Assembly: GCA_022562105.1 (NCBI GenBank)
Contig: JADFPW010000002.1
Span: 1-45,338 of the forward strand
Direction: 5' to 3'
Source: Planctomycetota bacterium
Lineage (GTDB): Bacteria > Planctomycetota > Phycisphaerae > UBA1845
Length of the DNA stretch: 45,338 nt
Under the pieces are notes generated by a model. The model searched no databases. It saw nothing but the letters and a program-made list of their open reading frames with translations, and was not told the DNA's origin. A program made the translations under genes and the position numbers. Of this stretch, positions 1 through 45,338 are shown piece by piece (the stretch's first letter is position 1; each line of letters starts with the position of its first letter).

Positions 1-16
1 GTACAGGTGCTCGGCC

Positions 17-1489
17 ATGCTCAACGACATTGAGTCAGTCATCTTCCGGACGGGCCACCCTCCGATAGGCCGGCTAGTGATGTTGGCGCTGATTCTGGCG
101 ACTGTGGGCGCCTGCCGTCGGCCGTCGGAGCCCACCGTCGAGTTGCCCAATATCGTGCTGATCACGATTGACACCCTGCGAGCCGATCACCTGGGATGTT
201 ATGGCTACTTCCGAGACACGTCGCCGACCATCGACGCCCTGGCGGCCGAATCGGTTTTCTTCGAACGGTGCATCGTCCCGATGGCCACCACCCTGCCGAC
301 ACATGCATCGATCTTCACCGGCACCTATCCGCTGGAACACGGGATATTGGCCAACTACAAGCACGGCGGGTTTCAGTTCGTCCCATCGCCGAAACTGGCG
401 TCGCTTGCCCAGTTCGCCAGCCGCGCGGGGTATCAGACCGCGGCGTTCGTCAGCGCCACGCCCGTCAAGCGCGGCACGGGGATGGAGGCGGGGTTCGATA
501 CGTTCGACGAGCCTTCACACGCCCAACGCAAGGCCGGGAAGACCACCGAGGCGGTCTTGGCATGGCTGAAGGAGAGGGAACAGAAGCCATTCCTCCTCTG
601 GGTCCACTACTTTGATCCGCACGGCCCTTATGCTCCGCCGCCACCGTACGACACGCGCTACTCGACCGACGAGCAACTGGAGTCCTATCTAGCGCGGGCC
701 CGTTTCGCCGACCGCTCCCGCCGACCGGGCGGTAAGAACGTCGTCACACGGCCTGCCATCAACGGGTACGACGGCGAGATACGATACACGGACGATCAAC
801 TGGCCAAGCTGTTTGGCGCGCTCAAAGGGCAAGGCCTCTGGGACGACTCAATCGTGGTGCTCATCGGGGATCATGGCGAGGGGCTGGGCCAGCACAACGT
901 GCCCGGACACGCCCTGCTCTGGGATGAGCAGTTGCACGTGCCTTTGATGATTCGCGTTCCGGGCGCCGCCCGGCGGCGCGTCGCTCGTCCGATGTCCGCG
1001 GTCGATGTGCTCCCCACGTTGCTGGGCCTGATCGACCTGCCCAACAGCGAGTCGTTTCTCGAGCAGATGAGCGGCGTGGACGCCCTCGCCGGTGACGATA
1101 ATCCGCGCTACATCCTCAGCCGGTTGTCCGATCGACAGCTCCGCTTCGACGTGGCGACGACTTACTCGATCACCGGCGGCGGCTGGAAGTATGTTCATGC
1201 GATTGGGGGTGAGGAATTGCTTTTCGATTTGGGCGCCGATCCCCATGAGCTGCGAGACGTGGCCGCGGATCATCCGGAAGTCGTGCGTGACTTATGCGCC
1301 CGGCTGGAAGATCAGGTGACCCGCCAGCTTGCCCGTGGCGCGGACCTCGGCAGCGGTGGGCTCACACCCCTGTCCGAGAAACGCCGCCGCGAGCTGGAGA
1401 ATCTCGGGTATGCCGGCGTTGCACCCGACGAGTCGGCCGAGCCCCTACAGGAGGTCATTGAATGTTCGTCGGAGCCTGCCCGTCCGTAG
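17..1489 (+). CDS. Sulfatase-like (PF00884, alkaline phosphatase superfamily) lipoprotein
   Basis: ORF 490 aa; lipobox LATVGAC; NIVLITIDTLRADHLGCYGY, TLPTHASIFTG and GDHGEGLGQHN motifs. Start may be the internal ATG at 80. Confidence 0.88.
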   Translation: MLNDIESVIFRTGHPPIGRLVMLALILATVGACRRPSEPTVELPNIVLITIDTLRADHLGCYGYFRDTSPTIDALAAESVFFERCIVPMATTLPTHASIFTGTYPLEHGILANYKHGGFQFVPSPKLASLAQFASRAGYQTAAFVSATPVKRGTGMEAGFDTFDEPSHAQRKAGKTTEAVLAWLKEREQKPFLLWVHYFDPHGPYAPPPPYDTRYSTDEQLESYLARARFADRSRRPGGKNVVTRPAINGYDGEIRYTDDQLAKLFGALKGQGLWDDSIVVLIGDHGEGLGQHNVPGHALLWDEQLHVPLMIRVPGAARRRVARPMSAVDVLPTLLGLIDLPNSESFLEQMSGVDALAGDDNPRYILSRLSDRQLRFDVATTYSITGGGWKYVHAIGGEELLFDLGADPHELRDVAADHPEVVRDLCARLEDQVTRQLARGADLGSGGLTPLSEKRRRELENLGYAGVAPDESAEPLQEVIECSSEPARP

Positions 1490-1500
1490 GGACGGACGGG
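1479..1500. terminator. Hairpin overlapping the sulfatase stop codon (possible terminator of convergent genes)
   Basis: CCCGTCCGT-AGGG-ACGGACGGG perfect 9-bp stem; no clear T-tract. Confidence 0.45.
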
Positions 1501-1530
1501 TCGGGTGAGTGGGTTCGACTGCAAATGGAG

Positions 1531-3123
1531 TCAGAAGTCGGTCCGATTCCCGATCAATCGAACGACCAGTTCATCCGGATCGGCCGGCGGCGGGTTCCTG
1601 TAGCGTCTGCTCGCGGGCAAGACTCGAATCCAGCGCTCGGGGAAGACCAAGTCGGCCCAGGCCTGGACCGTGTAGTCGGCCAACGTCTGACCGCCTCGAA
1701 CGCCCGCCGCTTCGCTACGCGACCGAACCCAGTGGGGCATCAGGGGCGCCGTGATGGTCGCTCCGTCATCGGCCTGATCGATGCGCGTCCGCAGCTCGTC
1801 GAAGAACGCGTCGCTGGCGACCGTGGCACGGTCCCACTCGTCGTAGTGGTAGAGGAGCGGTGAGTAGCGCGCCTGCCAGCCGACGAATGTCCCAAGCATC
1901 AGTAGCGCTACTACCGCCACGACGCGCACGCCGACTGGCCCGCGACGCAGGGAGTACAGAAGCTCATCGGCGATCGTTCCCACCAACATCGAGAGGGCCA
2001 TCACCGGCAGAAACAGATACCACGAACGTATATCAGCCGTGATCGAGTAGATTGCGACGAGCGACAGGAGCATGGCGACGGCGACGGCGGCGGTCGATAG
2101 CGTGCGCCGATCGGCGCCGTTTCTAGCCGCCCTGGCCCCGGGCCTGGACTCCAGCATCCGGAGCAGCAAAGCGATCACCACGAAGCCACCCGCCAAGCCA
2201 CCCAGCCACGGGCCGAGCACCGACTCGCCAATCGCCGGCTGGGGAAAAGCGAGCCACTCTAAAATCTGCCCGCCCACGGTTACGTCCAACCGGTCCAGGT
2301 CAATGGTGCGATTCCCTCGGATACCGCCGAGCACCGCGTAGCGCGCGGCGATCCAGATGCCCGCAGCGAGCAGATACGGTATCACGGCGACAAGCGCGTG
2401 AGTCAGCCGGCGATACACCGAACCACGCGGCGACCACAACCAAACAGTTAGCAGCGCGAGCCCTGGCAGAACAATCGCGGTCTCCTTGGAAGCCAGCGCT
2501 AACAAACATAGTAGCGCCGGCCTGATCGCGGGCCAACGGCGGGCCAGCGATGCGGGCGAAGCCAGGGACCACAGAGACCACGCGACGAACAGCCCGCACA
2601 GCATCTCGGCCCGACGAGCCGGCACGGGGATGACTTCCCAATGCGTGGGATTCAGCAGGAATACCAGGAGGGCGATCAGGCCGGCCCACCGGGCGCCCTT
2701 GCCGCCGAGGCGCGAAACCAGCAATCCAACGAACGCCGCGCACCCGCAGAACAGCAGGAGATTGGTCAGTTGATATGCCCAAGGGCGAAGACCGCCCAGC
2801 GCGTAATCCAAGGCAAACGAGAGATTCACAACCGGCCGGTAGAAGTGAGCGGGGAACCGCCCCGCCATCAGCGGTTCGCTGAAGGTGGCCGCCAGGTCGT
2901 CGAGCGAGAGTATGCGCGACGTGGCCAGGAGAGGGTAGGCGTCCCAACCGATCAATCCGTAGTGCCGGGTCTTGGCGAAGAGCATCGCACCTGCGACCAG
3001 GATGAGAACAGCCGGCAGGGCGAGCGCTGGCCATCGGAGAGCGAGTGAGGCCTGGTCCGGAGCACGAAGCGCGGAGTGCTCGTCCATTGCGGGAGTTGAA
3101 GACTGTGACCTCGGCAGCGCCAT
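1531..3123 (-). CDS. Polytopic membrane protein, GT-C/PMT-like glycosyltransferase
   Basis: ORF 1531..3177 with many hydrophobic segments; likely start at internal ATG MALPRSQ (3123); similar to the 5404..7158 product (e.g. LNPTHWEVIPVPARRAEML vs MAHPAVENVVPFTARRSYTL). Confidence 0.7.
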   Translation of the reverse strand: MALPRSQSSTPAMDEHSALRAPDQASLALRWPALALPAVLILVAGAMLFAKTRHYGLIGWDAYPLLATSRILSLDDLAATFSEPLMAGRFPAHFYRPVVNLSFALDYALGGLRPWAYQLTNLLLFCGCAAFVGLLVSRLGGKGARWAGLIALLVFLLNPTHWEVIPVPARRAEMLCGLFVAWSLWSLASPASLARRWPAIRPALLCLLALASKETAIVLPGLALLTVWLWSPRGSVYRRLTHALVAVIPYLLAAGIWIAARYAVLGGIRGNRTIDLDRLDVTVGGQILEWLAFPQPAIGESVLGPWLGGLAGGFVVIALLLRMLESRPGARAARNGADRRTLSTAAVAVAMLLSLVAIYSITADIRSWYLFLPVMALSMLVGTIADELLYSLRRGPVGVRVVAVVALLMLGTFVGWQARYSPLLYHYDEWDRATVASDAFFDELRTRIDQADDGATITAPLMPHWVRSRSEAAGVRGGQTLADYTVQAWADLVFPERWIRVLPASRRYRNPPPADPDELVVRLIGNRTDF

Positions 3124-3281
3124 TACGATCCCCTGGTGCGGAGGCGATGTTCTGCGCCTCGCTGATGCGCTGTCCACCGACCTGCTCGATCGGTCACGGC
3201 CAGAGCGCCTCCGTCATGGTAGTCGGCCTGGCGACCCGGTGCATGTGGGTTGAAGCGCCGCTTGCCCGCAGTCTACTCCAG

Positions 3282-5024
3282 CTATGGATCAACATGATCT
3301 CCGGGCGGTGTTGTTCCGGTCGAGGATGGGGTGGCCGTGGCCTCGAGGTCTCGTATTTGCTTTCTCAGTCGGACGATGCGCTCGGTCGTGCGATCGCGCG
3401 AATCTCCCTCCAGCTCCTGGAGGAGGGACCGATAGGCGAGCATCGCCTCCCCCGTCCTACCCATCCGCAGGTTGGCGGCGGCTATGCGTGTCCACCAGTC
3501 GACTCGCCGGTTGCTGAACGGTCTGGCAGCATGGACTGGGACTTCGAGGGCCTGGCGATACGCTCGGATGGCTGCGGCTGGGTCGTGATTGGTGAAGTGA
3601 CGATCGCCGATCATCTGATACAGCATCGCAAAGCGCAGCTCTCGCGGAAACTCCGCCATCGGGATGTTGATGCAGGCTGCCAGCACGAGCACGAGCATTG
3701 CCGAAGGCCAACAGCCTCTCCACTCCTGCCGTCGGATAGCGTGCATCCAATCGACGATCTGCTGGGAGGCAAAGAGTATGAGGCAGGCTACCGCGACGAT
3801 GCGGTAACGAGCGAGTACGAAGACAAGGACAAACGAAACCACCTGGGCGAATAGCGTAGCGTAGATCATGCCGGCCCGGCGCCGCCTTGACCATCCCATG
3901 ACCATTCCGGTGATTCCGATCGGAGCGATCAGGCCGAACAGGCCCGGCATCACCCTCAGCAGCCGCGACTCACGCTGGCCGAAGTGAAACTGGTCGCGGA
4001 TGCCCAGTTCCGTCGCGTTGAAAAAGAGACGGAGCTTCTTGCCGAACAGCTGCAAAGCATTCCACGGATGGTCAACGATGTGTTGCCAGGCCAGCCGGGT
4101 CATTTCGCGAGACTCTTGCATGGCTGGATGAGCGTCTATCTGACGGCCGCTCATGTAATAGGCGAGGCCGTACCGTGGTCCGGCTGGCAAAGGACTATGC
4201 GCCCCGTCAGCCGCGGGGCCGTTGCCCTTCAGGAGGTTGATCCCGGTGCTGGTGGTGATGAGGATAAACTCGTCGGTAACCAGGTAGTTTCTCAGCACGA
4301 GCGGTGCCAGCGTCAAAGCCCCGCCTGCCACGACGGATAGGGCCAGCGCCGCCCGACGTCGCCTGGACTGTTGCCCGTAGCAGAGCCAAATCGCCGCCCC
4401 AACGGCGGGGAGGAGGAGGAGCGCGTTGCTCTTGGCCATAGCGGCGATACCGATCAGACCACCGGCGATTACGCAACGCCGCCACGACAGGGTGGGCCCG
4501 CGTGGAATGATGGCCAGGAGGAAGAGCAGGTTGACAAAGAGAACCAGCGTGGTCGGCAGCACGAGTCCGTGATAGTAGATGTGTAGCCCGTAGAGCGAGA
4601 GGATCGACGCGGCGAGGATGCCCACCCGGTCGTCAAAGACACGCCGGCCGATGTGGTACAGCAAGACGCACGAGCCAGCTCCGAGAATACACTGAAACAC
4701 CTTAACGGCTGGAAAACTGCGTTCCCAGACAGCATAGAACGCACCGAGGACATGCCCATAGAGCGGTCCGAGAAAGTAGGCGGTCTCGCCCAGCAGTTCG
4801 CCGGATGCGACTCGAGAAGCTTCCTGGTCGTAGTAACGCGAGTCACGTAGCTGTTTCAGGTTGTCAAAGAACGCGGTCGATCGGATCTCGTGCAAGTAGG
4901 CCAAGCGGATGGTCAACGCGAAGATGAAGATGGCCGAGGAGACCAGAAAGACGTACATCCTCCCCCGCAGCTTGCCGCCCCGGAGTTCGCCCGGTGTCGT
5001 GCCCGGTGGCTGCGATTCAGTCAT
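3282..5024 (-). CDS. GT39/PMT_2-like membrane glycosyltransferase with C-terminal TPR-like region
   Basis: RDSRYYDQEASRVASGELLGETAYFLGPLYGHVLGAFYAVW resembles the first periplasmic loop of the ArnT/PMT_2 family; C-terminus DPAAAIRAYRQALE...RMGRTGEAMLAYRSLL is TPR-like. ORF extends to 5057. Confidence 0.75.
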   Translation of the reverse strand: MTESQPPGTTPGELRGGKLRGRMYVFLVSSAIFIFALTIRLAYLHEIRSTAFFDNLKQLRDSRYYDQEASRVASGELLGETAYFLGPLYGHVLGAFYAVWERSFPAVKVFQCILGAGSCVLLYHIGRRVFDDRVGILAASILSLYGLHIYYHGLVLPTTLVLFVNLLFLLAIIPRGPTLSWRRCVIAGGLIGIAAMAKSNALLLLPAVGAAIWLCYGQQSRRRRAALALSVVAGGALTLAPLVLRNYLVTDEFILITTSTGINLLKGNGPAADGAHSPLPAGPRYGLAYYMSGRQIDAHPAMQESREMTRLAWQHIVDHPWNALQLFGKKLRLFFNATELGIRDQFHFGQRESRLLRVMPGLFGLIAPIGITGMVMGWSRRRRAGMIYATLFAQVVSFVLVFVLARYRIVAVACLILFASQQIVDWMHAIRRQEWRGCWPSAMLVLVLAACINIPMAEFPRELRFAMLYQMIGDRHFTNHDPAAAIRAYRQALEVPVHAARPFSNRRVDWWTRIAAANLRMGRTGEAMLAYRSLLQELEGDSRDRTTERIVRLRKQIRDLEATATPSSTGTTPPGDHVDP

Positions 5025-5403
5025 CAGGTTGACGTGTCCATGGTACGGCTTGTCCACTCCGACGGCCTGCCCTGCCCGGAGCCTGGTCGCGATTCATCGG
5101 ACCTCACCGACGCGACGAATAATCCAACGCCCATCCGATCAGTGGCGGATGCTCGGAATTCTTAATCATATCCGTGGTGTTGTCCGACCGACAAGGGTGA
5201 CGCGGTCGGTCCCGCCGCCTGGTAACAGAATCGAGGGCGTGCGGGACCGTTTGGGAGGGAGACGATGATCGATTGACTCGTTTCACGCCGCCGCCTAGAG
5301 TCCCGCTGGCGCGGGATTGGGACTGACTTCCAGAACCGGGCACGTCGGCACCTCCGGTCTCCGCGTTGGGAGGAGGTCCGTCCGTCGACGACACGGGGGC
5401 ATT

Positions 5404-7158
5404 ATGGTGTCGATTCCCGACTGCGCAGACCATTGGAGGGCCTGGACGAGGGGCGCTTCCCGGGTGAAACAAGTCGGCGTCATCGGCTTGTTGCTGGGTA
5501 TCGGCGCGTGGCCCTACGTGTCGTATCTGCGCTTTTGGCCATTCACTCGCGACGCAGTCCAGTGGATCACCAGAGGAGCATTGTACCAGCGCGATTGGTA
5601 CCAGTGGGTATTTGCCAAATCCCATTTCGGGGTCGGATACCGACCGGTCGCGGCCCTTTCCTATACGCTGAACTACCTGGTCGCCGGCCTGAACCCCATG
5701 ATCTATCGGGTGACGGACCTGGGCCTGCACTTGCTGGCCGGACTGCTGGTGTTCGTGCTGTTCCGTCGACTGGTTCGAGACGCCCCCGCTTGGGGGGCCG
5801 TGGTGGCCGCCTGCCTCTTCATGGCCCATCCTGCGGTCGAGAACGTCGTTCCATTCACCGCCCGCCGGAGCTACACGCTGGCCACGGTGTTGAGCCTGTC
5901 GGCGCTGGTCGTCTTGTGCCGACCTCCGGGCCAGGCCAGCCGCTCAGCAGGGGACGGGCGGACGCCGGTCTGGGGTCGCTCATTGATCGCCGGGCTGCTC
6001 TTTCTGTGCGCGTTCCTGTCCAATGAGGTGGCGTTCGTGACCCTGCCCATCGTTCCCCTACTTCTCATTCGCCCTGCATGGATGCATCGATTGCGGTGGA
6101 CGCGCATCCTGGTGCTCTGCGCCGGCCCCCTCGTCGCCATCATAGCGGCCATTGCGCTTAGGAGTTGGATCATTGGAGGGATCGGCGGCTACGGGCGCCC
6201 AGCCGGGCGCGGTGATGGGTTCTATTCGATTCTCCAGCTCGCCTGGCGCAACCTGGGGGCGTTCAGCTCGCGGACCGATGCCGGTCAGCTCGAGGGTTCG
6301 TGGATGCTGACCGCATGCTTGGCAATGATCGGATCGTACTACTTCTGGCAGGCGTTCTTCGTCCCAATCAGGACGAAGCGCGGTGCTCGTCCCCTCCTCC
6401 CGGCGATTCTCATGGTCTGGCTAGCGGGGTATAGCTTGCTGTACGCACTGACGGGGGTTTGGTTTCCCCGCCAAGTGTACCCCATGCTCGTTCCGATGTC
6501 GCTGCTGGTGGGCTGTGTGCTCATCGGCGTGGTGCAGGCGTATAGGGACCGTCGATGGGCGTTGGCGGCACATCTCGTCCCCCAGGTGTTGCTGGTAGCG
6601 ATCGTCCTTGGGGATTCGCCCCTGATCCATGGGTCTCACCCGTGGCGGAGGCGAATGTTCGAAGCGCAGCACCGTCGCCAGGTCGCGCTGCTCGAAGGTC
6701 TCGGCGGCGTCTCAGACCCCGCCTACGTGCGTTTGGTCTTGCCGTATGGTCCGTTGGGCGGTAGCCCCAATGTGATGCGCGCTAATCCGATGGTGCTTCC
6801 ACGCCGTGCGCAGGTGTCTGGCCTTTGGGTGGAGACGTTGCTGCACGACCGCGACATTCGCATCATGAACTTCCTGTTCCTGGAGCAGGATTCGTTGTCC
6901 CAGACTGACCCGCCCACGTTTCGTTGGATCGACGACCGCCCCACCGTGGAGCTTGGTCCGAATCAATTGCACTACATCTGGTCGTCCGGGCGGTTTCTGC
7001 GCAGACACGTGGATCTTGAAAGCACAGTACGGCTGGACGAGCCACGGCTTCCGTCCAATCGTTACTGCTACGTCTGGATGGGCGCCGGGCCTGATCGTGG
7101 GTTGACTCTCCTGCAGGAGCCCGCGCCCACCGCCGTGCGACGAAAGTCACCGGATTGA
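5404..7158 (+). CDS. Polytopic membrane protein, GT-C/PMT-like glycosyltransferase
   Basis: ORF 5317..7158; likely start ATG 5404 (MVSIPDCADHW); multiple TM segments; similar to the 1531..3123 product. Confidence 0.7.
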   Translation: MVSIPDCADHWRAWTRGASRVKQVGVIGLLLGIGAWPYVSYLRFWPFTRDAVQWITRGALYQRDWYQWVFAKSHFGVGYRPVAALSYTLNYLVAGLNPMIYRVTDLGLHLLAGLLVFVLFRRLVRDAPAWGAVVAACLFMAHPAVENVVPFTARRSYTLATVLSLSALVVLCRPPGQASRSAGDGRTPVWGRSLIAGLLFLCAFLSNEVAFVTLPIVPLLLIRPAWMHRLRWTRILVLCAGPLVAIIAAIALRSWIIGGIGGYGRPAGRGDGFYSILQLAWRNLGAFSSRTDAGQLEGSWMLTACLAMIGSYYFWQAFFVPIRTKRGARPLLPAILMVWLAGYSLLYALTGVWFPRQVYPMLVPMSLLVGCVLIGVVQAYRDRRWALAAHLVPQVLLVAIVLGDSPLIHGSHPWRRRMFEAQHRRQVALLEGLGGVSDPAYVRLVLPYGPLGGSPNVMRANPMVLPRRAQVSGLWVETLLHDRDIRIMNFLFLEQDSLSQTDPPTFRWIDDRPTVELGPNQLHYIWSSGRFLRRHVDLESTVRLDEPRLPSNRYCYVWMGAGPDRGLTLLQEPAPTAVRRKSPD

Positions 7159-7220
7159 CGCGGGCCTATCGCGGGGATAGACTCTATCCAAAGCGGTCTT
7201 TCATTGCGGGTTCGTCTTCC

Positions 7221-8798
7221 ATGAAGCAATCGATCCACAAGATAGCGGCGGCGGTCGCGATACTGTCGGTGGCCATCGTCTCGGGATGCAAGGAGTCCTC
7301 CCGCGCTCAATCCAACGCCACCCGGCCGAACGTGTTGTGGGTCGTGTGGGACACCGTGCGAGCCGACCATCTGAGCCTTTACGGCTACGAGCGTCCCACC
7401 ACGCCGCGCCTCGAGGAGTGGGCCAAGGGGGCCCGCGTTTTCGAGAACTGCATCTCGACGGCGACTTCCACCGTTCCATCGCATGCCTCGATGTTCACCG
7501 GCCTGCTGCCCAGCGAGCACGGCATCCACAACAAGCATCGCTTCCTGGAGGACGGCTACACCACGGTGGCTGAACTGTTTAGCGACGCCGGGTATCAGAC
7601 CTATCTCTTCGCCGCCAACCCGCACATTGCCCAAGATGAGAACTTCCACCAGGGCTTCGACGTGGAGGAGCACCCGTGGAACCCCCAATACAGGGACGAA
7701 GCGCGCCGAATCCTACAGGAGAAACTCCTTCCCGATGACCAGGGTCGTCTGGCTCGCAGGATTCGGGGGGGTGGGGGAACGACCTGGACCATCAAGGCGA
7801 GCGGCGCTTTGGCTCGGAAGGGGGCCGAGGCGTGGCTCGCCCAATGCGACCCCGATCGACCGTTTTTCATCTTCCTGAACTACATGGAAGCGCACGAGCC
7901 CTACATCCCCGCCGAGTCCTACCGCCAGCTCATGATGTCGCCGGAGGATGTCCGGCGATCCTGCAAGCTCGGGCCGGTGTGGCCGGCAATTTGGCATCAC
8001 TCGTTTGGTCTCAAGAGCTATTCGGACGAGGATATCGCCATCATGGGGGCCACCTACGATGCGACGCTACGCGAGCTCGACGATCTGTTTGGCGACCTGA
8101 TCACCTCGTTGCAAGCCGCGGGTCATCTGGACAACACGATCGTGGTTCTGACCGCCGACCACGGTGAGCATCTCGGCGACCACCACATGCTCGATCATCA
8201 GTTTGCCCTTTACAATCCCCTCATTCACGTACCGTTGGTGCTGCACTATCCCCAGGGCGTCGAACCCGGACGCGACTCGCGCCCGGTGATGAACTTCGAT
8301 CTGTTTCCCACGCTGTTGGAGCTGGCCGGTTTGGACCTGCCTGCGGATCTGAACACGCGGGCTCAGAGTCTGTTGGCCCCGCTCGACAAGCGATTGCGAA
8401 TCGCGGAGTATCCAGCCGTTTTCGAGAAAGGGTTGCGCACGGTCAAAAAAGGTTATCCGAATTGGGATCCGACACCGTGGCGGCGAACCTTTCGAGCCCT
8501 ATTCGCCGATGACGACAAGTACATTTGGGCTTCGGACGGTCGTCACGAGCTCTATGATCTGGCCGATGATCCCGGCGAGTTGCACAACCTGGTCGAGACC
8601 CGGGCCGATCGAGCCGCCGAACTCGATGCCTTGCTGGCCGAACAAGTCGCGACGTTCGCCGAACCCCTTCGGTCCGTCCGCACACGACCGCCATCCAAGG
8701 CCCATCAGGCTCGCCTGAAAGGCCTCGGCTACGCGGGCACCGACGAGGAATTGGACGAGAACCCGTCCGCCGAACAAGATTCGGTTGACGAAGAATGA
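7221..8798 (+). CDS. Sulfatase-like (PF00884) lipoprotein
   Basis: Start ATG 7221 MKQSIHKIAAAVAILSVAIVSGCKESS (lipobox); WDTVRADHLSLYGYERPTTP, TVPSHASMFTG, TADHGEHLGDHH. Confidence 0.9.
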   Translation: MKQSIHKIAAAVAILSVAIVSGCKESSRAQSNATRPNVLWVVWDTVRADHLSLYGYERPTTPRLEEWAKGARVFENCISTATSTVPSHASMFTGLLPSEHGIHNKHRFLEDGYTTVAELFSDAGYQTYLFAANPHIAQDENFHQGFDVEEHPWNPQYRDEARRILQEKLLPDDQGRLARRIRGGGGTTWTIKASGALARKGAEAWLAQCDPDRPFFIFLNYMEAHEPYIPAESYRQLMMSPEDVRRSCKLGPVWPAIWHHSFGLKSYSDEDIAIMGATYDATLRELDDLFGDLITSLQAAGHLDNTIVVLTADHGEHLGDHHMLDHQFALYNPLIHVPLVLHYPQGVEPGRDSRPVMNFDLFPTLLELAGLDLPADLNTRAQSLLAPLDKRLRIAEYPAVFEKGLRTVKKGYPNWDPTPWRRTFRALFADDDKYIWASDGRHELYDLADDPGELHNLVETRADRAAELDALLAEQVATFAEPLRSVRTRPPSKAHQARLKGLGYAGTDEELDENPSAEQDSVDEE

Positions 8799-9284
8799 GG
8801 GCAAGCGATTCGCCAGGCCGCCCGCCTCGGCACGGGGCACCTCGCGCTGCATGATGATCACTGGCAGCACCCACTTGCAGCCCCAATCTGAGAGCTGACA
8901 CCCACCCACTTTTTTCGACAAAAAAAGACTCGCCGACTTGCCTTCGCCGAATCGGGGTCAATAATAATCATGTATAAGGAATCACCGTTCTTAGACGGGT
9001 GCTCCGCTCGGAGAGCTGGCCGATTGGAGCGAACTACACAACGCGTCGCTTAAGCTGATACACATCCCATGGTCGGTGACGATCTGTGGGAACATACTCG
9101 GGATCGAGTGCGCCGCTGCCACGTCGTGTCACCTGGCGGATGGATGGTCACCACCGCGCGGTGGCGTCGTACTTGCGGGTTGAATCATCCGCGGATCACG
9201 CGGACAGGGTGTAGGTACGTCCGACGACCTAGCCACACGCGGAACCGGTTATGGATGACCGCTGGCCGAAAGGATGGAGGGAAA

Positions 9285-9330
9285 GAAGCATCGGGCCACG
9301 CCGGCAATCCCGCTGGTCCGATGGTGCTTC
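9285..9330. other. Strong hairpin in non-coding gap (structured RNA/terminator candidate)
   Basis: GAAGCA TCGGGCCA ... TGGTCCGA TGG TGCTTC: 6 bp plus 8 bp stem (one G-U) with a 3-nt bulge. Confidence 0.35.
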
Positions 9331-9506
9331 CTGAGGGGAGGAGGCGTCAGGACGGGGCGTAGGAGACGGTCTGTTCGGTCTCATGTTTCCTGCGGGAGGG
9401 GTGCCGACAGGCCCTCCTGCGCCCTTCGTCCGTCGCCACCGGCTTGGGGGTGAGCTTACGACGCTCGTACGGCGACCACAGCGCGGGCGAATGGGCCGCC
9501 CGCCTG

Positions 9507-12500
9507 TCAGGTGCTGATGCCGCAGCGGCGGCGCGCTTGGTCGATCATTTTTGCGACGGCGCTGCTCTGGCCATCTGCATCGGCCGACTGGATAACCGCG
9601 TCGGCAGAATCGACCTCCACGGTGCCCGTTGTCCGGTGGCTGATGGTGTCCGCATCCTGCGGCGTCTTCACCTTGCTTTCGATCGGGGCCGTCGCTGGGA
9701 CGGCCATGGCAGTGGAGACTCCTGTCCCGGACGCAGTGTTTCCATGGTCACCAGCCAGCGCGGCTAGCGAACCGGCGGGATGCGTCGCCCGAATGGAGGG
9801 GGCGTGTTCCAGCGTGGCAGCCAGTCGCTCCTGAGCGTGGGCGGCTTCGGTGACCCAATGTCGCAGCGTATCCGAGGCGGTGGCGGTGTGGGTTTGCAAT
9901 TGCTCGATTCGCTCATCTACCGCGGTGCGAAGCTCCTTGAACGTGGTCACACGTTCATGGGCTTCGAGACTGACTTTAGATAACCCGGCGAACACCTTGC
10001 GTACGGCCTTGCAAACATCGCCAAGCTGCTGGGCGTGGGCGTCGGCATCGGCCACCACCTGCTTGGGAGCGGCCAGGGCGCTTCCCAGTTTGTTCTCCAG
10101 GCGTTGGCTTCGCCCCAGGAGCCTGTCCAGCGTTTCCTGGATTCCGCCGGCTTGATCGACGAACTGTTTAGCCAGTCGCTGACCGTCTTCAAACATCTGC
10201 TGTTTGGCCTCCGCATGGGCAAACAGCTCGGTGAATACCTCGAGAGCGCGGGCCGACTCAGCGGAAGCCTCGGTGACGTTCTTGACGGATCGGGCAGCGT
10301 CGTCCTGGGCGGTGGCCAGTTCGGCGAGCAGCGCACGCGACTCGTCGTGTTGACGAGTGAGGGTCTTCGTCGTCTCCTGCTGGAGTTCCGATTGCTTTTT
10401 CTGACTGTCGGTCATCTCGGCCGCGGACTCCAGCGCGCGGCTAAGCTTGGTTTGGTGCTGCTGGCTTTCCGTGTTGAGGGTGCGGACTTTCTCGGCGGTG
10501 GCGGACAACGTCGTGAGGAGTTGGCGCATCCCCCCGACACCCCGTTCGACGAGTTGGGCGCCCTGCCGGGCTGCCTCGCCCGCGGTCTCGGCTTGCTCGG
10601 TTTTCTCGGCCAGATCAGTCTGAAGACCGGTCATCCGTTTCTCGAGCTCGACTCCCCCGTCGATGGCGTGTTTGATGCGCCGCTCGTGCAACTCGACGGC
10701 TGTTTCACTGGCCTCGTGGACTCGGCGGAGCTCGTCGATGGTGGAGTGGGTCCGCGACTCGATGGCGGCTGCCCCCTCGGTGGCGGATTGGAGCGTGGCG
10801 ACCAGGTGGTCGGCGGCGGCGTGGGCATCGGTGATGTTGCCGGTAACCATGGCGCTGATCTGCCGACCGGCCTGGTTGAGGGAGACCAATTGGTCGTCGA
10901 TTCGCCGGCCGCTCTCCAGGGTCGCTCTTAGTGCTTGATGCGTTCGATCGCACTCGGCGACCGTTTCGCTGACCAGCTGGTTCTGCTCACTGACGGCCAG
11001 GTGAGCGTCTTGGATGGCGCTCTCCAATTGCTCGGTAAGGCAGCGGCCGGCGTCGTTCTGCTCCTGCTGTTGGCCGTTGGCGTGCTCGTATCGCTCGACG
11101 AGCGTCGTGAGGTGCTCCATCCGGTTTCCAGCCGTTGCCAGGCCCTCCTGGAGTGCCACGTGGAGTTTCTCGGCGTGCTGGCAGGTGGCGCCGATGTTCG
11201 TCAATGTCGATTCCGTGGTGCGCTGGGCCGACTCGCAAGCGCCGATGGCTTCGGTGAGTTGCCCGAATGCGTGGCTCGCCTGGTGGGTCATCCTCTCCAC
11301 ATCGGACGAGGCGGACGCGATGGTCTTCTCCAGATGCTCGGTCAGGGCTGACGCCTGAGTATCCAGGCCATCGAGTCCGCGGCGCCCATCCTCGACTAGG
11401 GCCATACTGCGTCGGGATTCGGCGTCCAAGAGGCAGTGAATGCTTTCGGTCTCTGCTCGCAATTTCGCGACCCGTTCGTGGCTGTCTTCGACGGTGGTGG
11501 TCAATTGGTCCCGGGCGTGTTCGATGCCCGCCAAGCGATCCTGTACCGAGGCCAATCGAGTTTCCAATTCACCCGCCGCGTCCTGGTGACGTTCGATGGT
11601 GTTCACCGCTCTAGTGTGCAACGTATCCAGCTCGTTCTCCATATCGTCGGTGATCGATCGTCCTTGTTTCCATCGAGCCTCCAGGGTGCGGAATGCCTGG
11701 TCGGATTCGGCCTGCAGGCTGCACAATCGCTGCTCGACTTCCTCGAGATTGCGCTCGCGCAGATCAAGACGGTCCGCGATGGTCTTATAGGTTTCCTCCA
11801 GACCGCAGGCCCGCTGTTCCATCTTTTCAATTCGCTGCTGGGTGCTTTCGACCAGATGCGCGGCGGCGGCTTCCATCTGCTGCTGGGCGCTCGTCGCCGT
11901 GAGACGCACCTGTTCTTCGAGCTTCTCGGTCAAGCCGTCTAGAACGACCAGATGCGCGGCGGTGGCTTCCATCTGCTGTTGGGCGCCCGTCGACGTGAGA
12001 CGCACCTGTTCTTCGAGCTTCTCGGTCAAACCGCCCAGAACCGACTGGCCGTGGCTGGTGAGTGCCTCACATCCCTGATGGGTGGTTTCCCCAAGGGTAC
12101 GCTGGATCATCTGATGATCGGATTCGCGCCGCTTGGCATCGTCCCCAAGCGTGATCTTGAACTGAGCGTCGAGCTCACGCACTTCGTCCCGCACGCGCTC
12201 GCAGACGATGCGAATCCCGTCCAGATCCTCTTGGCGGTCCGCAAGCGTCGCGGCAGCCGCGGTACGGCTGTCGGCGATAGCGGCATTAACCTGGTCGCGC
12301 AGGCCATCGGCGGCACGCCGGTTGTCCGCGGTCAGCCCGGTCAGACGCTGGAGCTGGTCGTCGATCGTCTGCCGAGCCTTCTCGGCCAGTTCGTCGACGC
12401 GACCGCTCAACGCCCTGAGCAAAGGCCCTTGAGGGCCGAAGGAGTTACTGCTGGTTTCCAAGCTCTCTACCAGCCGGCCGAACTTCTCCTGGGCCACGTC

Positions 12501-12899
12501 GCCGGCGGCAGCGAGCTCCTCGACGAACTCAGCAAGCCCATCGCGAACCAACTCAGCTTGGTAGCACGCGGCGGTTACCTCCTGCTGCCGCTGCACCAGC
12601 ATCGCCGAAGCGTTTGCCCAGTCTTCACCCGTCAGAACCTGCATGGAGCCGGTCGTGGGATTGGCCTGGGGAACTTCCATCGGGCTTTCGGACGACGCGG
12701 CTTTCTGGGTAGCCCGCCCCGGACCGGATGCGGAATCTGAAGGGGCGCTTCCTGCACCGGTCAAGCCGGCTGCGCGAGTCCTCGCCTCGACGGCCTCCAG
12801 GATTTCCTCGGCTCGTTCGGACAGGGCTTCCGATTCAGCCGGATCGGTGGCCGGTGGCGCGATTTCGACGCGTTCAGTCTTCTTCTCAGGCGGTTGCAT
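9507..12899 (-). CDS. Very long coiled-coil protein (about 1130 aa), function unknown
   Basis: Long ORF dense in E/Q/A/R/L with heptad-like patterns; likely start MQPPEKKTERVEI at 12899 (ORF to 12968). Confidence 0.75.
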   Translation of the reverse strand: MQPPEKKTERVEIAPPATDPAESEALSERAEEILEAVEARTRAAGLTGAGSAPSDSASGPGRATQKAASSESPMEVPQANPTTGSMQVLTGEDWANASAMLVQRQQEVTAACYQAELVRDGLAEFVEELAAAGDVAQEKFGRLVESLETSSNSFGPQGPLLRALSGRVDELAEKARQTIDDQLQRLTGLTADNRRAADGLRDQVNAAIADSRTAAAATLADRQEDLDGIRIVCERVRDEVRELDAQFKITLGDDAKRRESDHQMIQRTLGETTHQGCEALTSHGQSVLGGLTEKLEEQVRLTSTGAQQQMEATAAHLVVLDGLTEKLEEQVRLTATSAQQQMEAAAAHLVESTQQRIEKMEQRACGLEETYKTIADRLDLRERNLEEVEQRLCSLQAESDQAFRTLEARWKQGRSITDDMENELDTLHTRAVNTIERHQDAAGELETRLASVQDRLAGIEHARDQLTTTVEDSHERVAKLRAETESIHCLLDAESRRSMALVEDGRRGLDGLDTQASALTEHLEKTIASASSDVERMTHQASHAFGQLTEAIGACESAQRTTESTLTNIGATCQHAEKLHVALQEGLATAGNRMEHLTTLVERYEHANGQQQEQNDAGRCLTEQLESAIQDAHLAVSEQNQLVSETVAECDRTHQALRATLESGRRIDDQLVSLNQAGRQISAMVTGNITDAHAAADHLVATLQSATEGAAAIESRTHSTIDELRRVHEASETAVELHERRIKHAIDGGVELEKRMTGLQTDLAEKTEQAETAGEAARQGAQLVERGVGGMRQLLTTLSATAEKVRTLNTESQQHQTKLSRALESAAEMTDSQKKQSELQQETTKTLTRQHDESRALLAELATAQDDAARSVKNVTEASAESARALEVFTELFAHAEAKQQMFEDGQRLAKQFVDQAGGIQETLDRLLGRSQRLENKLGSALAAPKQVVADADAHAQQLGDVCKAVRKVFAGLSKVSLEAHERVTTFKELRTAVDERIEQLQTHTATASDTLRHWVTEAAHAQERLAATLEHAPSIRATHPAGSLAALAGDHGNTASGTGVSTAMAVPATAPIESKVKTPQDADTISHRTTGTVEVDSADAVIQSADADGQSSAVAKMIDQARRRCGIST
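11851..12042. repeat. 96-bp in-frame tandem duplication (2 copies) inside the coiled-coil gene
   Basis: ACCAGATGCGCGGCGG(C/T)GGCTTCCATCTGCTG(C/T)TGGGCGC... repeated at 11851-11946 and 11947-12042; protein LTEKLEEQVRLT(S/A)T(G/S)AQQQMEA(T/A)AAHLV repeated. Confidence 0.92.
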
Positions 12900-13170
12900 G
12901 GCGATTATCCCGAGCACACCTACGACCATCGACACCCGATACCGGTTCGGGGCGCAGCTCGCAGGCACCAGGTTCCGATCGAATCATCGGAACGGTGCCC
13001 TGGCGACTCAAGTTATCGGGCAGTGGCCGCAAAGAAGATGGGGCGGAAACGGGCGATCGAGGCGAGCTTCGGCCTCGTCTAAGCCGGTCGCCCGCGAACG
13101 CTCAGCCGTCGGTCGGCTGATTCAGCCGCGACCGCGCCGCATCGGCCGAGTTGTATAGGGGCTAAGGTTT

Positions 13171-13338
13171 TCAACGGACCGGGTCGGTGACGACGCTGAG
13201 CCGGACTGCGGCGAGGGTGTGAGGCGCTTCCATTTGCTGGGGCACCGCGCTGGTATGCTGTTCGATCAGATTGAGGAGCCATGTGCTCGTCCCCATCGAC
13301 AGGAACAGCAGCGACAAAACCAGGACGGTACGTCTCAT
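13171..13338 (-). CDS. Small single-TM hypothetical protein
   Basis: MRRTVLVLSLLFLSMGTSTWLLNLIEQ hydrophobic N-terminus; internal start of ORF 13171..13404. Confidence 0.4.
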   Translation of the reverse strand: MRRTVLVLSLLFLSMGTSTWLLNLIEQHTSAVPQQMEAPHTLAAVRLSVVTDPVR

Positions 13339-13452
13339 CGAATCAATCTGGGCTTCTTCTTGGGAGGTTGTGGACCTCGCATCCCGCGTAGCTGCGCAGT
13401 CCAACAGTATTATCGGTCGAAGAGGGTGGAAAAGTTTGGAGATCTTTGCCGG

Positions 13453-13803
13453 TTACGATTCAGGCTCGATCGTGACGGTGAGGGACTTGGACGTGAACTG
13501 ATCGCGATAGAGTTCGGCCCGCTCCTTGTGGGTGACCAGCAGAAGAGACACACCACGGGTATGGGCTTCGTCGGTTCGAGCCACCGCATCTTCCATGGTT
13601 AGCGGAGTCAGCTTGAGAATGGTCAGCACGACGTGCTCGAAAACGTTGACGTCGTCGTTGTGCAGCAGCACTCGATAGGGCGGAAGGCGCCGGGGGATCG
13701 GACGAGCCGGTTTCTTGGTCGGTGCGACGGCCACCGCTACGCCATGGTCATGGCCGGCCTTGGACTCATCATCCGGGTTGGGGGGACGCTGCGGGTCGGC
13801 CAT
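13453..13803 (-). CDS. clpS: ATP-dependent Clp protease adaptor ClpS
   Basis: PPYRVLLHNDDVNVFEHVVLTILKLTPLTMEDAVARTDEAHTRGVSLLLVTHKERAELYRDQF matches the ClpS core. Confidence 0.93.
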   Translation of the reverse strand: MADPQRPPNPDDESKAGHDHGVAVAVAPTKKPARPIPRRLPPYRVLLHNDDVNVFEHVVLTILKLTPLTMEDAVARTDEAHTRGVSLLLVTHKERAELYRDQFTSKSLTVTIEPES

Positions 13804-14146
13804 CTTCTACCTCCGGGTCTGGGGTGAAGGCTCACGCCCGAACAGTTGCACCCACGCCGATGGCGCTGCCACCCTGAGTCTAGGAGTTCCAGCGCCCAGC
13901 GGCAAGTGGAATCTGCCTCCGTCGGCCGATGAACCTCGGGGTGGAAAGTGCGTCTGCTGAAAGGACATGGAGACTGATGGCCGGCTTCCGGCACGATGCA
14001 GCGTCAATGAAGGCTTCGGACTGGACGCCGGGTTGATCCATCCAATCCCGTGCCGCTAGACTCCCACCACCCCACGCGACACGGGGAAATCGAGGTCCAC
14101 CGACGTCAGGGTGGAAATCGACGGTCGTGTTGCTACAGGACGAACC

Positions 14147-15466
14147 ATGCGAATCACCGTTGCAGGAACAGGCTATGTGGGCCTGGTGACAGCCGCCTGC
14201 CTGGCAGGCACCGGGAACACCGTACTGGGATATGACACGAACGAGCGGCGGATTGCCGAACTTGAGGACGGCCTGTGCCCCATCTTCGAACCGGGATTGC
14301 CGGAACTGCTGAGCCAGGGTCGCCAAACCGGCCGGATGACTTTCACCACCAGCCTCGAAAAAGCGGCGGCCCATGCATCCGTCGTGTTCGTCGCCATCGG
14401 AACGCCGCCCCAGCCGGACGGCTCGGCCGACATGGGCTACGTCGAGTCGTTCGCCACTGCACTGGCCCCCCTGATTACCCGCACCACCATCCTGGTGATG
14501 AAAAGCACCGTCCCAGTGGGCACCGGCGAGAAGCTCGAGAAACTGATCAACGCCCGATCCAAGAAACGGGTCCACCTGGTCAGCAATCCGGAGTTCCTCA
14601 AGGAGGGATCGGCGGTCAACGATTTCCAGCGTCCCGACCGCGTCATCATCGGAGCCGACGACCATGACGCTGCCCAGATCGTCCGGGATCTCTACGTCCC
14701 CTTCGTCCGCAACCAGCGCCCGATCCTGATCATGCGCCGGGCCGCTGCCGAGATGACCAAGTACGCCTCGAATGCGTTTCTGGCTGCCCGTATCAGCCTG
14801 ATAAACGAGATTGCCAATATCTGCGATGCCTGTGGGATCGACGTCGAGGAGGTCCGCCGAGGGATGGGGACCGATCAGCGAATCGGTTTCCAGTTCCTCT
14901 ACCCCGGCGCGGGATACGGGGGGAGCTGCTTTCCGAAGGACGTGCCCGCCCTTTGTCACATAGCCATCTCGCACGGGGTGACGCCGCGCATGCTCAACGC
15001 GGTCCACGAGGTCAACGAGGCCCAGAAACAGCTAATCCTGCAGAAGATTACCCGGCGATTTGATGACCAGTTGACGGATTTGACGGTGGCGGTCTGGGGC
15101 ATCGCATTCAAGCCGAACACCGACGACATCCGCGATGGTCCGGCAGTAGACCTGATCGACGGTTTGCTCGATCGAGGGGCGTCGGTCCGCCTCCATGATC
15201 CCCAGGCAATGGGCCAGGCGCGGGCCCGATACGAAGATCGGATCGAGTATTTCGATGACTGCTATGAAGCTATCGACGGGGCGAACGCCCTGGCCATCTG
15301 CACCGAATGGAACGAGTTTCGTAGCCCCGACTTCGACCGGATTCGCAACGGGCTCGCCCAACCGATTATCTTTGACGGGCGCAACCTTTACGAGCCCGAG
15401 ACCATGCGGCGGGCCAGGCTCGAATACTATCCGATAGGCAGACCCGCCGTGACCCATGTCGAGTGA
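14147..15466 (+). CDS. ugd: UDP-glucose/GDP-mannose dehydrogenase family (UDP-glucose 6-dehydrogenase)
   Basis: MRITVAGTGYVGLVTAACLAGTGNTVLGYD; GYGGSCFPKDVPAL; GIAFKPNTDDIRDGPA; start ATG 14147 within ORF 14111.. Confidence 0.93.
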   Translation: MRITVAGTGYVGLVTAACLAGTGNTVLGYDTNERRIAELEDGLCPIFEPGLPELLSQGRQTGRMTFTTSLEKAAAHASVVFVAIGTPPQPDGSADMGYVESFATALAPLITRTTILVMKSTVPVGTGEKLEKLINARSKKRVHLVSNPEFLKEGSAVNDFQRPDRVIIGADDHDAAQIVRDLYVPFVRNQRPILIMRRAAAEMTKYASNAFLAARISLINEIANICDACGIDVEEVRRGMGTDQRIGFQFLYPGAGYGGSCFPKDVPALCHIAISHGVTPRMLNAVHEVNEAQKQLILQKITRRFDDQLTDLTVAVWGIAFKPNTDDIRDGPAVDLIDGLLDRGASVRLHDPQAMGQARARYEDRIEYFDDCYEAIDGANALAICTEWNEFRSPDFDRIRNGLAQPIIFDGRNLYEPETMRRARLEYYPIGRPAVTHVE

Positions 15467-15544
15467 ACCTGTTTGCCACCGCCGGCACTCCGCTACTCGT
15501 GGTTCGACGGGTGGCAGCCGCGTGCCTGAGCAATCGAAAGTAAA

Positions 15545-16192
15545 ATGTACCTACAAGCCGTCATTTTCGATCTTGACGGTGTGCTGATCGACTCGGCCGA
15601 TGCCCACCTCCGCAGTTGGCAGGAGTTGGCGGCCGAGATCGGGAGCGACATCACGCGGGAGCAGTTCCTATCGACGTTTGGTCGGCAGAATCGCGACGTC
15701 ATCCCGGCGCTATTCGGGATACACGACGCGGTCGAAGTGGAGCGCCTCGGCGAACGGAAGGAGGCGCTCTACCGTGACTGCATTCGCGGAAACGTCCCCG
15801 CGTGCGAACACGCCGCGGATCTGGTTGGTGAGTGTGTGTCGGCTGGCTTGAAGCTGGCCGTCGGCTCGTCGGGACACCCGTTGAACATCGAAATTGCCCT
15901 GCAGGAGATGGGGATCGCCGACTGTTTCAAGGCCGTCGTCACCGGATACGACGTCACCCGGGGCAAGCCGGACCCCGAGGTATTCCTGCTGGCCGCCGAG
16001 CGATTGTCGGTGGAGCCGCAACGGTGCGTGGTCATCGAAGACGCCCCGGCGGGGATTGCCGCTGCCCGGGCGGGCGGGATGTACGCGGTGGGGATCACCA
16101 CCGGCCACACCGCCGAGGCGTTGATCGGAGCCCACCTGATCGTAGATTCGCTGGCTGAGCTGTCCCCGACGATCCTCGCGGAGTTAGTTTAG
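15545..16192 (+). CDS. HAD hydrolase, beta-phosphoglucomutase-like subfamily
   Basis: VIFDLDGVLIDSADAH; AVGSSGHP; GKPDPEVFLLAAERL; VIEDAPAGIAAARAGGM. Confidence 0.9.
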   Translation: MYLQAVIFDLDGVLIDSADAHLRSWQELAAEIGSDITREQFLSTFGRQNRDVIPALFGIHDAVEVERLGERKEALYRDCIRGNVPACEHAADLVGECVSAGLKLAVGSSGHPLNIEIALQEMGIADCFKAVVTGYDVTRGKPDPEVFLLAAERLSVEPQRCVVIEDAPAGIAAARAGGMYAVGITTGHTAEALIGAHLIVDSLAELSPTILAELV

Positions 16193-16213
16193 TGATTCAT
16201 GTGAATAGCCACC

Positions 16214-16276
16214 TATCCGAGCCCCGACCGTAAGGGAGGGGGACGGAAAAACCGCTCCCTTACGGTCACGGCTCAG
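16214..16276. repeat. Palindromic intergenic repeat forming a large hairpin between convergent genes
   Basis: GAGCCCCGACCGTAAGGGAG ... CTCCCTTACGGTCACGGCTC (18/20 complementary); partial second copy at 41383-41410. Confidence 0.8.
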
Positions 16277-16329
16277 TTTACAAAAACAACGCTACGGATG
16301 AAGCACTACACTAGCCCGATGGTCGCGAG

Positions 16330-17841
16330 CTACTTGACGTATCCCAGCCCGCGGAGGCGTTTCACGTCGTCCGGGGCAAGGTCAGCCTCGCCACCCGCTT
16401 CGTAGGTAGCGGCGACGGCCTTCATCGACGTCTGCCAATCGGCCAGCAACGCACGAAGACGCTGCTGCCCCTCGCCACCGGTTGCGGCGAGTGGCGATTG
16501 CTCGGATGGATCAGCCACGAGGTCGTAGAACTCCCACCGGCCGTCCTCCTCCTGGTGGATGAGTTTTCTGCCGTCGGCCACGACCGCCCGCCAATGCTGG
16601 GACTTCTTGTACTTCTCGCCGGTGGTTTGCCGGGTGAAGTACCAGGAGGTTTCCAACTCGAAGAAGACGGGGTCGGAGGCAGATCGCGGATCAGCCAAGA
16701 GCGAGCGCCCGTGAATCGTTGGCCCGGGCTCCACACCGGCCAACTCCAAGATCGTGGGATGCAGGTCGATCAAGTTGACCAGTCGGTCGTCCACCGTGGC
16801 GGTCTTCTGGTTGGGCGTCTTGACAATCAACGGCACGTGCAGCGATTCGACGTACAGGTCGTTCTTGTGCCCTTTGGTGCCGTGCTCGAAGAACGACTCG
16901 CCGTGGTCCGCGGTCAATAGGATCGCCGTCGAATCCCATAGCTCCAGCTCCTTCAACGTCGCCCAAAACCGGCCGAGCATCGCGTCGGTGCAGGCGATCT
17001 CGCCGTCGTATTGGGCGATCACGTAGTCCATCTGCGCCGGCGTCGCCTTCTCCGTCACGGTGCCGCCGATTTCGTAGTCGGTCACATCAATCGGCTCGGC
17101 CGACTCGGGCACGAAGCGCCGGTCGAACGGTGGAGGAGGAATGTAGTCGTAGTGCGGATCCCAGACGTAGACGAAGAGAAAGAACGGGCGGCTTGTGCTG
17201 CGCTTGTGGCGTAGGAAATCGTTCACCGCGGCCTCGACCTTGGCATTGGTGATGTCCTTGGCCGCCGCCTTGTCCCCACCCGGGGTGATCGGCGAGTCGA
17301 CGTATAGGCCGAAACCCTGATTCAGGTTGTGCTTGCGACTCAGATAGGGACCGCTGACCACGGCGGCTCGCTGATAGCCGGCTGGGGCTAGTAGTTCGGC
17401 GATCGTGGTGTAGGCATCGCCCAGTCGATCTTTCGGGCCGAGAACCTGGTGGGCGGTCGGGTACAGCCCGGTGAACATGCTGGCATGCGAGGTCAGCGTC
17501 CAGGACGTCACCGCATGTGCCCGCGAGTACCGCGTCGCCTGCCGGGCCAAGGCGTCGATATGAGGCGTAACCGGCCGATGGTAGCCGTAGCTCCCGACGT
17601 GATCCGCCCGGAGCGACTCAACGGTGATCAGCAGGATGTTGGGCTTCGACGCCCCTGGCGACTGGGACCGACTCGCATCCCCAGCCCGATCTCCACAGCC
17701 GCCAGCCGCCAGCACGACCGCCATCGTCAGCGACAGGCCTCTGACACATCGGACGCGACATCCCGACCGCCCGGTTGCCCAAAGCCCATCGACCGGGAAT
17801 CCCTGCCCATCAGGCATGGTTTGTCTCCGAATTGCCAACAT
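16330..17841 (-). CDS. Sulfatase-like (PF00884) lipoprotein
   Basis: NILLITVESLRADHVGSYGYHRPVTP, TLTSHASMFTGLYPTAHQ, TADHGESFFEHG; VVLAAGGC lipobox; plausible start MLAIRRQT at 17841 (ORF track start at 18102 runs antisense through tRNA-Asn). Confidence 0.87.
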   Translation of the reverse strand: MLAIRRQTMPDGQGFPVDGLWATGRSGCRVRCVRGLSLTMAVVLAAGGCGDRAGDASRSQSPGASKPNILLITVESLRADHVGSYGYHRPVTPHIDALARQATRYSRAHAVTSWTLTSHASMFTGLYPTAHQVLGPKDRLGDAYTTIAELLAPAGYQRAAVVSGPYLSRKHNLNQGFGLYVDSPITPGGDKAAAKDITNAKVEAAVNDFLRHKRSTSRPFFLFVYVWDPHYDYIPPPPFDRRFVPESAEPIDVTDYEIGGTVTEKATPAQMDYVIAQYDGEIACTDAMLGRFWATLKELELWDSTAILLTADHGESFFEHGTKGHKNDLYVESLHVPLIVKTPNQKTATVDDRLVNLIDLHPTILELAGVEPGPTIHGRSLLADPRSASDPVFFELETSWYFTRQTTGEKYKKSQHWRAVVADGRKLIHQEEDGRWEFYDLVADPSEQSPLAATGGEGQQRLRALLADWQTSMKAVAATYEAGGEADLAPDDVKRLRGLGYVK

Positions 17842-18018
17842 GTTCCCAGCCGAAGCGGCCGCCTCAGTTGCCTGCGCTGATCCTCCGTATTTGGCCGGGG
17901 AATGATACACCCATGCAATCCGATCCGCCCGGTCGCCAGTCGGCTCGTTGACACGACAGACCTGGTCGATAGAGTGGATGATCCAGTATTTGCGACCCTG
18001 CCGTCCCGGCGGCCAGGA

Positions 18019-18091
18019 TCCCCGATAGCTCAATTGGTAGAGCGAGCGGCTGTTAACCGCTAGGTCGTAGGTTCGAGTCCTACTCGGGGAG
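18019..18091 (+). tRNA. tRNA-Asn (GTT)
   Basis: Complete cloverleaf: TCCCCGA/TCGGGGA acceptor, GCTC..GAGC D stem, AGCGG-CTGTTAA-CCGCT anticodon arm, GTAGG-TTCGAGT-CCTAC T arm, discriminator G. Confidence 0.96.
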
Positions 18092-18490
18092 GTGTAATCC
18101 ACTGCTATTCAAGGACTTACAACACTCTTCCGTTTCGCATGCTGCTGGAAAACTACCGTTTTGCCCGTTCGTCAATCGCGCCAGAGCATGCACCACTCGA
18201 CTGCAAAGGTGCGACTACCAGCGATAAGCGAACAAACACTCCTAGCAGCGTTCCACCGCGGGGTTGTGGGCTCGAGTCAACCGATTGGTCGCCGATCGAC
18301 TCGCGGCCGGCTCTTCGCCACCACCGGCAGCTAACGGGACCGCACCCCGTACAGGCAACGCGAAATCGAGCGAGCCGCCGGGGCCATCTGGAAGGAGTTG
18401 CGACTGTGCTCACACGCCCCCGAGGATCACGTGTCCAGATGGGACGTGGCAAGTCTTGCTCGCGGCGCGGAACCGGGCTTGAATTGGTGG

Positions 18491-18532
18491 AATAGAGTCT
18501 CCGGCACCCAATGTGGTAATTACCACTCTATT
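18491..18532. promoter_or_regulatory. Nested inverted repeats with a 14-bp perfect palindrome
   Basis: AATAGAGT ... ACTCTATT arms enclosing GTGGTAATTACCAC (18513-18526). Confidence 0.45.
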
Positions 18533-18819
18533 GGCAGCCCGCCGTCTGAGGGCAACTTGTTGCCAGGACGGATGGTAGCCGCAATCGTCGAGGCAATGAG
18601 GGCCAGCCGACCAAGATGGACGGCATGGGTTCGATAGGCGCGGGGATGCTGTCCGTCGACCGTTTCAGCCGGTTGCCCCGTCGGAGTAACGGGCTGAGGG
18701 TTGAGAGTGGGTCCAGGTTCAAACCGCTCCACCACGCGATCGCCATGATCCAACCTCCCTTTCAGGTCCAGATTCCGTATGATCCTAACATACGGACTGG
18801 ATCTGTTCTTGGGGGCAGG

Positions 18820-19830
18820 TCAGGTCGGTTCCGGCGCCCGCCCTTTGCAGCCGCAAGACTCCCGCACCACAAGCTCGGGATGCAGGCAGATCTGGGTCGG
18901 CTGGCGGGCGGGTTCGGCAATGCGTTGGCAGAGCAATCCTACGGCTTTGGCACCCAGGTCGAACATGGGCACGCGCACGGTGGTCAAAGCCGGCCGCACC
19001 ATACGGGAGATGCGGGTGTCGTCGAATCCCACGACCGCGAGGTCCTGCGGGACGGCGAGCCCGCTAGCCAGTGCCGCCGCAATGATGCCGGCGGCCATCT
19101 CGTCGTTTGCGGCAAAGACGCAGGCGCCGGCCCAGTCGCGAGCTCGTTGCAAGCCAAGGTCGAAGGCGGTGTCGTATTCGTAGTTGAGGAAGTGGATGTC
19201 GTCCGGCCCGACCGTCATGCCCTTCTCGCGCAACACCTGCCGATAGGCTTCCAGGCGGGCCGACGTGTCGAAGTTGGTGGCTAAACCGCCGACAAAGATC
19301 ACCCGTCGTACGTCGCAGTGGACCACCAGATGGCGCATCATGGCCATGGCCCCCTGGTGTTGGTCGATCACTACACTGTCATGCGGGGTGCCCTCGATGT
19401 CGTCGTCCAGAAGCACGTAGGGAATCGGGGAGTCCGCCAAAAGTGTCTGCACTCGATCGGTCATCTCCGAGACCATGATCGCCACTCCATCGAGCAGCGA
19501 TCTGAGGCGAGTCCCCGTCAGAAGCGATTGACTGTCGTTCCCATCTCGTGTGGAGGAGATGATCAGGCTGTATCCCAACTCCCTAGCCTGCGAGTTTGCC
19601 CCGCGAATGATCTCGGAGTAGAACTCGCCGTGGAGGTCCGGCAAGACCAGGCCCAGAATCTCGCTCCGCCGCAGCATCAGTCCGCGGGCGAAGGCGTTGG
19701 GCTGGTATCCCAGCTCTTGAATGGCTGATTCGACGCGGGCCAGGGTGGCTTTGTTGACCACCGCCCTCCGGTTGATCACCCGGGAAACGGTGCTCAAGGA
19801 GACCTTGGCCAACCGGGCGACGTCGGCCAT
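18820..19830 (-). CDS. LacI family transcriptional regulator
   Basis: MADVARLAKVSLSTVSRVINRRAVVNKATLARVESAIQELGYQPNAFARGL HTH; periplasmic-binding-like effector domain; FDDTRISRMVRPALTTVRVP. ORF extends to 20013; start could be upstream of 19830. Confidence 0.92.
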   Translation of the reverse strand: MADVARLAKVSLSTVSRVINRRAVVNKATLARVESAIQELGYQPNAFARGLMLRRSEILGLVLPDLHGEFYSEIIRGANSQARELGYSLIISSTRDGNDSQSLLTGTRLRSLLDGVAIMVSEMTDRVQTLLADSPIPYVLLDDDIEGTPHDSVVIDQHQGAMAMMRHLVVHCDVRRVIFVGGLATNFDTSARLEAYRQVLREKGMTVGPDDIHFLNYEYDTAFDLGLQRARDWAGACVFAANDEMAAGIIAAALASGLAVPQDLAVVGFDDTRISRMVRPALTTVRVPMFDLGAKAVGLLCQRIAEPARQPTQICLHPELVVRESCGCKGRAPEPT

Positions 19831-19892
19831 GGAAGGCGGCGAACCCGGGTGGCGCTGGGGCCGGCGATCTCGATTCTTGGTGGGCGTTTTCA

Positions 19893-21329
19893 ATGATGAG
19901 TACCTTGCGTCCGTCGAGGGCTGACAAGCTCCCTGCGCATCTCGGGTTTTTCGTGCTCGCCGTTGTCGCGGGGGCGGCGTCGGCCCAGCCTTCCGGACCC
20001 GCCGCGGTTCCAAAAGCCAGCCCAGCCGATCCCGCTTTCTATTCGTTCACCGATGCCGATCAGCGGCTGTTGGAAAGAGTCCAGTATGCCTGTTTCGAGT
20101 TCTTTTGGAAAGAAGTGGGGCAACCCGCCAGCCTGGCGAAAGACCGGCACAAGGGGCCAACGTCCAGCATCGCCGCAGTCGGATTCCAATTATCTTCCCT
20201 GCCGATCGGGGTTGAACACGGCTGGATCAAGCGTCACCAGGGCGTCAAGCGGGCCGAGACTGTCCTGGCCACCCTCTTGGGACGGCAGGACAACAAGAAG
20301 TTTGGCGTCTACCTCCACTTTCTCGATCTGAATACCGGCGGCCTGGGTCGCGAGGGCTACGAAGTCGTGGCCAGCACCGTCGATCATGCCCTACTGATGG
20401 CGGGGGTGATGACCGCAGGCGAGTACTTCGGCGGCCAGGTAGCCGAGCTGGGCAACCGCCTCGTGAACTCAACCAATTGGCGTGCTTTTGCCGTCGGGCC
20501 GAACGGGTATCTCTCCATGGGATGGAAGCCGGACGATGCCGAGCATCTCGATGGATCCGGTGAGTTCCTAAAATGGCATTGGTCCAACAGCAGCGACGAG
20601 GAGCGTCTGATCTACTTCCTGGCGTCCGGATCGCCGACGCCGGCTTATGCCATCGATCCCGAAATGTACTTTCGCCTACGGCGCACCATGAAGCACCACG
20701 ACGGCGGTCAGCCCTTCGCGGTGGCTTGGTCAGGCCCGCTGTTCAACTACTTCTTTAGCCACTGTTGGATCGACTTCCGTGCGCTGGGGCCTGATCATCC
20801 AAGCCGCTTTGGTGTGAACGCTCCCTCCATCGATTGGTTTGAGAACTCGCGTCGGGCGGTGCTCACCCATCGGCAGCGCTGCATCGAAGCGGCCGGCCGG
20901 TTTGGCACACTGTCAGCCGACCGGTGGGGGTTGAGTGCTTGTGTCGGCCGCGACGGGTATATCGTGCCGGGAACCCGGCCCAACCTGAGCGATCAGGATG
21001 AGTGGGGCGAAGGCACGGTGGCTCCCTACGCTGCTGCGTCGTCGATTATGTTCACGCCGAAGGAGAGCTTGGCTGCCATCCGGGCATTCATGGATCTGAA
21101 AGATGCCGCAGGTAAACCGCTAGTCTGGCGAGACCCCAAAGCGGGTGGATTTGGGTTTGCCGACGCATTCAACCTGGATCAGGGCTACGTGAGCGACGAC
21201 TATGTCGGCATCGACCAGGGACCTATGCTCCTGGCTATCGAGAATGCCCGGACGGGTCTCATCTGGAAGCTGTTCATGGAGCACCATGTCGCCCAGAGGG
21301 CGGTGAAACGCCTGAAATTGAAGCGGTGA
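19893..21329 (+). CDS. Secreted PF10091 glycoamylase-like / GH144-like protein (candidate endo-beta-1,2-glucanase)
   Basis: Signal-peptide-like N-terminus; FEFFWKEVGQPASLAKDR, SIAAVGFQLSSLPIGVEHGWI, STVDHALLMAGVMTAGEYF, WFENSRRAVLTHRQRCI, DRWGLSACVGRDGY. Confidence 0.75.
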   Translation: MMSTLRPSRADKLPAHLGFFVLAVVAGAASAQPSGPAAVPKASPADPAFYSFTDADQRLLERVQYACFEFFWKEVGQPASLAKDRHKGPTSSIAAVGFQLSSLPIGVEHGWIKRHQGVKRAETVLATLLGRQDNKKFGVYLHFLDLNTGGLGREGYEVVASTVDHALLMAGVMTAGEYFGGQVAELGNRLVNSTNWRAFAVGPNGYLSMGWKPDDAEHLDGSGEFLKWHWSNSSDEERLIYFLASGSPTPAYAIDPEMYFRLRRTMKHHDGGQPFAVAWSGPLFNYFFSHCWIDFRALGPDHPSRFGVNAPSIDWFENSRRAVLTHRQRCIEAAGRFGTLSADRWGLSACVGRDGYIVPGTRPNLSDQDEWGEGTVAPYAAASSIMFTPKESLAAIRAFMDLKDAAGKPLVWRDPKAGGFGFADAFNLDQGYVSDDYVGIDQGPMLLAIENARTGLIWKLFMEHHVAQRAVKRLKLKR

Positions 21330-21454
21330 CCATCCAAGAATGAGCGTGAGCTTTGGGCGCCCGGCAAGTTGGCGTCGCATGAGGGTTGCGATCCCCGTTA
21401 TCGGCCGAAAAACGCCAGTTCATTGACCCGACCGGACCAGCTGAGTACGCTGGA

Positions 21455-21468
21455 TGAAAGCGCTTGCA
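21455..21468. promoter_or_regulatory. LacI-family operator-like site upstream of GH94
   Basis: TGAAAGCGCTTGCA, identical to 30875-30888; fits TGNAANCGNTNNCA-type LacI/CcpA operator. Confidence 0.65.
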
Positions 21469-21521
21469 GCGGAGGGAGATACGGAGTCTCCGTCCAGAGG
21501 TCTGCTTTGGGAAGGACTGGA

Positions 21522-24023
21522 ATGACCGCGGTTGCACCGACCGTCACCGAACTGCCTCCGAAGGAAACGGCCCCCGTTGTGGTGGGGGAGTTCGGCCGAT
21601 TCTCGCCGGACGGCCGGGAGTTCTGGATCACCGACCCGCGGACTCCGCGCCCGTGGGCCAACATCATCGCCAACCCGCGCATGGGACTGGCAGTAAGTCA
21701 GACGGGCAGTGGCTTCACCTGGATCGACAATTCGCAACTAGCGGTCATTACCCGGTGGCAACAGGATCTAGCTTCTGATTCTTCCGGCAGGGCTATATAC
21801 GTTCGCGATCTGGATTCGCAGGAGTTGTGGTCGCTGGCACCGGCGCCGGTATGGCGGCCGGACGCCAAGCACGAATGTCGGCACGGTCTCGGCTACACAA
21901 CATTTATCACCGAAGTTGCGGGGATTCGCAGCGAATGGACGCTCTTCGTCCATGCCGACCAGACCGTCGAGCTGTGGCGAGTCGAGCTGCACAATCTGAC
22001 GGACCAAGCGCGACGATTGGAGTTATGCGGGTGCCTGGAGTGGAACTGCGGCGTCGCCCCCTCGCCCCGACGAGAGTTCCACAAGCTGTTCATCGAAACT
22101 GCCTTTGATCCAGAGCAACGGGCCGTCTTCGCATGGAACCACATGTGGGAGGTGTCTTCGGCTCGCGATGGGTACTGGAACGCGAGTTTCCCCTATGTGG
22201 CTGCGTTCGGGGCGACCGACCCGGTGTCGGCTGCACAGGGCGACAAGTCCGCATTCATCGGACGTTACGGTGATCGGCGAAGTCCGGAAGCTCTAACGCA
22301 AACGATTTGGGAACCGAGCTTCGGCCGGCATGACGACCCCATCGCGGCGTTGCGCGTCCCCATTGAGCTTCAGGGCGGACAGCAACGCGGGTTGGGGTTC
22401 GCGTTGGCTGTCGGTGAGTCGCGCGGGGAAGCCACAAGATTGCTGCAGAGCTGGAGCGGCGATGGAACGGAAGTTGCTCTTGATCGCATGAATGCGGCGC
22501 TGGATGAAGTTCGCGCGGGATGGCGGTCCCGTCTGGCCGACCATCGAATCGACACGCCGGAGCCGTCGCTTAACTTCCTGGTAAATGACTGGGTGCGCTA
22601 TCAAGCCGTTTCCAGCCGACTCTGGGGCCGTTGTGGGTACTATCAGCAGAGCGGGGCCTACGGATACCGGGATCAGCTACAGGATTCGCAGGTCTGGCTG
22701 ACCATCGATCCCCAGCAATGCCGTGAGCAAGTCAACCTCCACGCCGGCCGTCAGTTTGCGGACGGATCGGTCTACCACTGGTGGCACCCGCTAACCGAGC
22801 AGGGCCACGTCACCCGCATGACCGACGATCTGCTGTGGTTGGCGTTCGTCACCGCCAACTACATCAAAGAGACGGGCGACCTGAGCATCCTGAATGATGC
22901 GACACCGTTCTTGGATGATGCAGAGCGATATCCGCTTGTCGAACATGTATTGCGGGCGTTTCGTCGGGTTTTCGCCCGGACTAGCCCGCGTGGCTTGCCC
23001 TACATCGGGGCGGGCGATTGGAATGACGGGCTCAGTGCGGTCGGCCTGCAGGAGAGTGGCGAGTCAATCTGGCTAGGGCATTTTCTGGTAGGACTCTTGG
23101 CCGATTGGTCGGAGATCTTCCGCAGAGCGGCCGCTTCCGCGACCGATCCCGTGCCCGACGCGAGTCTGGAATGGCCCGGGTTGGCGGAGGAGTTTTCCGC
23201 GCGACGCCGGACGCTGATCGCTGCCGTCAACGAGCATGGCTGGGACGGCGAATGGTATCTCCGAGCCACGCTGGACGATGGCAGCAAGCTTGGCAGCAGG
23301 GACAACCGAGTCGGGCGGATCTTCTTGAACGCCCAGACGTGGGCCATTCTCAACGATGTCGCTCCTCCCGAACGGGCAGTCTCCTGCTGGAACTCGGTCA
23401 GGACGCATTTGATCAGCGACGCCGGAGCCTTGCTGCTGGCACCGGCGTTTGACACACCCGATGAACGTGTCGGCTACATCACGCGCTACGGTCCGGGGCT
23501 GCGCGAGAACGGCGGCGTCTACACACATGCCGCCACCTGGGCCATCGCGGCTGCATGCAAGATGAAGGACCACGAATCGGTGCGGCGATTGCTCACCGCC
23601 ATCAACCCTGCACTGAAAGATCCCGAGCGATTCTGGTCCGAGCCCTACGTGCTTCCCGGCAATGTAGACGGGCCAGACTCACCTCACTTCGGCCGCGGTG
23701 GTTGGAGCTGGTACACCGGCTCAGCCCAGTGGCTGCACCGAGTGGTGACCCAATGGGTGCTGGGCATACGGCCTGAGTGGGACGGTCTGCGGATCGATCC
23801 GTGTATGCCCCCCGGATGGAGGCGGGCACGGATGACTCGACCCTGGAGAGGCTGCAGTTACGAACTGACAATCGAGCGGGCCGACGGCCCCCGTGGCGAG
23901 GGAGGCGCTGCCGTCAGCTTGGACGGAAAGCTCCTGAGCGGCGACGTTCTGCCCTGCCCCGTCCGGACAGGCGAGCGCCACGATGTGCACATCCGGATCG
24001 ATCGGCCCACAGTTTCCTCATAG
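21522..24023 (+). CDS. GH94 phosphorylase resembling the C-terminal domain of cyclic beta-1,2-glucan synthase (candidate beta-1,2-oligoglucan or cellobiose-type phosphorylase)
   Basis: GRFSPDGREFWITDPRTPRPWANIIANPRMGLAVSQTGSGFTWIDNS; YGYRDQLQDSQVWL; WWHPLTEQGHVTRMTDDLLWLAF; GAGDWNDGLSAVG; GGVYTHAATWAIAAA; start ATG 21522 within ORF 21369.. Confidence 0.88.
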   Translation: MTAVAPTVTELPPKETAPVVVGEFGRFSPDGREFWITDPRTPRPWANIIANPRMGLAVSQTGSGFTWIDNSQLAVITRWQQDLASDSSGRAIYVRDLDSQELWSLAPAPVWRPDAKHECRHGLGYTTFITEVAGIRSEWTLFVHADQTVELWRVELHNLTDQARRLELCGCLEWNCGVAPSPRREFHKLFIETAFDPEQRAVFAWNHMWEVSSARDGYWNASFPYVAAFGATDPVSAAQGDKSAFIGRYGDRRSPEALTQTIWEPSFGRHDDPIAALRVPIELQGGQQRGLGFALAVGESRGEATRLLQSWSGDGTEVALDRMNAALDEVRAGWRSRLADHRIDTPEPSLNFLVNDWVRYQAVSSRLWGRCGYYQQSGAYGYRDQLQDSQVWLTIDPQQCREQVNLHAGRQFADGSVYHWWHPLTEQGHVTRMTDDLLWLAFVTANYIKETGDLSILNDATPFLDDAERYPLVEHVLRAFRRVFARTSPRGLPYIGAGDWNDGLSAVGLQESGESIWLGHFLVGLLADWSEIFRRAAASATDPVPDASLEWPGLAEEFSARRRTLIAAVNEHGWDGEWYLRATLDDGSKLGSRDNRVGRIFLNAQTWAILNDVAPPERAVSCWNSVRTHLISDAGALLLAPAFDTPDERVGYITRYGPGLRENGGVYTHAATWAIAAACKMKDHESVRRLLTAINPALKDPERFWSEPYVLPGNVDGPDSPHFGRGGWSWYTGSAQWLHRVVTQWVLGIRPEWDGLRIDPCMPPGWRRARMTRPWRGCSYELTIERADGPRGEGGAAVSLDGKLLSGDVLPCPVRTGERHDVHIRIDRPTVSS

Positions 24024-24050
24024 CTGGCCCTACCGACGCTGGGATGGTCA

Positions 24051-24911
24051 TCAACCCTTCATACCCGTCGTGGCGATGCCGCGGATAAACGTCCGCTGGG
24101 TCAGCAAGAACAACAACAAGACGGGAAGAATGATCATCACCGACGCGGCCATCATTTGGTTCCACGGTGTGTCGCCGGCGCGGTTCTGCAACGTTTGCAA
24201 CCCAAGGGCGAGCGTAAACTGTTCCTGGTGGGTCAGATACACCAGCGGGCCGACCAAATCGTTCCACACCGCCAGGCAATGAAACAGGGCGACAACCGCC
24301 AGAGCAGGTGTGGACAGCGGCAGTATGATCCTCCAGAAACATGCCCAGCGCGAGCAGCCGTCCAGCGTGGCGGATTCCTCCAGATCCCGTGGAATTCCCA
24401 TGAAGAATTGCCGCAACAGAAAGATACTGAATGCATTGCCGAACCACGCCGGTACCCAAAGTGGCTTGTAGGTGCCGATCCAATCCAGGTGACTGAAGAT
24501 CATGTAGCTGGGAACCATGATCACGGGGAAAGGGACCATCATGGTGGCCAGGCAGATGGCGAACATCACCCCGCGCCCGCGAAACCGAATCCGAGCAAAA
24601 CCATACGCGGCGATCGAGCATGAAATCAGAACGCCGGGAAGACTGAGCACGAGAATGATGAGCGTATTACGGGCATACAGCAGGAAATCGAAGTGCTCTG
24701 ATCGAACGAGATCCCGATATGCGGTTAGCTGCGGCCGATGCGGGAGGATGTCGGGAGAGAGAACTTCCTCCGGCGCTTTCAAACTAACGCTCGCCATCCA
24801 AACCAGCGGCGTCAGAAACAGCAACGCAAAGAAGCACAGAACCAGATAAGAGAGCGGTCGGCGGAGGGGACCGGCGGGTGCAACAGGCAGACGATCTTCT
24901 GTGGCCATCAC
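24051..24911 (-). CDS. CUT1-type carbohydrate ABC transporter permease (MalG-like)
   Basis: EESATLDGCSRWACFWRIILPLSTPALA EAA-loop motif; multiple TM segments. Confidence 0.92.
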   Translation of the reverse strand: MMATEDRLPVAPAGPLRRPLSYLVLCFFALLFLTPLVWMASVSLKAPEEVLSPDILPHRPQLTAYRDLVRSEHFDFLLYARNTLIILVLSLPGVLISCSIAAYGFARIRFRGRGVMFAICLATMMVPFPVIMVPSYMIFSHLDWIGTYKPLWVPAWFGNAFSIFLLRQFFMGIPRDLEESATLDGCSRWACFWRIILPLSTPALAVVALFHCLAVWNDLVGPLVYLTHQEQFTLALGLQTLQNRAGDTPWNQMMAASVMIILPVLLLFLLTQRTFIRGIATTGMKG

Positions 24912-24912
24912 T

Positions 24913-25797
24913 TCAAGCCCCCCGATAGTAGACCATTCGCCGGCTGACCCAAAACAACAGCGCGGTCAGCGCCAGGATGATCAGCAACTGGATCCAGGCC
25001 ATGGCGCTGGCGTAGCCCATTTTCAGATAGCGAAAGGCGTTGTCGAAGATGTAGCTGGTGTAGAAGTAGATCGTGCCGTCCGGACCTGGGCGCATGCGCC
25101 ACATGACATATGGCAGGGCAAAGATCTGCCACGCCCCGATGATGGCGACGATGGTGTTGAAGAGGATGACCGGGCTCAACCCGGGCAAGGTGACATGCCA
25201 GAACTGCCGCGGCGGTGAGGCGCCGTCCAGCCGGGCCGCTTCGTAAAGCTCTTCGGGAATTCCTTGTAGTCCGGCCAGATAGATCACCATCGGTGAGCCG
25301 ACGAACCAGAGACTGACCAGGACCAACGACAACATGGCCCACGGCGAGGAGTCCAGCCACTTCGGGTCGGGCAAACCCACCGTTCGCAGGATCCGATTCA
25401 CCAAGCCGAACTCCGGGTTCAGCATCCACATCCACAAGACGCCCGCGGTGACCAGTGGCACGATGGTGGGCACAAAGATGCAGGCACGAAAAATCGCGAT
25501 GCCTCGGACCCGGCGATTCAGCAACACGGCCAGCCCGATCGCAGCGATGGCCCCGAGTGGAATTGATAGACCGGCGTAGATCAGCGTGTTGGCGATCACT
25601 TTGTGGTACACCGGATCATGCAGCAGGGCGGTGTAGTTCTCCGCCCCGACGAACACCGGCGGCTGAAGCATCGGATAGTCGCAAAAGCTGATGTAAAGCG
25701 AAAAGCCCATCGGGATGACCAGGAACGCGAGGAAGCCCAGCCACCACGGCGCGGTCCAGAGCAGACCGGCCAACAGAGTGGACTTATGGGAGCTCAT
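24913..25797 (-). CDS. CUT1-type carbohydrate ABC transporter permease (MalF-like)
   Basis: PEELYEAARLDGASPPRQFWHVTLPGLSPVILF EAA-loop motif; multiple TM segments. Confidence 0.92.
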   Translation of the reverse strand: MSSHKSTLLAGLLWTAPWWLGFLAFLVIPMGFSLYISFCDYPMLQPPVFVGAENYTALLHDPVYHKVIANTLIYAGLSIPLGAIAAIGLAVLLNRRVRGIAIFRACIFVPTIVPLVTAGVLWMWMLNPEFGLVNRILRTVGLPDPKWLDSSPWAMLSLVLVSLWFVGSPMVIYLAGLQGIPEELYEAARLDGASPPRQFWHVTLPGLSPVILFNTIVAIIGAWQIFALPYVMWRMRPGPDGTIYFYTSYIFDNAFRYLKMGYASAMAWIQLLIILALTALLFWVSRRMVYYRGA

Positions 25798-27182
25798 TCG
25801 GCGGATTCTCCCGCGTGTCGACGATCGCTCATGCGCTGGTATTCGTCGATCAGTTGGTCTACCCGCTTCTGGGTAGCTCGGACGGTTTCATCCGCATCGC
25901 GCTGGCCTCGAAGAACGGTCTCCAGCATGCCCAGGGTCTCGGTCCACGTGTTCGCCCACGTGGGCATCGCGGGGTAGCCAAAGGCGTGCTCCGAGCCGGC
26001 CATCTCGTCAAAGACCCGGACATAGGGGTTCTTGTGGTTTTCATAGAACCCGGGAAGCGGCGTGCGGAAGGGTGATACCTTGCCGTGCAGGCTACATAAC
26101 TCCTCCAATACCTGCTGCCGGGACACATACTTCAAGAAGATCATGGCCTCGCGGACATGGCGCGAGCCGCGCGGTATGACGAAGTTATCCGTACTGGCGA
26201 AATAGTGGGGCTTCTCCAGCGTGATCGAGGGGAAGGGAGCCACGGCGTAGTCCAACGACGGGGCGTACGTTTGAATCCAGTTGCTGAGCCACGGCCCCTG
26301 AAAGACCATCGCAAGCCGTTCGCTCAGAAACGGATTCTGCGCTCCCTCGATGGCTCCAGCGGTGGCCTCGAAGGACAGGACGTCATCGTTGGCTCGCCGT
26401 GGATCAATCTCCGCCGCGGCTAAACCGACCGAACCCAAAGCGACGCGTTGGTTACGAACCCAGCGCATGGCGGCCAGACCTTCCGGTGTGTCGACGCGAA
26501 AACGATCACCGTCCCAAAGTTGGGCATCGAAGAACACCGGCCAAATCCAGTGCCACCAGCCGAGCATGGCCGGCGACACGGTAAACCCAAGCTGCACGAT
26601 CTTTCCGGTGGATGGATCGCGCCGGGTCAGAAGCTTGGCGTACTCATCCAATTCTGTAATGGTCTGCGGCGGGCGATCGGGATCCAGACCCGCCTCGCGA
26701 AAGAGCCGCCGGTTGTAGAACAGGGCGATCGTGTAGGGCGTACTGGGCAGGGCGTAGAGGCGACCCTCGTACCGGCCGATCTCCAGCCATACCGGCTTGA
26801 ATACACCCACATCGATTTCATATTCCTTGCACAGCTCGTCCAGCGGCAACAGGGCCTCACGGTCGGCGAACTGGGGCACGATATGGTCGAACAATCCCGC
26901 AATATCCGGAGGATCGCCGCCGGCTGTGGCGATGAGCAAGCGTTGATCGACGTTGGCCACGGCTTGGTAGTCGACCCAGATGTTCTGGGCAGCGCCGAGC
27001 GTTTCGTTGAATCGGTCTACGATCCGCTGCATGGCTTGGCCTTCGACGCCGGTCCATTTCTCCCAATAACGCACCACGGTTCGGTCGGGGGGAATATCGA
27101 GTTGCCTGCGAGGACCGAGAGATAAAAGCAGCAGCGCAGGAAAGCCGAGGACAGCGGCGAGAACGATCGAGCGAAGGTTCAT
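25794..27182 (-). CDS. ABC transporter extracellular sugar-binding protein (family 1)
   Basis: VVRYWEKWTGVEGQAMQRIVDRFNE; ALPSTPYTIALFYNRRLFREAGLDPDRPPQTITELDEYAKLLT; 4-bp overlap with permease gene. Confidence 0.9.
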   Translation of the reverse strand: MNLRSIVLAAVLGFPALLLLSLGPRRQLDIPPDRTVVRYWEKWTGVEGQAMQRIVDRFNETLGAAQNIWVDYQAVANVDQRLLIATAGGDPPDIAGLFDHIVPQFADREALLPLDELCKEYEIDVGVFKPVWLEIGRYEGRLYALPSTPYTIALFYNRRLFREAGLDPDRPPQTITELDEYAKLLTRRDPSTGKIVQLGFTVSPAMLGWWHWIWPVFFDAQLWDGDRFRVDTPEGLAAMRWVRNQRVALGSVGLAAAEIDPRRANDDVLSFEATAGAIEGAQNPFLSERLAMVFQGPWLSNWIQTYAPSLDYAVAPFPSITLEKPHYFASTDNFVIPRGSRHVREAMIFLKYVSRQQVLEELCSLHGKVSPFRTPLPGFYENHKNPYVRVFDEMAGSEHAFGYPAMPTWANTWTETLGMLETVLRGQRDADETVRATQKRVDQLIDEYQRMSDRRHAGESAE

Positions 27183-27200
27183 CCATGCCCACCAGCCCGT

Positions 27201-27228
27201 GTGCCACTGGTGGCTTGTCCACCAGTGC
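27201..27228. repeat. Palindromic repeat GTGCCACTGGTGGCTTGTCCACCAGTGC
   Basis: Identical copies at 29330-29357 and 41421-41448; inverted near-copy at 41550-41577. Confidence 0.95.
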
Positions 27229-27282
27229 CGAGCGAAACGCCGGTCACCACACGCACCGCGTGTCTACTTCGGAGGCGGTTCC

Positions 27283-29292
27283 TCATCCGCCACAATCCGG
27301 ATCAGCCGGCGTTCCCGGCCCGCTGCTTTCCAGGCAATCCGTAAAATCGGGCAGGTCCAGGGCATCGATGCGATGATCACCGGTGCGATCGAAGCAGAGG
27401 CAAGCCTCCGGTACATCACCGGACGCAGACGTGCAGAGTTGCCACCCACCGAAGTCCAGCAGATCAACGTCGCCATCGCCGTCCGCGTCCGCGAAGGGGG
27501 TGGCGCAGTCGCATGCATCGCCGATCCCGTCACCGTTGCCGTCCTCCTGGCGGCGGTTCCACGTTTGGGGGCAGTTGTCATAGGTGTCGGCAATTCCGTC
27601 GTGGTCCGCGTCCGCCTGGAAGGGGAACCGCTGCAAAAAAAACTGCGGCTCGAGGCTCTCCACCAATCCGAACATCAGGAACAGATGGTCGACCAGCGCC
27701 GTGTCGTTGGGGATCCAATCCGGATCGAGGGACGACACTCGAGTCAAGCCGTAGCGAAAACGCGAATCGCTGTCGACCGGTTGGTCCTCCTCGAACTCCA
27801 GCAGGGTATCGACATCGCCCCAGGCGGCCACCGCCTCCGGTGAATAGACGTGTGAATGATCGTAGATTCGATCTGCCCTGTAACCGGAGGGAATCACACC
27901 GGCGGTAAGCCCGTATCGATAGGTGAGCCCAAGATCGGCGGCGCAGTACAGGGCGTCGGCTTGACGTTGGTTATGAAAGAACGATTCGAAGTCGGGGTGG
28001 CCGGCAAAGTCGATGCTGAAGAAGTGTTGTTGATGCACCCAAAACGCCGGAGCAAACGCGGCTGCGTTGTCCGTCAGCGTGGGGATCTCACGATACTCGA
28101 TTGTAGGCAGCGCGGCCGGGTCCAGCCAGAATCCCGCGATCGCTTCCGCCGGGGCGTTGTCCGCCTGGCGCAATGCCAGGCTGACGATCAGGGCGTATTC
28201 GTTCCATGGCACGACCGAGCCGAAGAGCTCGCCGCCGTTCTCGTCTGAGGCCACGTAGACTCGACCGTCCAAGCTGGAGTGGATGGCGGCGTTGAAATCC
28301 GTGGTCGTGTACATCTCGTCGGCGATGGCGGCAATCGTAGCGTTTTCGATGAAGTGGTTCTTGGCGAACAAGGCGCCGCCGACCAGAAGGGCCGATCCAA
28401 TGGTCGTATACTCGTCTGGCCAATTCGCGGCGTGTTCGCCCGTGTAGGGATTATTCCAGTGCCACCAATGGCCCACAGCGTTTCGATCGGGAAACCCGCC
28501 GTCAATCTGCGAGTTGTAGGCCGTGAGAATGAACTCCACCCGGGCTTCCGCGTCAGTCAGCAAAGCAAGGCGGTCGGCAGCGCAAAGACCGATGAGGGCG
28601 AACCCGGCCGCATCAGGCGTGGCCGGATGAAACGGCGGGTCGTCCGAGAGCACCAGACCATCGCGCACCAGACCGCTCGCTTCCATGGCATCGGCTAGAT
28701 AGCTCGTGGTGCGCTCCAGTTGATCCCACCGCAGCGTGTCCAGATCGGCGCTGGGTTCGGTGCGGGTCAGCACCCAACGATTCCATTGAATCCCCGGCAG
28801 TTCGCCCTCCCCCACATCCACGCCGGCGCCTTGAATGCGAATCCAATTGGACTGGTTAGGGTTGAGCCGATCGAGCGGTATGGTGGCCACCAGAACGCGG
28901 GCACTGTCCAGAAACTCGCTGTGCACCTGCACCAGATCTTCCTGCGACGGTCCGGCGAGAACGGCGACGTCGAACTCCTGCGTGAAGTGAGCGGTGACTA
29001 CCATCCGGAACCGGTAGTGCAACGCCGTGGTCGGTACGTCATCCGGAAGAAAGAACTCGATGTCTATCGTGTCGCCCTGCCAACCCATCTCGCCGGGCCA
29101 CGGCGAGGTCACGCCCACCGTTCCGGTGAAGCCATCGTAGTAGGTCAACGACCAGGGCGGATCGGCGAAGTCGGTGATCTCAAAGATGGTGGCCGCGGAT
29201 AGCCGTGGAGCGAGGAAGGCGACACCCGACAGGGCCGCTACTGCAGCGGTGGTGTTCATCCTCGTACGGATACCCATGATTCTCACCTGCAA
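27283..29292 (-). CDS. Secreted divergent GH144/PF10091-like protein with C-terminal TSP3-like and dockerin-like region
   Basis: EYTTIGSALLVGGALFAKNHF, WNEYALIVSLALR, FWVHQQHFFSIDFAGHPDFESFFHNQRQADALYCA align with the 19893..21329 product; tail DADHDGIADTYDNCP...DADGDGDVDLLDFGGWQLC...FDRTGDHRIDALDLPDF. Start may be an internal ATG (29277 or 29259). Confidence 0.68.
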   Translation of the reverse strand: MQVRIMGIRTRMNTTAAVAALSGVAFLAPRLSAATIFEITDFADPPWSLTYYDGFTGTVGVTSPWPGEMGWQGDTIDIEFFLPDDVPTTALHYRFRMVVTAHFTQEFDVAVLAGPSQEDLVQVHSEFLDSARVLVATIPLDRLNPNQSNWIRIQGAGVDVGEGELPGIQWNRWVLTRTEPSADLDTLRWDQLERTTSYLADAMEASGLVRDGLVLSDDPPFHPATPDAAGFALIGLCAADRLALLTDAEARVEFILTAYNSQIDGGFPDRNAVGHWWHWNNPYTGEHAANWPDEYTTIGSALLVGGALFAKNHFIENATIAAIADEMYTTTDFNAAIHSSLDGRVYVASDENGGELFGSVVPWNEYALIVSLALRQADNAPAEAIAGFWLDPAALPTIEYREIPTLTDNAAAFAPAFWVHQQHFFSIDFAGHPDFESFFHNQRQADALYCAADLGLTYRYGLTAGVIPSGYRADRIYDHSHVYSPEAVAAWGDVDTLLEFEEDQPVDSDSRFRYGLTRVSSLDPDWIPNDTALVDHLFLMFGLVESLEPQFFLQRFPFQADADHDGIADTYDNCPQTWNRRQEDGNGDGIGDACDCATPFADADGDGDVDLLDFGGWQLCTSASGDVPEACLCFDRTGDHRIDALDLPDFTDCLESSGPGTPADPDCGG

Positions 29293-30737
29293 CGACTCGT
29301 GGCCACCGGCCCTGGCGCGGGCAGCCCGGGTGCCACTGGTGGCTTGTCCACCAGTGCCGCGGGCAGGCGGCCCATCGCAATGAGGTCAGCATACCATAAT
29401 CCGCTGGCTTTGATGGTCCGCTGTAACGTCGTGCGGTCGCATCGCACCAGACCGAAGCGTTTGGAATAGCCCTCAGTCCACTCCAGATTGTCCAGCAGAG
29501 ACCACACGAAGTAGCCGCGGACATCGACCCCGTCCGCTACTGCTTCAGCCATGGCGGCCACGTGGCCGGCGAGGTATCCGATGCGATCCTGGTCATCGAC
29601 GAACCCGTGCTCGTCGGCGTTATCCGGGCAAGCCGCTCCGTTTTCCGTGATGTAGACGGGTAGGCCTGCGTAACGCTGGTGCAGCCGGCGCAGGAGACGC
29701 GCCAGGCCGTCCGGCATGATGGGCCAACCCATCTCCGTGCACGGCAGGTGCCCGGGGACGATCCGGTCAAACTCGAACGGTTGACTGTCCTGCGAGTATC
29801 GGGCGATGTCGCTGGTGTAGTAGTTGAGGGCCAGGAAATCCATCGAGCGACGCAGCAGGTCGGCGTCCTCCGCCGAGAATTCAGGCAGCATCGGGCCGAG
29901 TCGTTCCCGCATCACCGCCGGATAGTCACCAGACCACGCCGGATCGGCGAACCAACCGCCGAAAGTATCCATGGCCCGTTCGGCTGCGGCCTGGTCGGAA
30001 GCGCTCCGCGATTCCGGAAAACTGAACGTCGTGTTTAGAGCGAAGCTGATGCGACCGCCGTCGCATTGGTGCCCGCGATAGCACGCTACCGCATAGGCGT
30101 GGGCGCGCATCAAGTTGTGGCCCGCCTGGTATCCTTCGGCGGGGTTCTTGATTCCGGGCGGATGGGTGCCGCGGAAATACCCCGCGTCCACGACGACCCA
30201 GGGTTCGTTCAGGGTGAGCCAGAAACGAACGCGATCGCCCAGTTTGTTGAACATGAGGTCGGCATAATCGGCGAACAGGTTGGGCAGATCCGAGTGGAGC
30301 CAACCGTTCATGTGCCGTTGTAGAGCGGCCGGCAGATCCCAATGATAGAGGGTAACAAACGGCTCGATCCCGGCTTCGAGCAGTGCATCTACCAGCCGGT
30401 CGTAAAACGCCAGCCCGGGCGCGCTCACCTGGCCACGTCCCTCGGGCATGACGCGTGGCCAACTGATGCTGAAGCGGTAGGCTTGAAGGTGCAGCCGCCG
30501 CATGATCTCGATGTCTTCGCGGTAGCGGTGGTAGTGATCGCAGGCAATCTCGCCGGTATCACCACCGCGAGTTGCCCCCGGCGTGGCGCAGAACTCGTCC
30601 CAGATGCTCGGCCCGCGGCCATCGATGGTGGTAGCTCCTTCGATTTGGTAGGCCGCGGTGGCCGCCCCCCACAGAAAGCCGGGCGGGAAGCGTCGACTGG
30701 ACGGGGCAGTTTCGGGCGATTTCTCGTCGATCGACAT
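29283..30737 (-). CDS. GH1 beta-glucosidase
   Basis: FLWGAATAAYQIEGATTIDGRGPSIWDEF; FSISWPRVMPEGRGQ; WLTLNEPWVVVDAGY; VYITENGAAC; FVWSLLDNLEWTEGYSKRFGLV. Confidence 0.96.
   Translation of the reverse strand: MSIDEKSPETAPSSRRFPPGFLWGAATAAYQIEGATTIDGRGPSIWDEFCATPGATRGGDTGEIACDHYHRYREDIEIMRRLHLQAYRFSISWPRVMPEGRGQVSAPGLAFYDRLVDALLEAGIEPFVTLYHWDLPAALQRHMNGWLHSDLPNLFADYADLMFNKLGDRVRFWLTLNEPWVVVDAGYFRGTHPPGIKNPAEGYQAGHNLMRAHAYAVACYRGHQCDGGRISFALNTTFSFPESRSASDQAAAERAMDTFGGWFADPAWSGDYPAVMRERLGPMLPEFSAEDADLLRRSMDFLALNYYTSDIARYSQDSQPFEFDRIVPGHLPCTEMGWPIMPDGLARLLRRLHQRYAGLPVYITENGAACPDNADEHGFVDDQDRIGYLAGHVAAMAEAVADGVDVRGYFVWSLLDNLEWTEGYSKRFGLVRCDRTTLQRTIKASGLWYADLIAMGRLPAALVDKPPVAPGLPAPGPVATSRCR
29330..29357. 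repeat. Palindromic repeat copy lying in-frame in the 3' end of the GH1 gene
   Basis: GTGCCACTGGTGGCTTGTCCACCAGTGC; encodes ALVDKPPVAP in the GH1 C-terminus. Confidence 0.93.
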
Positions 30738-30874
30738 GCTCGCGCGGTCCTCCCGCCAGGCTCCGCCCGGCGTAGCTCCTGCCGTAACCTATTGTATGGC
30801 AATGCGTTACGTCACCGGCTGGCAGGCCTTGGATTCTCGCCTAGCCTGCCAACCCATAAAAGCCTAGCCGTCAT

Positions 30875-30888
30875 TGAAAGCGCTTGCA
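30875..30888. promoter_or_regulatory. LacI-family operator-like site between divergent GH1 and PEP-CTERM genes
   Basis: TGAAAGCGCTTGCA, 14/14 identical to 21455-21468. Confidence 0.65.
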
Positions 30889-31019
30889 ACCCTCTTGCGT
30901 GCGTAGTACAATCCCGGAAGCATTATGGCCGAGGGAGAGCGAGGGCAAGCCGGCACTGTACCGGTTGACAAGAGAGGCGCGTGGTCATCGCCATGCGCTT
31001 GGCTAAGGAGGAGACCACG

Positions 31020-31853
31020 ATGTTACGGGAAAGATTTAGGCTCGGGTCGATGGCTTTGCCCACCATCGGCGTTTGTTTGGCCGGATTCGTCGCCAGCGCC
31101 TCGGCCGGCTTCATTGACAGTGCGATCATCACCACAGGCGTTTTCAACGACGATTCCGATTCGGTGGTGACCACCGTGAATCTCTACCCCGCGCTGATCA
31201 GCATCAACGACTCGATGCTTGACGGCGACGGAGTAGGCAGCGAGTTCGCCAACCGCCACAACTTCCGCTTGTCGTCGAACGGTGGGATCAGCTCACATGT
31301 ATTCAGCAACGATACGGGTTTCGAGTTCTATTCCGATGTGACCATCACCGGCACGGCGAATTCGGAAGGCGGCCTGAACTTGTCGCCGTGGTGGTCGCAG
31401 GAGGTGGACGGCGTGTTCATGCTCAACGCGGGATCGGGCGAGGTGGCCGTCTTCGGCGGGCGCCTGCCCTTTTATAGCTTCACCGGCGAGTTTGGCATAA
31501 ACTACACGAAGGGTTCGACCGTTTCGGTGGGCATGATCTACGAGCCGAACAGCCTGTCGGAGTCGGATCCCGCCACGATCCAGTACACGTACGAGGATGA
31601 CATGGGCAGCTTCATGAGCGCGCTCCTGTCGTTTGATGAGGGAAACCCGGGCGAGGATCCCCCATACGGGCTGTGGGGCATGCTCAACGATGCACGACTG
31701 GGCGGGTACTTTCAGGCTCAGATCGACGTCGGTAATCCGGACAACTTTGGTGAGATTCAATTCACGGACATGAGTTTCATCCCAGAGCCCGCTGCCGTGG
31801 CTTTGTTAGGCCTGGGTGGAATGGTGTTGCTGAGACGGTCCAGGCGACAGTAG
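31020..31853 (+). CDS. Secreted PEP-CTERM sorting-signal protein
   Basis: Strong SD (aaggagga) before ATG 31020; signal peptide; C-terminus PEPAAVALLGLGGMVLLRRSRRQ. Confidence 0.85.
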   Translation: MLRERFRLGSMALPTIGVCLAGFVASASAGFIDSAIITTGVFNDDSDSVVTTVNLYPALISINDSMLDGDGVGSEFANRHNFRLSSNGGISSHVFSNDTGFEFYSDVTITGTANSEGGLNLSPWWSQEVDGVFMLNAGSGEVAVFGGRLPFYSFTGEFGINYTKGSTVSVGMIYEPNSLSESDPATIQYTYEDDMGSFMSALLSFDEGNPGEDPPYGLWGMLNDARLGGYFQAQIDVGNPDNFGEIQFTDMSFIPEPAAVALLGLGGMVLLRRSRRQ

Positions 31854-31991
31854 TGTCGGACGGGCCGCGACGGCCCGGAAGAAGAGGAATGGGGAAGTCC
31901 GCGGAGCCGATCCGGCCAGGCGGTGGCTGCAGTTGGCTCCGCGAGAGTTCTCGCAAACGGAGGGGTTGCCCGGAGCAAGGACGGTGCGCTC

Positions 31992-32825
31992 ATGAAACGG
32001 ACTCTACCCTTCGCGAGATCCTCGGGTTTCACGCTCATCGAACTGCTGGTCGTGGTTTCCATCATTGCCCTGCTGATCGCCATTCTTCTTCCGTCGTTGA
32101 AGAAGGCCCGCGATCAAGGCAAGACGACTGTCTGTTTGTCGAATCTTCACCAGCTGGCTCTGACGACCACGTACTACACCGAGAACACCAACGGTCGTTT
32201 GCCCTACATTCTCGGATCACCGGATCCCGGCAACGATGGACAGCCCACCAAGGCGCCGTTTTACCAGTACCATCAATTGTTCAACTTTTGGCCCTTTCTA
32301 AAGAATCTCAAGGCGTTCCAATGCCCCTCCGCTCTGGGCGACAACAGCGTGAAAGCCTACACCAACGACGGCAACAACAGTTACTATACGGTGTTCAAAT
32401 CGGACGAACTGTACCTGGAAGCCTATGAGCAGCGCTGGTGGCCGAACATCGACCCATACGACTATGCGGGCGATACGATCGACCCTCTATACACGGAATA
32501 TTGGTTCAACGATTGGAGCTGGAGCGCCAGCAGCGGCGGTAACCCCATTCCGCAAATCAGCGGAGGCCTCATCAGCAAGATTCCGCTTCCGAACCTGGCG
32601 GTCATCATGTGCGATGCTGTGTGGGAGACTGTCAAACCGCGCCATAGCCGCGGCAACAACTTCGCCTTCCTGGATGCCCATGTCGAGCGGGTTTCCCCGC
32701 GGGCACGCTATCTGGATGATCGCGGAGAGGTGAACTACGACTCGAAGACGGACAAGGATCCGTTTGGTAACCGGCCGTTCTATGCCTGGGGCCTGACTCG
32801 TGACGGTTTCAATGCGGCGCCCTAA
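31992..32825 (+). CDS. Prepilin-type N-terminal methylation domain protein (pseudopilin, H-X9-DG family-like)
   Basis: [51 protein letters not shown]. Confidence 0.92.
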
Positions 32826-32874
32826 GCGCCTTGCCGGAAACCGCTTGGCTACGCTAGCAGCGGGGAAAGAACTC

Positions 32875-34662
32875 ATGACACGATCGACTCTAGCGGTGAC
32901 GCTCTTGGCGATGCACTTTTTCTTGCCGGGCGCTTTATGGGCGCGGGTGAGCCTGGTCAAGAACGGTAGCATGGAAGCCGGCGAGGGAGCAGGAGCGATC
33001 GACCCGCAGGTCGCGGATGAGTGGACCGAGTTTGGCATCAACGTCGAACGGTCCGACACTGTGAATATGATTCCGGAAGGATCGGGGCACGCGCTCAAGG
33101 CGTTCGGCGACGGCGACAGCTCCACCAGCGGAGCGTTCCAGGAAGTCGCCGACATCTCCCCGGACCAGAACGTCACCGTTTCTGTTCACCTGTACACGCC
33201 CGACTTCGACAAGCTGGGCGGCAGCGGCCAGGCTGGACTTGTCGTCGAGTTCCTGGACTTCTTCGGCTCCACCCTCGCGTCGGAGGAGCTGTATGTCCTG
33301 GATGACTCATCGCCGGCCAACACGTGGATTCCCGCGGTGATCGGTCCGACGGCAGCTCCATCGAGCACGACGAAGATCCGCGTGACCTGCAAGCTCCAAT
33401 GGGTACCGGGTGATGTCTTCGGGGCGGCGTACTGGGACGACGTGCAGGTCGCCGCCGACGGCAGCGAAAACCTGGTAGTCAACGGCGATTTCGAGACGGC
33501 CGGTACCAGTACCGGGCAAAGCAGCGTGGGCATCGATGACTGGGTCGGGTTCGGTGATCAGGAAAAGTCTGATGACGTGGCGTTGGATGGATCCGCCAGC
33601 CTGAAGCTGGGCAGTAATGAGCCGTTTTCCGGCTTGTTCCAGAGTTTGGGCGTGCTCAACGAGGGCGATCATATCTTCATGCAGGCCTATGTGTGGAATC
33701 CGTCGGAGGATCCGCTGACCGACAGTTCGCTCGCCGGTATCAAGCTGGAATTCGACGCCAACGCAGATGTTCCACCCGCCGAAGAGAACCTCCCCTTCAA
33801 TGAGGATTCGCCGCAGGACGAGTGGACGCTTGTCGAGCTGAATACGGTGGTGCCCGACGACGTTACCGTCGCCCGAATCGTCTGCATCTACACGGGCGAT
33901 GCTTCGACCAGCGGCGAGGTGCACTTCGACTCGATGTTTGCCGAGCGGGACAGCTTTCCCGGGACCAATCAACTGTTGAACAGCAGTTTCGAGGCCGGCC
34001 CCGGCGGGCCGAACGGCCTCACCGATTGGACGGAGTTCAATACCACCGGGGTGTCCCAAGCGCAGAAGAGCTGCTTCTCCGTGCCGGCAGACGATGGAGT
34101 GTGCACCATGAAAGCCACTGGGCAGGAAGTGGCGGGGATTTTCCAGGAGATCACTGTGTCGCCGGGCGAGGGTCTCAGCATCAGCGGCTACCTGTACAGC
34201 CCGGCTTCTGGCCCGTTGACCGGCCCGGGGCTTGCTGGCTTGAAGGTCGAATGGGCCGTCGGCGGCGTTCCGGGAGACATCGATATCGGCGGATCCGACA
34301 ACACCATCGACGCGTCCGCCCCCGTCGATACGTGGATTCCGATCTTCATCGACTACACCATGCCGGAGGGTAGCAGCGCGCTGGGACGGTTCACCAACAT
34401 TATCGCAAGGGACACCGCGCCAAGCGGGACGGTCTACTTCGACTCGTGCGAGGCCGTGGTACTGAATCGCTTCGACGGCGCCGATGGCGACAACGACGGC
34501 GACGAAGATCTGCGCGACTTCGGCGCCTTTCAACGCTGCTTCACCGGAAGTGACGCCGACATGTTGCCCTTCAACTGCATCGTGTTCGATTCGGATGACG
34601 ACGGCAACGTGGACCTGACCGATTACGGTTTCTTCGCCGATCACGTCACCGGTCCGAATTAG
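32875..34662 (+). CDS. Secreted protein with three tandem CBM-like beta-sandwich repeats and C-terminal dockerin-like region
   Basis: LVKNGSMEAG / LVVNGDFETAG / LLNSSFEAGPG repeats; tail DGDNDGDEDLRDFGAFQRCF...FDSDDDGNVDLTDYGFFADHV. Confidence 0.78.
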   Translation: MTRSTLAVTLLAMHFFLPGALWARVSLVKNGSMEAGEGAGAIDPQVADEWTEFGINVERSDTVNMIPEGSGHALKAFGDGDSSTSGAFQEVADISPDQNVTVSVHLYTPDFDKLGGSGQAGLVVEFLDFFGSTLASEELYVLDDSSPANTWIPAVIGPTAAPSSTTKIRVTCKLQWVPGDVFGAAYWDDVQVAADGSENLVVNGDFETAGTSTGQSSVGIDDWVGFGDQEKSDDVALDGSASLKLGSNEPFSGLFQSLGVLNEGDHIFMQAYVWNPSEDPLTDSSLAGIKLEFDANADVPPAEENLPFNEDSPQDEWTLVELNTVVPDDVTVARIVCIYTGDASTSGEVHFDSMFAERDSFPGTNQLLNSSFEAGPGGPNGLTDWTEFNTTGVSQAQKSCFSVPADDGVCTMKATGQEVAGIFQEITVSPGEGLSISGYLYSPASGPLTGPGLAGLKVEWAVGGVPGDIDIGGSDNTIDASAPVDTWIPIFIDYTMPEGSSALGRFTNIIARDTAPSGTVYFDSCEAVVLNRFDGADGDNDGDEDLRDFGAFQRCFTGSDADMLPFNCIVFDSDDDGNVDLTDYGFFADHVTGPN

Positions 34663-35177
34663 ACGCAACCCGCAGAGGAAAAGAGGAAAAGGCAGAGGCC
34701 AAGGTGCCGGGCTTGCGGAGGTGGATTGATCGATAACTACCGCCACGTTTTTTGTGGAGCTTCAAAACAAGGGGTGAACGAACAATCGGGCCGCCAAAAC
34801 CGGGCGCGACTTTTGGAGTTTCTTCCCTCATGGAGCGCTTATCGGGGTTGATCTGCAGGACTGGGTGCAACATGAATCGCTGCCGCGGATCGTGCGTCAG
34901 GGCCGCAAGGAGACAAGCTGGGCGGCGGGCAGGGGGTGGCGCGACCTGATCCCAACTCGACCCATCTCGCTCAATGTTGAGGAGGCGGAAGGGAGGAAAT
35001 GGCCTAAGCCCTTGTACGGCGGTGGTCTACAACTTGGAGCAGCACTGCCTGGGGGGTCAAGGGGTCGCTGGCCCGTCGCTGCCTCAATGTCCTTCCTTCG
35101 GTTACTGGGCGCTTGGCATCACCCCAATCGCGCTCGCTGCAACCATTTCGCCACCACATCGAAGCGGCGATTCAGTA

Positions 35178-35559
35178 GAGCCTATCCCAAAACCTTTCGC
35201 TGAGTTATGCGTATGATAATACATGATGTTGAAACTCACGGACGAACAATTGGATTGGCTTGTGGAACGGATTCCCCAACCTCGTCGGAGCCCGAAGGGT
35301 GGTCGCCCGCCGGCGGATCCGAGGAAAGTAATGGGGGGGGTATCTTCTGGATCCTGGACAATGGGGCCAAGTGGGAGGAGTTGCCCAAGCGTTTCGGATC
35401 CAAGAGCACGGTTCATCGATGGTTCCAGCGATCGGTGAACGACGGCCTACTGGAGGCGATCATGCGGGACGCTGGGCGCTGCGTCGAGGAGCGTGACGGC
35501 TATCGCCTGTACGAGTGCTTCATCCACGGCACGTTGGCCAAGGCTCGCGGCGGCGGTGG
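35178..35559 (+). mobile_element. 5' remnant of an IS5-family-like insertion sequence (frameshifted, 3' truncated)
   Basis: Probable left end GAGCCTATCCCAAAACC; LTDEQLDWLVERIPQPRRSPKGGRPPADPRKVMGG then -1 frame GGIFWILDNGAKWEELPKRFGSKSTVHRWFQRS...[18 protein letters not shown]. Confidence 0.72.
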
Positions 35560-35749
35560 TCTTGGCCAACCCGGGCACGCCCTCGATCAGGGCGTGCCCA
35601 TTGCTCAACAACCTGATGAGCATCTTGTGAAGCAGGTCGTCCTGCCCGAGGATCACCCGATGCATCTGCTCGAGGAGCTTGCGGAACGGCTCACTCTTGA
35701 GCTTCACCTCTTCGGCGATCTGCTTGACATCCAACTGGGTGGCCCCCAT
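35556..35749 (-). pseudogene. Truncated MoxR-family AAA+ ATPase (N-terminal fragment only)
   Basis: [65 protein letters not shown], ends at Walker A where the IS remnant begins. Confidence 0.75.
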
Positions 35750-35943
35750 TCAGTTGCGCCTGAAACCATCGAAACGGCAGCTTAATAGCATCCCCCCGGG
35801 ATAGACGCAACACGTTCGTCGTTCCTGTCGACGGCGACAAAAGCGGACCGTGGGCAGCGACCACCCACGACCGCTGATGGAGGATGCTTGTCGCCACGCC
35901 GGATCACGTCACCGGCCGTCGGTTGATGAACCACACGGTTGGA

Positions 35944-36603
35944 CTAGGCGGAGTTTCGAGCGCGGAATTCCTGGTAGGCCGGGCAGGCTCCGGGGTCGTC
36001 GCAGCAAACGTCACGGATGTATTCGTAGTAGACGTTGGGCGGCTGACCATACTGCCGACGCAGATTGCACTTGAGGCTGATCCGCGGCCGGGTGGTTCGG
36101 TTGTACCCGTGAATGAGCGCCTGAAGATAGACCTGGTTCTTGCCCGCAAAGCACTTCATCTGCCGATTGAACGTGCTTTCGACTTCGCTGATGTTGGATT
36201 GGAGTTCCTCTTCGGTGATCGGAGGGATGGCCCCGTGGACGTCCTTGTCCTGCTGCAGGGCCTTGGACACCGCCTGATCGAAGGTGTGCTGCTCGACGGG
36301 ATACTCGATGAACGCCGCCGCCCCCAGTTTCATGGCCACCGGCTGAAGGGCCCCCGCGCCGGCTGCACCCACCACAATCGTCGGCACGTCCGTCTTGGCG
36401 TACTTCAACTGCCTCAGAAGCTCCAGGGCTTCCTTCTTCTTGGCATCCAGACCGACGACGATCAGATCGGGTCGGACCTTCGACAAAGACAGCAAACCTT
36501 GGGCGATGTTGGTGGTTAAGGTGACATCATGATGCCTGGTCGCGTGCCTTTCCAGCAGCTTGCGAGCCGAGCGATCTGAGTGAACAACGAGTATTCGGGC
36601 CAT
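35944..36603 (-). CDS. Receiver-like protein lacking the canonical phosphoacceptor, with Cys-rich C-terminal domain
   Basis: MARILVVHSDRSARKLLERHA...RPDLIVVGLDAKKKEALELLRQL...GAAAFIEYPV; tail KCF...KCNLRRQ...RDVCCDDPGACPAYQEF. Confidence 0.7.
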   Translation of the reverse strand: MARILVVHSDRSARKLLERHATRHHDVTLTTNIAQGLLSLSKVRPDLIVVGLDAKKKEALELLRQLKYAKTDVPTIVVGAAGAGALQPVAMKLGAAAFIEYPVEQHTFDQAVSKALQQDKDVHGAIPPITEEELQSNISEVESTFNRQMKCFAGKNQVYLQALIHGYNRTTRPRISLKCNLRRQYGQPPNVYYEYIRDVCCDDPGACPAYQEFRARNSA

Positions 36604-37062
36604 TCACGACCCTCCATGAGTCCAAGGGTGTTGGTTGAGCAACCCCGTCCCGACGCAGTTCGGACGCGGAGGGATGGCTTGGCATTATGCAGCATCGACG
36701 ACCTCACAGTATGTTACCGCCATCATCCGGAAAAAGCAACCGCCCGAAGCCCGGGGTTTAGTCGTCCCTTTCTACTCGCCCGGTGACCGCCGGACGATTG
36801 TCATTATCGGGCAGTTGGCCACACCGCAGTGCCCTCCCGGCTGCGGCGGGCCGAAACCTCGCCCCCCATAACACTGGAGCTAGCATGCCTGGATCACCGA
36901 CAATACCTGCGTCCGCCGTCACGCTTTCCCAGCCACTTGGGGTCTGGTAGGATTCCCCGACCGCGAATCCGGTTGCGAGCAGTCGATGGCGGCCGCCCGG
37001 CATGATGGATAATCCAACCGACCATGGATTCGTGGGCTTTTACCAGGAGGCAATGGGTTTTG

Positions 37063-38643
37063 ATGAATACTCCCCGGCGAGCAACCATGATCTGGCGTGC
37101 CACACTTTCCGTGATCTTCGCCTGGACCGTAGCGGCCAACATGGGCGGATGCCAACCAGGGCCGGTTTCCCCGCCCAACGACAACACCGCCAACGACAAC
37201 ACTGAGCCAGTCGAAGACGTGGTCCAATGGACCGCAGATTTCGACGCCACGGGCTTTGGGTTCATGTCCGCCGCGTGGGGGTCCACCCCGGACGATGTCT
37301 TCGTCGTCGGAGGCCAGGCTGAGTCCGGCGAGATTCTGCACTACGACGGTGCGACGTGGCAGGAGATGAATGTTCCCGACTTGCCGCGGCTGATTTGGGT
37401 GTTCGGATTCGGCCCGGACGACGTGTACGCGGTGGGCGAAGGCGGCGGTGCGCTGCACTACGACGGCACGCTCTGGTCGGTGCTGGAGACTCCCACCGAC
37501 GAGGATCTGTGGGGCGTCTGGGGCAGTTCGCCGACCGACATCTGGATCGTGGGCGGCGACACCAATGACGCCAACGATCCGATCATCCTCAACTATGACG
37601 GTTGCGAGTTCGAGACCATCGATCTGCCCGACGTGGCAAACGACCGCAACGCCACGGCCCTGTTCAAGGTCTGGGGCATCGGATCGAAGGTCTTTGCCGT
37701 CGGGTCGGGGGGTTTGATTATCGAACTTAACGCCGAGACCCGCGAATGGGCCCAGGTAGATACCGGTTCCGGCCAGGACTTCGTCTCCCTCTGGGGCACC
37801 AGCGAAGACAACATCGTAGCCGTCGGCGGTCGTGTCACCGGGCAGATCAGTGTCTACGATGGTACCGCCTGGACCACGACCGGCAGCGATGAGCTTTCCG
37901 ATCTCAACCAGGGGCTCAACGCGGTGTTCATGGTGGCTGCCGACCTCGCGTTGATCGGCGGCGTAAACGGCTATGCGGCTACCTACAACCCGATGACCGG
38001 CGAGTTGACCGTCGAGTTTGCCGGGACCAACGACACCATTCACGGAATCTGGGGCGACGGAGCGGGACTGTTCCACGTCGTAGGCGGCTTGGCCGCGACC
38101 AGCGGATCCTCGACCGGCTTGGCCCTGGTTCGCTCCATCGGTGATCCGGGCGATTTCTTCGACGTTCCCCCTCAGCTTCCCGGCACGCTGCCGGACCCGG
38201 CCGCCCCGACCTTGACGTTGCTCGCCGCCGATGATGAAACCAAGCCGCCCGCGGTGATCGTTGAAGGCAGCGAGCTCACTTTTTTTGAAGGAATTCAGGG
38301 CGGCAACCACGTCGAGCCGCGTCTCCGGGTAACAGGGTTTCCCGCCGAGGCGGCCGACAGCGCCGTCAACGTCACCCATTCGCTGACCCTGGTCGCCGAC
38401 GGACGAGTGATCAGCGAACTCGAGAACGGCGCCCTGAGCTTCTCCGGTTCGGGCTGCGCGGCGGAAGGGGTATTCGAGGCGAACCGTCGGTTCTTCTTTC
38501 TGAACGAGGTGTTCCTCGAGATTCTCAACGGTGAGCTAGACCTCGAGGGCGTAGCGGCCGAGCTAACCGTGACCATCGACTTCGAAGGAGTGACGGCCAC
38601 ACACACGGAGACCGTCACGCTGACCTTCGGTGGAGCGGGCTAG
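37063..38643 (+). CDS. Lipoprotein with beta-propeller-like WG-S-P-D-V-(Y/W)-VG repeats
   Basis: Lipobox VAANMGGC; PNDNTANDNTEP linker; SAAWGSTPDDVFVVGG, WGVWGSSPTDIWIVGGD, SLWGTSEDNIVAVGG; SD AGGAGG upstream. Confidence 0.8.
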   Translation: MNTPRRATMIWRATLSVIFAWTVAANMGGCQPGPVSPPNDNTANDNTEPVEDVVQWTADFDATGFGFMSAAWGSTPDDVFVVGGQAESGEILHYDGATWQEMNVPDLPRLIWVFGFGPDDVYAVGEGGGALHYDGTLWSVLETPTDEDLWGVWGSSPTDIWIVGGDTNDANDPIILNYDGCEFETIDLPDVANDRNATALFKVWGIGSKVFAVGSGGLIIELNAETREWAQVDTGSGQDFVSLWGTSEDNIVAVGGRVTGQISVYDGTAWTTTGSDELSDLNQGLNAVFMVAADLALIGGVNGYAATYNPMTGELTVEFAGTNDTIHGIWGDGAGLFHVVGGLAATSGSSTGLALVRSIGDPGDFFDVPPQLPGTLPDPAAPTLTLLAADDETKPPAVIVEGSELTFFEGIQGGNHVEPRLRVTGFPAEAADSAVNVTHSLTLVADGRVISELENGALSFSGSGCAAEGVFEANRRFFFLNEVFLEILNGELDLEGVAAELTVTIDFEGVTATHTETVTLTFGGAG

Positions 38644-38870
38644 ACGACATGCACCGGCCCGCCTTGGCGCGGGCTACTCGGGGTTGGCCATTGTCGGGGC
38701 GCATGTATCGAAACAGTGTTGTGCAACTGGGTCGGGGTGTCACAAGCAACCGACAACTGTTGTGGCGAACAAGCTCCTGGCATACAAGTAAAGTAGCGAG
38801 CTTTATGTGCTGCTGGCGCCGGGGCGGTTGCAGCCGGTAAGTTCGCTTCAAGCTGAGAAAGGATCTGACC

Positions 38871-41357
38871 ATGACGAGCCCTCGGTTTTACCTATTGATT
38901 GGACCCCTGCTGGTCTTGACCATGACCCTGGTCGGTTGTCCGGACAGCATGCCCGACGGGAATGAAAACGCCAACGGCAACGGGAATGATAACGCCAACG
39001 GTGACGAGATGCCCCTCGTCGAAAACGTCTTCGGGAAACTGGGTGATGCCATGCCCAGGGCGACGGCCGAGCAGCAGGAGACCTTTGACCGGGGCCAGCA
39101 AGTCGCGTTGAAGCGATTTGATCGCAGCGCGGGACTCGGACCGGCGTTTAACGTGGTCTCCTGTGCCGCATGCCACGAGCGTCCCACGACCGGTGGTACC
39201 TCGACGCTCTACCGGAGCTTTTTCATTGGAGCCAACATCACCGCCGACGGCGTATTCGTGCCGACAACGTCTGCCGGCATGGCCGGCGGCATCTTGCGTG
39301 TCTACAATTTTGGGCCGCTCCTTGAGGACTTCGACTTGGCGGACGAGTTCCGCCCGGTCGTGCCCGAGACGACGACCATCTTCGCCCAGCGGAACTGCAT
39401 CCCCTTCTTCGGGACAGGTTTGATCGCCGAGTTGAGCGACGAGGAGATCATGTCCCGGGCGGACCCGGACGATTTGGACGGCGACGGCATCAGCGGGCGA
39501 GTCAACACCGAAACCGGCGACGACGATGTAGCCGTCGTCTCGCGGTTCGGCCGCAAGGCGCAGGTGTCGTCGATCGAGGCTTTCATCCGTGGCCCCCTGT
39601 TCAACCACATGGGCATTACTACCGACCCGCTCACGGAGGAACAACGGGCACAGCTACCCGTAGACAGTCAGCTCGCCGAAGACAGCAGTGCCATGCGGAT
39701 CCTGGTTTCAGACAAGGACGCACGAAACTTCCAAGTCGGGGCCATGAAGGGCCCCAATTCGGACGACGACGGGGTGCCGGATCCGGAGATGACGCCCGAG
39801 GAGTTGTTCGACTTGATCAGTTGGGCCATGCTGCTGGCGGCGCCCGAGGCGGAAGAGCTTACCGACCAGGGCAGGCGTGGTCGCGATCTGTTTGAGGACA
39901 TCGGATGTGCGACGTGTCACGTGCCGGTTATGAACGGTCCTGGCGGAGGAGTACCGATCTTCTCCGATCTGCTCATTCATGACATGGGGGAGGATCTGGC
40001 CGACGGCCTCCAGCAGGGCGATGCCACCGGCTCGGAGTTCCGCACCCAGCCTCTGTGGGGCATCGCCTCGGTGGGCCCGTACCTCCACGACGGCCGGGCC
40101 CAGACGCTCAATACCTCCATCCTGGCCCACGGCGGAGAATCCCAAGCCTCACGTGACCTCTATGCCGCCCTGACCGCAGACCAGCAGGCCGACATCGACG
40201 AATTCCTGCAGTCCTTGGGAGGCCGAGATCAGTTCTCGACCGGTTTGGTGCCGCCCAATTCGCCGATTCTGGAAGTGGGCACCTATGGCGGACCGCGACG
40301 TGCCCTCAGCGACGATGAGGCGGATCGGTTCCTTCGCGGCCGCGAATTGTTCGACCGCGACTTCGGATTCGAGACCGGCGTGGGTGGGGTCGGGGGCAAG
40401 CGCTTCAACGGCGACTCGTGCCGGGCATGCCACTTCGATCCGGTCATCGGCGGGTCGGGACCGGCCGACGTCAACGTAATGCGCCACGCGATCATCAACG
40501 ATGCCGGGCAGTTCGTGGCCCCGGCGGTGGGGACCATTTTCCACAAGCAGACCACCGATCTAGCGCTGGCGGCGCTCCCGCAGGACGGGGTCAATCTATT
40601 CGAGCATCGCCAGCCGCCGCACAACTTCGGCCTGGGTCTGATGGATCTGATCACTCGGGAGACGATCGAGGCCAACGCCGACCCCGATGACGCCGACGGC
40701 GACGGCATCAGCGGCAGGATATCCATCACCAACGGGGACCGCGTGGGACGCCTGGGATGGAAAGCCCAGGTTCCGACGGTTGCGGAGTTCACCCGTGACG
40801 CGATGGCTGCCGAGATCGGCCTGACCGTGGAGCCACAGTTTGACGAGAATGGTGAGGAGCTGACTTTCGGGGCGATCAACGACAACGACACGATTGAAGA
40901 CCCCGAGCTCTCCGCCGCCGAGGCTGAGGATTTGACCTTCTTCATCAGCATGCTCGCCGGCCCGCCGCGTCAGGACGGAGCCGACGATGCCGATGCGCTG
41001 GCCGGTGAGGCGCTGTTCGATACGATCGGCTGCACCAAGTGCCACATCCCGTCGCTGGTCGCCGAGGTGGACGGCGAAATGATGGACGTGCCGCTGTTTT
41101 CGGACATTCTTCTGCACCAGATCCTGGCCGACGGCGCCCTCGGCATCGAAGATACCTCAGCCAGCATGCAGGAGTTTCGAACCGCGCCGCTGTGGGGCCT
41201 AAGCCAGACCGCACCGTATTTCCACACCGGCGAGGCGGACACGATCCAGGATGCCATCATGCTGCACGAGGCCGAAGGCGCCGCCGCACGCGATGCGTAC
41301 AACGCCCTGTCGGATGAGGAGAAGGCTCAGGTGCTTGCGTTCCTCGGTACCCTCTAG
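38871..41357 (+). CDS. Tandemly duplicated DUF1111 di-heme oxidoreductase-like c-type cytochrome lipoprotein
   Basis: Lipobox TLVGC; four CxxCH (CAACH, CATCH, CRACH, CTKCH); duplicated DPDD(L/A)DGDGISGR and FRT(Q/A)PLWG(I/L). Confidence 0.9.
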   Translation: MTSPRFYLLIGPLLVLTMTLVGCPDSMPDGNENANGNGNDNANGDEMPLVENVFGKLGDAMPRATAEQQETFDRGQQVALKRFDRSAGLGPAFNVVSCAACHERPTTGGTSTLYRSFFIGANITADGVFVPTTSAGMAGGILRVYNFGPLLEDFDLADEFRPVVPETTTIFAQRNCIPFFGTGLIAELSDEEIMSRADPDDLDGDGISGRVNTETGDDDVAVVSRFGRKAQVSSIEAFIRGPLFNHMGITTDPLTEEQRAQLPVDSQLAEDSSAMRILVSDKDARNFQVGAMKGPNSDDDGVPDPEMTPEELFDLISWAMLLAAPEAEELTDQGRRGRDLFEDIGCATCHVPVMNGPGGGVPIFSDLLIHDMGEDLADGLQQGDATGSEFRTQPLWGIASVGPYLHDGRAQTLNTSILAHGGESQASRDLYAALTADQQADIDEFLQSLGGRDQFSTGLVPPNSPILEVGTYGGPRRALSDDEADRFLRGRELFDRDFGFETGVGGVGGKRFNGDSCRACHFDPVIGGSGPADVNVMRHAIINDAGQFVAPAVGTIFHKQTTDLALAALPQDGVNLFEHRQPPHNFGLGLMDLITRETIEANADPDDADGDGISGRISITNGDRVGRLGWKAQVPTVAEFTRDAMAAEIGLTVEPQFDENGEELTFGAINDNDTIEDPELSAAEAEDLTFFISMLAGPPRQDGADDADALAGEALFDTIGCTKCHIPSLVAEVDGEMMDVPLFSDILLHQILADGALGIEDTSASMQEFRTAPLWGLSQTAPYFHTGEADTIQDAIMLHEAEGAAARDAYNALSDEEKAQVLAFLGTL

Positions 41358-41382
41358 AGTGCCGTCCCCGACTCGGCGTCGC

Positions 41383-41410
41383 TATCCGAGCCGCGACCGT
41401 GAGGGAGCGG
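41383..41410. repeat. Partial copy of the TATCCGAGCC(G/C)CGACCGT(A/G)AGGGAG repeat
   Basis: 28 bp with 3 mismatches to 16214-16241. Confidence 0.75.
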
Positions 41411-41420
41411 ATACCGCCGG

Positions 41421-41448
41421 GTGCCACTGGTGGCTTGTCCACCAGTGC
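41421..41448. repeat. Palindromic repeat GTGCCACTGGTGGCTTGTCCACCAGTGC
   Basis: Identical to 27201-27228 and 29330-29357. Confidence 0.95.
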
Positions 41449-41549
41449 GCAGTGGGACAGCAAGGCTCGGCACCTACCAGATGCGGAGCCTGATGATGGA
41501 GAAGATAACCCCTGGGCGTGGATTGCATGCGGCAGCGTCACGGCCCGGA

Positions 41550-41577
41550 ACACTGGTGGGCAAGCCACCAGTGGCAC
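41550..41577. repeat. Inverted copy of the palindromic repeat
   Basis: ACACTGGTGGGCAAGCCACCAGTGGCAC. Confidence 0.9.
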
Positions 41578-41633
41578 CCAACGCACCGGTGGGTGAACCG
41601 GTTTATCCTGAACCCTGAACCCACCGGTTACAA

Positions 41634-41667
41634 ACCGGTGCCACACATGCCACCGGTGCCACACATG
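41634..41667. repeat. Direct repeat ACCGGTGCCACACATG x2
   Basis: 41634-41649 and 41652-41667 identical. Confidence 0.9.
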
Positions 41668-41811
41668 TCGGCAGAAGATCGACCCGCCGATGACGCCACG
41701 GACCCCACTCGAAACGCTCCTGGAAACTGTCATTGACCACGGAGCGCGAGCTCCCGTACCATGGCTCGGGGCGACGGGCGACCCGTCTTGAACGACGCCC
41801 GGACGATCGAA

Positions 41812-42111
41812 ATGAGCGATGAACTCGATGCTTTGGTGGGCCAGCGCGTCGTTCTGGATACCGGCAGCCCTACGGTATACCTGGGACTCCTGGATACGGT
41901 CACCGCGACGGGTTTCTGGTTGAGCGAGGCTGATGTACACGATTGTCGCGACGGGCACGCGTCGCCGGAAGTTTATATTCTAGCGGCGGCTACCGACGGT
42001 ATCACACCCAACCGCAAGCGCGTCTTCGTGCTTCGTTCCGCGGTGATGAGTGTGTCTCGACTGAGCGAGGTGATCGCCGACTTCACTCCAACCGAAGGAG
42101 ACACTCCGTGA
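41812..42111 (+). CDS. Small conserved-type hypothetical protein
   Basis: MSDELDALVGQRVVLDTGSPTVYLGLLDTVTATGFWLSEADVHDC...; overlaps galE start (GTGA). Confidence 0.65.
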   Translation: MSDELDALVGQRVVLDTGSPTVYLGLLDTVTATGFWLSEADVHDCRDGHASPEVYILAAATDGITPNRKRVFVLRSAVMSVSRLSEVIADFTPTEGDTP

Positions 42112-43100
42112 ACGTGCTAGTAACCGGTGGCGCCGGGTATGTCGGAAGCCATTGCGTGCGACATCTATGTGACGCCGCACATGACGTGGTCGTGTTGGAC
42201 AACCTGTGCGCCGGGCACCGAGCAGCGGTCGACCAGCGAGCGCGGTTCATCGAAGGCGACTTGGCCAACAGGACGCTCGTACGGTCGACCCTGACCGACG
42301 GCGCGTTCGACGGAATCATGCACTTCGCTGCCCATCTGGACGTCGGTGAGTCGGTCAGCCAGCCGCTAAAATACTACGAGAACAACGTAATCAACACCGT
42401 CCGCCTCCTCCAGGAAATGGAACGGGCCGACATCCGACGGTTCGTCTTCAGCTCGACCTGCGCGACCTACGGTGTCCCTGCTTCGGTGCCCATCACCGAG
42501 GACATCCCGCAGTCCCCGATCAACCCCTACGGCCACACCAAGCTGGCCATGGAGTGGGCCATGCGCGACTGCGCCGAGGCCTGGGGGTTAGGGGCCTGCG
42601 CGTTGCGCTATTTCAACGCTTCCGGGGCCGCCGAGGATGGAACCATCGGCGAAGATCACCATCCCGAGCCGCATCTGATTCCCATTGTCCTGCAGGTGGC
42701 CCTCGGACAGCGCGAGAACGTCAAGATCTTCGGCGTCGACTATCCCACCCCCGACGGGACCGCGGTTCGCGACTACATCCACATGGACGACCTGGCCCGG
42801 GCTCACCTGCTGGCCCTGGATTCGCAGGAGCCGGGCACGTTTCGCTACTACAACGTGGGCACCGGCACGGGCACCAGCGTCAAAGAGGTGATCGACGCCG
42901 CCCGGCGGGTCACCGGGCATGAGATCCCCGCGATCCCGTCGCCCCGCCGACCCGGCGATCCGCCCGAGCTCTACGCCGACCCCACCAAGATCATGACCGA
43001 GTTGGGATGGAAACCGAAGTTCACCAATATCGAACCTGTCATCGCCAGTGCCTGGAAGTGGCACCAAGCGCACCCCAATGGTTTCGCGGACGAATCGTAG
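42108..43100 (+). CDS. galE: UDP-glucose 4-epimerase
   Basis: MNVLVTGGAGYVGSHCVRHL; FAAHLDVGESV; YGHTKLAMEWAMRD; RYFNASGAAEDGTIGEDHHPEPHLIP; GTG start at 42108. Confidence 0.95.
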   Translation: MNVLVTGGAGYVGSHCVRHLCDAAHDVVVLDNLCAGHRAAVDQRARFIEGDLANRTLVRSTLTDGAFDGIMHFAAHLDVGESVSQPLKYYENNVINTVRLLQEMERADIRRFVFSSTCATYGVPASVPITEDIPQSPINPYGHTKLAMEWAMRDCAEAWGLGACALRYFNASGAAEDGTIGEDHHPEPHLIPIVLQVALGQRENVKIFGVDYPTPDGTAVRDYIHMDDLARAHLLALDSQEPGTFRYYNVGTGTGTSVKEVIDAARRVTGHEIPAIPSPRRPGDPPELYADPTKIMTELGWKPKFTNIEPVIASAWKWHQAHPNGFADES

Positions 43101-43150
43101 GTCGGGCTCTGCCCGACATTGGTTGTTGCGTCGGGCCGAGCCCGACCTAC
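43097..43150. terminator. Long intergenic hairpin (repeat-like or terminator)
   Basis: GTAGGTCGGGCTCTGCCCGAC ... GTCGGGCCGAGCCCGACCTAC near-perfect inverted repeat, overlapping the galE stop. Confidence 0.6.
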
Positions 43151-43213
43151 CGCATGCACGGCATCAGCGCGTAGTCCGCCTTCGGGGGAGCACCTCGCCG
43201 GCCGAGAACTGCC

Positions 43214-44344
43214 ATGCCTGATCGGCAAAGTGAACACATAGGCACCGCCACCAGGCTGCCGAAGCCCGAGCCGGATTCCACACCCGACGGGCGTTTCGAC
43301 GTCTCCCGACTGGACTACGATCTGCCGCCCGATCGAATCGCCCAGCAACCCTGTACTCCCCGAGACTCGGCCCGACTGTTGGCCGTAGAGCGTACCTCGA
43401 AGAATCTCGCCGACAGCCGGATTCAAGATCTTCCCCACTGGCTGCGATCGGGCGATCTGCTGGTGCTGAACAACACCCAGGTTTTACCCGCCAAGTTCAC
43501 CTTGCGACGCCAAACCGGCGGCCGGATCGAAGGCCTTTTCATCCGCGAACATCAACCTGGCAGGTGGGAAGTCATGCTCCGAGGGGCGTCGCGCGTTTCG
43601 CCGGGTGAGACCCTGACATTTGCCGGTCGGCGATGCGAATCGTCCGTTACCGCTCGATGCAACCTGGGACGCGGGCGGTGGGAGGTCGACGTCACGCCGC
43701 CCGAGCCCGCCACAGCGCTGCTCGATCGCGTCGGTCGAGCGCCGTTGCCACCCTACATTCACCGCCAACCGGAAACCGACGTCCGCGACAACGAAGATCG
43801 CCGGCGCTACCAGACCGTCTTTGCCAATCGCCCCGGGGCCATCGCTGCTCCCACGGCCGGGCTGCACTTTAGCAACGAATTATTCGTCCAACTACGGCAA
43901 GGCGGCGTGCAGACCGCTGCCGTCACCCTGCACGTCGGGATGGGAACGTTCGCCCCGGTAACCGTCGACTCGTTGGCCGACCACCCCATGCACGAGGAGT
44001 GGTTCGAGATGACCGATGACGCGGCGAACCGGATCAATGCGTGTCGAGCGCGGGGCGGTCGGGTGATCGCCGTCGGGACCACCGCCGTTCGCGTATTGGA
44101 ATCCCGTGCCGACGATTCCGGAGCCGTCCAGTCGGGGACAGGCCAAACGCAACTGTTCATCTATCCGCCGTATCGGTTCAAGGTCGTCGACGCTCTATTG
44201 ACCAACTTCCACTTGCCGCGCAGCACATTATTGGCGTTGGTGATGGCCTTTGGTGGTGAGGAACTGATGCGCGGGGCGTATCTACATGCCGTCAACGACG
44301 GTTACCGCTTCTATAGCTACGGGGACGCCATGCTCGTCGTCTGA
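43214..44344 (+). CDS. queA: S-adenosylmethionine:tRNA ribosyltransferase-isomerase
   Basis: FDVSRLDYDLPPDRIAQQPCTPRDSARLL; LLVLNNTQVLPAKF; AAPTAGLHFSNEL; VTLHVGMGTFAPV; TNFHLPRSTLLALVMAFGG. Confidence 0.96.
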   Translation: MPDRQSEHIGTATRLPKPEPDSTPDGRFDVSRLDYDLPPDRIAQQPCTPRDSARLLAVERTSKNLADSRIQDLPHWLRSGDLLVLNNTQVLPAKFTLRRQTGGRIEGLFIREHQPGRWEVMLRGASRVSPGETLTFAGRRCESSVTARCNLGRGRWEVDVTPPEPATALLDRVGRAPLPPYIHRQPETDVRDNEDRRRYQTVFANRPGAIAAPTAGLHFSNELFVQLRQGGVQTAAVTLHVGMGTFAPVTVDSLADHPMHEEWFEMTDDAANRINACRARGGRVIAVGTTAVRVLESRADDSGAVQSGTGQTQLFIYPPYRFKVVDALLTNFHLPRSTLLALVMAFGGEELMRGAYLHAVNDGYRFYSYGDAMLVV

Positions 44345-44839
44345 CGGCACGCCTCGTTCCCGACCGTGCCACACGCCGCCCGCCGATGCTATTGCTATTC
44401 ACTCACAGGCAGAACGACGCCCATCATCCGCTCGACAACCTCTTGGTCCAACGAGCGCATCACCTCGGGCTCATTGTGTCCCACCGTGACGAGCGGCTCA
44501 TACGCGTTAGTTTGGATCGCATCCAACTGCCAGAACCGACCATGGCCGTCGGTAGGCGGGTATCGTTCCGATCCAAAACCAGCCGCCAGATTCCGGTGCT
44601 GTTCACAACTGATCTCCCGCCCTAAACAGTATTTTTCGATCTGCTGATCTTCTTTCGGCCTTCGCCCAAAGAGCGCCAAATCTCGGCGCCCCGGCTGGTT
44701 ATCGTACATTCCATCGCGCCGAGTCATCCCTTGGGGGCCACCGGATCATCCACACCGCCTAATCATCATCGCCCACCGGATCGTCGTCGATCCACCCACC
44801 CCAAGATCCACCGGCCGCAGCGAGGCCGTCGACAGGCTG

Positions 44840-45115
44840 GTGATGACGCTAACACGTGGGGAGCGCTACCCGATCAACCTTTCCCCCAGACCGAGATTCG
44901 GTATCGATCTCCTTCGACAAGGCAGCAACCTTAGAGTGATCGCGATCTTTCCCGACTCGGCCATAGCCCAAAGTAGTGTAATCAAACTTGGTGACAAGAT
45001 TTCTGCTATCAACGGTCGCCCGATCGGTCAGTTCAGTTCTGAAGTGCTTAGCGACATTCTGAAGAAGAATGTCGTCGTGACGTTTACGGCTTTCTCACGG
45101 CCCGATCTAGTGTGA
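44840..45115 (+). CDS. Short PDZ-domain-like protein or fragment
   Basis: FGIDLLRQGSNLRVIAIFPDSAIAQSSVIKLGDKISAINGRPIGQFSSEVLSDILKKN resembles a PDZ core. Confidence 0.5.
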   Translation: MMTLTRGERYPINLSPRPRFGIDLLRQGSNLRVIAIFPDSAIAQSSVIKLGDKISAINGRPIGQFSSEVLSDILKKNVVVTFTAFSRPDLV

Positions 45116-45192
45116 ACCGTGCGCTCCTGGTCCGAATCTGTTATTATATAACTATACGCGAATCAGCGATTCAATAATTAAGTCAACGTCCT

Positions 45193-45338
45193 ATGGGAAA
45201 GCCCGAATTTAAACTAGAGAAGCTGGCCGACGGAACTGAGGTGAATACCTTAGTCTCACCCGGCACGTCCGAAAAGAACTCGGACAAAGAAAAGTCCGCG
45301 AAGGCTCCATCAAAGGGCGACGCTGGCGCTAAGAACTG
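45193..45338 (+). CDS. 5' end of an ORF truncated by the window end; Lys/Ser-rich
   Basis: ATG 45193 MGKPEFKLEKLADGTEVNTLVSPGTSEKNSDKEKSAKAPSKGDAGAKN, open to window end. Confidence 0.45.
   Translation, partial: MGKPEFKLEKLADGTEVNTLVSPGTSEKNSDKEKSAKAPSKGDAGAKN

Follow-up and report, generated by a model that had tools for sequence, protein, structure and literature searches.

The window analyzed here is a 45,338-nucleotide stretch of the genome of a Planctomycetota bacterium (Phycisphaerae; contig JADFPW010000002.1 of GenBank assembly GCA_022562105.1). Its central part holds genes for a predicted sugar regulator, glucan-degrading enzymes and an ABC importer, together with a plus-strand triad of surface protein genes that diverges from the GH1 gene. 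The features used below are as follows.

18823-19830, minus strand: LacI-family regulator, predicted operator binder (PF00356 and Peripla_BP_3 above cut-off)
19893-21329, plus strand: GH144 endo-beta-1,2-glucanase-like protein (PF10091; XcSGL, 8xul, E=5.3e-42)
21454-21469, plus strand: predicted second operator, ATGAAAGCGCTTGCAG, 52 bp before the GH94 ATG; symmetric TGAAAGCGCTTTCA, or one change from it, in relatives
21522-24023, plus strand: GH94 phosphorylase (PF17167/PF06165)
24051-24911, minus strand: ABC sugar permease (PF00528)
24913-25797, minus strand: ABC sugar permease (PF00528)
25794-27182, minus strand: ABC sugar-binding protein (PF01547; Lin1841, a sophorooligosaccharide binder, among weaker matches, 1.7e-12)
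27283-29277, minus strand: secreted GH194-like beta-1,2-glucanase with an EF-hand/TSP3 C-terminus (PgSGL3, 8xuk, E=3.7e-25, residues 202-544)
29283-30737, minus strand: GH1 beta-glucosidase, first gene of the minus-strand unit (PF00232, 5e-163; TIGR03356 above cut-off)
30861-30866, minus strand: -10-like TAGGCT of the putative GH1 promoter, 17-bp spacer, weak here (3/6); at least 4/6 in 17/22 orthologous sites
30874-30889, plus strand: predicted LacI-family operator, TTGAAAGCGCTTGCAA; exact consensus match, conserved in orthologous loci
30884-30889, no strand: TTGCAA, self-complementary operator half-site and proposed common -35, with -10-like hexamers 17 bp away on both sides and an independent promoter-like match
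30907-30912, plus strand: -10-like TACAAT of the putative PEP-CTERM promoter, 17-bp spacer; at least 4/6 in 20/22 orthologous sites
31020-31853, plus strand: PEP-CTERM surface protein of an unannotated family, predicted lectin-like jelly roll (TIGR02595; AlphaFold2 pLDDT 89.8; ConA-like matches)
31992-32825, plus strand: pilin-like protein with a prepilin N-terminus (PF07963); orthologs follow the PEP-CTERM gene in relatives
32875-34662, plus strand: secreted protein with a dockerin/EF-hand tail and weak CBM_4_9-like repeats, third gene of the conserved triad

Two clan GH-S endo-beta-1,2-glucanases, the GH144 protein and the GH194-like protein, are recognized by sequence at the locus, the latter through PgSGL3, the founding representative of GH194 (PMC12102758). 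GH94 and GH1 enzymes are present as well, with putative activity on sophorooligosaccharides. Because of the GH144-like and GH194-like matches, and because a GH1 enzyme with activity on beta-1,2-oligosaccharides has been described beside an ABC importer (PMC12369401), we hold with good confidence that beta-1,2-glucan is the best-supported substrate, the linkage specificity of GH94 and GH1 being putative. The combination of a GH94 or GH1/GH3 enzyme with an ABC importer is shared with the sophorooligosaccharide clusters lin1839-1841 of Listeria innocua and SGR_2423-2427 of Streptomyces griseus, the latter of which also has a beta-1,2-glucanase (PMC12369401). Unlike those clusters, the planctomycete locus combines a pair of clan GH-S enzymes with a surface triad, which appears to be coupled to them by an operator.

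A palindromic site between divergent gene units

The sequence at 30874-30889, TTGAAAGCGCTTGCAA, agrees with the LacI-family consensus TTGNAANCGNTTNCAA at zero mismatches and is an even palindrome with a central CG upstream of its presumed target genes, as in local LacI regulons. The GH1 ATG (30737) is 136 bp away and the PEP-CTERM ATG (31020) 130 bp away. An earlier note on this DNA had placed an identical 14-mer at 30875-30888, about 137 bp and 131 bp from the respective start codons, and was right on both counts: this 14-bp core, TGAAAGCGCTTGCA, has just two exact copies in the 4.19-Mb assembly, at 30875-30888 and 21455-21468. Repetition of the 14-mer was rejected as stand-alone evidence because the window holds 91 repeated 14-mers. 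What argues for an operator is that the site matches the consensus, lies where promoters would be and is conserved. The consensus was matched in 0/100 shuffled windows and twice exactly in the whole genome, at this operator and at C240:2955; the ORFs at C240:2955, and those at a further site with one mismatch on C425, included no evident glucan genes. The listed GH94 ORF start at 21369 was set aside in favor of the ATG at 21522 as the likely start, since the GH94 domains begin well downstream of 21369 and a Shine-Dalgarno-like GGAAGG precedes 21522. The second copy therefore lies about 52 bp upstream of GH94, and is not intragenic as in the ORF list.

The earlier note had proposed that one site could co-control the catabolic genes and the cell-surface triad, a reading that depends on conservation of the site in related genomes. 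A first set of 20 relatives of the same order with a LacI ortholog (mostly Phycisphaerae, Planctomycetota) had their loci fetched and scanned. The site was found in fixed orientation upstream of 18/18 PEP-CTERM orthologs, at 102-184 bp, and of 18/18 GH1 orthologs with complete upstream DNA, at 75-251 bp. Six genomes with the PEP-CTERM gene were found later, and five of these have the site; the sixth (G029) has a decayed site, a fragment only of GH1 and no detectable LacI ortholog. More than 20 genomes of related planctomycetes, drawn from about 20 genera in at least two families, thus keep the site with its position and orientation fixed, and the order GH1, site, PEP-CTERM gene, pilin-like gene and dockerin-tailed protein gene is retained down to 30% PEP-CTERM identity. 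A chance palindrome without function would fit a 14-mer repeat that, taken alone, is not unusual in the window; this conservation refutes such a reading, to which we give practically no weight.

Loci in which the two units have come apart bear on which genes the site serves. In one genome (G059, L100) the surface unit has its own site and no adjacent GH1, and in another (G087) the surface half (L110) and the catabolic half (L109) are found on different contigs, with one site each. It could be argued that the LacI operator serves the GH1 operon only and that the PEP-CTERM triad is a passive neighbor, since LacI operators usually serve catabolic genes and the adjacency of GH1 and PEP-CTERM genes could be hitchhiking. 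The persistence of the site upstream of surface genes that lack GH1 (G059 L100; G087 L110), and a -10-like hexamer that is better conserved on the PEP-CTERM side than on the GH1 side (see below), make this explanation highly improbable. In G106, two tandem operators 20 bp apart (L140, 1350 and 1370) occupy the gap between GH1 and the PEP-CTERM gene, each seemingly serving one direction.

A regulator with a LacI HTH and a sugar-binding domain is encoded at the locus itself, 11 kb from the operator at 30874-30889; the assembly has just one other LacI HTH gene, on contig C172. The HTH and hinge residues of the regulator are conserved in 20 orthologs (55-70% identity). Operator and regulator co-occur across genomes: exact copies of TGAAAGCGCTTKCA are present in 16/21 LacI-positive vs 2/45 LacI-negative genomes (Fisher p=3e-9), the exceptions being G025 and G007 (the latter 78% complete), where the site is present and a LacI ortholog was not detected. 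In G053 and G063 the LacI gene is far from the GH1/PEP-CTERM locus, and the regulator would therefore act in trans.

The closest solved chains to the regulator are CcpA proteins, which it resembles in the HTH and hinge; its score against the NCBIfam ccpA model TIGR01481 is 210 bits, below the equivalog cut-off of 442. The cre operators of CcpA are of the TGNAANCGNTTNCA type, and the symmetric operator TGAAAGCGCTTTCA fits the cre consensus. The site might accordingly be read by another LacI-family protein or a global CcpA-like regulator, or the regulator might activate instead of repress. The resemblance to CcpA, the second LacI gene on C172 and the two genomes that have the site without the window-type LacI (G025, G007) are in line with a different reader. 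Exact sites are few per genome and most lie at glucan genes, however, which together with the low ccpA score sets this system apart from CcpA/cre as one with a local role; moreover, presence of the site tracks the window's LacI, and a site placed over the -35 fits repression. We regard this group of alternatives as improbable. It is very likely, as judged from sequence comparison, that both units are co-controlled by the LacI protein of the window or a close paralogue.

Promoter-like elements around the operator

When orthologous loci were aligned on the site, the most conserved columns outside the operator were two -10-like hexamers, one per side, each 17 bp from TTGCAA. Across the first 17 divergent loci, hexamers at offset 17 agreed with TATAAT on average at 4.35/6 positions on the PEP-CTERM side (z 14 against a null of 1.15) and at 3.76/6 on the GH1 side (z 11 against a null of 1.18), z values that overstate certainty because related genomes are not independent; no other offset approached these matches. 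With spacers of 16-18 bp allowed, a hexamer matching at least 4/6 was present in 20/22 loci on the PEP-CTERM side and 17/22 on the GH1 side (about 4% by chance), and a TGn extended -10 was enriched both ways (9/22 and 11/22 loci). Since the offset rule came from the first set, its only fresh test is the five later genomes, in all of which -10-like hexamers occur at 16-17 bp in both directions with 3 to 5 of 6 positions matching. The arrangement TTGCAA-17-TACAAT was also returned by an independent consensus scan of the window, for which about 1.5 matches are expected by chance. The PEP-CTERM-side hexamer is the better conserved of the two; the GH1-side hexamer is absent from G090 and gone (TGCGCC) in G059, which has no GH1 upstream. 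Placement of the GH1-promoter -35 in the other operator half was considered and rejected, as there is no -10 peak 16-18 bp from that half.

These positions suggest that the divergent promoters probably use one common -35 inside the operator, in which case a single repressor dimer would shut both. A base that the operator consensus leaves free is G, which gives TTGCAA, at 22/22 divergent sites vs 2/16 GH94 sites (p=1e-8), a bias that repressor binding alone does not explain. Alternatively, the operator could co-control both units while each promoter works independently via an extended -10, with TTGCAA kept only as a repressor half-site. TTGCAA agrees with just 4/6 of the -35 consensus, and TGn precedes the -10 in 9/22 and 11/22 loci; because an extended -10, present in many of these promoters, can render a -35 dispensable, use of a shared -35 is something we infer rather than observe. 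The 17-bp spacing in both directions and the G at the free base speak against independent promoters, which we consider possible yet unlikely. The proposal of the earlier note that a single site governs the catabolic genes and the surface triad gains support from the conservation of the site, from the separate sites retained on each side where the halves have split (G087, L109 and L110) and from promoter-like elements in both directions.

A common -35 would differ from the bidirectional promoters described by Warman et al., which share a -10 and have starts about 10-23 bp apart, and whose control has been little studied (PMC12825309). Both arrangements place one short symmetric element at the service of two directions, with polymerase binding that is, or here would be, mutually exclusive. 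At the planctomycete locus, TTGCAA has a -10-like hexamer 17 bp away on either flank, so that the -35 would be shared, the starts, predicted near 30919 (+) and 30854 (-), would be about 65 bp apart and the pair would be under a repressor. No described case of a shared -35 element was found in the literature searched (open-licence papers), and a shared -35 inside an operator would be new, as far as the open literature shows. Its interest lies in offering a naturally conserved promoter pair that seemingly shares a -35 under repressor control, vs the shared -10 of the recently described cases (PMC12825309).

Other promoters seem to accommodate the same repressor site differently. Inspection by eye shows that the GH94 gene of relatives has a -10-like sequence followed by the symmetric operator TGAAAGCGCTTTCA or a one-change version of it, and that in the gap between LacI and GH144 of relatives the operator starts with TTGACA, which is the consensus -35, and a -10-like hexamer follows after 17 bp. 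Since the divergent, GH94 and LacI/GH144 sites differ in the arrangement of -35 and -10, the site appears to have been fitted into three different promoter layouts. Several of the LacI/GH144 gaps in relatives (L037 6269, L040 9350, L042 6909, L044 3706) resemble TTGACA-17-TATGCT in the GH144 direction, overlapped by a -10-like sequence in the LacI direction, and by eye are possibly bidirectional promoters of the shared -10 type. The corresponding gap of the window (19831-19893) holds a degenerate half-site only, TGGTGGGCGTTTTCAA, with 3 mismatches, where relatives have TTGACAGCGCTTTCAA and a consensus -35; autoregulation of LacI may have been lost in this genome.

Further operator copies in relatives are located at GH3 genes, sugar-transporter genes, a PF10091 enzyme and a secreted F5/8C-domain protein. 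Copies upstream of GH3 or an MFS_2 sugar transporter occur in genus g5 genomes and G059 (L119 4693-6963, L118 8819-11104, L100 3827-5302), and no relatives of the ABC importer were seen in the fetched stretches of these genomes. Secreted F5/8C-domain proteins of 1060-1100 aa are encoded behind the same operator at L109 (6191-9373) and L113 (6521-9823). In G087 such a protein replaces the PEP-CTERM gene opposite GH1, with an operator copy divergent to GH1.

Surface proteins and a model of control

The first protein of the triad scores 20.2 against the PEP-CTERM model TIGR02595 (cut-off 16) and just below the cut-off of Pfam PF07589, and the alignment of its orthologs displays VPEP-helix-RR, which corresponds to a PEP motif, a membrane helix and a basic C-terminal tail. 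No Pfam domain was found in it besides this sorting tail, and comparison of the family sequence with the PDB gave nothing convincing, so that the predicted fold alone was informative. Its AlphaFold2 model is a confident beta-sandwich (pLDDT 89.8), the best PDB matches of which are PL7 alginate lyases and legume lectins, at modest TM-scores of about 0.35-0.45. The protein may bind or cleave glucan at the cell surface. The dockerin-tailed partner (Doc620) has weak CBM_4_9-like repeats, with CBM_4_9 matched at 1.5e-5 in the ortholog at L105.

A survey of the PEP-CTERM protein family yielded 51 loci, 35 of them outside the 16 recognized as already sampled. Among these 35 further loci, which include Phycisphaerae, Krumholzibacteriota, Eisenbacteria, Gemmatimonadota, Latescibacterota and others, a GH144, GH94 or GH1 gene lies within about 6 kb of the PEP-CTERM relative in 32 and a GH144 gene is found just upstream on the same strand in 24. 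Several other genomes of the class Phycisphaerae have the family gene between GH144 and GH94, with a LacI gene near and a cre-like site upstream. A link between these envelope proteins and glucan use, the remaining claim of the earlier note, is therefore well supported even without the operator, given the glucan enzymes beside relatives in 32/35 further loci. Judging by the open literature, the association of this lectin-like family with beta-1,2-glucan enzymes in several phyla is a new finding. It provides a functional context for a surface-protein family that has no library name beyond its sorting tail, and leads to the prediction that the family acts on beta-1,2-glucan in several poorly studied phyla. 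Relatives in Krumholzibacteriota, Eisenbacteria and similar MAGs (L164, L168, L176-L199) are without PEP-CTERM and often have a shared tail like SWGxVKSLFR, perhaps another sorting signal.

Our model of control is built from what can be read in the DNA (site, regulator, conservation, co-occurrence, -10 positions and gene content), and from these we infer LacI binding, repression, shared use of the -35, polymerase competition, start sites, inducer and substrate. When no inducer is present, one LacI dimer at 30874-30889 would cover the single TTGCAA that serves as -35 of both units, so that the minus-strand unit (GH1, GH194-like and ABC importer genes) and the plus-strand unit (PEP-CTERM, pilin-like and dockerin-tailed protein genes) would be blocked together, while the second operator would block the phosphorylase gene downstream of it. 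A glucan-derived sugar, probably a sophorooligosaccharide or its product, would release the repressor. RNA polymerase would then engage the common -35 facing either way, a single polymerase at any moment, and derepression would yield the importer and hydrolases on one side and the surface proteins on the other. We think it quite probable that this model, in which a local LacI repressor and a shared -35 let a glucan-derived sugar gate both units and GH94, holds as a whole. We lean more narrowly toward a broader reading, in which an operator with one self-complementary -35 lets one protein gate, and one polymerase at a time choose between, glucan degradation and display of a new lectin-like family that captures glucan at the surface, the unit being conserved in planctomycetes and the family being linked with these enzymes in other phyla. 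One sugar-sensing switch would then probably turn on both the machinery for eating beta-1,2-glucan and a lectin-like surface protein that had no earlier annotation.

Divergent targets are a familiar feature of LacI regulons (PMC4052901), and the locus resembles the local LacI-family sugar regulons of Ravcheev et al. 2014 in several respects: an even palindrome with a central CG, a site 30-140 bp upstream, a regulator beside the regulated enzymes and transporter, and divergent operons under one site. A search of that study for Planctomycetes turned up no mention of them (PMC4052901). The planctomycete regulon differs from those described there in including PEP-CTERM, pilin-like and dockerin-tailed surface proteins, and in an operator that carries an apparent -35 common to both directions.

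Two further features of the window were observed. An IS4/5-type transposase fragment (DUF4096, 35207-35785) lies directly after the surface triad and may mark where the locus ends. Four near-identical copies of a palindromic stretch, GCCACCAGTGGCAC, are present (27201, 29330, 41421 and 41561), two of them near gene ends within the GH1 unit.
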